64,000 nucleotides of DNA, taken from NCBI RefSeq assembly GCF_000787575.1, contig NW_012236505.1, positions 390,316-454,315 of the forward strand, in the 5' to 3' direction. Both the position numbers and the translations under genes were made by a program. Shown piece after piece: positions 1 to 64,000 of the stretch. The notes under the pieces are model-generated. The model was given only the letters and a program-made list of their open reading frames with translations, was not told the DNA's origin and searched no databases. Numbering within the stretch: the first letter of the stretch is position 1; the number at the start of each line of letters is the position of its first letter. This DNA comes from Acytostelium subglobosum LB1. Its lineage: Eukaryota; Evosea; Eumycetozoa; Acytosteliales; Acytosteliaceae.

Positions 1-867
1 TTTAAAATGATCAAGGATCAGTTCTTGAACCATCACTCGATTGAGACTATTGAGATGGCTTACAGGGCATTCCTAAAGGCCGTCAACCATAAGTCAAAGG
101 AGACCAGTCCTTTGAATTCTCCAGGTGGCAGTGCAATGCACAGTGGTTCATCAGCAATCAACAATCCAAACATATCACTTAACAATAACAACAACAACAA
201 CAACAACAACATGACACCATCCAATGGCTCACCAAACATCGTTCCACATCTTGCATTACCATCCAACCTCAACAACAGCACCAACAACTCACCGGAGCCA
301 ACATCGCCACACATGTCTCGCAACTCACCCAGACTCTTCAAGAAGAGGATACCGCCTGTAAATATCAACCGACCAGAGTATACATCGCAGGTCGTCCCGC
401 CCGGCCCTGTGCCCTCGCCAGGCTCACTGTATGGAGGCGGAATGCCACCCTACATGACCGGCTCGACCATGATGGTGCCACCAGGATTGCCTCTGATGCA
501 CCCATCGTCACCCAACACAGCCATGTGGACTCCACGTTCTCACCCATCATATGATATCCGTCGTCTGGAGCCTCCTCCCTACCCATCGTTGATGTCAACC
601 TACATGCCTCAGATGCCATTGTCTATGATGGGCGATGGAGGCGGCGGCGGTGGTGGTCTTGGCCAGCCAATGGGCGGCAATGACTCTCCAAACAATGGAC
701 ATCATTGGCAAGGATATGGTAGTGTTGATGGTCCAGGTGCATCGTGGAGCATGAACCAGACCATCTCTGCATTCTCACATGCAAACATCAATAGCAACAA
801 CAACAATGGTGGTGGTGGAGGAGGAAACACATCATCATCCTCATCCAATGAGAGACATGAGGGATAA
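1..867 (+). CDS. 3' end of an unrecognised Asn/Pro/Ser-rich protein (5' partial)
   Basis: The frame is open from the first base of the window, so this is probably the C-terminal part of a longer protein; the Met at position 7 need not be the start. About 30 residues at the beginning look helical and ordered (IETIEMAYRAFLKAVNHKS). The rest is low complexity: an Asn run, Pro/Ser-rich stretches with many SP pairs, and Gly runs, ending Ser-rich before TAA at 865-867. Such tails are common in dictyostelid signalling and nuclear proteins. I do not recognise the family. Its stop lies about 150 bp from the stop of the convergent coiled-coil gene, and the gap holds an (AATC)n repeat. Confidence 0.55.
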   Translation, partial: FKMIKDQFLNHHSIETIEMAYRAFLKAVNHKSKETSPLNSPGGSAMHSGSSAINNPNISLNNNNNNNNNNMTPSNGSPNIVPHLALPSNLNNSTNNSPEPTSPHMSRNSPRLFKKRIPPVNINRPEYTSQVVPPGPVPSPGSLYGGGMPPYMTGSTMMVPPGLPLMHPSSPNTAMWTPRSHPSYDIRRLEPPPYPSLMSTYMPQMPLSMMGDGGGGGGGLGQPMGGNDSPNNGHHWQGYGSVDGPGASWSMNQTISAFSHANINSNNNNGGGGGGNTSSSSSNERHEG

Positions 868-1019
868 CAGACAGGTGTTCATCGTTGCGGATTCCGAATA
901 TCCAAATTTGTTGTACCATCAATCATAGTAGTTTGGACCATCAACCAATCAACCCAATCAATCAATCAATCCATTGTATATAATAAACAAACAATCCAAT
1001 GGTCCAACCTATCCTTTAA

Positions 1020-3238
1020 TCACAACTGCTGCTGCTTTCTGATGAACACCAACTGATTGTCAAGCCAATCTAGCTCAGCTTGATTGAACGTGCTCCAGAT
1101 GTTACCAACACGTTGTTGCTCTTCTTGAAGTTCTTGTTGTCGTTTGGAGAGATGCGCCACAAGATGTTGATACATTGTTTTTTGGTGATCTTGACGTTGA
1201 GCTTGGATCGATTCCAACTCGCCCTTTAGTGATGTGACCAGGGTGGTGTCCACATCCAGTGCGTTCTGCATCTCTGCCAGCTGTTGCTTCTTCTCCACCA
1301 CCAACTGTTGTTGCTGCTTGATTTCGTTCAATATATTTCCAGCCTCAACAAACTGTTTGGCATCCTTTGCCTGATTCTTTGATTGTTCAAGCTGAGGTAT
1401 CGTCTCCATGATCACATTGATCGAGTTCTTCAACAATCCATTATCCTTTTGCTTTGACAAAATACTAGATTGTAGGCTTTCAATGTTCAAAGTGATTGAG
1501 TCCATCTTCTTATTAAGTCTGGTTTGATTGATTGGGAATGAATCCAAGGTCAGGCATTGCAATTCAAAGATTCAGTGTGCCCTTGTACTTACAACTCAAT
1601 GGTTTCGGTATGTTCCAATACATCATTGTAGATTGTGTTGAGGACTGTTTGTTGGACGGTGATGCTGGTTATTGAGTTGGTAATGTCGTTGTCGAATGTG
1701 GAATGCTGATCAATCACTTGGTCCACTTGTTGTATGAGTTTGAATGATTGATGATCTTTGGGATTCTTCTTGGTATCGTGTTGCTGTTTGATCTCGACCA
1801 ACTCCTCGGTGAGCACCTCTATGTGCCGCAGCTTCTTCTGAACGTCCGCCTTCTTCTTATCAATTCTGCTGAACTCTTTGTGGAACTTTCCACGAGCCTG
1901 CTCAATCTTGGCGTCCACGTCATTGATCTCAGAGTCAAGCTGTGCCTGCTCCCGGTGCTTCTCATCCAGCAGTCTTGTCAGTTGTTCAATCTCCAATTGT
2001 TTCTCATTGCGCTTCTCCTGCAGTGCCAGACGATCATTGGTGAGGGGCTCAGTGGCCACGGCGATCGTATCATCCAGTGACGCAATACTCTTGTCGAGCA
2101 GCTCTTGGTCCAGCTCCACATGGCTCTGCTCACGACTGACGATCTCCTCCTTGACGGCAATCTCATCGACCAGGTTGGCGAGATCATTGGCAACCTGCTC
2201 CTGGTATTGTTGTGCCAGCTCCACATGCTTCAGACGCACCGCAGTCATGTTGTCGACAATCGTGGACAGCTCCTCGCGGTAACGCTGTGCCGTTGTATCC
2301 AGTGATTCGCCCGCAGCGCCGCCATCCAACATCTGCATATTCAGCATGCTCACTTGTTTCTTCTTGAGCTCAGTGTCTATGTCCCTTATCTCCTGGATTT
2401 GGCCATCGATTGTGTGTGCCAGTTCAAAGTCGTCAGAGTCGACAGCTCTAGCTTGCTCCTCCTCCAACTCAATGATCCGTCTAGCATTGTCATCCAGTGT
2501 GGTGTTGATTGACTTGCTCTCATAGAACATCTTTTGACAACTATCCTTAATGGACTCGATTGAGTATTTGAATATACGTTGTCTTTCAGTGTATCTATTG
2601 ATTGTTTCAGTTAACTGATTCTCGTCATTATCCTTTTGGTTGTCGTCAATGTCATTGTTGTTGTTGTTGTTTGCACTGATTGGTGACCCTTGTGAGGAGG
2701 AATCGACAATGTTTGGGTCACGTTCACGATGATGATCATTGAGTGTTGAGGGTTGTTGTTCAACGACCAAGGTATAATGATGATCTTGTTCAGAGACGTG
2801 CGTATCCAAATGTGAAGAATCAGTGACAGTTTGAGAAGGTGATGTTTGTGGAGTGACGATAACATCAATTTCTTCATCATCACCATTGATTGATATATCT
2901 TGACCACCATCATCTTGATCATCATCATTATCATCACTAGTTCCACGTCCAGGTCTTGTAATGACATTCTTTATCTTCTTGATTGGTCGTTTCTTTAGTG
3001 AATGATAATCAACAGTGTCAGAGTGTTCATCACCGGTTGTCACAACCACTTGTTGAGGAGGAGGTGTAGATGGTTGTGTTGTTGTTGTTTGTTGTGATTG
3101 CTTGTTGTTGTTATTGGATGACTTGAATGTTAGACTTTGAAAGAGACCAGTTGGTGCTGTTGGTGTTGTTGTTGTTGATGATGAAGAGTCATTTTGAGTT
3201 TGAGCAGGAGGCTTCTTTCTTGTGAATAGTCCATCCAT
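1020..3238 (-). CDS. Coiled-coil protein with UVR-like motifs
   Basis: Two exons, 3238-1593 and 1518-1020, give a 714-residue protein; the intron has GTAAGT and CAG and keeps frame (TT|A). The first 230 residues are disordered: a short basic start, Ser/Thr/Gln tracts and an acidic patch. The rest is almost continuous heptad-like coiled coil rich in Glu, Gln and Leu. Two stretches resemble the UVR helical hairpin known from UvrB/UvrC and McsA: one around residues 250-285 (ARAVDSDDFELAHTIDGQI) and one in the second exon (QAKDAKQFVEAGNILNEI). UVR motifs in eukaryotic coiled-coil proteins are usually protein-binding, so I would not call this a repair protein. No signal peptide or membrane segment. 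Function unknown. Confidence 0.75.
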
Positions 3239-3521
3239 TAGTGTGTCTTTGTTGTTGTTATTGTTGTTGTTGATATTGTTTCAGTAATTGCCTGATGGAG
3301 ATCATCAAACCATTTGTAGGGGTGAGTTTTGAGAATCATGAACAGTTTGTTTAAATAAGAAAGAAATTTTCTTTTGGATTATTATTTATTTAAATAGAAG
3401 TTGAATCATCAACTCAATTTTGGAAAATAATATTTGGTTGTTAGAGTATACGCGTCATAACAATAATTTTATGGACGAGATAGTTTTTCCAGGATTATTA
3501 TCATCTTAATTAAATCTTTAC

Positions 3522-3909
3522 CTAGCCAGAAGAATCATAAATAGGTAGTCCTGGACCCCGATGAAACCCATAAGATTGAGCTTGTTTATCAATTGCAGAG
3601 TGCCAATTGGCTTCATTTTGATTTAGATTGTATGCTAAACTATGAGATCTCGCCTCTAGAAGTATATGAACAATTTTATAAGTAAGATAATAATAATTTT
3701 GAATAGATATTTATAATATTCTTACGAGATATTTGTGAATCCACTTGATCAGTTTCCCTAAGAAAAATAAATCATTAATATTAATATTATTTTTTAGATT
3801 TGACAAAGTTCTTGTCAATCACTTACAATTCATTTGAATAAACAAATGTTGTTGAACATAAAATGGTAATTACCAGAAGAACTAATAAACTAAATATATA
3901 TAATCTCAT
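3522..3909 (-). CDS. Small secreted protein, 82 residues, three exons
   Basis: This gene is too fragmented to appear as a long ORF. Exons 3909-3827, 3757-3726 and 3655-3522 join in frame (TT|G and C|AG) through introns with GTAAGT and GTAAGA donors and TTAG and CTAG acceptors, giving 82 residues ending at TAG. The first 25 residues form a clear signal peptide: Met-Arg, then a Leu/Ile/Val core, then SNE. The mature part is about 57 residues, polar, without cysteines, ending in an aromatic/Gly/Pro block (GFHRGPGLPIYD). The introns are far more AT-rich than the exons, as expected. I do not know the family. It could be a secreted peptide precursor or a small extracellular protein. It lies 284 bp upstream of the divergently oriented end of nothing else obvious; its neighbour on the same strand is the UVR-like gene. 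Confidence 0.62.
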
Positions 3910-4793
3910 ATTTTTATAGGTTTCCTGTTGATAAACAATATATATATATATTAATATGAAAAATGTTTAATATAAATCACCATTTGCTCAGTATTGAAGT
4001 TTTTATTGGTATAATTTAAAATCCAAAATACAAATATTATAATATATAGTAATAATTGATCAGAATTCCCAAATATGAATTACAACGTGTGTTTAATTGG
4101 ATTATTGAACAATCTATTAGTAGATTATTATTGCCAACTAAATTACAAATAGTAATTATCCGGATATTGTTTGTTATTTTAGTTGTAATTGTGAATGTTA
4201 GACTTGTGTTGTTGTTGTTGTTTATGATGATAATTTTGAGTTGGTGTAGACTACTAAAATAAAAAATATCCTTGTTTGAAATCTTTTTATTAAGTTGTAG
4301 TAGATTGACCAAGACATAATCAATCACAGTTGTAATCAAATTAGGGGGGGGGGGTGGGGGTGANNNNNNNNNNNNNNNNNNNNNNNNNNNNNNNNNNNNN
4401 NNNNNNNNNNNNNNNNNNNNNNNNNNNNNNNNNNNNNNNNNNNNNNNNNNNNNNNNNNNNNNNTTTTTAAGTTGTAGTAGATTGACCAAGACATAATCAA
4501 TCACAGTTGTAATCAAATTAGGGGGGGGGGGTGGGGGTGAAGGTAATTGTTGACAGTTACAAATTGAAATAAAATAAATAAATATTCAATCACTTTGATT
4601 ATCATATCCGGATAGTTTATCTTATATTGTTGTTGTTGGTTGGTGATGTTCTGGAGGTGAATAGCAGATGGTAGAGGGGAGAATGAGCATGCGTGTAGGT
4701 GTAGTGTGTGTGTGTGTGATGTTGCTATAAAGTGGAGATTTGGAATGAATGAACTGACTGATCGACTGACTGATCTTCTCATAAATCACTACT
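3910..4793. other. AT-rich intergenic stretch around the gap
   Basis: Apart from the gap repeats I see no convincing gene. A hydrophobic 68-codon frame on the plus strand (4056-4262) has no ATG at its start. A minus-strand frame crosses the Ns and is not reliable. Near 4700 there is a (TG)n tract close to the 3' end of the MHCK-like gene. Confidence 0.6.
4291..4540. repeat. Identical 73-bp direct repeats either side of a 100-N gap
   Basis: Positions 4291-4363 and 4468-4540 are identical, including an 11-G run, a T and five Gs. They sit on either side of exactly 100 Ns (4364-4463). A round gap of 100 with matching ends is the usual mark of a scaffold join of unknown size. The two contig ends probably overlap, so the true sequence may hold only one copy. 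The G-run in AT-rich DNA is a likely reason the assembler stopped. Confidence 0.9.
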
Positions 4794-7267
4794 TTAGTCC
4801 CATGTCCAAACCTTGAGATTGGATGCCAAGGAACCAGTGAACAGTTGACGGTTCTTTCTCCATAGACAGAGGATGCTGGAACGTGTGTTGATCGATGTCA
4901 GATTCTCGTGAGTGGTTGTGTCGAATATCTGGAGATGGTCGCCAGAGCCAGCAAAGATGCCTTGGTTCGTGACGTGCACGGTCTCCACGCGATCCTTGCA
5001 CTTGAGTGTGTTGGTGCACTTGGTCGTCTTGAGGTCCCATACCTTGACCGTCTCATCGTGCGATCCACTGTACAATGTGTTGTTGTGTGCGTACAATGAC
5101 TTGACCCAGCCTTCGTGGCCCTGGAAGTTGGTCAGCACGCGGTTCGTCTGTAAGCTCCACACAAAGATCTGTTGATCGTTGGAGCCCGAGAACAACAGGT
5201 TGCCAAGCGAGCACACGGCCTTGATGGCACGCGTGTGGCCCTGTAGAGTCTGAATGCATTGATAGCTTCTGAGATCCCATATTTTCACCGTCTTATCGTT
5301 GGAGCCACTGAATAGCAGGTTGTCCTGGATGAAGATCGAGTTGACTTCGTTGGCCTCCTTGATCTCCTTGAGCATGGTCATTGTAGTGAGGTCCCACTCC
5401 TTGATGTAAGAGTCGGCACCACCAGTGAACAGTGTGCCCTTGGGCGAGATGGCCACCGATCTGATCGACTTGCCGTGCGCCTTCACATTGTTGAGGTGCT
5501 TGGGCTGGTCAATGTCCCACACGCCGAGATTTCCATCGTTGGATCCCGTGTAGAGACGTGTCTCAGTGCCCACAATGCACTCTGATTGGAGTCCACGAAT
5601 GGTGTCCAGGTTCCTTGTGCTCTTCAGGTCCCACTTCTCTGTGGCCGACTTGTCGGGCACGATCTCCTGTTGCTGCTGCTGTGGTGCGCTGGCCGTAGAC
5701 GATGCTGCCTGGGCTGGTGGGCTTGCGCGCACTTGTACTGAAATGGGTTGCTGTTGTGGCTGTGGTTGTGGTGTTTGTGCTGGTGCTGCTGCTGGTTGCT
5801 GAGGTTGTTGAGGTTGCTGTTGTACAGGTACTTGTGGTTTTACAGGTTGTGCGGCTGACGCTGCTGCGGCCGCTGGTTGTTGTACATTTGCCGCCACTGG
5901 CTTGGCTGTGGCGACGCTGTTGATTGGTGGCGACACCGCCGCGGCCGCTGGCTTGGACGATGCGATGGGTGGCGATGTAGCCGACGGCGAGGTAATCGGC
6001 GACTGTCCAGGTAGTGGTTTGCCAGGAGACAGCGACATGGGCTTGGCAGGTGGCGTCTTGAGACTGTGGAGGTTGGTGACAGAGGGCTGCTTGACAGCGG
6101 CCTGTGGCGCGGGCTTGGACTTGGCCTGAGCGGCACGGATTCGCTCGAGCTGCTCCTGCAGCTGCTTCTCCTCATCGTCGAGCGAGACGGGTGTGCCCGC
6201 GCCCGATTGGAAGTAGGCCATGTCGTAGTTCTTGGAGGGGCCCGAGGTGGGCTGACCGGCCTGGTTGATGCCGATGGCCTCGTGGAACTCCATGAGCTGC
6301 ACGACGGGTAGAGTGCCACGCAGCAGAGTCTTCTTGCTCTGATTGATCTGCTGCAGCTTCAAAAAGTCGCAGACGGCGTTGCACTTGTGGCTCTGCAGGA
6401 ACTTGTGGAAGCCCGTCTCGCCCAGATTGCCGTCGCCAAAGCCCGATCCCGACTTGGTGTGGATCTGGGGGTCGGTGTAGAAGTCGTTTACACCCTGGAT
6501 ATCGACGATCAACAACTCGTGATTGGAGTTTTCGTAAGAGAAGTGACTGAACGCCTGAGGTGTGTTCCTTGCTTCTGAATTCACGTATCCACTGTTGTTG
6601 TTATGTTTCCTGTGTAATGATTGGAAAAGTGTTTGATTGGATTGATTGAGTGAGTGGAATGACTCCGACACATGTGATTGATATTGATCTTGATCTTGAC
6701 ATACTTGTACTCTCCTTCGATGAATGGCTCACCTCCACAGACTGGGTAGGGGGGTGGATGATCGATGAGCTCGTAGACGTAGGTGGGAAGGAATGTGATT
6801 GGTTTGGGAGGCTTGCTCTCGTTGAACTTCTCTGCCCACTTTGAGCAAAAGGTCTGCATGAGGACATCGGTGAAATAAGAGTCTCTTGTCGTCTTCTTGT
6901 TTGATGAGAACTTGCCCACGAGCTCCATGCCTGGCTTTGACCAATCTTTCAGCTTGTGTGCCGTACGACAACTACCCTTGGCGAATGGCGCCTTTTCAAT
7001 CGTCACGCAGACGATACTATGATGCCAGTGTGGTTTGAGATCATTGTCAATTGTCAATTCCCATCTGTTTGTTGTTCGAATGTGTTTGATTGATTGATGG
7101 ATAGGTCGATGAGTCAATGATTATGTTCAATATATCTGTATCTGGTTGTTGACATGTATCGATGATAATGATGATGATACTGACTTGATTGCTCGCTCAC
7201 AGACAGTGCCTGCAATGACATCTGCCACGGGGAACTTTTGGTTCAAGAGTGCTAATGCATCGGCCAT
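4794..7267 (-). CDS. mhkB: Alpha-kinase with WD40 repeats, myosin heavy chain kinase (MHCK) type
   Basis: Exons 7267-7185, 7064-6705 and 6609-4794 join in frame to 752 residues. The alpha-kinase domain covers about residues 25-245: an ELVGKFSS strand with the likely catalytic Lys, the Gly-rich loop GDGNLGETG, and the zinc-binding KCNAVCDFLKL near its end. A Pro/Gln/Ala linker follows (to about 470), then a C-terminal WD40 propeller with at least six blades of the SGSNDKTVKIWDL kind. In Dictyostelium these kinases phosphorylate the myosin II tail and cause filament disassembly; the WD40 part brings them to myosin. Length and order fit MHCK-B (732 residues) best, but the choice between B and C is tentative. 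The first intron uses GTCAGT, which is unusual here. Confidence 0.87.
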
Positions 7268-8386
7268 ATTATATGTCTCCTAATACTACAACAATACTAA
7301 CAAACTAACTAACTAACAAACTAACTTTTGTTGACTTTTATATTTATACTTATTATAACTATTAATATACAACGGTTGGGTGAGATGTTTTTGAAATGTG
7401 ATCTGATCACACAACACAATGAATGAATTGCGAGTTGATGTTTGTAAGTCCTTGCACCTGCTGTTGTGTGTGTTGAGTGTGTTGTTGAGTGAGTGAGTGA
7501 GCGAGAGACTTGTGTTTGTTGTAATAAGAAGAAGTGATTGTGTGTATGTATAGTGTATGAATGAATTGTTGATGATGATGATGGCTGAGCCAAAAGGGAT
7601 GGGAACCAAGAATGGCAGACTGACAACACAAACATACAAACAAAACAAAACACACACTTCACACTATTGGTGATTTTGATCAGTTGGTGTTTTTTTGATA
7701 GTTGATTAATCATCAGGTAATTTTTAATTAAAATTATTATAATAAATGTATTTTTCCAAGGGTTGGGTCAATCCATTCTAGCAAAAAATGATAGGACCTT
7801 TCGTGTTGTTGAAGATTGCACATCATTGTGGAGGGAGGCAAGAGAGGGCATTCTCTCAAGGTTCCTGATGTCCAATAACTATTGTTAGACTTACTTGGAT
7901 TCTACTGGTGTGGTGTGATTATTTATATATAATTATCACATGTGATTGTCGTCGGAGATTGATTGATCAATCTCGAGAGATATATATATATCACGATCAT
8001 CAATCAAAGATTAAAGATAAATATGTGAGTGTTTCGAAATTCGATGTTTGGTGGTGACGAGCTCCAAGTTTGAATGAATGAATAATGAATGAATGACCTA
8101 CTCGTCTGTGAAAAGTCAGTTGACAATGCTTGAATGTTGCAATTCTTATACCAACAACAACAAATACTTTGAATCACCTCAATCATTATCATTAACATTA
8201 ACATTGTTAAACATTAATCATCACTCAATCACTTACTCAAATCAATCAATGTCAATCAATCATAGTCGTCTTTGTCGATAGTCTTATGAATCTAGTAGCA
8301 TCATTGATTGCTACATCATTATCATCATCATCAACATAGTCATATATATATATACATAGATACAAGCAACAGCAACAACAGTACAG
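7268..8386. other. Divergent promoter region, kinase gene / deacetylase gene
   Basis: About 1.1 kb between two divergently transcribed genes. It holds short ORFs made of simple sequence (for example 7321-7713 on the minus strand), which I read as leader or chance frames, plus (TA)n near 7980 and 8341 and (AATC)n near 8200-8260. No RNA gene was recognised. Confidence 0.6.
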
Positions 8387-9439
8387 ATGAATCGGAAATT
8401 GGTAAACGATAGTAGTGATGACAATGATCATACATCATCATCGTCATCGTCATCGTCATCACCATCAACAACAGAAGCAGATAGTATTAGAATGTGCATA
8501 GAAAAGTCTAATAAGAGGAGTAGGAGGCGGCGGTATTGGCGCTTGACATTGTTGTTCTCAGCATTGCTGTTGGGTGTGCTGATATACTTCCAGCCCAATG
8601 TTATAGTTCGAGCCATATCCAATCACTTTCAAGGCGAGGTCGTGTTCTATGTGGACGGTCGCGACGAGGTGGCACGACGCAAGTTGGTCACGCTCACTAT
8701 AGACGACGCACCATCACCCGACACCATGGACATTCTCGATATTCTAGCCGAGTACGACGTCAAGGCCACATTCTTCCTGATTGGAAAGCATGTGATGCGC
8801 AAGCGTAGCAACCAGAACATCCTGGACAGGATGCTGGATCAAGGCCATGAGCTTGGCAATCACATGTGGCAAGACGAGCCATCCATCACTCTCGAGTCCA
8901 AAGAGTTTGAGCGACAGCTAATACATGTCGACCAAATAATCAACAGGACATATACTCGTTATTATGAACGATACAATCAATCAATATCATCAACATCAAC
9001 ATCAACATCAACGACATCATCACAACAACATCAAGACAATGACAACAACAATAATATATTATATACACAAGGTAACTCATTCAATGTGAGAAGGAGGAAG
9101 CTATTTAGACCTGGATCAGGGTTCTTCAATCGACATATGTTGGACACTATTGGAAAGCATGGATATCAACTGTGTCTGGGCAATGTGTATCCGCATGACC
9201 CATTCATCCGCCTGCCATCGGTGAACTCGTGGTACGTGACGGCTACCATCTCGCCGGGCTCCGTAATCATTCTTCACGACCGCACCTATACAATGCCTGC
9301 GCTACGCACCATGCTTCCACAGCTAATTGCCGAGGGCTACCAGTTCGTCACTCTTTCACAACTGCTAGACATTGATGAGCAGATCGAGAAGCGACAGCAA
9401 CAGCAACAACATCAACATCATCATCGGACAAGCGAATAA
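8387..9439 (+). CDS. Membrane-anchored polysaccharide deacetylase (NodB fold)
   Basis: A single-exon protein of 350 residues. A Ser/Asp-rich cytosolic start and a basic cluster (KRSRRRRYWR) precede one membrane helix at about residues 52-70, so it looks like a type II protein with the enzyme outside the cytosol. NodB motifs are in order: TIDDAPS (metal Asp pair), GHELGNHMWQDEPS, RPGSG and IILHD. Family members remove N-acetyl groups from chitin-like or other amino sugars. In classical chitin deacetylases the second motif is His-x-x-x-His; here the second His is Asp, a variant I recall from a eukaryotic/bacterial 'NHM..D.PS' subgroup. A Ser/Thr/Asn tract lies between motifs 2 and 3, as in many dictyostelid proteins. 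Natural substrate unknown; a spore- or stalk-wall polymer is an inference. Confidence 0.85.
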   Translation: MNRKLVNDSSDDNDHTSSSSSSSSSPSTTEADSIRMCIEKSNKRSRRRRYWRLTLLFSALLLGVLIYFQPNVIVRAISNHFQGEVVFYVDGRDEVARRKLVTLTIDDAPSPDTMDILDILAEYDVKATFFLIGKHVMRKRSNQNILDRMLDQGHELGNHMWQDEPSITLESKEFERQLIHVDQIINRTYTRYYERYNQSISSTSTSTSTTSSQQHQDNDNNNNILYTQGNSFNVRRRKLFRPGSGFFNRHMLDTIGKHGYQLCLGNVYPHDPFIRLPSVNSWYVTATISPGSVIILHDRTYTMPALRTMLPQLIAEGYQFVTLSQLLDIDEQIEKRQQQQQHQHHHRTSE

Positions 9440-9792
9440 TAAAACAAATGACTGAACGAACGATCGGATCAGTACAATTGAATATCTGGGTGTTTATACC
9501 TGGTGAGCTAAATTGCCAGTCTTACTTACCTATGCTATGATCAAAGTATATACTTTGGTAATTAATTGGGATTAATTGATTATTAATTTCATTTATTATT
9601 ATTTACATTTCAAGTTACTAGTTAGTATCATTATCCTCTTTACTTCAATGTTCTATTAGCTCTTCCATAATCTACACAAGGGCTTTCCAGCCTCAACAAG
9701 AAATGACAAATTTGGTTGGATCGATGAGCGATATTTCGAGTCTCTTACTTGTATACACATCTTAATGATTGATTTATTGTTTGTTTAATTGA
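9440..9792. other. Convergent intergenic region, no gene seen
   Basis: Short AT-rich spacer between the stops of the deacetylase and the Steely gene. Only 3' UTR-like sequence is seen. Confidence 0.6.
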
Positions 9793-12700
9793 TTAGTTGA
9801 TCATCCTTAGGAGCATTGCCTCAATGGATGCACCTGGACTGAAGGCCATAACAATTCCTTGTTGTAGTCCCTTTCCATTCTCAGCCTTGAGGTTCTTGAT
9901 CTTCTCGATCACACGTTTAAGTACGTAGAGAGCTGAACAGGACACCATGTTTCCATACCACTTCATCACTTCGTAGGACTCGGCCAACTCCTCTGCGCCA
10001 AGGTTGAGACCATTGTGAACAGCCTCCAAGATCTTGCGACCGCCTGGATGCACAGCCCAGAACTCCATGTCACTAATGTCAAGCTCGTGAGCGCCAAGGA
10101 AGCTGTCCATGGTCGACTTGATGTACTTCTCGATTGCGACAGACAGGTGTGGGCGCAGGGACAGGTCAATGCCGCGATCGCCCATATGCATGAACAGTGC
10201 GTCTTGTGAGTCCTTCATCAAATATGAGATGTCATCGACGACTTGAAGCTTGCCAGCCAGCTTGGACTTGGACTGGCAGGTGACCAGTGCGGCAGCACAT
10301 CCATCTGAGAAGATGCAACCAGATACAATGTCACCCTTGTCATTGGGGTCGATGTCCATGTTGGTGGTGGAAGACTCGACTGCCATCACCAGCACGTAGG
10401 TGTCTGGACGGTTCTTGGCGTGGACGGCAGCAGTACGAAGGGCAATGACTGCAGCACCACATCCCATAAAGTTGATCATTGTGCGACCTGCAGTTGGCTC
10501 GAGGTTGAGATCGCGGCACAGCACGGCGTCGATTGATGGCGCAAGGATTCCAGTGGAGGTGACACCAACAACGTGCGAGATCTTGGATCTGTCGATACCG
10601 TTGCGCTGGATGATGCGCTCACCTGCCTCGACAATTGTCTTGTGGACGATGGAGGCAAACATAGTGTTCTTCTCGGATGTGGTCTTGGCGTTGAGTGCCA
10701 TATGATCCTTGGTGTCGACAAACATGTAACGCTCCTTGATCTTGCAGTTCTTGTAGACGTTGGTCATGAATGTGAGCTCGTTGGTGTGGTCCTTGTACGA
10801 GTCAAACACGTGCTTCTGAGTGGTGGCGAATGGCGCTGACAGAGGCTCGATGGCGTAGATGGCTGTTGCGTAGTCGTCGTCATTGTCGCGACGCTGGACT
10901 GGTGCAGTGTGGTTGACGGTGACTGGCACTGGGATGGTCACTACCTCGCGTGGTGAGGCTGGTCTCGACACATTCTTTGGCGATGTGGATACTGGAGAGA
11001 CGGATGCTGGTGTGCTTGGGCTGCTGAATGAGAGTGGTGTGGCGTATGTTGGCAATGAGAGGGCTGGAAGTGTAACATTTTGTTGCACGACCTGAGCATG
11101 ATTTACACGCACTGAAGGCACTTGGAGTGTTGTTGGTGACAACATCATGTGCTTCTTGAGGTCCACTGGCTTCTTCTCATTGTTTGGCTTCTTTGATTGA
11201 ATGATCGATTCAATTGTCCTCTTGACCAACTCATCCTGAGCATTCTTCTTGACACCAGCTGGCTTGCTGGATGAGGATGAAGTGGTGGCGGAGGCAGATG
11301 GGTTGATCTTGTTGATGACAGTGTTGATCGAGGCCTTGGCATCGAGGAGTGAGAGACTTGGAACAAAGACACTGAACTTCTTGTGAATAGAGTTGGACAA
11401 CTCTGAAGCGAGCAAAGAGTCCAGTCCAAGGTCCTTGAAGTTGGCATTGGCGTCAACCTTCTCCAACTTGATCTCCATGATGTTGGAAACAATCTCTTTG
11501 AGTGATTGTTCAATCTCGGCACTTGATTGAGTGTTGTTGCTGACGTCCTCTTGGACCTCATCAGCATGGTGCTCCTCACAGTCATCAACGGCCATGTTGG
11601 CAACGGACTCTACAATGTTGAGACACATCTCTCCTCTGAACGATGGTACTGACGACATCCACTTGTTGAACTTGTAGTCGCAGTAGTGCACAACGGATTC
11701 CTTGGCCTTGACGCTGAGACACTCGACGATACCAGTGGCCATTGCGTCCAAACTGGTGTATGGGGTGAAACCCATGTTGTTCAGAATGAATGTAATGCGC
11801 TCATCGGCAGACATACCAATCTCTGGGATTGGTGCCAAGTGGAGACAGGTGGCGTTCAATCCAGATTGCTTGCGATGCAGTGTGAGAGCCTCGACTAAAC
11901 GGTTGCCAGTGGCGTAGTTGGACTGGCCTGGGTTGCCAAGCGCTGTGATGGCAGATCCGAATGTGACAAAGTAGTCCAATGGTTGCTCGAGAAGCTCGAT
12001 GGATGCATTGTGCAGGTTGAGTGCACTGGTGGCCTTGGAGTGGAATGCAACATTGAATGAGGACAGGGTCTGCTCTACAAGACGCTTGTCTTGGAGAAGT
12101 CCAGCGGTGTGGAACACGCCCTTGATCACATGTCCCTCCTTGATCAACTCGGCAAAGACCGATCTGGTCTTGTTCTCGTTGGTCAAGTCGCACTTCTTCA
12201 CGCACACATTGACTCCGCTCAGACTCTCGATGAATGATTGCTTCTGCTTGGTGTCTGCGCCATTCCTTGAGACAAAGACCAGGTTCTTGGCTCCGAGTTG
12301 GACCATCTTGTTGGCCATTGTCATGGCAAGGCCACCAAGACCGGTGAACATGTAGGTTGCGCCAGTGGCCAGGGTCAAGGGGAGGTCGACAGTGTGAGCG
12401 ACCTTGTTGATGTCGCACCATGACACCAAGTTCTTGCCAATGTGATTGCCAGACGACATGTATCTCAATGATTGAACGACGTTGCTAATGTTGAAGGTGT
12501 TCAATGGCAGTGGGTTGAGGGACTTGGACTCAAACAGTGGCAGCAATGTCTTGTTCATAAGGTTGGCCAAGTATGCTCTGCGGTTGATTGTCATCTGAGC
12601 AACATCAACAGCGAGATATGAGAGGTTGTTGCGGAATGGAAGTAATCCAATCTTTGAGTCAGAGTAGATGTCCTTCTTTCCAATCTCAACGAAGCGTCCG

Positions 12701-15700
12701 TAGTTGGCAAGTGATAGGATGCTCTTGGCAATGAGGTCGCCAGACAGTGAGTTGAGGACAACGTCAACACCTGCACCATTTGTGAGGCGCATGATGTCGT
12801 CGTGGAAGCTGGCATTTCTGGAGTTGAGGATGTGGTCGGCGGCGATGCCAATGGTCTTCATGAACTCGACCTTGTCCTTGGTGCCCACTGATACGAATAT
12901 CTCTGCGCCCAGGTGCTTGGCGATCTGGACGGCGGACAGACCAACACCACCTGCAGCCGAGTGGATGAGGATCTTCTCGCCTGCTTGGAGCTTGGCTTGT
13001 ACGACGATTGAGTACCATGCAGTGAGGAACGTGATTGGGATGGTGCAGGCTTGCTCGGAGGTCATGTTGGTGGGGATGGAGAAGACGAGGTCAGCGTCGC
13101 AGGTGATGTGCGAGCACATTGATCTGGCCATGTTGATGCCAAACACCTTGTCTCCAACAGTGAGGTGCGAAACTCCATTGCCAACGGCTGTGACTACACC
13201 AGCAAACTCATCACCAATGGTGGCAATGTGGTTGGCATCATAGTCTCTTCCAAGGGTCTTGAGGATGTCTCTAAAGTTCAGTGATGTGATGTCCACCTTG
13301 ATCTCAACCTGTCCATCCTTTGGTGACACTCTAGCGGTCTCCACGATTGACAGATCAGAGATGACACCATTATCACAGATCTCGACCTGATAGCGACGCT
13401 CGTCTTTTGGTGCCACCACGGTGCTCTTGATCGACTCGTCCAAAACAAGTTGTGATTGGAAGTCGTAGGTGTATCTCTTTGAGGATCTGAAAGCGACCTC
13501 CCATTTAGATTCGACACGCGATAGCTCGTCCACAAGTAGTGTGGCACAGACTGATGGCGACTGAAGGGTGGCAGAGTCGAGGTCGATCATTGAGCTGTGC
13601 ATGGCGGTGTACTCATTGCAGAATACACGCAACATTCCAATCAATGAGTACTGGGTGAAGTCCACCTGATCAGCCATGTCAATGCTCTGGCCATGCTTGG
13701 TGACCAGTGTCAGACGTCCACTGACCTCGTTGCTCATGGCCTGTTGGAGGATGAGCAGCAAAGAGGCGTAGGATTGCTCGACCAGGGCGGTGCATGGAGC
13801 GGAGACAGTGTTGTTGTCAACAAAGAATGATGGGAGGATGATCATGTGACATTGAGTCTTGGCAAACATGTTGAAGAGATGGATGTAGTCGGCGGCGACA
13901 GGGGTCTTTGGCACAGAGATCACGTTGCCAACAGTGTCAACGACGTAGTGGGTGAGTGAGTCACCAAACTGCTTGACAATGTACAGTTGATCCTGAGTCA
14001 GATTGTGGGTGTTGATCAGACTGGACACGACACTGATTGTCAAATCAGATGATTCATCATCAGCAAACAGCACGTATTTGTTGAAGCGAGTGGTGTCATG
14101 GCTGATGGCACCCTCATTGGACATTGACCACTTGCAGCTGTACAATTGATCATTGAGCTGGACTGTGGCCGATGTGGATTCAGAAGTGGATGATGCTCTG
14201 GCAATGCACTTCATGGTCAGATTGTTGAACTGGCAGACGACTGTTCCATCGGGCTTGGCCACAGAGATATCACAGACAAAGGTGGTCTTGTCCTTGTGAT
14301 TGGTGATCGTGGTGTATGAGTGCAATGGTGCTCTAATGTCTGTGACCATCTGAGGGATCAAGGTCAGCTTGTCGAATGACTGAGGGATCCAGAGTCCTTG
14401 GCGCTTCTGCTCAATGGGCACAAAGCATGATTGGAAGACACCATCCAGCACTGAAGGGTGCAGCAGGGCAAAGTCAGAGTTGGTGTGGGCGTTCAGTTCA
14501 GAGGTGGATGGCAGCACGATCTCAGAAACCTGGCTCATGTTGTCAGACTTGGGAGCACATCTCTTGAGTGCTTGGAATGATGGGCCATAGTTGTAGCCAA
14601 GCTTGACAATCTTGGCATAGAACTCATTGCCATCGATAACATTGTCACACTCGAATGGGTTGTTAACAGAGGATGATTGAGTGTTCTTGAGCTCGGTGAC
14701 GTTGGACTGAGTGATGTTGCCAGTGGCGTGGACGGTCCATTTGACGGGGACGCTGGTGGCATCAGAGATGCTTCCAATCTCAAAGTGGGTCAGCTTGCTG
14801 TTGAAGTTGATCTGCATCACCATGTTGAACTTGGCGTCAATCTCCAGTGCAGTTTGGATCTGGAAGTTGGTGACCTCAAAGTTGGACGAGGGCAACTCGA
14901 GGGCCAACTCGCTCATGGCGGCGTACACCACCTCGAGGAAGAAGGCGTAGGGCACGATAGCTACCTTTTGGATCTGGTGGTCGGCCAAGTACTTGAAGCG
15001 AGACGAGTCCATGGTGACCTCGAATGATGGTGACAATGAGACGAGGCGACGTGTGAGCGAGCTGCGCTTGGGCATGGCCAGACGATCGGTCATTGATTGG
15101 GCTGACTCGATCCAGTAGGTGTCCATGTTCCAGCGACGAGCTGGAAGGCGCAGGGCAGTGTGGCGACGGCGGCGGTACAATGCCTCCCAGTTGGTTGAGT
15201 AGCCATTGACATAGAGCTTGGAGAGCAAGGACATGATTGTGTCGTGGTTTGATGCATCACGCGACATGGTTGACAGGATCACGTGGTTGGTCGATCGCTC
15301 ACGAATCATGTGATTGACAAAGTATGAGATGATGGGGTGGGCAGAGATCTCGAGGAAGCAGTCCATCTCCTCACGGTTCATCAACTCGGTGAGTGCCTCC
15401 TTGAACATGACAGTCTCACGAAGGTTGCTCCACCAGTAGTTCACTCCCAGTGTCTGGTAGTTGGAGGAGTCGATCAGTTGGCCGGTGGTCGTGGAGTAGA
15501 ATGGGACCTTTGGACAGCTGAGGGTGATGTTGGGGAAGAGCTTGAAGAACTCATCCTTGATCGTGTCCATCAGGTATGAGTGGAAGCCTGCGTTGATCCT
15601 GATTGGCTTGAAAGCAACGTGCTCATCCTTCATAATGTTCATGAAGGTCTCCATGGCTGCGTTGCTGCCACTGATGCCAACTGATTTTGATGAGTTGTTG

Positions 15701-17960
15701 CCAGCAATGACGATCTGACCAGCAAGGCCATAGCGATCAGCCAATGCCAAGATGTCATCCTTGGATGACACAACGATGCACATCTTGCCAGTGCCAGTGG
15801 TCTTGTTCTGGAGATGACTGCGAGTCCACATCAACTTGATAGAGTCCTCGAGTGTGAGCATGCCAGCGATGTGAGCGGCAACGACCTCACCCAGTGAGTG
15901 ACCGATGATTGATGATGGGCGGACGCCAGCCTCCTTGAGCACGGCGGCAATGCCGACTTGAACGGCAAAAATTGATGGTTGGGCCAACCAAGTGTCATGG
16001 ATGGCCTCAGTGTTCCTTGGGTCAAACAGCTTGTCGATGAGCGACCAGCCAGACAGAGCTTGGAACAGGCTCGAGCATCTGATGAACTGGCTGCGGAACA
16101 CTGCATTACCCTCAAACAACTCCTTGCCCATTGAGATCCATTGTTGGCCTTGACCCGAGCAGACGAAGGCGATCTTCTTCTTGTCGAATTGATTGGAGGC
16201 GTCTGATGACTCCTTGCGGATGATGCACGAGTCTGAGACCTCGGGGTCATTGATGTAGGACTCCATCTTCTCCTTGAGATCTTGGATAGAGTTGATGAGG
16301 AATGATAGACGGTTTGAGAGATGGTTGGTGCGAACGGTTGAAGTGTAGCAGAGATCCTTGAGACTGATGCACTCGCCCTCATTCTCAATGTACTCGAGCA
16401 TGTCCTGAACGCGCTCAGCCATCACTGCTGGGTCATTCACATTCACAGAGACTGTGAACACCTCCATGTGCTGGGAGGCTGAGATGGCAGCCTCCTCACC
16501 GTCAGAGAGGTCGAATGACGCCTTCAGGTTGGGGATGTAGTTGGAGATCAACACGCTGGCATTGGATCCACCAACACCAAACGAGTTGACAATGGCAAGA
16601 CGTCTGTCGTCGCCCCACTCCATAGTGGTGGTTGGCACCAACAGATTGTACTTGTCGAATGGGATCTTGGGGTTGAGTGTGGCGAAGCCCTTGGTGCACA
16701 TTGGTGACAGAGTCCTCATCTTGAGACTGGCCATTGATCTGAGCACGCCACAAATGCCAGAGGCACCCTCCAAATGACCAATGTTGCTCTTGACACTGCC
16801 GATTGGCAATGGGGTGTCACGATGCTTACCAATGGCATTACCGATTGCTTCCAACTCATTGGCGTCACCCATCTGAGTACCAGTGCCATGACACTCAAAG
16901 TAACCAATATCCTTTGGCAAAACGTTAGCTCCATCCAACAGTCTGTTCAACAGTGCCTCCTGCTGAACAGCTCTTGGTGCTGTGATGCCACTTGGTGTTT
17001 GGCCATTCTATAAAGTATGAGTAAGTTAGTGTCTATCACTTGCTGATGGTTTGATGAATGAAGGTACATACTTGATTGGTGGCAGTATTGATGATAACAC
17101 AGTGAATGTCATCTTTGTCCTTGACAGCGTCGGAGAGATTCTTGAGAATGAGTACTCCAGCACCTTCGGCGCGGACATAGCCAGAGGCACGCTCATCGAA
17201 ACTGTAGCAACGACCGGATGGGTCGGTAGAGAGAAGACCAGCCTTGCCATAGTCGAGTGATTGAAGTGGTGATGATACAATGTTGACACCGCCGACGATG
17301 GCCATGCGACACTCGTCTCTCCATATGCTGTTGGCACCCAAGTGGATGGCAACCAATGATGAAGAGCAGGCAGTGTTGACAGTCATGCTTGGTCCGGCAA
17401 TGTCCAAGAAGTAGGACAGACGGTTTGAAAGGAATGATGAGTTGCAACCCTGTGTGGTAAACTGATTGATCTCAGACTGACCCATCGTGCGTTGATAGTC
17501 AGATGAGCTCGATCCAATAAACACACCAGTAGTTGTACCCTTCAATTGCTTTGTAGACAACTTTGCATCCTCAAGTGCTTCCATCGCAACCTTTAAGTGT
17601 GATTGAGTTAGTGATTGATTGATTGATTGAATGAAAGATACATACTTGAAGGATTAGTCTTTGTTGTGGATCAACTTGAGCAGCCTCTTTGGGAGACATG
17701 CCAAAGAACTGTGGATCAAACTTGTCAATGTCGTTGATGAAGCCACCGATGCGGTTGTTGAGCTTGAACTCCTTGGAAGCAAGGGTGTCAGCATCCCATC
17801 TATCTGTGGGAATGTTTGTCAAACAGTCGGTGCCATTGGCAACAATATTCCAGAACTGATCGATGTTTGTTATATCACCTGGTAGCTTGCATCCAACTCC
17901 AATGATAGCGATTGGTTGATTTCTGAACATCATGATGTTTTGTAAATTTGTGGTAAACAA
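9793..17960 (-). CDS. Steely-type hybrid synthase: type I PKS fused to type III PKS
   Basis: Exons 17960-17646, 17590-17072 and 17007-9793 give 2682 residues. Domains in order: ketosynthase (Cys in TACSSS near 180, HGTGT, SNIGHLEGASG), acyltransferase (GHSLGE near 650), dehydratase (LADHQIQ near 954), enoylreductase (AAGGVGLSAVQIA near 1632), ketoreductase (Tyr of NPGQSNYATGN near 1975), acyl carrier (LGLDSLLASEL near 2139) and a C-terminal chalcone-synthase-like enzyme with its Cys (NFMGCGAAV), His (AVHPGGRK) and Asn (YGNMVSCS). Known Steely enzymes pass an acyl chain from the carrier protein straight to the type III domain: StlA makes an alkylresorcinol-type product (MPBD) and StlB the acylphloroglucinol of DIF-1. 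I see no methyltransferase motif between dehydratase and enoylreductase, and the protein is shorter than StlA (3147) and StlB (2968). I cannot assign A or B. Start could also be the Met pair about nine codons in. Confidence 0.93.
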
Positions 17961-19493
17961 TTAATGTTTGTTTATGGGTTAATTACAATATATTGTAGTA
18001 GTAGTAATGTTATATATATAATGATTGTAGTAGGTAATGGTATAATAATAATATTAATTTAAATAATTAAATTTAACAATATGGTAGTACTGTACCGTCG
18101 ATTATAATAATAAATAATGATAATGATAATTATTCTGGATAATAATAAACGGTTGTAATGTTATATTATTGAATGATCTTGATGATGACTTTTGATTGAT
18201 TGGTAAGTATAGTATAATAAAGTATAGTATAGTATATGTATCGATATAGTAAAATATAAAAATATATATGATTATTATAATAATTATCTACAAGATTGGT
18301 AGTGGTATACAACAAGAGAGATAGAGAAAGGTAGTAATGTTAAATGATTGGTAATGTAACTATGTTTATAGTTTTATATTAATATATATATTGAATGGAT
18401 GGATGGTAGAAGTAAAGTTCTTGATTCCAGTTGGTCCAAACACATCTTTAAATAAATATTTATAACACCCTCAAAGTAGGATGGTGGGGGGCGAAGGATG
18501 GTACTACAACTTCATCATTCACAGGCAAGCAAGAGGCAAGCAGGCTAGGCTTGGCCCAACCAAGTTCGCCAAAAACATTGCAAGGTCTTCATCTTTAGAT
18601 GTCGGTAGACACTCTGAATATGTGACCATTCGTGGCTGTGCTATGTTGGGTAAACGATCAGAACATCCATCAACCAACACCAACGAACAAACACATCATG
18701 CATCAGATGCCTGTTCATCTTCTTGCTCTAATGATGCCAACAAAACACACACACACAAACACAAGTCATTGTGAGTGTGTCGGTGTGACCAATCACCAGC
18801 AGTCTGTCGATTTAAAAGTGTGGTGCAAAAACACGGGTGATTGGTTGAACACGAGAGTTGTGGTGGAGTGTGTTTGTACAGGTGTACAAAGGTGGATGGA
18901 TGAGATGCGATGCGTTGCAGAAAGGATAGTTGAGTGGATGGATGAATTTAAGGGCTACTGCTGGCTGCTATCAATCGTTCACTGGCATAGGCGACAGGCG
19001 ATGACTTCATTTATGATGTTAGTGGACAATGATGCCAACTTCAAGGAACTCTTATAAACGAATGGTCAACATTTGCCACCATGGGTTCCAACATACATAG
19101 GCCTATCCATCCTACTACTAATGTTTGAGTTGTCACTGCGATATTTAACAATTTGTAAGTGTAATGTATTAAATGACCATTGTGAGAGTGTTAACTTACT
19201 TGTTACTTTCAAAGTTAATGTGTGTGGTTCGGTCACATTCTATCACAATCAGAACTCTAATATTGACTGAGTAATCGGTAACTGACCCAACAAACAAACA
19301 AACAATGGTCTGAAATGCTTCTTCGTCATTGAACATCCACACATCCTAACAAATGTTACACACTTCGATCGAGAGGGCCATCACAATCCATCCATTAATC
19401 TGATCAACTTTGTGTTATGTACGTATATTGCCTGAATAGGCCTTTGGAGTAATGGTGTTACACCTGTTACACTCGAGTGGTGTCTTATGATTG
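17961..19493. other. Upstream region of the Steely gene, no confident gene
   Basis: About 1.5 kb. The first 500 bp are very AT-rich with TATATA and GATT repeats and are the likely promoter of the Steely gene. From about 18480 to 19060 base composition is more balanced and there are two overlapping plus-strand frames (18481-18774 and 18632-19057). Neither shows a domain, a good start or homology I recognise, so they are not called. Confidence 0.5.
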
Positions 19494-22484
19494 TCAATGA
19501 TGAGGTTGGTGATTAAAGAATTGCATTGGATAGTTGGCTGGAAGAGTCATCAGGAGGTCAATGGAATTGCAGAGGAATTGGATATGATCACTGGAGGAGG
19601 AGTCTTGAGACTGATGTTGTTGATAGATGAACTTGCACATTCGATACAACGGGTATCTCTCAATGCTCTTCCCACTGCTGATTGCTCCAAACAGGTTACT
19701 GTTGTTGATGTTGTTGGTGTTGTTTTGACTGCTGCCAACACTGTGTAGAAGTAACGCCACCAAGTTACAAGCGATACTGTAGCATTCCATTATACTCCTC
19801 GATTCGTTCCAATGATGATTGTGATCTGGCTGTTGTTGACGCTGCAATGATTGGCGAGTTGAATGGCTCAGTGGCATGAGTTGAGAGTATTGCTTCGACA
19901 TGGTTTGGAATGATTGTATCCTGCTCTGCAGCAGTGTCGATGCACGTGGTGTGATGTTGGACAATGTAAAGTATTGGCTCAACAGTAGCTTGATGTTAAG
20001 TAGATTATACAGGTATCGCTCTCGCAATGTGATAAAGTTCTCTTGGAATGACAGAGATCTCTCTTGAATACTGCTGGCCTATATCGCGCGATGTGTGAGT
20101 GGGTTGGCTCCAGGGTTGATTGATTGAATGATGGACTTACCTTTAAAGAGATGAGGGTAGTGTTGAGTTGTGTCAAGAGTGACGACATGCTTGGAACTCC
20201 ACTGCCAGTGCCAGTGCCAGTGTCCATTGGGTCCAATATGTTGGAGCCTCTTCTGCTACCATTACTACTAATGTTGTGCTCGATTGTTACAAAGCTCAGT
20301 AGTGATTTCAACCAGAAGTAGTTATACTCTGATGACACCTTGGTCAAAAGGTGTCTGTAAATAGTTGCAGCTACAAGATGAAATCCATGTTTCTGAGCAT
20401 GTTGTGCCAGCTGATATGTACACCATTGCATGTTTGGCAATTGACAGATGGCTTCAATCTGTGGCAGCAATGCATCAACAACATCAGTCATCAACTGTAT
20501 GTGTTCATCGTATGATCTAAATATCGAGATGATCATCGACACCTTTGTTTGGAATGAACGATCTTGATTAGTTGGTGTTGCCAGTGTCCCTTCTCCTCCC
20601 TCTCCAGCTTCAACTTACAATAATCTTTGGATTTCCTTGTTGAGATACAGTCTCGCCCAAGAATGATATGATCTTGTCAAAGTGTGGATGCATGGATGAC
20701 TTGGAGAATGGGATATATATCGATATGCAATGAATGAGGTGCTCTATAGTGTCATCTGACACCTTGCCAAAGAGTGAGATGATCGTACTTGTGACTGCGC
20801 CAGAGTATGAAGGATATTGTCTCAACAACTTAATGATCGAAGACAATGTCTTGGAGTGTTTGGAGAGTGATGATGATGTATTCGTTGAATACTTGTCGCG
20901 CAATATATGACATATCCTCTCAATGAATTGGAGGACTGGAAGGCTAGGCGTTAGTCAAGGTGTTGGATTGATCCTACTCAAACAAACACATACCAAGTGA
21001 TTGATCGTTTGATTGATCCTCCAGGAGTAGGTTGGTGATTATCTCAACGGATCGATCAGAGAGCATGCTATTGTCATGCGTTGTGAACTGCATTAGTGTG
21101 ATGGTATATTTCTGTTTGTCGTCCAGTATTGACTTGTATTGTATCGATGACAGATGTGACAGTAGTAACAAACAATGATACTTGATCGTATCACTGACCT
21201 GATCATCATCCAAAAGTCCAAAGATATCCTAATATTGTATAACATGAATGAGTTACAATATGATTGATTGATTGATTGATTGATTGATCAGTTACATACG
21301 TTGAATGGGAAGATTGAGTGAGGTGACATCTTTGCCAAGCGCTGCAAGCACTTGAGTCCTGTCACTTTGACCTTTAGTCGAGGGTCTTGGAGAACGTAGT
21401 TCATAAGGAATGTGATCTGGAGGAAGGTAAAGGGTCAAGGTCAGATTCAATGTCATTGAACAAGAATCAAAAGAAACATACATGATCGTTAACATGGAGT
21501 AGATGCTTTGATGCCAACTCTGTCATTGTGTCAAGGATGAGGGTCACTGGCACAACAGAGGGATAGAGGTCGAGAAGACCAATCAACATGGCGCGGGACT
21601 GGTTGGATATCAGATGATTGTGATGCATGTGGCGGAACAGTCGTGTGTACTTGAGTTTGGTGAGGGGCGGTGTTTCAATGGCCTGGATGATCGAGTTGAT
21701 CTTCTCAATGATGCTGTCAGAGAACAATGGAGAGATCTCGCACAGCTTGTCCATGATGAAGTAGTTAGCATTGGCCTCGACCTGATCGTGAGTCTGCATG
21801 CATGATCGAATACTATGATGTATATACAGCTTGTCGGCAATCAACAGTGGCACTGAGCCGAGTACACGCAGTGCCAAAGCTCTTGCCACAGTATCATTTG
21901 ACAGTATTACACTGTGTATCCTCTTCAACACCTCATCAATGTTTGATATTCTATGTATCTCTTGTGAACACTCTTGGAACACCTTTAGTATACGATACTT
22001 GACAATGTTGTTGCTGTGACAAGGGTAGGGTAAGGTAGGGTAAGTGAGTGGCTCTGTTGGTGATGCGAATGATCAGACAAACATACCTTGTTCTAAAGAT
22101 ATCGGCAAGTTTGATTATTGAGGATGTAACGACGAGAGGCGTTGGGTGGTACTTGATGAGGTGGGCGTAGAAGAGGATGGATTCGACTTGGTCGCCGAGG
22201 TTGGGCGATCGGATACCCTTGTCAATCTCCATGATGATGTTGGCACACTCGCGATCCTCCTCTTTGGTGTCCATCATGCTGGGTGCATCCTGATGCTGCT
22301 GTGATTGCTGTTGCTGCGACTGCTGTTGAGTGACACTGCTGCTATTAGTCGAACCACCGCCCACACCATGTTGTTGCTGCTCCTTGCTCATTGACAATGT
22401 ATTGAACAATGCAAACAATGAGTTTGGTGGCAATGAGCTGGACAGCAATGACGATGATGATAATGATGGTATTGCTCTTTCCAT
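19494..22484 (-). CDS. ints7: Integrator complex subunit 7
   Basis: Seven exons (22484-22087, 22013-21482, 21416-21300, 21228-20994, 20935-20619, 20542-20141, 20078-19494) join in frame to 861 residues; the human protein is 962. After a Gln/Ser-rich start, the conserved block begins with IIMEIDKGIRSPNLGDQVES, followed by LADIFR, IHSVILSNDTVARALALRVLGS, HHSIR and LFRHMHHNHLIS; all line up with human INTS7. The rest is alpha-helical repeats. Integrator binds RNA polymerase II, cleaves snRNA precursors and terminates short transcripts; INTS7 is part of its backbone with INTS2, 5 and 6. The first five conserved introns are short with GTATGT or GTAAGT donors. The last exon is weakly conserved, so the C-terminus is the least certain part. 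Confidence 0.87.
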
Positions 22485-22628
22485 CTTTCTTTCTCTCTAT
22501 CTATCTATGTATTATCTCTTTGATTGAGTGATTCAGAATGAATGAATGATCATTTAGTTTTGAACTTCACAAAATATAATCACCCAAACAAAGTGTTGGC
22601 GTTTCCAGGATTGCCTTTATTCAATCAA

Positions 22629-24602
22629 TCAATCATGATGGTGTTGATGTTGTAGCTGTTGTATTTGTTGTTGTTGGAGAGTGATCATTGACACTTCCAG
22701 TGAACTGATGCGATCCTTGAGTGAATCAATTGAATCCCGTGTCTCATCCATAAACATATTCATAGATTTGATCAGATGTTGTATCAGCTTGGTATTGCTC
22801 TCACTGTTGGACCACTCACTGCCGCCACCACTACTGCCACCGCCTTGTAATGACTCTTGTGACAGTGATTGTGATGTCTGAACATGTACATGTTTGGGCG
22901 CTGGTGGAGGTGAGTGTGGTGGAGAGGCCGCTGCCATTGGCATGGACGAGGTGGTGGAAGCGGACATGTTGTTGTTGGCACTGCCAACATTTGATTGGCT
23001 CACAACATATGCTGGTTGGGACACTACCAATGGTGAGGATAATGGCTTCTTGGTAGTGACGATTTTGTTGGAAGCTGCTTGGGAATCGCCTTCATTCCAA
23101 GATGTCGTGGTGGTGCTAGAGGTGCTTGACTTTGATGTACTTCCAGAACTATTCTTGGGCTTGGACAATAGTGACTTGCTACTTCCACTGCTACTATTAC
23201 TAATGCTGGCACTATTGATTGGTGCTTTGTATGGTGTGCTGGTGGATGTTGTTGATGATGACTTGCCACGTGATGGTGACTTTGGAGTCAATAATGAGTG
23301 TTTAGTGAGATTGAGTGGTGGTATGGTTGTTGATGATGATGTTGATGATGGCTGTGATGGTGATATTAATGATGATATGCTACTGCCAATGACCTCTTTG
23401 TGCTTGGATGCTCCATGCTTCTTGTGAGGTGATGGTATGAACTGGTTCTGATCAAATAGGTTTCGAGGTGACATCAGGATGGGCGTGGAGCTGGGCGATG
23501 GTGCCGGTGATGATAATCGTGATGCCAACAATGGAGGTGTCGTTGGAATGAGCAGTGGTGATTCGAATAATGATTTGTACAGAGATATGGTTGAGTGGAC
23601 AGCGTCACGCACCGTCTTGATCTTGTCCTGGCGACACTGCTCGAGTGCCTCCAACACCTGCTCCTGGAAGGCCACCACAGTGTCCTTGGAGGTGCGTGTG
23701 CATATGGCTGCCAATCCATCACATGCAGCCTTTCGTATCATCCAGTCTGGGGTAGTCAATAGCTGGACCATTGTTGATGCCATGAGTGGCGTCTGTGCTG
23801 AGATATAGTTGCCCGACACCATTATCAGAGAAGTTAACGCCTGAAGCAACTGAGCATGGCACTGACATTTGTCGTCCTGCAGTCGTTTCAACAACTTGGT
23901 GCACAACATCAACATGTGTGGACGTAGATGATTGAGTTGGGCATTCTCAACAACACTTGTGATGGCATTGGCAGCAGTCATCTGATGTAGTTTGGCATCA
24001 TCCGACGAGAGTATCTTCAGACATGGCCTAAGGTATATATCCAGTGGACCTTGATTATCCATGGTCGTTGTCGTTGTTGAGGTTGCTGTAGCTGTAGTTT
24101 CACTTTGTTCAGGTGGTTGATGACTGGCATGTTTGGCAAGTATACCAATGGTCTCTGCACACATATCACTTGTACCTGGATAAGTGTCAAACATTATACC
24201 AAAAATGGCATTGGCCAATCTACGTTGATATTGTGCCACTCTATGTTTCTGTAATCCAACAAAGAATCCAATGATCCTAATTGTTTCCTTTCTTGCCAGT
24301 GCATTCATTTGTTCAGAGTCATTGTTTAGAAGATAGGACTACAGGTTTGATTGATTATGTGTGTGATTGAGTGAGTGAGTTAGAGGGAATGTGACTTGAA
24401 CTCAATCTAATGATGTACATACAATGAATATAGGTATATTGTCAGTGTCAAGTGATTGTATTACATTTACAATGTCTTCGACTGCTAGATGATATATGTT
24501 CTTGTCGTTCAATCGCTCAAAGCAATGTGCCAAATGATCCCAATCAACTGTTTGATGATTTGGTCTTTGATGTAGTGACTGTGACTGTATATGTCTATTC
24601 AT
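22629..24602 (-). CDS. TORTIFOLIA1/SPIRAL2-like HEAT-repeat protein
   Basis: Exons 24602-24423 and 24338-22629 give 629 residues. The N-terminal 270 residues are HEAT repeats close to plant TORTIFOLIA1: FERLNDKNIYHLAVEDI, DSEQMNALARKETIRIIGFF, PDWMIRKAACDGLAAI and CRQDKIKTVRDAV, ending the repeat domain. A long Ser/Thr/Pro-rich middle, basic in places, follows, then a C-terminal coiled coil (residues about 560-610) and a His tail. In plants such proteins bind microtubules and track minus ends; the basic, Ser-rich region is the usual microtubule contact. A microtubule role here is inferred. It is transcribed in the same direction as ints7, 145 bp upstream of that gene's start. Confidence 0.75.
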
Positions 24603-24797
24603 CTTTATATATATAATTACATATACTTAGGTGATATCTAAGTATTATAAATGATCATTGTGTTTAATTCATGTGACACTCAAAGAATCAAACCGTTTCT
24701 AACGGCCGATTCAAATAATTTGGGAATTTGAATTCAAATCTTTCTTTCCTATATTGGAAGCCACAACGACACAGGATTGATTGACCAAAGTGACGAT

Positions 24798-27205
24798 TTA
24801 TTTGTTAAGCTTGAGCTTCTTGGTTGACTTGAGACCACCAGAGCTGTTGACATCGTTCTCCTTGATCTGATACTGTCTGACAAGTTGATCTGGATCGGCT
24901 CTCTTCTTTGACTGCTGCTCAAACTGCTTCTGTTGCTTCTGTTGATTCTTCTTCTTGTGGAAATTGCTCAATATATCATTCTTCTTCTTTGTTGCCGCGC
25001 TGTTGTTGTTGCTGTTAGCTGGTCTCTCTCTGCGAATGACCTGCAGTCTAGAGTTGGCAGATGACTTCATCGCCTCTGGCAACAAGTAATCTGGAATGAT
25101 ACGAAGATTCTTTGCAACCTTCCTCTTGAGCAGTGGTACATCATGCTTCAGTGCCTCCAAATCCTTTGGATTGGCTTCAAAGTGACTCTGTATGAATTAC
25201 AATGTTAGTCAATCAATCAATCAATCAATGAATACTGGGAACTCCTTGATCAAACATACCTTTAGCTTTGCACTGTTGATGATTTCCAACTCCAACTCCT
25301 TCTTTCTGGCGGCAGCCACCTCCTTCTTGCTGATTGTGTTGATAACATCCTCGACACGATATCTGAATCCCTCGATGGCATTCATCTTGAACTCGAATGG
25401 CTTCAAGTGATAGCCACTCTGTCCTCTCTCCTTCTGTACCTTGGACAACAGATCATTGTTATCATCAGTGATGAATGACAGACCAATACCCTTGTTGTTT
25501 CCTCTGGCTGTTCTACCAATACGATGGATATAGTTCTTTACACTTCTTGGGAAATCAAAGTTGACCACTAAATTGATTGGTTAGTCCCTGGGCTGATCAG
25601 ATGATCATTGTGTGTGTGTGTACGGTGATGGGATAACATACCAATATCGACATTCCTAAAGTCGATACCTCTGGCAACACCATACTCGGTATCTGTGTAT
25701 TTTGTCTTCTTCTCGTGCTTCACCTTTGGAACTGGCTTGGTCTCTTCGTCGTCCTCAGCCTCTTGTTCCTCATCGTCATCCTTGTTGTTAAAGAAATCAT
25801 CTTCGTTGGCAGCATCATCTTCATCATCATCGCTATCCTTCTCCTCCTTAACTTGGATCTCTGACTCCTCGTCTTCCTCATCCTCCTCATCCTCATCATC
25901 GTCCTCTTGTTCGTCATCGGTGACCTTCTCCTCCTTTACTTCGATTTCCTCATCATCTCCACTCTCTTGCTCATCGACGTCAATCTCCTCTTCATCATCT
26001 TCCTGTTCGTCATCATCGTCCTCTAGTTCCTCTTCCTTGACATCCACATCTTCCTCCTCATCATCATTCAACTCCACGGCAGTCTGTCTGAAGGACTCAT
26101 CAGTGGCGATAAGGTAATCAAACATTCCCTTATTGAACTGAAGGATGATGTGATGTCTTGAGTTGATTGGCAACTCAGAGTTGAGTACTGCCGCCTTGAT
26201 ATGGAATCTCTCCAAGAACAACTTGAGCTTATAACAGTTGTTAGTGTCATTGACAAAGAATAGAATCTTGCCCTGCATCAACTTTAGTCTCAGCAATGAG
26301 AATACCAACAAGAACTTGTCCATGTTGGAGCATCTAAGAATGAATTAGGAACATTTTAGTATCACTTCTTTGGCTCGCATTCGTTTGATAACAACATACT
26401 TGATTGAATACTCTGAGAGGTTAGCCTTCTCAGCATGATCCTCTTCCAATCTGAGAATGGCGGGTGTGTGGAGGATGAGCTTCTTGAGCTCCTCGACTTG
26501 TGGAGTGAGTGTGGCAGACATGAGGAATCCTTGACAGACCTTGGGCAGCGCAGTCTTGATAAAGTTGATGTCCTCTTGATAGCCATAGGACAGGACGAGA
26601 TCAGCCTCATCAATGACGAGCATCTCCAATGAGCTCTCCAACACGACTGAGCGTGCTTTGAGATGTGTGACCAGACGAGTGGGTGTCGAGATGATCACAT
26701 CGGGAATGTCTCGCAACAGACCCCTCTGCTCAGCCTCTGACTGATCGCCTCCCAATTGCACTACAGACACAATGGGCATACAATAATAGCACACCTGAAG
26801 GAAGTGATTCCTAACCTGCTCGCATAGCTCTCTTGTTGGTACCAACACAACTGCTCTAACTCCCTTACTAAATCCTTTAACCTAGGTATCATTATAATGT
26901 TAGTAAAGTGTGATTGTTGACAATGATATGATATAACTTACAGACTTGGCCATGAGGATCTTTTGAACGATTGGGATTGAGTAGGCAGCAGTCTTACCAC
27001 TTCCTGTTCTGGCCTTGGCAAGTATATCTTTGCCTTGCAATGAGAGTGGTACAGCCTTTGCTTGTATCAGTGTTGGATGTTCAAAACCCATCTTCTTGAC
27101 TGCCTTTGTAATCCTATCGTCTAAACACATAGAAGCGAATGTTGAGTCCTGATCCAACAATGATTGGCTAACGCCATTCGTACTAGCATTTGTACTCAAA
27201 TCCAT
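24798..27205 (-). CDS. ddx56: DEAD-box RNA helicase DDX56/Dbp9 (60S ribosome assembly)
   Basis: Five exons (27205-26942, 26881-26400, 26333-25642, 25567-25260, 25187-24798) join to 711 residues. Motifs in order: Q motif ([15 protein letters not shown]), Walker [33 protein letters not shown]-like ([10 protein letters not shown]) and HRIGRTARG. Dbp9/DDX56 hallmarks are present: [42 protein letters not shown], and the C-terminal block [11 protein letters not shown] with [20 protein letters not shown]. In yeast Dbp9 acts in the nucleolus on 27S pre-rRNA. A roughly 110-residue Glu/Asp insertion sits between ATDES and the ARGIDF motif; yeast and human proteins carry an insertion at the same place, but shorter. 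The C-terminus is basic. It has a divergent neighbour 440 bp away. Confidence 0.93.
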
Positions 27206-27644
27206 TATATATGTATGTATATTGTATGTGTATGTGTATATGTGTGTGTTTGTGTTTGTATGTTTGAATGACTGATCTAAACTAACAATCTTTCGTTCGT
27301 TTTCAAAACCAATTAATTCATTTTTATTCATTCAACAAACCTAGTGTTTGATGTTTTTTTGAGTTGGAGGGGTCAGACCTTCCAAAAGACAGTCGGATGG
27401 ACAATGCTGCTCTTCACACTACTTTATTCAAGACCCAATTAGGACATACTCTTTAGATACTACCTCTTTGAGTATTGTGTGTGTTTCCATTCATTCTCCT
27501 AACCTTTGATTTTAATTTATACTCATTCTTGGTCAATCCTCTCTCTCCTTATTATTCAACCCAACTTAAATAATACCTACAACTTATAAAGATAATAGTG
27601 ATTGAATGTAAATTAATATATATATAGAAAAGAAAGGAAAAAGG
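27206..27644. promoter_or_regulatory. Shared divergent promoter, ddx56 / small membrane protein
   Basis: The two start codons face away from each other across 439 bp. The stretch is AT-rich with short T runs and no ORF of note, so it probably holds both promoters. No specific operator is recognised. Confidence 0.5.
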
Positions 27645-28376
27645 ATGGATTGCTATTGTTGTAATTGTTATAGTTCATGTCTAGATGATTGTTGTGGACT
27701 GATGGAGGCGATAGAGAATTATAGAGAGATGAATGAAATAGAGAGGAATATAGTAAAGGTTAAGATATTATTGATTTTAATGTTCCTACTATGTCTACCA
27801 TCAATATTTACAACATACCTAGGTATATTCTACACTGTACTATCTGTAGTTGCTGTGGTAATAGGACAGTATGGTGTAACCAATAGACAAAAGGGTGCTA
27901 CTATTGTTGTATGTATACTATAGTAATATTGAAAACAATGATACTAACTATAAACAAATAATAATATAGTATTGTTCAATATCAGAGTTATGTTTCTTCT
28001 TGGCATCGTACAATATGTTTGAGTTCATGGTTGACGATAGCTCCTGGTTGAAATTCCCTCAATGGGCAAAGATACTGGTCTTGGTATGTTATGGTATCTG
28101 GAGTATTGGAACTGTAAGTATTGATTGATGGATCGGTTGATTGCTGCGACTCGATTACTGACATAGATGTTTGTTTTGGACACCAACCAGTTGTATTGTA
28201 TCAAATTAAGTCTTGACTTATTCAAAGATCCTGAAAAGACACAACTCCTGCTTGATATCGAGATATCTGACCTTCCCAAGCCAGAGTACCAGACGTTTGA
28301 CTACTCCTCCAACTCATCATCATATATTTACAATTCCTCTTCCTCTGCTGCCCCTGCTGCTGGTTCACCTGATTAG
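27645..28376 (+). CDS. Small multi-pass membrane protein with Cys-rich start
   Basis: Exons 27645-27908, 27970-28113 and 28167-28376 join in frame to 205 residues (GTATGT and GTAAGT donors, ATAG acceptors). The start is MDCYCCNCYSSCLDDCC, then an acidic helix, two close hydrophobic helices (about 42-60 and 63-80), a third at about 90-103 and a fourth around 124-140, and a polar Ser/Tyr-rich tail. Clustered cysteines next to the first helix suggest palmitoylation. The layout resembles small tetraspanning proteins, but I do not recognise a named family. Its stop is only 80 bp from the stop of the convergent BLOC1S4-like gene. Confidence 0.7.
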
Positions 28377-28456
28377 AAATACAACTGACTTCAACATAGT
28401 AGTCACTAACTTTATATATATAAACAGGTTACCTGTGATGATCCATCAAGCATTAC

Positions 28457-29177
28457 TCATTCATTGGTCGGTAGTTGGTATGGATTCTCGTTGGCCACCT
28501 TTTGCATCTCACCTCTCAATTGCTTGAAGAACTCTGTAGTGTTGTGAATCTTGATTGGTTCGAATGTTGGAGGTGGTGCTGGCTTGGTAGCCTTTAACTG
28601 TTGAAGGATATCGTCATCCTTTTGCTATAGGTATCAAGTAAGTCAGTTAGTCAGTCAGTCAGCCAATTCATGATTGATCAATGTATGCTCCTTCCATCCT
28701 TACCAAGTTTGAAAGCACCCATTTCAATGGATTGCTTGTTGAACCAACTTGATTGGACAGATGCTTCTCAGCCTGGTTCAATCTCTCATCCATCTGATTC
28801 AAACTAACAGTGATATCCTGACATAGTATATGCAGTCTATCGATCAATGGGAACAATTGTTGAGCCTGTTGTGATCTATACAATAGTTGTGGTATCAATG
28901 TCTTTTCAGTCTTGTCTGTATCTGTCTTTATCTATTATTGTTGTTGTGTCATGTGTATTGTCGTGTCAGTGTTGTGTCGGTCATGATCATCATCGTTGGA
29001 GAAAGAGAGAAGAAGAAGACAACATACAGTATCGATGAAAGCACCAAACTCATCAATACGAGCTAGCATATACTCGATAGTGCTGTCAACATTAGCAGCC
29101 TGTTCATTTGTACTGTTTGAGAATGACAAGTAGTTTGAGTACTGTTGTGTTATGCTTTGAAGTATTTCGTCATCCAT
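28457..29177 (-). CDS. bloc1s4: Probable BLOC-1 subunit 4 (cappuccino)
   Basis: Exons 29177-29028, 28931-28704 and 28624-28457 join in frame to 181 residues. The order of segments follows human BLOC1S4: a short helix with ARIDEFGAFI, then a long helix (LIPQLLYRSQQAQQLFPLI, LHILCQDITVSLNQMDERLNQAEKHL) that matches the human TVPQIH...RIDKLEAFV...MEEQVTKAEAEL pattern, a Pro-rich joint (KPAPPPTFEP) and a Thr-Glu-Phe-Phe tail like human TEDYF. BLOC-1 is a rod-like complex working in sorting to lysosome-related compartments. Similarity was judged by eye and small coiled-coil proteins are easy to misassign, so confidence is moderate. Confidence 0.6.
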
Positions 29178-29517
29178 ATTCTTATGTGTTATTATCTAAT
29201 ATCTATATTGAAGTATGTGGATGTAATAATGAGTTGAATGGAGTTGTCATTGGAGACATCTAATTCATTATTTGTTTGATTTTTTTTGAAACACAACCTT
29301 CGTTTTTGAACACTCCCCTCTAGCCCCACAACAAACTGATCATTCCACTGTCATCATTCGGTTTACACATACCTCATTACCATTATTGTATATAATAACA
29401 CAACACATCTCAGTAGTAAGTAGAGTAACAGGTTATTGATAATAGATAACAAGTAGTCTTACCATATTACCCTTTTGCAGCGACCCTCTTCACATATATA
29501 TATATATCAGCGACACA
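29178..29517. promoter_or_regulatory. Shared divergent promoter, bloc1s4 / mrpl36
   Basis: 340 bp between two diverging start codons. Contains a T-run near 29281, and a (TA)n tract at about 29495-29507 just before the mrpl36 ATG. No gene is seen. Confidence 0.5.
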
Positions 29518-29739
29518 ATGAGACACGTTTCAGCCATCAAGAAGATCTGTAGGTTCTGTCAAATGATTAGAAGAGGAAAGAATCTGTTTATCTATTGCAA
29601 GATCGATGTTAGACATAAGCAGAAGCAAGGATGGGTATGTTTATAGGTGGACTGGTTAACTAGACCATAATAACGACATTGATTGACACTATCTCTAACC
29701 ATTCATGGCAATCAACCAATCTAGATTTCAAATAAATAG
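29518..29739 (+). CDS. mrpl36: Mitochondrial ribosomal protein bL36m
   Basis: A very short gene. The first exon (29518-29634) encodes 39 residues with the bL36 pattern: VSAIKKICRFCQMIRR, a basic stretch, then C and RHKQKQGW, giving the zinc ligands Cys, Cys, Cys and His. The second exon (29725-29739) adds ISNK and a stop; the intron has GTATGT and CTAG. If the intron is not removed the frame ends just after QGW with three more residues and TAG, so both forms keep the whole zinc ribbon. bL36 sits in the large subunit near the GTPase centre. It has no long presequence, as is usual for such a small protein; mitochondrial location is inferred from nuclear coding. Confidence 0.9.
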
Positions 29740-30280
29740 ATAGGATAATCATATAGCGCATTCATATTTATCGATCACTCCTTCATTTATTCATTCATCT
29801 CAATCATTCAATCATTCATACTGGTGGACATGTCGGACAAACAATCAATCAAAGACATAATCATTGCATCCATTGATCAAACAAACTCTCTAGATACATA
29901 TGATCATAATTACAACCTTGATGATGTATTCATTCAATTGATTGTTGTTGTTGTGATGATTACGTTGAATGAAAGTAGTACTTTTTCTTTGACAGCATCA
30001 CCACGATCCACAAAGTGAATTGAATTGAGTGAATCATGATTGTGTGTTTGCAGTGAGATGATTGTCTGTCTGTCCTTTAACATCTTCATCATCATTACCA
30101 TCACCTGACTGACTTGTGACCTATACGTGTATATATAAATATATATATTGAGCTGTTGTTGCTTTTACTATCAATACCAATCTAGAATATTCATTCAATC
30201 AAACAAATATCCTTCCTTCTTGTACAAATAACATACTTCTCCTCCTTTAACTTTAATAAATCAACTACAACTACATCATC
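29740..30280. other. Intergenic region, no gene seen
   Basis: 540 bp between two plus-strand genes. A 64-codon frame (29824-30018) is composed of simple sequence and is not supported. (CATT)n and (ATCA)n repeats and a TATATA cluster at 30131-30150 are present, the last a plausible core promoter for the downstream gene. Confidence 0.5.
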
Positions 30281-30733
30281 ATGGGGTATGTTAATGTCTC
30301 CCAACACATTGGACTATCGGTCGTAGGGACATAATACTTACTTACTTATCACAACGCTATACAGTATCCTATCATTGCTTTTGGACTGTGTCGTTATCTC
30401 TACCGCTGCTGCAGGTGTAAGAAGAACTGTTGGTTATGAGTAAGTTCTTTAATTCAATCAATATCAATACAGTACAATACATGTTCATTTACACTAAACA
30501 TCCATCCTATCTATAGCCTTGCCAACACAGTTCTGTCCAAGGTTCAAAAGCCAAGGACCAAGGCGTTCGTCTCTGGATTCTTCAATGTGGGAGAGTGGGT
30601 TGCCGATAAGAGCACAGGCTTCATGCGTAGACAAGTGGCCTCACACAAACTGGAAGACTATCCATTGAAACAGCGTGCCAAGCCTTCATTCACTGTCAAG
30701 GATCTTGAGCATCCATCAGATAAGACTCAATAA
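30281..30733 (+). CDS. Small DUF1748-like protein with a 5-base first coding exon
   Basis: Exons 30281-30285 (only ATGGG), 30365-30439 and 30517-30733 join to 98 residues. The N-terminus, MGILSLLLDCVVISTAAAGVRRTVGY, is close to the fungal DUF1748 pattern (a short hydrophobic helix with D-x-x-x-x-S-T-x-x-A-G-x-R-R-x-x-G). The rest is basic and polar. Fungal members are small mitochondrial-associated proteins of unknown role. The tiny first exon is required: without it the hydrophobic segment has no start codon. All three exons keep frame, with GTATGT and GTAAGT donors. The family call rests on one short motif and could be wrong. Confidence 0.65.
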
Positions 30734-30852
30734 AGAGTTGATATATATAACTTATCATTATTATAATTGTAAATACAATCTCATCTCAATCAATCAATCA
30801 TTCATTCATTCTATCAATATGAAGTGTAAGTAAGTAAGTAGTATGATATTGT

Positions 30853-31716
30853 TTATTCGTCCATCATTGAGAGTAGCTTGTCCTTGGCCTTCTTTGGCTT
30901 GTTGACACGTGACTTCTCCTTGTCTGAAATGTGAGCACGACGACGTGCAGTGGACTTGCGATCCTTCTTCTCCTCCTTCTTGCGCTTCTTCTCCTCGGCG
31001 TCGTCGTCGGTGATCTTGGGCTTGAGCATCTCCTGACCGGCGATGATGGCGTCGTATGTCTCCTGGTTGGCCATGTAGTTGTATTCGTGCTTGGCGCGTC
31101 TGAACATCTTGATGTCCTCATAGCCGCGTGCGCTCCTCAGCACCTTCTCGTCGTACTCGCGCTGCTGGTTCTTCTCGAGCCAGAGCGACACGCGCTGCTT
31201 ACGCTCGTCCACGTCGACCTTCTCCTTTGGTGCCTTGATCTGGAAGTTGTCGATCAACTTCTGTTTCGTGGCGGCGTTGACGTGAGAGACACGTGCGATG
31301 ATGTATGCGGTGGTGCTGAACTTCTCGGCGAGCTTCTTCTGAGACCAACCCTCGTCACGCAGCTTCTGTATCTCGGTGAGCTGCTCCTGGGTCAGCTCGT
31401 GCTTCAGCACACGCTTGGGCAGACCGAGAGGGACGAATGGCTTCTCCTCGGTGGTATGGCCAACGATGACAGTGCCGTTTGGTTGGAGCACTGGTGGTGT
31501 AAATGTAACATGCTGATTGAGTGTCATTGTCGAGAATGTCGTAACCTTTATAGACTTTGATTTCTTTGATGGTTTGGTCGCTATTTCCACTTCTGATGAT
31601 GCTGTTGCTGTCGCTGCTGCTGCCACTGAGAAGTGTCTATACAATCCAACAACACTACTGTTGACTGCTGTTGACAACAGTGAATTACACTTTGATGTTA
31701 ACATCATTATTGTCAA
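30853..31716 (-). CDS. Mitochondrial ribosomal protein mL58-like (fungal MRP-L20 family)
   Basis: A single-exon protein of 287 residues. The first 40 residues are rich in Ser, Ala and Val with few acids and a basic RHFS motif, a likely mitochondrial presequence. The core, VPLGLPKRVLKHELTQEQ followed by EIQKLRDEGWSQKKLAEKF, matches the family called MRP-L20 in fungi, where an 'xLRxxxxxxWxxxKLAxKFxxS' helix-turn-helix-like segment is diagnostic. The C-terminal 120 residues are highly charged with Lys/Arg/Glu runs, as in mitoribosomal proteins. It would belong to the large subunit. The assignment is by motif only. It converges on the DUF1748-like gene with 119 bp between stops. Confidence 0.6.
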   Translation of the reverse strand: MTIMMLTSKCNSLLSTAVNSSVVGLYRHFSVAAAATATASSEVEIATKPSKKSKSIKVTTFSTMTLNQHVTFTPPVLQPNGTVIVGHTTEEKPFVPLGLPKRVLKHELTQEQLTEIQKLRDEGWSQKKLAEKFSTTAYIIARVSHVNAATKQKLIDNFQIKAPKEKVDVDERKQRVSLWLEKNQQREYDEKVLRSARGYEDIKMFRRAKHEYNYMANQETYDAIIAGQEMLKPKITDDDAEEKKRKKEEKKDRKSTARRRAHISDKEKSRVNKPKKAKDKLLSMMDE

Positions 31717-32510
31717 TAGTACTTATTATAATTTATATATATATAAATAGTGATGGAAGGAGATAAGAAGAGCTGAATGATCGAGTGGCAACATGCTTCA
31801 AAAAAGGGAAACAATCAGTAGTTCTTTTTTTTTCTTTCGTTTTTGACAATTAATGTGAGGTGTTTACGTTTTGTTCAATGCACATCCATCCATCATCAAC
31901 ACAATACTTTTAAAGATTGACAAATACATAAATATTATTTATTATTAGTACTACTACTACTTGATATAGACGCCATGTTATTATGCATTATCGAATACAA
32001 GTTCAACTGTTTGTCATGATGTGTCTAATCTAATGAGATTGATCGGTCAATTTGACACTTGATCTCAAAAGTGATATAAGGAGGACGTTGAGGAAAAGTT
32101 GAACTTGTCGATAAAGCATTACATATAGGTCGATGGATAAGATTCATGGTATGATTGTCTACATCATTGGTTAATCAATGTATACAAAAGGACAATGTCA
32201 ACAAGGGTGGACTTGGAATAGTCACACTCACCCAACCAATTTCAAATTTGAAATAACTGTTATTTGATATCAGTTGTTATCATACACACATAATAGAACA
32301 CAGATACTAGTATCACAATAGTAGTAGTTGTCATGCATGCATGTTGTTAAAGTGTAGTAGCAAGCTAGCAATCTATAACTTGTCTTCTACCTACCTACCT
32401 ACCTAATAATATTAAGATAGCAATATAGTTCAAACAGCACATGCTGTGTCATAGGTTGATAGTGAGTTGACACATCATCACCTCATCACCAGTCAATCAA
32501 TCAATCAATC
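31717..32510. other. Divergent intergenic region upstream of the N-CoR-like gene
   Basis: About 800 bp. Contains a T-rich tract near 31826, tandem CTAC repeats at 32389-32403 and (AATC)n immediately before the ATG at 32511. No gene or RNA was recognised. Confidence 0.5.
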
Positions 32511-35500
32511 ATGAGTAATGTTAATAGAGGTGATCAACATACTTACAACAATCAACAACATTATAACGGTCCACCACTATCACCTCAACAACTACATCAT
32601 CCTCATACCCCTGCCGACTACAGGTAAGTACATACGCTCATTCATTCAACGAGTACTCTTGTTATACAAATACTAACAACAGCTGATCACATCGACCACA
32701 GAGATGAGAGAATGAATAATGCACCGATGCATCATCCCAATCCTCCCTATCGACCAATGCTTAATGATAGATTCATGAGAGATCGTGATCGTGACCGTGA
32801 TGGTTATATTCGAGACAGAGACAGAGATAGGGACAGGGAGAGAGAAAGAGAGAGAGACAGGTGGGACAGAGATAGAGACAGAGATAGAGATAGAGACTTT
32901 TAGGGACAGAGGCTACCCAGGTCCTAGGGAGAGGTATGGTGCATATGTCCAGCGACCTCCACCGCCAGGCGGTGGTAGTCCTTATCCACCATTGGACAGA
33001 GAGGATGATATTGGTCGACCTTTCAAAAGAGATCATCAAGGTGGCGCAAATGGCAGCATCAATGGGAATGGCGGAGGTCCAGACATCATGAAGCGAAGAC
33101 GAACACAAGATGGAAGAGTGGATATTGCTGAGCCAGGTGAGCTAGACGGTGGAGATTCAATGAGTAATGGATACAATAGAGGTCCACCACCACCATATGG
33201 TGGGTCGTATAGGTATCGTACATCTCAGTCACCATCGATGCGTGGCTCATCACCAACAAGGTCGCCATCCCCGGTCGGGTTGCCTCTTGAGCATCATGTC
33301 CGACGTTCAAGATCACGATCTCCCAATAGACACTACTATGGAGGTGGTGCTGGTCATTGGATGCCCTCTGGCGGACCAAAAGGATACGCTAACAACACAC
33401 CGCCACCATCATTTCCTCCTCTTCCTCATCATCACTTTGTATACAAGGATCGAGACATTAACAATGAGGATCTGGAACGAGACAGTATCAACTCACCCAC
33501 CTATGAGTCGCTGTTGAACCAGAGCAAGCCATTCCTCGCAGGTGTGGCTGATAATCATGACAACAGAGAGAGAGACCATCGCGATGTACATATCGAACAG
33601 CAAAAGGAGAAGGAGAAGGAGACGACTGTCAGCCACGAGGCTGATAACTCATTAGTCAATCGAACACCAAACACAATCAACAACCATAACAACAACAATA
33701 ATAACGACAACAACAACAACAGCAATAGATCAGCATTAGATTTAGCAACAACATCTTCCTCATCACCATTGAGAAACGAATACTCATCGGAGCCAAGCTC
33801 ATCTGCCGGACCTTCGCCCATGTTGTTTGCCAAGTCATCATCCAGTAGCACACCAACCATGGGTTCAGATTCATTGAACAGGTCAACAGAGACATCAACT
33901 GTGCACTCATTCCTCCCACCGATCCCACCCCTGGCATTATCCAGTCCACTCCAACCAGGACAATTTACATCGATACCAGAGTTCAAGTTACCAGTACAAC
34001 CTTCAACACCGTCGTCTCACAGCAGTGTTGGTGCCCAACAGCATCATCATGAGAATGGATTGGTGTCACCTGCACTCAGGTCGACCACTCCTCCAATCCA
34101 AGACTCACCATCTGTTAGGGGTATCTCTGTTGATGAGCCTTCACAATACTTTCCTCACCTTCCAAGCAAAGAGATCATTATCTTTCGCATGGAGGATATT
34201 GACAATGATATCACTCTGGTGGAGAAGGAGCTCAAGTCACTACAGGCAAACTTGAACAAGATCGATACCGCCATTGTTAAACTGTCTCATCCTGCCCCAG
34301 CCACTTTGGCCAAGGCCAAGAAGCCATCTCAACCTCTGAACACGATCAAGAAGCAGCCAGCCAAGATATCCGTCGGCACTGGCCAGGCCAGTGCGACAAC
34401 ACAGCAGCGACAGTTGAAGAGGGAGAATGAGGATGAGATATATAGAGAGAATCAGGACTATGCGAGAGAGTCTGATGAGATGGTACTGCAGACATTCGAT
34501 GGTGATGCACCATATCCACGTATCAACGACCTGCCGTCATATCAAATGAACATAGATAGCCACGAGGCTATCAAGCAGCATATGGCACAGGTGGTGTTGA
34601 AGCAGCGTCGAGCGCTCATCAGGCACAATGGCAAGCTGGTGACAAAGTACAGGAAGGCCATGGAGAACTTTAAGAAGAAGGCCAACAAGATGGGTGAGAA
34701 TGGATCAAAGAATGCCAACAACAACAACAACAAGAGCACTGCAAACCAGACCTTTAGAGAGCGTCCAGCATTGAGATCTGCCACCACAACGAGGAGTGGA
34801 CGAAGGCCAATCTCTGATGCGGTGCATAGCGAGGCAGAGTTCATCGAGATCATGGATCAACTCAGAGAGCAGGATGCAATGGATCCAATTCGCAGACACA
34901 TACACATGATGGCAGAGGTACCGCCAATGTTACCGCAAGGCGAAAGGGATCTTCACTACATCAACTTTAATGGACTACTGGAGGATCCTGTCTCTGTCGA
35001 TAAGGAGAGGAGAGCTCTGGTGCAATGGACCGACGAAGAGAAGGAAAAGTTTGTTAAGAAGTATGTGACGGTGGTAGATGGAATGATTGATTCAGAGCTG
35101 AGAGCTAACAAGCTATCACCAAATAGGTATCTTCAATATCCCAAGAAGTTTAGCAAGATATCATCATTCTTTGAGAACAAGACCACAGAGGATATGGTAG
35201 TGTTCTATTATAACAACAAGAAGAAGCTCAATCTAAAGACCATGCTCCAGAACGCTCAGCTAAAGAAGAGGACTGGCAAGAGGTTTAATGTAAGTACACC
35301 ACGCCAATAACTAATATGGATTTGAAATTAACTAACATAACATTGCATTATTAACCAAATCAAAGGAATCACATCACTTCCTCTCAACAACAAAGTCAAC
35401 AACACAACATGTACATAATGCATCACCAATGATTTCACCTCGATCAACCAAGACAAGGACAAGGCCAAAGCAACAACTATCGACCAACAAGAACAACAAC

Positions 35501-35889
35501 AACAATGAGCCTCACATCGATATAGAGAAACAAACAACTGTACCACCACTGACTCCACGTCTGATGGCAATTTCATCAACCTCGCAGCTATTTCTGGCTC
35601 AAAAGAGGTGTCAACGCCGACCACGGCACTCACTCCCAACTCACTTCAGGCGCAGTCGCCCGAGCCATTCAACGAAACTCGCTTCCCTTGGTCCAACCAG
35701 GAGCGCGAGCTGTTCAACACGGCCTTTGCCAAGCATGGCATGGACTTCAAGGTAATCTCTGAGACCATTGGCAGCAAGACATATTCACAGTGTCGCAGTT
35801 TCTACTACAACTCCAAACGCAAGTCAAAGGGTGACACTGGCGACTCCAAAAGAAAGGTGGAGATTTTGTCCACTGACTCGGATGATTAA
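32511..35889 (+). CDS. N-CoR/SMRT/Snt1-like corepressor with two SANT domains (frame breaks)
   Basis: First exon 32511-32623, a large exon 32702-35289, then a last exon ending at 35889. The N-terminal third is disordered with an Arg-Asp repeat, SP and RS motifs. The conserved part has the N-CoR/Snt1 signature: a helical segment ([19 protein letters not shown]), [17 protein letters not shown] with [14 protein letters not shown], then SANT1 ([15 protein letters not shown]) and, in the last exon, SANT2 ([19 protein letters not shown]). Such proteins hold histone deacetylases of the Rpd3/HDAC3 type. The frame is broken twice: after the Arg-Asp repeat at about 32897 (a TTTT run where TTT would keep frame), and between about 35500 and 35600 before SANT2. 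Either these are assembly indels or very small introns. Its stop is 64 bp from that of aminoacylase. Confidence 0.8.
32804..32897 (+). repeat. Imperfect purine minisatellite coding Arg-Asp/Arg-Glu
   Basis: A roughly 95-bp run of 6-bp units of the GAGACA/GATAGA kind, encoding alternating Arg and Asp or Glu inside the N-CoR-like protein. Tracts like this slip easily. The frame of the gene changes at its right end. Confidence 0.8.
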
Positions 35890-35952
35890 ACCTTTGATGG
35901 ACTGATCATGCATGCACCAAAATGGAATGGATGCGGTGTTTCATTTACATTC

Positions 35953-37603
35953 TTATGACATGTTTGAGAGATCGCCAATTAGACGTTCATAGATGTCTAT
36001 GCCACGCAGGAACGTTGCCTCGTTCAAGAACTCATTGTTGTCGTGCAGTAGAATTGGAGTATTGTTGATTGGGGAGAATCCAAATGCAGGAATACCCAAG
36101 TTCCTGATGAACCTTGAGTCTGTAGCAGCTGGGAATATCTCTGGACAGAGCTTGACATTCCTGTGTGAGAGTAGCAAAGGGTTGCCAACGTGTTAGTCTG
36201 CGCTGTTGCATGTTGGACAACTCGAATACATCTCTTACATTGCAGAACATGACTGTTGGAATGTGGTCCACCACTTGAGGTCTGGATTCTTAATGTCGGT
36301 CAACTCATTCTTCTCAGCATAGTCTGCAAACTGGAAGGACAATCCTTCCTCTGCAGTCCAGTCTCTAATCTGCTGCATAAACTCTTGAAGGTTAACGGTT
36401 GGTGGTATTCTAATGTCGAATCCTGCCTCTGCCTTGGTTGGGATGACATTGTAGCTGTAGTTGGGGAAGGGTCCTTCGCCGACGCCAGCCTTTAGGACGG
36501 TGAGATTAAGAGTTGTCACATCGCCAAGCTTCTTTCCACACTCATGGTGTCCTCTATGCAACTCATTGAACTGGTCTTGACGGAATTGAAGCATCTTGTT
36601 GATTGTTCTCATCTAAGGTTGGTAATGAATGGTATGAGTATCTGCTTCATATCCTTCAAGGGTAAGGCGCACATACCAATTTCTCAACAGCGGTTCCCTC
36701 TACGAATCTTGATCCATGTCCTGTGTTGCCCTCGGCAGTGATGTGTACCCCTGGTAGATATTGTGGTTGTTGTTAGGTCATTGAAGGACTTGAGCAATTG
36801 ATAGTACATACACCAAATAGCACGCTCTCCGTAGAATACTGTAAACTCCTCGGTTGGTGAGGCCAATCCTTCGTCAATGGCCATTCCAATGTTCATCTCT
36901 CTGAACTTGTCAGTGTTTACAAATAGTTCCATTCCCTTGCCAGCACCAATCTCCTCGTCTTGAATTCAATGGTAAGTAAATGTCTCAGAATGATCACAAA
37001 GAATTAGGTAATCTTACCTGGAACAAAGGTAAGGTAAAGGTTCCTTCTAGGACGGATACCCTTCTGAATGAAGCGGCTCGCCACCTCGAGGAATTGGATG
37101 GCAACGCATTTCATGTCTTGAGTGCCTCTTGCATAAATATCGCCATTGTCATCCTTGAATGCCTGGAATGGATCAACCTTCCACAACTCCTTAACAGCGG
37201 GCACGACGTCCACATGTGCATTCAGGAGAACGGATGGGAGTGATTGGTCTTCTCCATTGATCTTCATTATAACAATTGGTGAACCTGTATCCTGTATAAA
37301 TGTGTGAGTCTCTCTGTATCTCTCACTGACCTCACTGCATTCTGATGATTGATCATACTCTATAGACCTCATAGTGTAGTCCAATCTGCTTGGCTCTTTC
37401 AACCAAGAAAGTAGTCGATGCTTCATAGTCTGGTGTAGGATGGTCTGTCCTTACACGTAGGAAGTCTCTGAACAATGTGACAGAAGGGTTCTCTTCTTCA
37501 AAAAGTAGAAGTTAGCAACAATATCAACAACAAGCAATGATATCTATCTAAGGCTTGCATTGTTCATTCATGCTTGCATACCTTGTTGTTGATTAGGTGT
37601 CAT
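35953..37603 (-). CDS. acy1: Aminoacylase-1 (M20 metallopeptidase family)
   Basis: Seven exons (37603-37582, 37495-37359, 37291-37018, 36958-36812, 36750-36677, 36612-36239, 36160-35953) join to 411 residues; human ACY1 has 408. Zinc-site motifs: [26 protein letters not shown] (catalytic Glu), [18 protein letters not shown], and HD near the end ([12 protein letters not shown]). The dimerisation domain lies between residues about 185 and 310, with [16 protein letters not shown]. It frees amino acids from N-acetyl derivatives in the cytosol. Exon 1 codes only seven residues. The exon 2 acceptor has tandem AG sites three bases apart, which would add or drop one Glu. The exon 2 donor (GTATGA) is the weakest junction; the join nevertheless aligns with the human protein. 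Confidence 0.92.
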
Positions 37604-37751
37604 CTTTGTCTCTGTTGTTGTTAGTATAACTAGTAATGTTTGCTGAATTGAATGAAATGACATCCAATGTCAGACCATCCCTTTAGGGGACATCGATGGA
37701 AATGAAAGGTCATATGCACGAACGATGAGAGATAATGATAATAACATCCTT

Positions 37752-38677
37752 TTAGATGATTGTTGTATTTGAATGAGTAATGTCCATTGGTGTCGTTGTC
37801 GTTGATGTTGCCTTTGTCATGACAACACCATTTCCACCTATATCTACAATTTGTTGCTGTTGTTGTTTCATCTGATTGTACTTCTCCATCTTCTTCTGAT
37901 ATATTAACTTCTTCCTCTCTAGTTGTTGCACCTGTTGATACAGCTGTAGTGCATCGTTATCTTCACTCTTTGCCTGATCCCTATACTTTTGTACTTGTCC
38001 TATTATCTTTGTTCTACTGTCCACTAGTTTGTTTATCTCTGTTTGTTCCTGTAATGTAAGTTCTAAGGAAGTGTTGTCAGTCAGTTAGTTAGTCATACAG
38101 TCATATAGTCACCGTGACAGAGTTTACAACATACTCTGCTCAGTAAGTTTGAGAGCATGATTTGATTGCTCGGGAGGCTTCTCTGGTAGCTTTATCAATT
38201 GATAGAATGACTCTGTAGGATCGCGGAATAGTATGACATCCAATGTCTCTGAGACGACAGGTTGCTTTGTCTTGATTCCATCGGGAGGATGAAGACGTAG
38301 AAGATGAAAGAGGTCTAAAGGCTTCTCTGCAGGGTCTGCAAAGTATAGTGTAACGCCAAGATCAAACTCTCCCCAGCCTGTCTCGCTCATCTCAAACGGT
38401 GGTGACTCTACAGCTATTATGGATGAATCGGTACATTAGTCATCATCATCATCTTCGTCATCGTCATCTTCAACATACCTCTGTTTGGATTCTTGAAGCT
38501 TGCATGTAGATGAAAGACAACCTTCTTGATAAAGGGCAACTCCTCATTGTTGATGCCTCTGATGTAGGCAGACCACTTGTGAGTATGAGTATGACCATCA
38601 GCCTTCTTCCCCAGCCAATGTGATATTGAGCCAACGATGATTGATCGTTCAAAGTTACCCTTGACCTTTCTAACCAT
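37752..38677 (-). CDS. yeats4: YEATS-domain protein GAS41/YEATS4 (Yaf9 family)
   Basis: Exons 38677-38479, 38413-38135 and 38062-37752 give 262 residues (human 227). The YEATS domain runs from about 10 to 150: IIVGSISHWLGKK, DGHTHTHKW, KKVVFHLHASFKNP, PPFEMSETGWGEFDL and DPAEKPLDLFHLL, with the aromatic and His residues that form the acyl-lysine pocket. A coiled coil follows (residues 175-225), as in GAS41, then a Thr-rich tail. GAS41/Yaf9 is a shared subunit of SWR1/SRCAP and NuA4/TIP60 and reads acetylated histone H3 to guide H2A.Z loading. The gene ends 148 bp upstream of the aminoacylase start, in the same direction. Confidence 0.93.
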
Positions 38678-39675
38678 GGTTTGTATAATGTTGTTGTTGT
38701 TGTATGTTAAAGTTCAACAAAGTGAAGTTGTTTGAAATTTTTGTTGTACAACATGTTCAACAAGACGACTGGCGATCATTTCTATATTACAGGACGATAC
38801 AGATACTAAACAACCATGTGGAATACCGGGTAGGTGATTGACCATGTCAACGAACTAAGTTATCTAGATTCTATACAAATTCATGAAGTTCAAGTTTGAT
38901 TGATTGAATGGTCACTACACTAGATAGAACCTCTACATTAATATATAGGTACAGCACATGGGTTTGTTGACGACAGATGGCGATAGTGTCACAAAGTGTC
39001 AACATTGCCCAATGGTAATTGATTGAATGCACCAGTACCACACACAATGTACTCAATCACCTTTATTTGAAGTTACATTGCTTCAATTTCAATATGGCCT
39101 AGTTGGCATTTACTAGCTACGCTGCCCCCAACACAACACAGAGGAACATTCAATCCGATGGGTTTGATCAACAACACAAAACCATCACCATTACCAATGC
39201 GGAATGGATACAACCCAGATCACTTTCGACTGACTGACTGACCCTCCCACATCAATCAATCAATCCGTATGGCTTGATAGCTAGCTTGTTGGATACCAGA
39301 GGTAGGTCCATTATAATCAATCCATCGATCAATCAAGAGTACTCCATCATGTTGTACTACTAGCAAAGATGTGTTATAATGGTATATATCTGTGGTCTAA
39401 CCTTTATTAAAGTGGCTTGAGCCATTTGAATTGACAAGGCTCAACGGTTGTGATCTTCATATCTAGAGATATAACTGTAGCCATTATTTGTTATAATAAC
39501 AAAAAAATAGTACATGGTACATGTCCCCTGTTAACTACATTAATAGATTGGATGGTAGGTAGGTCCTTGGAAACAAAAGTATAAATAACATCTTAACTTG
39601 AGGAACCTATTTCATCATTCACATACTTACAATCAATCAATCAACCAATCAATCAAATCAATCAATCAAACCTAA
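38678..39675. other. Divergent intergenic region, no gene seen
   Basis: About 1 kb between the yeats4 and AA10 genes. AT-rich, with (AATC)n at 39631-39670 running up to the AA10 start codon. No ORF with support. Confidence 0.55.
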
Positions 39676-40419
39676 ATGTACCAAACATTAATATCAATCT
39701 TTATTCTTACTTGTTGTTTTGTTAATATTTCCAGTGGACATGGATATAGTATCTATCCACCTGCTCGTCAGATTGTATGTGTAAATAACAATCAGAATAG
39801 TATTTGGTGGCCAGAGAATGGAGAGGGTATCAAGGACCAGTGGTGCAAGAATGCCTACCTTCATGTGTACAACAAGTACCACCAGTCATCGCCTGCCAAC
39901 ACTCAATTCGTTCAAATCAACGAGTACTCTGTGTTGATCCCCAACTATTCCCAAGGCCTACCAGCACTAAAGGCTGCCGTTCCAAACGCCATCTGCTCAG
40001 CCCATGCCATCAACGATGCCTCACAGTTTGGTGACAAGTCTGGAATGTCCATTCCCAACACATGGAAGCCCACAGTGATCAAGGCCCTGACAGGCTCCAA
40101 CAGTGTGAACATCACCTACACGTTCTGTGCCACCGCCGCCCACACACCCAGCTACTGGGAGTTCTACGTGACAGTGCCAACATTCAACGGCAAGACCACA
40201 GAGGTGGGTTGGGATAACCTTGTGTTTGTATCACGTGTCCAAAACCTCATGCCAATCGATGGAACCTATCCTGGATGCGGTGGCAGCAAGCTGTTCAAGA
40301 CCACTCTCACCCTGCCCAACCGATATGCCAACGCCGGTACCCTAGTGGCAAGATGGCAGCGTATTGATCCAGTTGGAGAGTGCTTCATCAACTGTTCGGA
40401 CTATGTGATGAGTAACTAA
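39676..40419 (+). CDS. Secreted AA10-type lytic polysaccharide monooxygenase
   Basis: Single exon, 247 residues. A signal peptide of 21 residues ends so that the mature protein begins with His22 (HGYSIYPPARQ), the N-terminal copper ligand of lytic monooxygenases. The second histidine-brace residue is His110 in NAICSAHAIND, and a Phe near 237 (GECFINCSD) fits the axial residue. Other AA10 features are ITYTFCATAAHTPSYWEFYVT and the LP...V.RWQRIDPVGE ending. Cysteines are plentiful, as expected outside the cell. AA10 enzymes cut crystalline chitin or cellulose by oxidation. The domain is alone, with no binding module. In an amoeba that makes cellulose walls and eats bacteria, the substrate is open. 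AA10 is mostly bacterial and viral, so origin is worth tracing. Confidence 0.87.
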   Translation: MYQTLISIFILTCCFVNISSGHGYSIYPPARQIVCVNNNQNSIWWPENGEGIKDQWCKNAYLHVYNKYHQSSPANTQFVQINEYSVLIPNYSQGLPALKAAVPNAICSAHAINDASQFGDKSGMSIPNTWKPTVIKALTGSNSVNITYTFCATAAHTPSYWEFYVTVPTFNGKTTEVGWDNLVFVSRVQNLMPIDGTYPGCGGSKLFKTTLTLPNRYANAGTLVARWQRIDPVGECFINCSDYVMSN

Positions 40420-41436
40420 GCATACATGTTGCCATGGCATGTAGTATGTACATCACCTGTAATAATATAACCATTGTCGCACATTCATTCAATCAATCAT
40501 ACATTCTTTATCGCCACGTTGGAAGTAACAACAACCAACGTGACTCTACTTTGATTCAATAAAATCCTTCACCTTAATCTTTAACATAATCAATCAACAC
40601 AATTCAGATAGTCAATCAATCAGTCAGCCAGACGGTCAGGCGATGTCTGTCTCTCTGCCTGTTGGGTATGGTGAAGCTCAAACACACCAACACAAATCAC
40701 ACCAGTGAATAATTGGAGTGCGACCTTGTAGAGAGACCAATTTGCATTCGACCAGAGTTCATTATTGGGTCCACATCTAACCATACTTTTAATTAAAATG
40801 ATCATTTTGATCACATGACGTTCTGGTTGGGATAACGATCACAATCATTAGACAAAGAGAGTGTGTGGTATTATATAGTGAGTGTGTGTATGTGTGATTG
40901 AGTGTGTGATGGCGGATGGATTGATTGAATGAATGAATGAAGGATGGTCAAAGACACACACAAACACACACACCATCAACACCCCCAAAGGTGCCCTGTA
41001 CTGGAGCAGTCAACACACATGATCAGGAGGAGAGTGTATCCTTTACATCTCAAACGACGACGATCCTCCCTAACTCGACCAACAGCATTAGCGTGCACCA
41101 GCATCATCCTCCACCAACAATACATTCTGCATGCAAGCAAGCAATCAAGCAATCATGCCAGCTCATGTCAATTATTACTTTCCAACAACACCAAACAGTA
41201 TATTTATAACACCTGTCCATCCATCCAACCATTCATCCAACCAACCATCAATCCATCCGACCATCAACTAAACATTGACATCACCACCCACACCTCTACC
41301 ACCCCTCTTACTACGACCTCCACCACTACCACTCGTGAAGCAGAGAGAAGGCACCTGCCTGCCTTGCACGCAACAGAACAGTGGAAGGAAGGAAAGAAGG
41401 AAGCTACGTTGTTATTGATATTTGTACATAAATACA

Positions 41437-41468
<32 letters not shown>

Positions 41469-42496
41469 ACATACATTTATACAGACAGACAAGCATCAAC
41501 CAGACATACATACACACACGATCACGTCTGGACTAACAATCAAACAAATATCGAGAGTGAAAGGGGATAGACATTGATGTTGCCCTATCAAAGAAGAGAA
41601 CACAACCACAACGCCAACAACCTGCAGCAGCAGCAACAGCAACAGCATCAACCCACCACACCTGCAACAGCAGCAGCAACAACTGCATTCTAACCCTTTG
41701 GCCGTCCATCGATCACGTCAACCTCACACACTACTCTGCGCGTCTACCTTCTCCTGCACACTCGGTTTGCCATTGGACATCAAACCACGCATTGCAGTGC
41801 GTCCTCGCCCGCCAGCCAGTCGGATGACATTTTAGAAGCAACAGCTCTCACTCTCGCACACACACACCTATACACAGCAGCTGACCGCCGCGCTGACCGT
41901 CTGTCGGGAGGAAGAGCAGCAGCAGCAACAGCATCAGTTATTTGACATCGTCTCTCACTCTCACTCTCTCACTATCTCTATCTCCTCACTCTACTTCCAT
42001 TTTAAATGTTATATCCATGAGTTTCCAGACCCCCCTGCTGTCCACAATCCATCACCCTTGTATGCATTACTCTTTCCATCCTTGATGATCAGTCAATCAG
42101 TGAGGTGAGTGATTGATATTAATTGATTGATTGATTGGTTGGCACACCCAAGTGTCAGTCATTCAGTCAGACAGTCAGACAGACAGTCAATCAATCAATC
42201 AATCACAACTCAATTCGCAATCACTAACTCCCTCCCCTCTTCACTTCACCCATCAACTTTATCACGATCGATCAATAACAGAGTCCTAGCCATATTATAT
42301 ATATATATAATATAATAACACATCAACAACATCAACATTGGTGGCCTGTCAACTCTGTCTTGGTTGTCCATAACAAACACTCACGCAATCAATCAATCAA
42401 TCTTCAGTCAATAATTTCCTGTACATACATCAATCAAACAATCCAACAACAACAACAACATTATAATTTATTGATCATTTAGTAGTAACTGGAATA
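40420..42496. other. Long leader/intergenic region rich in simple repeats
   Basis: About 2 kb upstream of the methyltransferase-like gene. It contains (TA)n at 41444-41466, a (CAG/CAA)n stretch near 41620-41690, and several (AATC)n runs. From about 41570 to 41950 base composition rises to gene-like levels and one frame stays open for almost 90 codons but has no ATG; this may be a transcribed leader. A 38-codon ATG frame at 41579-41695 is a possible upstream ORF. None is confident enough to call a gene. Confidence 0.5.
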
Positions 42497-43828
42497 ATGG
42501 AATCAATATTCTCATCACTGTTGGCATCATCATTGCTGGTTGGATTGCCCAGCATCATAATACTATCTGTATTCATATTCTTCTATGTTGGCATTCTGAT
42601 GCGCAAGGTCAACTCTAAAGAGCCACTACCACCGATCATTGCCAACTATATACTTCAATGTCTATTCTCAATCACTTCGTACTGGGACAACATCGTGTCA
42701 CAGGCCAAGATCTATCGCATCTCACACGACTTTATCGTGTTTCAGTGTCTCACCGTGGTGTTCTTGCTAAAGGTCATTGAGAGTCTGCGCAGTGGCGCCA
42801 AGACTCTTGAACAATTGGCCACAATCACAAAGAGCAGCGAACGATCACTGCAGATCCTTCTCAACAAGTTGTCAAAGGAGGGTCATATCCTATACAATCA
42901 GGATGACAACAATTATCGAATCAATGCCCCTCCAGTCAGTCCAGAGGGTGGCAGTGGCGGTGGCAGTGGTGCCGCTGCCAACTCAATTGTACCAAACTAT
43001 AACCTGATGGACGTTTATAACGATCGAATGGACAACACCTACGGTCTGTTTCAACATCCATCGATTGCCAAGGCATGGGGCTCTACCAAGGACTGTCTGG
43101 AGCAGTGCCACTCGTCGATGCATGCCAATCCATCCAACTTTTTCAACTTTATCGACGAGAAGGACGTCTTCCTCAAGAAGATATTCGACGCTGCAATGAA
43201 ACAAAAGGCGGAGGTGATCAAGCTGCAGAGTCTGATATCGTGCCACTTCAACTTTTCAAAGTACAGCAGCGTGTGTGACCTGGGCGGTGGCTTTGGCTAC
43301 CTTGGCTTCCAGATCATCAAGGACCATCCCAGCACCAACGTCATCGTGCTGGACATGGAGGAGACACTCAAGCATGCCGTCGAGATGGCCAACAATGACA
43401 TTCAAAAGAAGGATCTGTTGGCCAACAATCAGATCGAATTCAGAGTGGGCGACGCTCTGCAATCGCGCACCATCCCACTGTGCCAAGTGTACATCCTGTC
43501 TGAGATCCTCGGCGTCTGGAACCGTCATGATTGTCTAAAGATCCTACATTCTATATCCACCGTGCTCAAGAAGCAAAAGGCCAACGGACTCAATGCTACT
43601 CTGATCGTTGTCGACTCTGTAGTCGATGAGAATGGATGTCGCGAGGAGGATCAGCAATGGAACAACCTTGGCATATCAAGTCTGGTGATGATGTCCATCA
43701 TATCAATATTCAAGCGTACCAGGAATGATTGGGAGATGCTTTTCCAAGAGTGTGGTCTGGCCATCCAGTCCATCAAGAAATTATACCATCCACCATACCT
43801 ATCTCTCATTGAATTATATGTAGTGTAA
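42497..43828 (+). CDS. Membrane-anchored O-methyltransferase-family protein, catalytic His missing
   Basis: Single exon, 443 residues. A membrane helix at about residues 12-35 precedes a plant-type O-methyltransferase fold: a winged-helix dimerisation part (FLLKVIESLRSGAKTLEQLA, SLQILLNKLSKEG), a Gly/Ser-rich loop, and the SAM-binding core with DLGGGFGYLGFQI and VLDMEE. In this family the base is the His of a conserved HDW; the matching segment is LSEILGVWNRHDCLKIL, with Gly339-Val in place of His-Asp. Dictyostelids use related enzymes (for example DmtA, which methylates the DIF-1 precursor), but the loss of the base and the membrane anchor make a standard O-methyl transfer doubtful. It may methylate by another route or be non-catalytic. 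It is about 25 kb from the Steely gene, so not clustered. Confidence 0.82.
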   Translation: MESIFSSLLASSLLVGLPSIIILSVFIFFYVGILMRKVNSKEPLPPIIANYILQCLFSITSYWDNIVSQAKIYRISHDFIVFQCLTVVFLLKVIESLRSGAKTLEQLATITKSSERSLQILLNKLSKEGHILYNQDDNNYRINAPPVSPEGGSGGGSGAAANSIVPNYNLMDVYNDRMDNTYGLFQHPSIAKAWGSTKDCLEQCHSSMHANPSNFFNFIDEKDVFLKKIFDAAMKQKAEVIKLQSLISCHFNFSKYSSVCDLGGGFGYLGFQIIKDHPSTNVIVLDMEETLKHAVEMANNDIQKKDLLANNQIEFRVGDALQSRTIPLCQVYILSEILGVWNRHDCLKILHSISTVLKKQKANGLNATLIVVDSVVDENGCREEDQQWNNLGISSLVMMSIISIFKRTRNDWEMLFQECGLAIQSIKKLYHPPYLSLIELYVV

Positions 43829-44116
43829 TAAATTTATAGTAATCCAAGTATGGTAAATACTTTTATATTTATATATAGGTAGGTAATTTGATTGATATTT
43901 ATTACCTTTATTATCAATATCATTAATAAATATGTTATGTGTGTGTGTGTCATGGCATTAGTAATTGATTGCCCTTGTATATATTTGGGGGGGAGTTTGG
44001 AGGGAGGAGGAGGACTGCTGTACATCTGATTGATCGGTATGGTAAAATATGCGCATTATGTGTGTTCGATGTTGGATTGATAGTGATTGAGTGGATAATA
44101 TAGTCCCTGTGTGTGT

Positions 44117-46102
44117 TTAAATGACAACTCGACATATCTTGCCACTCGATCGGTGGACGTAAAGATTGGACAAGGTGGTCTGAGACTGTGGCGGATATGT
44201 ATATGTGTCCACTGTGACAATGTATCCTTGTTGAAGAGTGTCCTTCATCAGTTGGACACCAGTTTGATTGATTGAGTTGTGTGTCAGCACCAATGATTCG
44301 ATATTGCGGTTGTACCAGAGAGCTTCGCATAATGACCGACAGCCTTCGTTAGTGATGCCATTGGCTGATAGATTGATCTCCACTACTGACGTATTTCCTC
44401 GCAATGCGTCACATATGGCCTTGCAGCCATCATCACCAATCTCATTACCACGCAGCTCTATTTTGGTCAAGGTCTGATTGTAGCGCAGTGACTCGGCCAG
44501 GGCCTTGGCACCCTGTGGTCCGAATCCATTGGTGCAGAACGATACGTAGGTCAGTTTCTTGTTGTAGCACAGTCCTTCACTGATGGCTGTGGCACCAATC
44601 GGACCGATGGCGGCATTGATTGAAATGTCCAATTGAGTGAGTGCATTGTTGGTCTTTATCGAGTTGCCCAGTACCTGTGCGCCTTGTGAGCCAATATTGT
44701 TGAAGGCCAGACTGAGATTGGTCAGTGTCTTATTCTCGGCCAGTACCTCGGCAATGGTCACAGCTCCTTTGTCTCCAATGTCATTGCCACACAGGTCGAG
44801 GAAGGTGAGTGAGCTTTGTTGGAGGGCAACGGCAAGATTCTTGCTACCCTTGAAGCCAAACTCATTTCGTGAGAGGTCAAGTCCTTGGATGGTGGGGCAG
44901 ACCTGGACACCCTCACAGATGTACCGCATGGACTCTGCTTTCAGTGAGGTGTCGCAGAGATTGAGGTGCTGGAGCGTTGGATGGCGCTTTATGACCTCGC
45001 CAAATATCTTTGCATTCTTGTCAGTGAGCTCGTTCTTGGAGAAGTCAAAGTTGATCAGGCCAGAATTCTTTCCAAAGGCTTCAGTGATGAGGTCGATGCC
45101 CTTGGTGCCGAATCTATTCTTGGAGAGGTTTAGCGTCTGGAGTGTGGTGGTGGTCTGGATGGCGGTGGCCAGGGCTTTTGAGCCCTTGAGTCCTATACAA
45201 TTTTGCGAGAGGTCCAGACAGAGAAGAGTGGTGTTGGTTGCCAGTGCTTTGGAAATCTCCTCGGCACCCTCATTGCCAACAGAGTTGAACGAGAGATTGA
45301 GTCGAGTAAGTGTGGTGTTGTTGGCTAGACATGTTCCAATCACAGTGGCCGCCTTGTTTCCAATGCCATTCTGTGGCAACTCGAACGATGTGATTGTTTT
45401 GTTGAGAGTGAGAATGAGGCGGACAAAGTTACTGACGTCGTACAGCGTTGGAGTGAGCACTTTGAAGTGAAGTGTGTGTAGGTTGGGATAGGAATTGTTG
45501 GCCATCGAGTTGAAAAAGTTGGTGATGCGTCGATCCTGCGGCAGGTGGTAGACATAGTCCATCAGTCTGGCCACGGACAACTCCCTCCATTTCTTGCAGA
45601 CCGATGTGGTGTTGGTGTATATGACAGAGGTGGGGTCGTCCTTGTGTGCCTTGCCCAACATTGTTGATATTACAATGTTTGGCATGTCCATGATATAGGG
45701 TGCCCTAGTGCCTGGTGTACATAAGATGTCTGGTATCTCAGGACTGGTGATTGCTGGTGGCGCAGATGGTGGTTCGGGTTCGGGTGATGTAACATATCGT
45801 GCACTATTCGGAGTTGACGATGATTGACCAAATTGTTGTTGTTGTTGTTCTTGGCCATATTGATTGTATATCAATGGAGAGGTGACTTCATGTTTGGACT
45901 CTGAAATATCAGGTAATATTATACCACCACCAGCACCACTGGTGTTGAATTGACTACTGTTGCTGCTGTTGTTGTTATTGTTGTTGGTACTGATTGAATC
46001 CTCATCGTCGTGATCATTTTCCTCCTTCTTGCCAACATGTTGTTGATGTTGTCCCTGCTGTTGTTGCATGTAATAGTAAGGATTCTGGTCGAAATTACTC
46101 AT
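44117..46102 (-). CDS. Leucine-rich-repeat protein (ribonuclease-inhibitor type)
   Basis: 661 residues in one exon. A Gln/Asn/Ser-rich first 150 residues leads into a short helical part with an F-box-like end (TNTTSVCKKWRELSVARLM), then about 13 repeats of 28 residues with the LxxLDLSxNxIGxxGAxxIAxAL pattern, from residue 230 to the end, as in RNI/NLRC3-type proteins. Such repeats form an open horseshoe for protein binding. An F-box-like helix before LRRs suggests a ubiquitin-ligase adaptor, but this is weak. An upstream exon is possible: 46391-46251 would join in frame at 46105 through GTATGG and ATAG, adding 48 residues. Confidence 0.83.
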   Translation of the reverse strand: MSNFDQNPYYYMQQQQGQHQQHVGKKEENDHDDEDSISTNNNNNNSSNSSQFNTSGAGGGIILPDISESKHEVTSPLIYNQYGQEQQQQQFGQSSSTPNSARYVTSPEPEPPSAPPAITSPEIPDILCTPGTRAPYIMDMPNIVISTMLGKAHKDDPTSVIYTNTTSVCKKWRELSVARLMDYVYHLPQDRRITNFFNSMANNSYPNLHTLHFKVLTPTLYDVSNFVRLILTLNKTITSFELPQNGIGNKAATVIGTCLANNTTLTRLNLSFNSVGNEGAEEISKALATNTTLLCLDLSQNCIGLKGSKALATAIQTTTTLQTLNLSKNRFGTKGIDLITEAFGKNSGLINFDFSKNELTDKNAKIFGEVIKRHPTLQHLNLCDTSLKAESMRYICEGVQVCPTIQGLDLSRNEFGFKGSKNLAVALQQSSLTFLDLCGNDIGDKGAVTIAEVLAENKTLTNLSLAFNNIGSQGAQVLGNSIKTNNALTQLDISINAAIGPIGATAISEGLCYNKKLTYVSFCTNGFGPQGAKALAESLRYNQTLTKIELRGNEIGDDGCKAICDALRGNTSVVEINLSANGITNEGCRSLCEALWYNRNIESLVLTHNSINQTGVQLMKDTLQQGYIVTVDTYTYPPQSQTTLSNLYVHRSSGKICRVVI

Positions 46103-49100
46103 CTCCTATATTTGTTATTATTGTACATTGATTTGATAGAGTTAGTAACTTTGATCATCATGTTGTTGATGTTGTTGGAGTGAATGAATATTTGATTGAG
46201 TTGGAGAAATGTGAGTGAGAGTGAGAGAGAAAGACGAATCGAGGCCATACCTCTTGATCAAAATTTAACATGTGTACACACAAATAATTATTACTGTTGC
46301 TGCTGCAGCTGCTGCCTGTTGATTGAACAGTTGGTGGTCCTGTTGTTGATGAATGGAAATTGTCTAATGTTGATGAGTTTTTTTTTGTCAATCAACTCTT
46401 TTGGAGAGAAGAGAGACCTTGATAGGTGGATGATGATGGTTGATTGGTAGATAAGGTGCTTGTGTGTTGAATGACAATGGCAATGCCATTCGATCAACGA
46501 AGGACGAACCACAACCAATCCTATTCCAACTCTTGCCGACTCCACCCTTCGTCCATCCTTCCAACCCCCCACATTATAATCATTATGGACGGACATAGGG
46601 CGGGCAGTGTGAAATGGAACATGTGTTGTGGACAAGACAATTATTGGCTTAGGGGGCACACTGTTGATAATATATGATATGTTATGTTATGTTATGATTA
46701 TGATGATGATGTGGTGGTCGCCTGATGTATTGTTCAACACGAATGATCCGAGTTATAAAATGTTGCCAACCGTTCCACACCTACATCCAACCAATCTGAA
46801 GTTGTCGTTGTTGTTGGTTGTTGGTTGTTGTAGAGCATGGGGAATAGTGGAAGTAGTAGACTCGGCAGATCACTCAACACTGTCGACTGGTAGCAACTCT
46901 CACACGTGTACAAACAATCACACTGATTCCATATGGAGAGCGTGTGTGAAATGACTGACGACACCCTGGTGGTGATGTCTCAGACATAGAGATATAATTA
47001 GTTTACTACATCCTTCACCGCCCATTGTATATAGATGGATTGTGGAGTGGGGTAGTTTATGTTGGTAATGGCGATTATTGATCAATAATTCGAGTTGGCA
47101 GATCATTGAAGATTCCATTTAGTGATGGTGATTGTGTGTGGGTATGTGTGTATGTGTAATTAGATGAATAGGTAGACGGTGACCAATGAATGGTCAGTTG
47201 TATGTGTGAAGTGTAGGTACCTGATAGATCTGATCTGGTTGTTTGACTGTCTGTCTTCAGTATTATTGTGAATATATATATAATATAATGTATATGGGTG
47301 GGTGTTGTCTCGCGATCAACTCTATATGATGTCGGCTATGATCCAATGGAAAACTGAACTGTTCATGTGATTGAATGAATAATAATATATTACATAAATA
47401 AATAGTTTGTACAACAACAACAACAATTAGGGAATTGTACAAAAAAGGTGATAATGTGTGATCGACAGATGGATGGATGGATTGATGGATGCAAAGTTAC
47501 CAATAGCAGTGGAGTACTCTAAGGGCGCCTTCGTAATAAATTAATTAATTGATCAGTGCTCAATTTTGAATAATTATAATGATGATGATGTTAAGGATGG
47601 ATGGATGGATGAATTGGCACACCTATAATTAAGTGTTTGGTACTGCAGAGAGAGAGGGAGGTGGGCTTGACTAGTCACATGCCCCCAGCTCTATCTCCCT
47701 CTCTTTCTCCATATGGAGTGGGGTGGATCTATTCAGTAACGAACTTGATTGGGGTATTTGTAGACGTAAATATAACAGATGAGGCCTGTGCTTTCACAGC
47801 CAGCCAGCTACATCATTACATCATTGAACCCTCGTCGAGAAAGGTGGGTGATCCCTCCCTCCCCCAACATTAACAACGTGGTAACATACAAACACATAAT
47901 TTACAATGCATAATGACTGATTGATAGATGGATAGAGGGTGGGTGATGATCATCAATGCCTTTTCCTAAACACTGGGGTAGATCTGATGAATTGGTCGAG
48001 TGGTGATGACAATGGCAGGAATGAGTTAAAGGTGGTAGTAGTGGTGGTGGCTATGGAGTGTATTTGGTTTGGTTGTATTTGTTTGTTTTGTTTGTGTTTG
48101 AACAAGCTAACTGTTATGAATGGGCAATAAAGGGAATAGATGATCTACTGACTGGCTGACTGACTCTCTAGTCCTGTAAAGTTACTTAACAAAGAGTGAA
48201 ATAGGAGAGAGAGAGTGTGTGAAGTGATAAATGGAACACATTACCAATGATCTACATCATATAATTGATATTAACCGATCGAGAATGAGAGTGAGGAGGA
48301 GATGATGTTCAGAGGTGATCGAATAAATACACTGAGTAACATTGAACACAAACACTCCATCCATCATCCTAAATAATCAATTTTATTGGCGGGACATTGA
48401 GCAGACGCACCACGTTTGAAACTGAGATTCTGATTGAATTGTTGGGCAATCTGATCTTTGACAACAACTAGTTGACCAGAATCATGTGGTCGTCTAGAAT
48501 TTGGCTGCCCAACTTGCAAATTGGTCGACTACCTAATGACATACAACCCAAAGGTTATATAAAGGAAGGAGATGTTAATTTACATAGTTTTTTATAGGGC
48601 TAAATTGAGGATGAACCGTGTCACAATGTGATGATCAAACAATTGACAAGTTACCTTATTAGGAGTCAACCCGCCCATAACCAACGAAAGATTTGTCTGC
48701 TCATCCAATCAACGAAGAACTACAAACACGTGTTCACTACTCTTCAAAAATTATTAATTATCTACTTTCAATGTTCAACAACAACAACAACAACATTCGA
48801 GCCTTGAACCAATGAATGGATGACTTAACATTCCATCTTCAAAGATCAAAAAAGGAGAGCATGATTATGAATAATGATCTTGCGCTCTGATTGATTGATT
48901 GATTGATTAATTGATACTCCTGTTGCTGTTAGGAGGGAGTGTGCCAGGTGGAGGTCATCGTCAACAATACTTACATTGATTCAAGTTATGTTGTATTTAC
49001 AAATTAATGGCACGCGATAATACCCGAAGCGTTATACCAAAACATGGAGAGTGTGACTTGTTGCCAAAGTAATGACTTTCAACTACTACTCCATCAAGAC

Positions 49101-49138
49101 TAATAATATTATGTCCACAAACCAGTGATTAATCACTT

Positions 49139-49154
49139 CACTTGTAAACAAGTG
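49139..49154. promoter_or_regulatory. Near-palindrome CACTTGTAAACAAGTG
   Basis: A 16-bp inverted repeat with seven-base arms, upstream of the CudA-like gene. Further CACTTG copies lie at 49157-49162 and 49182-49187. No known factor is assigned; a dimeric DNA-binding protein is the simplest reading. Confidence 0.4.
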
Positions 49155-49500
49155 TGCACTTGGTCAGTTGAAAGCAAGTTCCACTTGTGAATCAAAGAAC
49201 TTGGTTCACTTTGAATTTGCGAATTCCGCATTCCCGCATTGACAATGACGTCGGCAGTCTGTGTTCAGTTGGTCACTTCCCTCTTGAAGATTTGTTACTG
49301 AGAGTGTGAGTGCGAACTTGGTATGTGACCATCGAAGATTATGAATGGTAGTTGCACTTTTCCAACAGTCACTTTCCTGATTTGGTCAGTGATGATCATT
49401 TTGAAACGGAAAGAGCAACGGAAAGTATGTTCAATTGCTAAGCCCAGTTTAAAAACTACCTAATAAGTCTCCAAATTGAAATTCATCCCTGTGTTCAAAG

Positions 49501-49516
49501 CCACTTGATCAAGTGG
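49501..49516. promoter_or_regulatory. Perfect 16-bp palindrome CCACTTGATCAAGTGG
   Basis: An exact palindrome made of the same CACTTG half-site as the one 350 bp upstream. It lies about 1.07 kb before the probable start codon of the CudA-like gene. Function is inferred only from symmetry and recurrence. Confidence 0.45.
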
Positions 49517-50350
49517 GTTGGTCTAGCTTTTGCCAAGGAATGCTCCAAATAAGCAAAGTCCACAGAATTTTACCAAGGGGTGACTGACTAGTTGGTATGA
49601 GCAGCACCAACAACAATTTGTTTTGAATTTAATTTATAGGATAATGGGCGGGGTGCTGGTTGTTGGCCGTCTGGATTTAAAGGACGGAACTCAACAAACA
49701 GTGAGTTTCCACCACACTCTACATTAACAACAAAGACAATACCATTCAATCACTATCTCACTATCATTACCCATACATCATAATGTAGTGTGATTTATGT
49801 ACTTCACAAATATAAAGACAAAACAATCAATATAATATTACAACTACCAAACATACTACCATTACTACTTCCAAGTGCTGTTCATTCGTAATCAGCATTG
49901 TTATCATCGACATTCATTCGAATTAATTACAACCCACAACCCTTCCTTCTCCCAACACTCTCCTCCTCCTCCCCCACCTCACTACACCGACCTGTTGCTC
50001 AATCAACACCTCCTACAACTATTCCATTTCCTCTTCCGGCCGAATTGCCACAAACCCATTTCAATTTCGCGCACTCCACCCCCTGTTGTGTGTGTAGTAG
50101 GTATCAAACCAAACGGTTATTGGGTTTGGGGCTTTTTTGATCGAGTGTGTGTGGGTGTGTTTGGGCTTGGTCTTTGTTTTTTTTTTTTTTACGTAATTGA
50201 ATGAAGCCAAGCCCCAAACACACACCACCACAAAATGATCACTGATGATGGTGACGACTAATCACTCACTCACACTCACTTTCTTACTTCTCCATCTGAT
50301 TGATTTTTATCTAGTTTATTTAAAAGAAACTGTACGATTTATTCAACCTT

Positions 50351-51811
50351 AGTCCTCCACCTCCAGCGTCACCGCCAGAAGAAGAGACACAACAACAACA
50401 ACAGCAGTCGCCCTCTGCAAACATCATTGGACCACCTTCGTCTTTCAACGCATTGTCTCTTCTGCCCTCTCTGTCACAAGCCACTACCGCCAGTCACTCT
50501 GCATCAGCAAACCATCTCCATCAACACCAACAACATCACCAGCAACATCGTCATTCCCCCTCTACGACGATGATGGAGCGACTTGAGCTCGTGCAACAGT
50601 CTTCGCCCTTTGAGGAGAAGATCACTCGCAATGGCTTCCACAAGAACATACGCGTAGTCATCAAGAACAGTCCGTTCAACGTGCAGTTCCGTCTGAAACA
50701 CCATGACGTCGATCTGAACAACGTGGCCTTTGACGCCAAGCTCATCTACGACAATGACTCGTCGACCGCTGCTTCCTTCCAGACGAACGAGGAGAAGGAG
50801 GTCGACTTTGTAAAGTCAAAGCCAGTGGAGTACAAGTTCACACCCAGTGAGCTGGGCGACGTTGTCAATGTCGAGCTCAGGATCAAGGTGCTGACATCGC
50901 AACACGAGGACATGTTCTTTAAGATCAAGGTCGAGGGCTTTGACCCGGCCACCAAGCAACCAATCAAGGACCTGTGCGCTGTTACTCTGCCCATCAAGGT
51001 CATCTCCAAGCCTGAGCAGCAAAAGAAGAAGCAGCCTCAGAAGAAGCGCTCGTGGAATGATATACTGATGGACTCGGTCACAAAGATCCAGATGCAACAG
51101 AATGAGCAACAACGTCTTATCGAGCGTCTGCTCGATCACAACTTCCGGCCACCAACATCGTCGTCGTCCTCTTCATCATTTCTCTCCAACAACGGATTCT
51201 CCAGTGGCAGCAGCCTGATTGGAGGGTCAACATCGTCAGGGCCCTTCCCAAGTGGCAGCGGCAACCATCGCATGGACTTTGACGATGCTTTCAAACACAT
51301 GCTCAACGCCTACAATCAGTTGGAGCCGCGCCAACGTACCGAGAAGGTGCGCCGAGTTTTCAAGAACATGTCCAGTCGCGATTCAGAGACGCTGAATGAG
51401 CTGTTGGATCATTTTATCACTGAGAGTGCCATCTCGTTTCCAATGCCCTCCAGTCCCAATTCATCTTCAGCAAGCCCAGTGCTTGTTGCGTCGAGCGGTC
51501 TCGTCAATGGCAGTGGCAATGGTCATGGTCATGGTCACGGCGGTCACAACCATCATCACAACAACCACAACCATCACAACAACAANAACAACCACCACAA
51601 TCACCACCATGGAAACAGCTCATCCCAATACTCATCGGCACCACAACACGGCAGCAGCAGCAACCATCACAGCAACCATCACCATCATGGAGGCAGCAAC
51701 AGCAACTCTAGCAACGAACAACATCAAAACAACTTCCCTGCCTCCATCACCACATCGTTTGACAATGAGTTTGGTTCATTCAACAGTGGCACCGACTTTA
51801 TTCCCTTCTAA
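50351..51811 (+). CDS. Possible CudA-family (STAT-like core) transcription factor
   Basis: An exon begins near 50351 after a CTTAG acceptor and is open to 51811. The first ATG in frame is at 50570 (MMERLELVQQSSPFEEKI), giving 413 residues; the 73 codons before it are Pro/Gln/His-rich and may be coding if an upstream exon supplies the start. A core of about 150 residues looks like a beta-sandwich: ITRNGFHKNIRVVIKNSPF, FTPSELGDVVNVELRIKVL and LPIKVISKPEQQKKK, then a basic KKRSWNDILMDSVTKIQ helix. CudA and its relatives share a DNA-binding core of about this size, and I recall similar ISKPE endings, but the call is from memory. The rest is Ser/His/Asn-rich with an acidic end. One base is N (51586). 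Confidence 0.55.
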   Translation, partial: SPPPPASPPEEETQQQQQQSPSANIIGPPSSFNALSLLPSLSQATTASHSASANHLHQHQQHHQQHRHSPSTTMMERLELVQQSSPFEEKITRNGFHKNIRVVIKNSPFNVQFRLKHHDVDLNNVAFDAKLIYDNDSSTAASFQTNEEKEVDFVKSKPVEYKFTPSELGDVVNVELRIKVLTSQHEDMFFKIKVEGFDPATKQPIKDLCAVTLPIKVISKPEQQKKKQPQKKRSWNDILMDSVTKIQMQQNEQQRLIERLLDHNFRPPTSSSSSSSFLSNNGFSSGSSLIGGSTSSGPFPSGSGNHRMDFDDAFKHMLNAYNQLEPRQRTEKVRRVFKNMSSRDSETLNELLDHFITESAISFPMPSSPNSSSASPVLVASSGLVNGSGNGHGHGHGGHNHHHNNHNHHNNXNNHHNHHHGNSSSQYSSAPQHGSSSNHHSNHHHHGGSNSNSSNEQHQNNFPASITTSFDNEFGSFNSGTDFIPF

Positions 51812-52205
51812 ACACAACACCCTCACTATTCATCTTCGGTCTCCCTCTCTCCCTCTCCACCATCTCACTCTCTTCTTTTGTACTATGCATCAACAACAAG
51901 ATCTTGTTGTTGTTCGTCCGGCCAACCACAGTCAACAACACTCCAATCTCCTCTCTCTCTCTCTCTCTTTGCGCACACGATGTCGCACCAAACAAACAAA
52001 CAAACCGAAGATCTTTGTACCATTGTAAATAAACGGCACCCAAGTCAGCCAGCCACAAGTAATACATCCATTTCCTATTATCGTTTGAGAGGTAGAGGTG
52101 CAAAGAGACGCTTGGTATTAATCATGTTCATTTTCGTTCGGATGAATCATTCACACTCGATCACACATACAACATGAACAAAGTGATAAAGATAGATATA
52201 TAGAT
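51812..52205. other. Intergenic region, no gene seen
   Basis: About 390 bp with pyrimidine-rich (TC)n near 51953-51968 and 3' UTR-like sequence. No gene. Confidence 0.55.
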
Positions 52206-53344
52206 ATGCAACTGCCTCATTTCTCATTGAACATACTGACAAGGGTAGCAGGTCCATTGTTTGTGGGCGGTGGCACAGCAATGATAACAGTTGTCGTCTA
52301 TGTTTATTTTATGCATATACTACCGGGTCTGCTGCCCAGCAGTGACTTGACGTTCATGTACTATTTCACACGCTTCGATCTCTTTGGTGACATTGTCTAC
52401 TCGATGTACGTCACCTACTGTATATACTATAACTACTACAAGTGTATATCGACCGATCCTGGCTCGCCATCATTGGGCACAAAGGGTCACGACTATGACA
52501 TTGAGGAGGATGTCTCATCCTCCTCGTCCACTGGCGAACCATTGACGATCACAGTCTACAGCGATAGTATTACAAGTGATTGGTCCTACTGCAAGAAATG
52601 TCAACAGCCCAAACCACCTCGTTGTCATCATTGCAACGTCTGTAACAAGTGTGTCTTGAAGATGGATCATCATTGTCGTATGTACACATTCATTGGTATA
52701 CCAACAACATAAGTTACTCACATTGGACCCATTGTATCATTAAAGCATGGATGGCCAATTGCATTGGCTTTAGGAACTATCGATTCTTTATATTATTCTT
52801 AATCTACCTTTGGATAGGATGTGTTCATCTGCTACTTCACTCATCCATACTGTTCTATGATGACATGATATTGGTAATGTTTGATACTTTGCTACCTCAG
52901 CCAGCTCATCACTGACCATCAAGCCAACAATCAAACAGTTCTCTGATAGGTTCAATGAGTACCAACGATACCTTATCATACTATCTACAGTATTTTCAGC
53001 GCTCATTATAATTGTACTTGGAGCATTCATTGGCTTCCACATATATTTAGTTGTATGTACCCTTTTGACTGATCTATCGTCTTTATATTAATTACAACAA
53101 CAACTACAACAATCAACAGTCAATTGGACAAACAACTATTGACAATATCGATAGGAGTATTGACAGGACACGTTACCATCTCGGCTGGAGAAGGAACTGG
53201 GCGATCACACTTGGTAAAGGAAGTTTCTGGTTTTCGGGTGTTCTCCCGGTTGATACGCAGCTCTCTGGTGATGGACACAGCTTTACAACGAGGTCAACGA
53301 CGACAACAGCATCATCAGGGCAGGACCTCAGTTATTCTCTGTGA
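52206..53344 (+). CDS. DHHC palmitoyltransferase (ZDHHC16-like)
   Basis: Exons 52206-52677, 52746-52873, 52939-53052 and 53120-53344 join in frame to 312 residues. Two N-terminal membrane helices, then a cytosolic Cys-rich domain ([28 protein letters not shown] with Cys as the acyl carrier, [11 protein letters not shown]), two more helices and a tail. The DHHC|PW junction falls exactly on an intron (C|CA). The TTxE-like site is GQTTIDNID, and NWAITLGKG with [15 protein letters not shown] resembles the tail of ZDHHC16. These enzymes attach palmitate to cysteines of cytosolic proteins at ER and Golgi membranes. The third exon's acceptor (CAAACAG) was chosen because earlier AGs lead to stops. 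Confidence 0.92.
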
Positions 53345-54341
53345 ACGTCTATCATTCAATTAATAATAACAAGAATCCATAAGGTGGTGGGACCCAAAAC
53401 GGGTCCGTTTCAAAGTTTCTTGACCTGTTGGTGGGAGATTCTGATTGGCACCTTTCCATCAAAGTTTCCAGGTTCAAAGATATTTTTAGCTTTGTTTGAA
53501 TGATCTTTGGATGGTATCATTTGCAACTGCCACACCTTTCAAAGACATATCCCATTGGTATCTTTGACCTTACTGTCAAGTTCATTCTTTCAAGAGACCA
53601 ATATTCATACAAATAATTCTAAAGGCAGGTAAGGTAGTCTTGGTTGAATGATGTATATTTTGGATGAACATGATTGTTAGAACAGTTGTATTCCTCATAA
53701 ATTTGATATATAAACATACACATACACTCACAAACAACATTCACACACATTCCAATCAATATTCGTTCATGTTGTCAATCGCCCAGATATATAGATCCAC
53801 CATGGTGGTAGTGGTGTCTGTTCTATCAAATCAATCAAATAGATAACACACCAAACACACAACCAAACAAACACACACATCTATCGGTCAGTCTCTTCAA
53901 CCAAAATGGGTATGATGATTGATTTATTGGCAACAATCGTTTGCATGCATCGTTTAAATAATATTATTTGTTTACAAACAGTATTCGACAACCATCATCA
54001 ATCCCCTCCATCAGGCAATCAATTATAATCAATCCATCCATATATAATACATCATGATGATACACATTTAACATTTGGAATACAACTGATAGAGAGCATC
54101 AGCAGCTGACTGATGAAATTGGAACACTCATATCAATAATACTTCAAACTACATTATTATTATTAATACTTGTACATCCACTACAACTACCGGCTTTAAC
54201 ATCATCATTCTCTTCACTACATTTCCAAAAAACAATCAACATAATCAATATCATAATACTAACAATTGGTATTTAGTTATTATTATTATTTATTTATTTG
54301 AAAAGACTTTGTTGTTACTCTAGTTGAGGAGAGAGAATCAA
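53345..54341. other. Intergenic region before the flippase gene
   Basis: About 1 kb, AT-rich, with a GGACCC/GGGTCC hairpin at 53390-53406 just past the DHHC stop and a TTATTATT cluster at 54150-54300 before the flippase start. Short frames such as 53664-53846 have no support. Confidence 0.5.
53390..53406. other. Hairpin GGACCC-AAAAC-GGGTCC
   Basis: A perfect six-base stem with a five-base loop, 46 bp past the DHHC-gene stop, in an otherwise AT-rich region. It could be a 3' UTR structure; no known RNA family is recognised. Confidence 0.35.
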
Positions 54342-57300
54342 ATGGCACTTGATCCAGGACATCCAGGAGGCAAGATTCAATTACCTAAATGGTTGAGGAG
54401 AAAGAGACAGAGAGGAGAGAGACGTATTCAAATAAACAATGGAGCAACAAGTTTGGCACATAGTATCAACAGGAGTATCAGTGGTGCAAATGATACCATC
54501 AAGAAGAAGCAGCATTATCCATCAAACTATATCTCCACAACAAAGTACTCGTTGCTCACATTCATTCCAAAGAACTTGTTCGAACAGGTAAGATTGAATG
54601 ATTGATGGATCGACGGATGGATTGGTTTACTGATGGAAAATTTACATATTATCATTTTTTATAGTTCAGGAGAGTAGCCAACCTTTACTTTTTAGTGATC
54701 CTTATCATCACTTATACTCCAGTGTCACCAGTAGCCACTGGACCCAACACTATCAATCTTGCCGTTGTGCTCCTTATAAACGCCGTAAAGGAAGCTTATG
54801 AGGACTTTGTATGTTATCATCATTTTGAACATTCAATCCAGTCACTGATCATTACTAACACTTACTCTCTCTCTGGCTGCATGTTATTAAAGAGACGATA
54901 TCAATCGGACAAGAGAATCAATCACAATACATCAAAGGTGATAGTCAATGGAAAGGTAGAGGACAGACTTTGGAAGGATCTAAAGGTGGGCGACATTGTC
55001 ATGGTCAACAATCAGGAGATGTTTCCTGCCGACATGATCCTTTTATCTACGTCATCAGACTCTCCAGGTCTGTGCTATATCGAGACGTCAAATCTCGATG
55101 GTGAGACCAATTTAAAGGTCAAGCAGTCCCTATTAGAGAGCAATGAACTACTCAGATCACCAGAGGACTTTAAGAATGTAGACATCCTCATTGAGTGTGA
55201 GCCACCCTCTCACATACTCTACAAGTATGAGGGTAGAGTCAAGTTTGGCAATCAAGAGATGTTACCTTTGAATCTGGATCAACTATTGATAAGAGTATGT
55301 TGTCTTTACAAATCTAAATCACTTAACATACTAACGAATGTTCTACCCTAGGGCACTCAACTGATGAACACTAAATGGATCTATGGTGTTGTGTTGTACA
55401 CTGGTCATGAGACAAGTACATGATGAACACGATGGGCACGCCACAAAGAAGAGTACCTCGAGACATGATGAATAGATCATGATATGTGTTCTTGTGGCAG
55501 AGATTCTTCTCTGTATTCTATCTGCCATGGTTGGAATGTACTTTGAGAAGAAGATAGGACATCGATCGGACTACCTCCAACTGGAGGACAAGTACCTGTT
55601 GCAGACCGTTCAGAAATTCTTCACCTTCATTGTCCTCTACGCTACCCTGGTACCGATCACACTCTATGTCACCATTGAGATCGTACGTATATTCCAGAGG
55701 ATGACCATTAAGAAGGACCGCAAGATGTACTATGAACCTCTCGACCTCTACGCCATGCCACGAACATCAAACTTGAATGAGGAGATTGGCCAGGTGGAGT
55801 ATGTCTTTACCGACAAGACCGGTACACTCACAAGGAACGAGATGGAGTTTAAGGTGTGCAGTATCAATGGCCATACCTATGGCAACTACTTTTTAAACAT
55901 TGATGCCAATGACGACATTGGTGAGAGCTCTATTCTATATACACCGGTAAGATAATCTAGATGGATCGAGGTGATCATAGGTCCACCCATTCTAACCTTT
56001 GTTACATTCCACAATCAAAAGAATGAGTTCGAGATGAAACAGTCCAGCAATAGACTTGTCACCTTACCAGAGAGAGTGAAGATTGATATGAGCATCCCAG
56101 AGAATGTCGAATTCTTTGTTGCCTTGACTCTATGCAATACAGTCATCCCAGAGGCTAATGATGATGGCACATGTAAGTTGTCAATTGGATCACCTCTGAT
56201 ATTATTGATTAAGTTGATTAACCATTAGTTTATAGTGAGATATTCATCATCATCTCCAGATGAGATAGCATTAGTCAATGCTGCCACATCCTATGGTGTG
56301 AAGCTGAAGGCCAGAAACCCATCACTCATTACTCTATCAATCAACGGTGACAATGTATATTACCAACTGTTGAATGTGATAGACTTCTCCAGTGACAGAA
56401 AGAGGATGACAGTGATTGTGAAAGAGATGAATAGTGATCAGATCATTATGTACTGCAAGGGTGCTGACAGTGTCATCCTTCCAAGTCTAAGTGTCGAGCA
56501 GAATGCCTCTGCGCTCAAGGAGAATGAGGACGTCTTGAGAAAGTTCTCCAGTGCCGGACTTAGAACTTTGTGCGTGGCCAAGCGAGTCATTCCCACAGAA
56601 GAGTACGAGCAATGGAACCTCTTGTACAAGAACGCAATGATAGCCATCGAGGATAGGGCCGAATTGATGGCCAATGTTTCCAACCAAATCGAGCGTGGTT
56701 GGGACGTTATTGGAATCACTGGTATAGAGGACAAGCTTCAAGCAGGAGTACCAGCCACCATTGAGACTCTGCAGCGTGCCTTCATAAAGATTTGGATGCT
56801 TACCGGTGACAAACAAGAGACGGCGATCAACATTGGAATCTCTTGCAAATTGTTGGATGGCTTGGAGCTTCTATTCCTTAACGAGTTCACTGCCGAGAGC
56901 TTGGAGATACTCATTGATTCTTACATTGCCAGGATCAAGGAGAAAGATCAAGTTCAAGGTATCCGCAACCAGTATGCTGCTGTTATCGATGGCTCAACTC
57001 TCTCTTTGGCCGTAACCAAAGAGTTGGAGGAGAAGTTCTATCAGTTGACCAAGCTTTGCACATCGGTGGTCTGCTGTCGTGTGACACCATTCCAAAAGAG
57101 TGAGGTGGTACGCATTGTCAAGTCAAGGACAAACTCAATCACACTTGCTATTGGCGATGGAGCCAATGATGTCAGTATGATCCAGAAGGCTCATGTCGGT
57201 GTAGGAATATGTGGCAATGAAGGTCGTCAGGCAGTACTTGCCAGTGACTTTTCCATTGCCCAGTTCAGATACCTGGAGCGTCTTATTCTAGTCCATGGAA

Positions 57301-58136
57301 GGTACAATTACAAGCGTCTCTGTCTTGTAATATGTTTCTGTTTCTTCAAGAACATCATATTCGCCATGCTCCAGTTCTGGTTCAACCTCAACAATATGTT
57401 CTCTGGTCAGAGCTACTATGATGCTATCAACATCCTTGGTTTCAACGTCATCTTCACATCCATACCCATCATTGTAGTAGGAGGTCTGGACAAGGATATT
57501 GGCTCAAGCTACCTCAAACGATACCCTCAGCTCTTTAGAGACTGTCAGCTTGGCAAATCAGTAAGTAGTTAGAATCAAACCGAGAACCAATATCTCAGCA
57601 CGTCTCTAACCAACCCTCAATAGTTCAATCACAAAGTATTCTGGTCATGGATCGCAATGGCTGTCTATTGTTCGGCCATCATATCCTATTTCTCATTCTG
57701 GTTATTTGGTGACCTTACTAGCTCAGCCTCAAAAGGAAAGCCTGGCGGCCTATATTTGATGAGCGCTGCAGCTTTCACCTTTTTGGTGTTTGTAGTCAGT
57801 CTCCGTCTTACGTTGGCCATCCGCAAATGGAACAAGTGGATTCATATTACTGTATGGGGATCCATTATCGTGTTCTGGGTGTTCGAGACACTGTACTGCT
57901 ACCTCTTCATTCCCTTTGTGATCTACTTCTACAAAGTGTTCATTGACCTGATGATGGAGCCAACCTTCTACCTATCAATCATTGTGGTTGTTGTCATATC
58001 ACTCTATCCTGCCTACCTTGTCACCTATGTATCCAGAAACTACTTCCCTCAACCATTGCACATTGCCCAAGAGATTGAAAGAAAAGAGAGGAAACATCGT
58101 GCTCTTATAAAGGATAGACAAGTAAATCAAGCATAA
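54342..58136 (+). CDS. P4-ATPase phospholipid flippase (two frame breaks in one exon)
   Basis: Exons 54342-54587, 54665-54808, 54893-55294, 55352-55946, 56022-56172, 56236-57560 and 57624-58136; about 1125 residues if the frame were continuous. Motifs: PKNLFEQFRRVANLYFL, NLDGETNLKVKQ, FTDKTGTLTRNEMEF (phosphorylated Asp), RYSSSSPDEIALV, KGADSVI, MLTGDKQETAINI, GDGANDVSMI and GVGI.GNEGRQA, then the C-terminal membrane helices. P4 pumps move phosphatidylserine and related lipids to the cytosolic leaflet. The fourth exon loses one base after GHET (about 55415) and one before MICVLVAE (about 55475), so its length is 595 rather than a multiple of three. All other parts are conserved, so I suspect assembly error. 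It faces the polymerase gene tail to tail, 68 bp apart. Confidence 0.9.
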
Positions 58137-58204
58137 TAAATGGTCTCAGATTCAATAGATGGATGCTAATGTACGATTTTTATTGACTTTTAGATTTCTG
58201 ACTA

Positions 58205-61200
58205 CTACTGTATCTTTGATAACCATGGTCTCATGGAGAGGAAGTCAGAGTCCTGTTGATTGGGTGTCAATAGAGAGGTGAGATTGTGGCTGTAGTCCTT
58301 GTTCATTGCAAGCACGGACTGGATTGTAGACTCGAGCTCCTTCATGGCTCTAAGTTGTTTGGTGTCAAAGCTATCCTTGGCAGTATCTCCAAAACGCTCA
58401 TGGATCAGTCTGGCAGAGAATATTCGTCGCATAAAGTCCAGCTGTAGCAACAACTTCTTACTGTCCGACACCTGAACCATCTTGCCTGGACAGTCAACGC
58501 ATCTGTACGACAGCTCGCGGTAGTTCTTGGTTCCTTTGCCACACTCTTGGCACTTGAGCGTCCAGTCTTGATGTTGTCGAACGTAGTGTCTGGTGATCAG
58601 CGCCAGTTGATTCTTGAGCATTGGTAGTGGAAGTGCTTGCTGGCACGACTCGTTGGTGCACACAAGGCCTATGATTTGGAGACGAACTGGCTTCTCACCC
58701 TCCACGACAGAGACGCCAGAGAACTCCACCTTTGTATTGCATTGTGGACATTCAAATCTTGGCTTCCTGCACTCGGCGAACCTCTTGTCAGCGTCGATTG
58801 CTCGGAATACCTCTGAGTTGTAGCTGTCGGCAGCATCGTCATGGGTGCTGTTGGCCTTTGACTTGTACTTTGTTGTGCTCATACCCAGGTAGGATGCGAG
58901 CTGGACCTCCTCAATACCAAGCAACTGAGTCAAACGGTAGGTGGGGTGTAGGATCTGGGTGGACAGATACCACTCAATGTCAATGGACGAAGGCGATTCT
59001 ACCTCCTTCGGGCTCTTGGCACGCTTGACCCACTCGTTTGGACCCTCAGTGATTACGTATGGCACTTGATCACCGGCCTGCACCAAGTGTCCCTGAGCCT
59101 TCATGGCCAAGGCCACCTGGACATGAGGTTGAGAGTCGGCATCATTGTAGTCCTCTGGTGCTGTGGACAGAGTCTTGGTGATGACAAACTTCTCAACAGG
59201 GACAGCACCGTCACGAAGCTTCTGAGCAATGTCCTCTAGGTACTCTTTGATCAGCACTTGCAGGTTTTTAGAGTCAGAGTCGTCTGGTGACATGATAAGC
59301 TTGAGGATATGGTTGCCAATGTCCTTGGTGAGATCACACCAGTCACGACGGACAATGTCCAGTCCCTTGTTTTGGATCTCACTCTTGAGCTTGCCGTCGG
59401 CCTTGGTCTCGATGAGGGCAGCATATCTCTTCTTGTTGGTGAGCAGTAGACGCTTAAAGATGCCGTCCAACTCGATCTCCATGACACTGCCCCTGTACTG
59501 ATCGTTGATCTTCTTCTTGATCTCTCTGCCAATCTCCTCGGCCTCGTTGTAGGTACCAACACCAGTGTAGATCATAAGGGAGTCTGTATCACCATAGATG
59601 ACATCGTAGTTGAGTTTGGTTGCCACCTCGGAGGAACGTTGCAGATTCTCACGACCAGTACGGGTGACCAACTCGGCCAGGGGAAGGGCGTAGAATCGAC
59701 TGTTGCTGAAGCCCAGACAACCATACATTGAGTTGGCCACCAGCTTGATGGCCTGTTGTCTAATGTCCAATTGCTGCTTTAGTGTATCGTCCTTCTCATA
59801 GGCCAACTGTCTCTTGACCTCGCGACGCTTGGATACGAGATGTTGTAGGACCGATGGCAAGATACCCTTTTGCACGGTGGCTGGAGGTGGCTGTGCCTCC
59901 TCCCAACCACCGTTTATGGTTCGGTTGCCATCCTCTCGTTGCTTCCTCTCGATGGTGGTGAAGCAAACATTGTGCTCCTGAATGATGGATGGATACAGTG
60001 AGTTGAAGTCCAGCAGGACGACATAACGGTCGTAGTAGGCCTTCTTGGGTGGGAGCACAAGACCTCCTGCGTAGGCAGCCTTCTTCCTGCCAAATGACTC
60101 GTCCTTCTTGTAGATCTTGTCGGGTAGAATGTACTTTTGAATGTAGAAGTTGTGCAGCAGCAAGTACTCAATCCTCTCTGCTCTGTTACCAGCAAGGGAT
60201 CGGTTCCAGAGATTACCAGCAAGGTTGGTGAGTTGCTTGGTGAGTGGAAGGAATAGAAGTTTGAATATCAATCGGAACAGGACCTGGCAATCATTCTCAT
60301 TCAACTCAATCAAGAGGTTCAATCTATAGATTATTGAGTATTAGTGTTGATCATCACTCGCCGACAACTGTTGATACATACTTCTTGTCGGTGACGAAAT
60401 ATGATTCAATGCCCAGAATATTGATCTCTGCCTTATCCATGTGTAGCTGACTCTTGCATATCTCTACTAGCTTGTAGCTCTTCTCCTTGTTGAGGAACTC
60501 TTGGCATAGGAGATACGTGTCACAGATGAGACGACCAGTGGTCACCTTGCGCTCTTGGAAAGCATTCTCGTTGTCACCAATGTTTGATGAAAGCTTGGGG
60601 AAGACACTGCGCTTCAATCTTCCAAGGTAGGACCAATTGGTGACCTTGTTGTCCTTCATGCGATGGATGAGCACATCGAGATCAAAGCCAATGATGTTGT
60701 GGCCTGTGAGCACGTCTGGATCGACACTGATGATCGTGTCGGCAATGAACGTGAGTAGTTGTCGTTCGTTCTTGCAGATGGTGAGGTTTGGACGCTTCTC
60801 TGCGCTCTTGGCAAACTCGTGGGGCATGATCTGGCCAGTCAGTGGACGGATAGCAGTGACGTACTTGAGACGTGTCTGAGAGACCGTTGGTGTGGCACCT
60901 TCGATAGAGACCTGCTCGTTGACGACGGCACTCACCATGATGACCTCGGGATGATCGCCATTCTTGACGATCCTCGTGCTGATTGCCATGACGACCACTG
61001 GTGGTGATGCGGGCAGTGCAGTCCTGGGGGCAGAACCAGTGGTGGTTGATTTGGCAGCCTTTGGTGCAACGCCCATTGGCTCAATCATCTTGTAGGACTG
61101 GACACGACCCTCCAGTCTGCACCAGGATATCTTTGAGTTCATATCCAGCGATGGCTTGAAGCCCTTGAGCAGCAGCCAGCTTGGTCCCATGATGTTACGC

Positions 61201-63016
61201 TTGAGCAACATTAACTCGATTGGTGTGGAAGTGATGCCATAGGCAGCCTTGAACGTTCTTCCAGAGATATCATTCCTGAGTGCTGGATAGGTTGATGGAT
61301 AGGTGACCTTCCAGAAGTTGTACTTTCCAATGGCTTGGCTCTTGTTCTCCTCTTTGTAGTCAAAGCAGAATGAGCGCTGCACCTTCTTACACTTCCAACC
61401 CCTGATCCTGTTGCTCTCCATCAGAGACTTGATCTCCTCACGGATAGCCTCCTCAGTTGGCTCGCGTGTTGTTTGTTGTCCAGAGGCATCGTTCATATAG
61501 TCTCGTGGCATCAAGAAAACATTGCGCTCCATACTCTCAACGATGACACAGCACGATACAAACTTAGTCTCACCACCCTTGAGTGTCTGGCGCACCTTGC
61601 CAAACAGGTATATCTTGCCCTGATAGGCACCACCATTGGTATCCTCTTCTGCTGTCAAATAGTAGAACTCAAGACCATCCTTGGAGTCTAATGTTTGAAT
61701 TGTTGATGCTGGTGTGATAAACAATTTGGTTGGTTAGGGAACTGACTAACTGACTAGCCGACGATCACTAGCCAATTGAAATACATACCATCAGAGACTG
61801 ATAGGTTCTCAAGAGTTTGTTGATCAACAACACTGTCCTCAGTCTCAGCCCACCAATCATTGGTTGTCTTGGGTGAGACCAATGATAGTTTGACTGGCTT
61901 TGCCAATGTTTGGATTGATCCCTTTGAAGGAATTGTCAACACCTTCCTTGCGTCTAACTTGGGGGCAGCAGCTGGCTTGGTAGTGGTGGTGGCTGGTGCA
62001 GGAATATCCACATCCTCAAAGCTAAAGTCCATGGCCGAGTCCTGTTGTTGGTCATCGGCAACTAGCTCATCCTTGACATTGATTGGTGCCGCTGATTGTT
62101 GATCGAGCTGCTGTTGCTGCTGCTGCTCCTCCTCCAACTCTTGCTGTTGCCTCTTCTCGTCCTTGATCTTTTGAAGCTCCAATTCATGTCTCTTCTCCTC
62201 GATAGTGTCAATGTCCATCTCTGCATTGGGGTTTGACTGCAGGTCATCCAGATAAAGTTCCAAGGGATCAACTGTTGTAGTGTTCTTTACCAGATTGGCC
62301 TTTTGTAGCCTCTCACTCTGTATAACGATGGTGACGATGTTAGTATCTGTACTACTACATGACATGTGTGATGTTAAATAAACACATACCAGTGATGTTG
62401 ACGAAGTAGTGACACTGCTGGATGATGATTGTGTTGTTGATGGTGCCGCTGTAGAACGATTGAGGAACTGATCCATACGAGTGGACTGTGGAATGGATGC
62501 AGACTTCTTTGAGGCAGCAGTGGCAGCAGGCTTTGACTTTGCTTGACCATCAGCAGTCTTTGTAGTCTTCTTCTTTGATTCTGTCTTCTTCTTTTTTATC
62601 CTTCTCCTTCCAGTCTCTGCCGCCTCCTCACCACTGTAATCATCGACCTGGTCCTCCTCATCACTTCTCTCACCATATCCAAAACCATCTAATGTAGGAT
62701 GACAAAGAGAGGACAAAAGGTCAATATTTGTCATTCAATTGTAGAATACGGTATAAAGATACAGACCATCATCTACAACAAAGTCTCTCTCCTTTCTCTT
62801 TCTCTCCAACTCTTGTTCAATGTCACTGACATTATCCTCCTCTTGATCATCATCAGCAGCACTTTGATCAACGTTTGAGTTGTTATCATCATCGTCATCG
62901 TCTGGCAACTGATCTGATCTCTTCTCCTCACCAGCCTTTGCTCTCCTCAGTGACTCTAATGACTTTGAAACGTTGCTCTTGCCAGAAGCGTTCCTCCTAG
63001 ATCTAGTTGTTGTCAT
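58205..63016 (-). CDS. pola1: DNA polymerase alpha catalytic subunit
   Basis: Exons 63016-62767, 62688-62390, 62317-61789, 61708-60382 and 60323-58205 join to 1507 residues (human 1462). An acidic/basic N-terminal region with a DDGFGY block is followed by the exonuclease-fold and thumb-palm domains: LLDFNSLYPSIIQEHNVCF (motif A), RQQAIKLVANSMYGCLGF (motif B) and YGDTDSLMIY (motif C). Near the C-terminus lie two Cys clusters, ECPQCNTKVEF and KCQECGKGTKNYRE with CVDCPG, which bind zinc/iron-sulphur and the B subunit. With primase it starts each Okazaki fragment. The 72-nt second intron has no stop in frame, so retention would add 24 residues. The first donor is GTCTGT. A TTTGGCGC site lies about 120 bp before the ATG. 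Confidence 0.95.
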
Positions 63017-63133
63017 AACTAACTAGAGTCTTTTCTCTACCTTATATATTTATGTCTATACGATATATACTTAACAATAATTAATACTTTAATGTTGAGG
63101 TATTCAAAAATGAGGTACTAATAATATTCAATT

Positions 63134-63141
63134 TTTGGCGC
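63134..63141. promoter_or_regulatory. E2F-type site upstream of pola1
   Basis: TTTGGCGC, an exact match to the E2F/DP consensus, 118-125 bp before the pola1 start codon in very AT-rich DNA. Polymerase alpha is a standard E2F target in animals and plants, and dictyostelids have E2F, DP and a retinoblastoma-like protein. The GC-rich core stands out in this region. Binding is inferred. Confidence 0.5.
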
Positions 63142-63261
63142 TCTTTTCAAAACACTTCCGCAATGTTTCAAACGATGAGATTATAAGGAAGTTCCAAATA
63201 GATAAGGTAACAAAAAAGGAAATAAAAATGAATGAATGAGCAGTTGTCGTTTGGTTTATGA

Positions 63262-63770
63262 TTATGGTTTATAAGGACTCTTCTGGGTGTGAATATTGGT
63301 TGTCATAGTCATCATCGTCTTGGTATTCATAGTTAACTGCTGTAATTTTGCCATTGGGGTCCAACGACATGACAAATTGGAATTGGCCATTCCAGAAGTT
63401 ACTTTCCTCAACAGTAATGGCTTTGCGAGGATTCTGCTCCCAAAGGAAAGGATTGGGCCTGGTTGAGTACTTGAAGACATATACAGGGGATTCATTGTGC
63501 TTGAAAGTGAGTATTTGCTGAAGGAAAGCAAAGTTATCTAAGAGTAGATGGGAAGAATGATTCAAGTGTGTTATTCCTCTCTAAGTATCGAAAGAAAGAT
63601 GGCTTATAGTCCTTCCAATCAGTTCGAACATGTCCAAGCGGTGCAGAGTTTGATTATGAGAGTGAGTCAAAGAATGAGTCCGGATATTGAAGAATAAATC
63701 TGTTCTTGCATGTCGCTCTATAATACTTGGCGTGATCCCCTAGTGATCCCTAGTTGAAAGCTTCTGAAAA
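63262..63770 (-). pseudogene. Broken or multi-exon ORF of unknown family
   Basis: Protein-like sequence on the minus strand. A frame of about 98 codons (63565-63269) has gene-like composition (TFKHNESPVYVFKYS, NGQFQFVMSLDPNGKI) and an acidic Asp/Glu/Tyr end. Just upstream, another frame from about 63750 to 63560 also looks coding (DHAKYYRATCKNRFILQYPD), but is interrupted. At least two breaks lie between them; I found no pair of splice sites that explains them well. I do not recognise the family. Either it is a decayed gene or a sequence with indels, and it starts within 250 bp of the pola1 start. Confidence 0.45.
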
Positions 63771-64000
63771 AAAAGTCAGATCCTTTGAAACAATAGACAT
63801 CATTCGACTCTAATTCGATGGGTTGGTATATATATATATATAAATCGATGGACGAAACAAATAATAATATTATTATTTATAAGTAGTAATTGTACAATTC
63901 TGATTGAATACCGAGTGTTATTACACACTGGTCTGTTGTTTAACTGTTGCCAGCCTTGCACCAACTGAGGAACTGTAGACATGTGACATACTTGCAAGCG

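Follow-up and report, generated by a model that had tools for sequence, protein, structure and literature searches.

A probable second StlB-type Steely hybrid synthase gene, located away from the chlorinase, in Acytostelium subglobosum

Described Steely synthases

The closest described system to the gene considered here is StlB of Dictyostelium discoideum, a protein reported to have KRs (PMC12828403) and, in tagged form, a mass of about 352 kDa (PMC9489281); here and throughout, statements attributed to published papers refer to the passages of those papers available to us. Its gene is adjacent to chlA, with which it has a common promoter region, and cleavage of a Steely protein is known only from D. 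discoideum in the passages of the same source (PMC9489281). A distant relationship between the two steely genes has been reported before (PMC3188802). One sentence of PMC12828403 attributes the acyl chain of DIF-1 to Pks1/StlA, whereas the other papers cited here attribute it to StlB. The papers on A. subglobosum speak of one As-stlB, and this gene rescues D. discoideum stlB- (PMC4058090). No mention of a second A. subglobosum StlB was found in the text passages of PMC7259674, PMC12828403, PMC4334915, PMC4058090, PMC12767764, PMC9489281, PMC3188802, PMC4164351, PMC2726288 and PMC10559540. The wording 'homologs of stlB ... and stlA' in PMC4334915 is ambiguous as to whether several are meant.

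Anatomy of the gene in the window

The window, by which we mean the whole stretch of 64,000 nucleotides that was analysed, contains on its minus strand a three-exon gene running from an ATG at 17933 to a stop codon that ends at 9793 and encoding a protein of 2673 residues with no internal stops. Exon 1 (17646..17933) encodes residues 1-96, comprising the start and the first part of the KS; exon 2 (17072..17590) encodes residues 97-269, with the KS active-site Cys171; and exon 3 (9793..17007) encodes residues 270-2673 and the stop, covering the remaining KS through the type III domain. The two introns, of 55 bp (17591..17645) and 64 bp (17008..17071), are both bounded by GT...AG and occupy positions identical to those in a further copy on contig C55. 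The sequence-only reading of this locus as a complete fusion of a Steely PKS and a chalcone synthase is upheld by the unbroken frame and intact splice signals; of the span 9793-17960 that it gave, the 9793 end stands, but at 17960 a longer TTG reading frame opens, and the gene does not start there. Scanning the window for Rfam families and tRNAs gave no matches.

A Pfam scan recovered KS, AT, PKS_DH_N/PS-DH, ADH_N/ADH_zinc_N (ER), KR, PP-binding and Chal_sti_synt_N/C, the same order as had been read from the translation. The type I PKS and the C-terminal type III domain are in one frame, with the segment from the ACP to the type III domain lying in one uninterrupted exon, which is the arrangement that defines a Steely fusion. 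Motif searches located C171, H309 and H347 in the KS, and S640 and H745 in the AT (15208..16167, residues 550-869; Pfam and motif search), whose AGFHS motif presumably points to malonyl-CoA. The DH (14188..15033, residues 928-1209) has His946 and Asp1124, the ER (12430..13365, residues 1484-1795) a GGVG motif, and the KR (11827..12360, residues 1819-1996) Ser1954, Tyr1967 and Asn1971. The ACP (11317..11505, residues 2104-2166) carries a GLDSL motif, the serine of which was read from the sequence, as the ACP search pattern was too narrow and missed both the window protein and the C55 copy. A V/P/S/T-rich linker (10876..11259, residues 2186-2313) connects it to the type III domain (9796..10875, residues 2314-2673), in which Cys2452, His2589 and Asn2622 are present. 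The earlier claim that all catalytic residues of the KS, AT, KR, ACP and type III domains are in place is thus correct for the residues looked for, but the nucleotide motif of the KR reads TGLGGLA, with one Gly replaced, and the Gly of the HxxxGxxxxP motif of the DH is a Lys. The C55 copy has both departures too, its DH Gly being an Asn. Given that the DH and KR glycines are replaced in both copies, full reduction of the acyl chain is not certain from the sequence.

The slot between DH and ER (13366..14187, residues 1210-1483) most likely represents the KR structural subdomain. A Pfam scan of residues 1200-1495 (window:13330-14217) gave 0 families at E<=1, while the identical scan of the StlA-type gene on contig C56, used as a positive control, recovered Methyltransf_23 at 1.1e-12 between DH and ER, and the absence of a methyltransferase (MT) proposed from the letters alone therefore withstood a profile check. 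The predicted structure of slot, ER and KR (871 residues, 2-row alignment) had a mean pLDDT of 37 and was unusable. The protein had also been described as about 290 residues shorter than D. discoideum StlB, which fits the length of 2968 residues that we assume for the latter. In PMC12828403, D. discoideum StlB too is described as having no MT. The missing MT is therefore not special to the window gene, the gap of about 290 residues does not come from an MT and is no evidence about methylation, and the suggestion that these features help to decide the polyketide class of the species is not supported. Nor does the window gene alone decide the products of the species, because the genome has two StlB-type genes (the window copy on contig C29 and the other on C55) and one StlA-type gene with an MT (C56).

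Domain relationships and the second copy

Against D. discoideum Steely1 (2h84) the type III domain of C56 scored 499 bits and that of the window gene 117 bits. Grouping of the window domain with D. discoideum StlA, which the sequence-only reading had named as the contrary outcome, was looked for in trees and topology tests and did not come about. The window gene hence has neither feature of the StlA type, namely an MT between DH and ER and a type III domain grouping with 2h84. We take the MT as defining StlA on the assumption that the product of StlA is methylated; the C56 gene is a further basis for this usage here. The decapeptide AFSPGASIEA, which is the translation of a published D. discoideum stlB primer (PMC9489281), occurs unchanged in both StlB-type copies and does not occur in C56. 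The putative assignment to StlB rests on this one decapeptide, on the lack of an MT, on a type III domain that does not belong with StlA and on the chlorinase beside the sister copy.

Among solved type III structures the highest score, 191 bits, was that of 4b0n, which we take to be the Ectocarpus phloroglucinol synthase PKS1; it has 38% identity to the window domain in the compared stretch. In the type III tree, for whose sequence set the window domain served as first query, which has StlB-type rows from this genome only and which carries long-branch warnings, the C29 and C55 domains pair at 100/100 and fall within a 16-row set with 4b0n and actinobacterial pks18-type enzymes (96/84). Within this set 4b0n joins the actinobacterial enzymes (99/96) and not StlB directly, and a clade made up solely of 4b0n and the two StlB-type domains was not recovered, nor was it rejected (p-AU 0.169). 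In the KS tree of 10 rows, with the C48 KS left out, C56 groups with the PKSs C52 and C33 (100/99). A single origin of the Steely fusion was rejected: the KS test speaks against one clade of C56 and the two StlB-type KS domains (p-AU 8.8e-5), and the type III test, which like that on 4b0n was run after removal of four long rows (C40 and three from bacteria), rejects one Steely clade less firmly (p-AU 0.012; 0.064 without four plant rows).

The window and C55 copies are 71% identical and have their introns and domains in common. Identity is 88% in the type III domain, 83% in the KS, 68% in the DH and 65% in the KR, and falls to 46% in the slot and 34% in the linker, making the slot the second least conserved part. 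NG86 dN/dS between the copies is 0.22 overall, 0.085 in the type III domain, 0.12 in the KS and 0.09 to 0.33 across the catalytic and carrier domains, these ratios being rough with dS near 1 and the YN00 value (0.128/1.46) applying to the KS only. The window copy is under purifying selection. A comparison of C29 (120,765 bases) with C55 (70,000 bases), using frames of >=70 residues at E<=1e-4, gave matches only between the two synthase genes and at one further pair of loci. The latter pair (C29 about 361.6-362.7 kb, C55 about 781.8-782.7 kb) is far from both synthases. As the synthase flanks have no further matches except this distant pair, the duplication we see is that of the gene alone, introns included, and a segmental duplication was rejected.

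The C55 copy lies head-to-head, with about 2.4 kb between the starts, with the only chlorinase found in a protein search of the genome, and this search gave no chlorinase beside the window copy. The chlorinase, a flavin halogenase, is outside the PF04820 and PF01494 genome-search matches, and was recognised by reading the C55 flank and then by the protein search. A chlorinase neighbour is a property of the locus and not of the protein family. A candidate halogenase about 15 kb from the window gene (C29:384976-385215), the sole PF04820 match of the genome search, would have resembled the stlB-chlA pair; it was rejected as a flavoprotein that matches FAD_binding_3 (5.5e-20) better than PF04820 (9e-9) and has no WxWxIP motif on reading. 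We likewise do not claim a cluster with the O-methyltransferase at 42497-43828: with 11 PF00891 matches in the genome, grouped into 8 loci, one lying some 25 kb away or less speaks only weakly for a cluster.

Proposed product and comparison with known systems

We consider it probable that the window gene is an StlB-type Steely hybrid synthase, a retained second StlB copy that would make a DIF-type acylphloroglucinol skeleton. Its type I half would iterate like a fatty acid synthase and give an ACP-bound acyl chain that is short, saturated and unmethylated and, by analogy, a hexanoyl. The C-terminal type III domain would accept this chain, add three malonyl units and close the ring to give an acylphloroglucinol (THPH or a chain-length homologue) with the DIF-type skeleton, and the protein would be unable to add a C-methyl. 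A DIF-type product is likely because D. discoideum StlB is likewise without an MT; chain length, ring closure, product and timing are what we infer for this copy, as is any cleavage, in which a cut in the linker would release the type III domain. The C55 copy retains the chlorinase neighbour known from D. discoideum. The window copy lacks such a neighbour, so that what it makes may never encounter ChlA.

This absence of a nearby chlorinase would also fit an StlB copy that has diverged towards some other product, for instance one of altered chain length, a pyrone, or an acylphloroglucinol that stays unchlorinated and acts as a signal or antibacterial. The lower identity of the KR, DH and slot relative to the KS and type III domains points the same way, as does the report that DIF-1 signalling was not found in A. 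subglobosum, the authors suspecting a distinct polyketide in the passages available (PMC4058090). Against this stands the type III domain, which determines the ring chemistry and has changed less between the copies than any other domain, and we regard a different product as possible but somewhat doubtful. Slightly more doubtful is the specific proposal that the acytostelid duplicated its DIF synthase and that selection kept the chlorinase-free copy to make an unchlorinated or otherwise different acylphloroglucinol, which would then be the polyketide proposed to replace DIF-1 in A. subglobosum.

With both copies intact and alike in introns and domains, and with the As-stlB study having taken top TBLASTN hits (PMC4058090), the window copy could be the principal stlB of A. 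subglobosum, the one already published, with the C55 copy as the extra one, in which case linkage would be silent on which copy makes the DIF-type precursor. This is unlikely in our estimate, as C55 retains the stlB/chlA neighbourhood of D. discoideum and the time courses of As-stlB and As-chlA are very similar (PMC4058090), as a common promoter would give; As-stlB (AB902921) is more likely to be the C55 copy, and may be the window gene. The low identity of slot and linker and the Gly replacements in DH and KR might suggest a decaying duplicate, but the 2673 codons without a stop, the intact splice signals, the range of dN/dS values and the alteration of the same Gly positions in the chlorinase-linked copy make decay very improbable. 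Descent from an StlA that had lost its MT would account for the shared Steely layout only, and is extremely improbable given a separate StlA-type gene with an MT in the genome and window KS and type III domains that do not group with StlA.

With two intact StlB-type synthases present, the published rescue, the expression time course and the suggested polyketide should each be interpreted copy by copy, and a gene pair with one chlorinase-linked member and one without offers a way to ask what use the DIF-type pathway has in an amoeba without stalk cells. The window gene is otherwise a regular member of its family, of some note as a paralogue that was kept without the linkage.

With StlA (Steely1, Pks1) the window gene has in common the general layout, a type I PKS fused to a type III domain. 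The C56 gene of StlA type differs from it in having an MT between DH and ER, in a type III domain only 27% identical to that of the window gene, and in a KS closer to two other PKSs of the A. subglobosum genome than to StlB. The 4b0n structure is a chain of 414 residues, with no type I part in the solved protein, and its direct tree partners are actinobacterial enzymes. From D. discoideum StlB (Steely2, Pks37) the window gene differs in being about 290 residues shorter, by the length assumed above, in not lying beside a chlorinase and in being a second copy in its genome. It resembles this protein in combining a type I half without an MT (PMC12828403) with a type III domain and in the identical AFSPGASIEA decapeptide, and As-stlB of A. 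subglobosum itself is listed with the identical seven domains in the identical order (PMC4058090).

Domain architecture of the window synthase

The synthase gene occupies 17933-9793 on the minus strand in three exons and encodes a stop-free product of 2673 residues; the G+C content of its coding sequence is 51%, as against 43.7% for the window. Pfam searches recovered the order KS, AT, DH, ER, KR, ACP and type III PKS, in agreement with the complete layout proposed by the sequence-only reading, and all the catalytic residues sought, of which those of KS, AT, KR, ACP and the type III domain were likewise reported there, were found by motif search or, for the ACP serine, by reading the sequence. 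The DH motif has lysine in place of glycine, and the KR nucleotide motif holds an alanine. The same seven domains, KS through PKSIII, are given for StlB of D. discoideum and A. subglobosum in PMC4058090. A polysaccharide deacetylase gene (8387-9439, plus strand; 9.4e-23) is convergent with the synthase and adjoins its 3' end.

Residues 1200-1495, which span the region between DH and ER, matched no Pfam family at E<=1, bearing out the absence of a methyltransferase (MT) noted earlier. The same scan of exon 2 of the StlA-type gene on contig C56 recovered Methyltransf_23 (1.1e-12) and Methyltransf_12 (1.4e-12) between DH and ER, and a motif search located EIGGGTG in the C56 protein and not in the window protein. 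The corresponding stretch of D. discoideum StlB is described as a KR structural subdomain in PMC12828403, which presents that protein as having no MT, and by analogy this is the best reading of the region in the window protein; a figure legend there describes some PKSs as being without an MT domain or MT lid. Given that MT absence fits StlB according to both sources, it implies nothing special about the species, and the earlier suggestion that it would be informative in this regard is not supported.

Affinities of the type III and KS domains

Against D. discoideum Steely1 (StlA; PDB 2h84), the type III domain of C56 scores 499 bits and that of the window protein 117 bits; the best solved relative of the latter is the type III PKS 4b0n (191 bits). 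In a 36-row tree the C56 domain pairs with Steely1 (100/100), and the window domain pairs with that of a second StlB-type synthase on contig C55 (100/100), this pair grouping at 96/84 with 4b0n and enzymes of the pks18 type. As 4b0n itself falls among actinobacterial rows (99/96), its likeness to the window domain does not make the two sisters; the tree lacks a group made up of 4b0n and the two StlB-type domains, and such a group is not rejected (p-AU 0.169). Of the grouping that the sequence-only reading set as a test, the separation from Steely1 stood, in trees whose StlB-type rows were the window and C55 domains. The decapeptide AFSPGASIEA, the translation of a published D. discoideum stlB primer, was located by motif search in both the window protein and the C55 protein; the C56 protein lacks it. 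Judged by sequence, the window gene appears to be StlB-type rather than StlA-type.

A single group of StlA and StlB type III domains, tested after removal of four long rows, is disfavoured (p-AU 0.012; 0.064 when the four plant rows are also left out). The KS of C56 is nearer to those of the PKSs on contigs C52 and C33 than to StlB (p-AU 8.8e-5 against one clade of the C56 and StlB-type KS domains). Together, the KS and type III trees suggest two separate Steely fusions.

Two StlB-type copies and the PKS complement

Whole-genome searches took in the 30.73 Mb assembly. The chalcone synthase C-terminal family occurs at five places, namely the window gene, C55, C56, C40 and C30, the last judged to be an elongase-type ketoacyl-CoA synthase. 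The C40 gene (L004:1471-2697, minus strand) encodes a type III PKS of 408 residues that stands alone, and inspection of its sequence shows Cys, His and Asn in their proper positions; it shares 25% identity with the type III domain of the window protein and no more than 31% with the other tree rows, and its branch is very long. Of the 11 KS matches, one is weak and the other ten are spread over six genes. The sixth of these, on C48, shares only ~30% KS identity with the rest and, from its sequence, may be no PKS. PMC4334915 lists six PKS family members for A. subglobosum, compared with 41, 21 and 25 (column order inferred) for three further dictyostelids, and a genome of 30.9 Mb with 55% A+T against 66-78% in other dictyostelids where given.

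The C55 gene encodes a full synthase of 2635 residues, and its two intron positions match those of the window gene. The proteins are identical at 1868 of 2618 aligned residues (71%), with values of 83% for KS, 74% for the AT region, 68% for DH, 46% for the DH-ER stretch, 76% for ER, 65% for KR, 72% for ACP, 34% for the ACP-type III linker and 88% for the type III domain. With dS near 1 and dN/dS (NG86) of 0.22 overall and 0.085 in the type III domain, the duplication is not recent and both copies are under constraint; a YN00 estimate covered the KS alone. Comparison of both surroundings revealed no further duplicated genes near the two synthases.

Elsewhere in the window, 42497-43828 (plus), ~25 kb from the synthase, encodes a PF00891-type O-methyltransferase (5e-23), one of ~8 such loci genome-wide, and 39676-40419 (plus) an LPMO_10 lytic polysaccharide mono-oxygenase (1.8e-26). 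An alpha-kinase domain followed by WD40 repeats (4794-6671, minus) resembles the layout of myosin heavy chain kinases. Two adjoining frames at 58205-61724 (minus) with DNA polymerase family B, exonuclease and polymerase alpha zinc-finger domains probably form a single intron-containing gene.

Predicted product and the chlorinase beside the C55 copy

According to PMC9489281, the type I half of D. discoideum StlB makes a hexanoyl chain, which the type III domain elongates and cyclises to THPH; late in development this domain is cut off and then supports chlorinated dibenzofuran synthesis. By analogy, we infer that the type I half of the window protein would make a hexanoyl chain, that its type III domain would extend and cyclise this to THPH, and that the linker (residues 2186-2313) is a candidate place for a similar cut. 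In PMC4058090, A. subglobosum is concluded to be without DIF-1 signalling and a different polyketide is suspected, its authors naming possible detection shortcomings; A. subglobosum stlB and chlA are able to complement D. discoideum mutants. That stlB may be the window or the C55 copy. The window gene, without an adjoining chlorinase, is a natural candidate for the suspected polyketide; redundancy is equally likely.

A flavin halogenase gene (C55:758313-760291, plus) lies head-to-head with the C55 synthase (start codon 755948). It has a WIWMIP motif and matches PF04820 (3e-9) and, among PDB entries, halogenases that depend on FADH2 (PltA, 1.6e-10); a whole-genome protein search gave two matches, which are the two exons of this gene. 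A flavoprotein with a weak halogenase match on the window's own contig (G000:C29:384976-386007, minus; L022:4394-5731) was rejected as the chlorinase and read as geranylgeranyl-reductase-like. The stlB and chlA genes of D. discoideum are neighbours with a common promoter region (PMC9489281). Its place beside a chlorinase makes the C55 synthase the StlB by position, the window gene being an additional copy.
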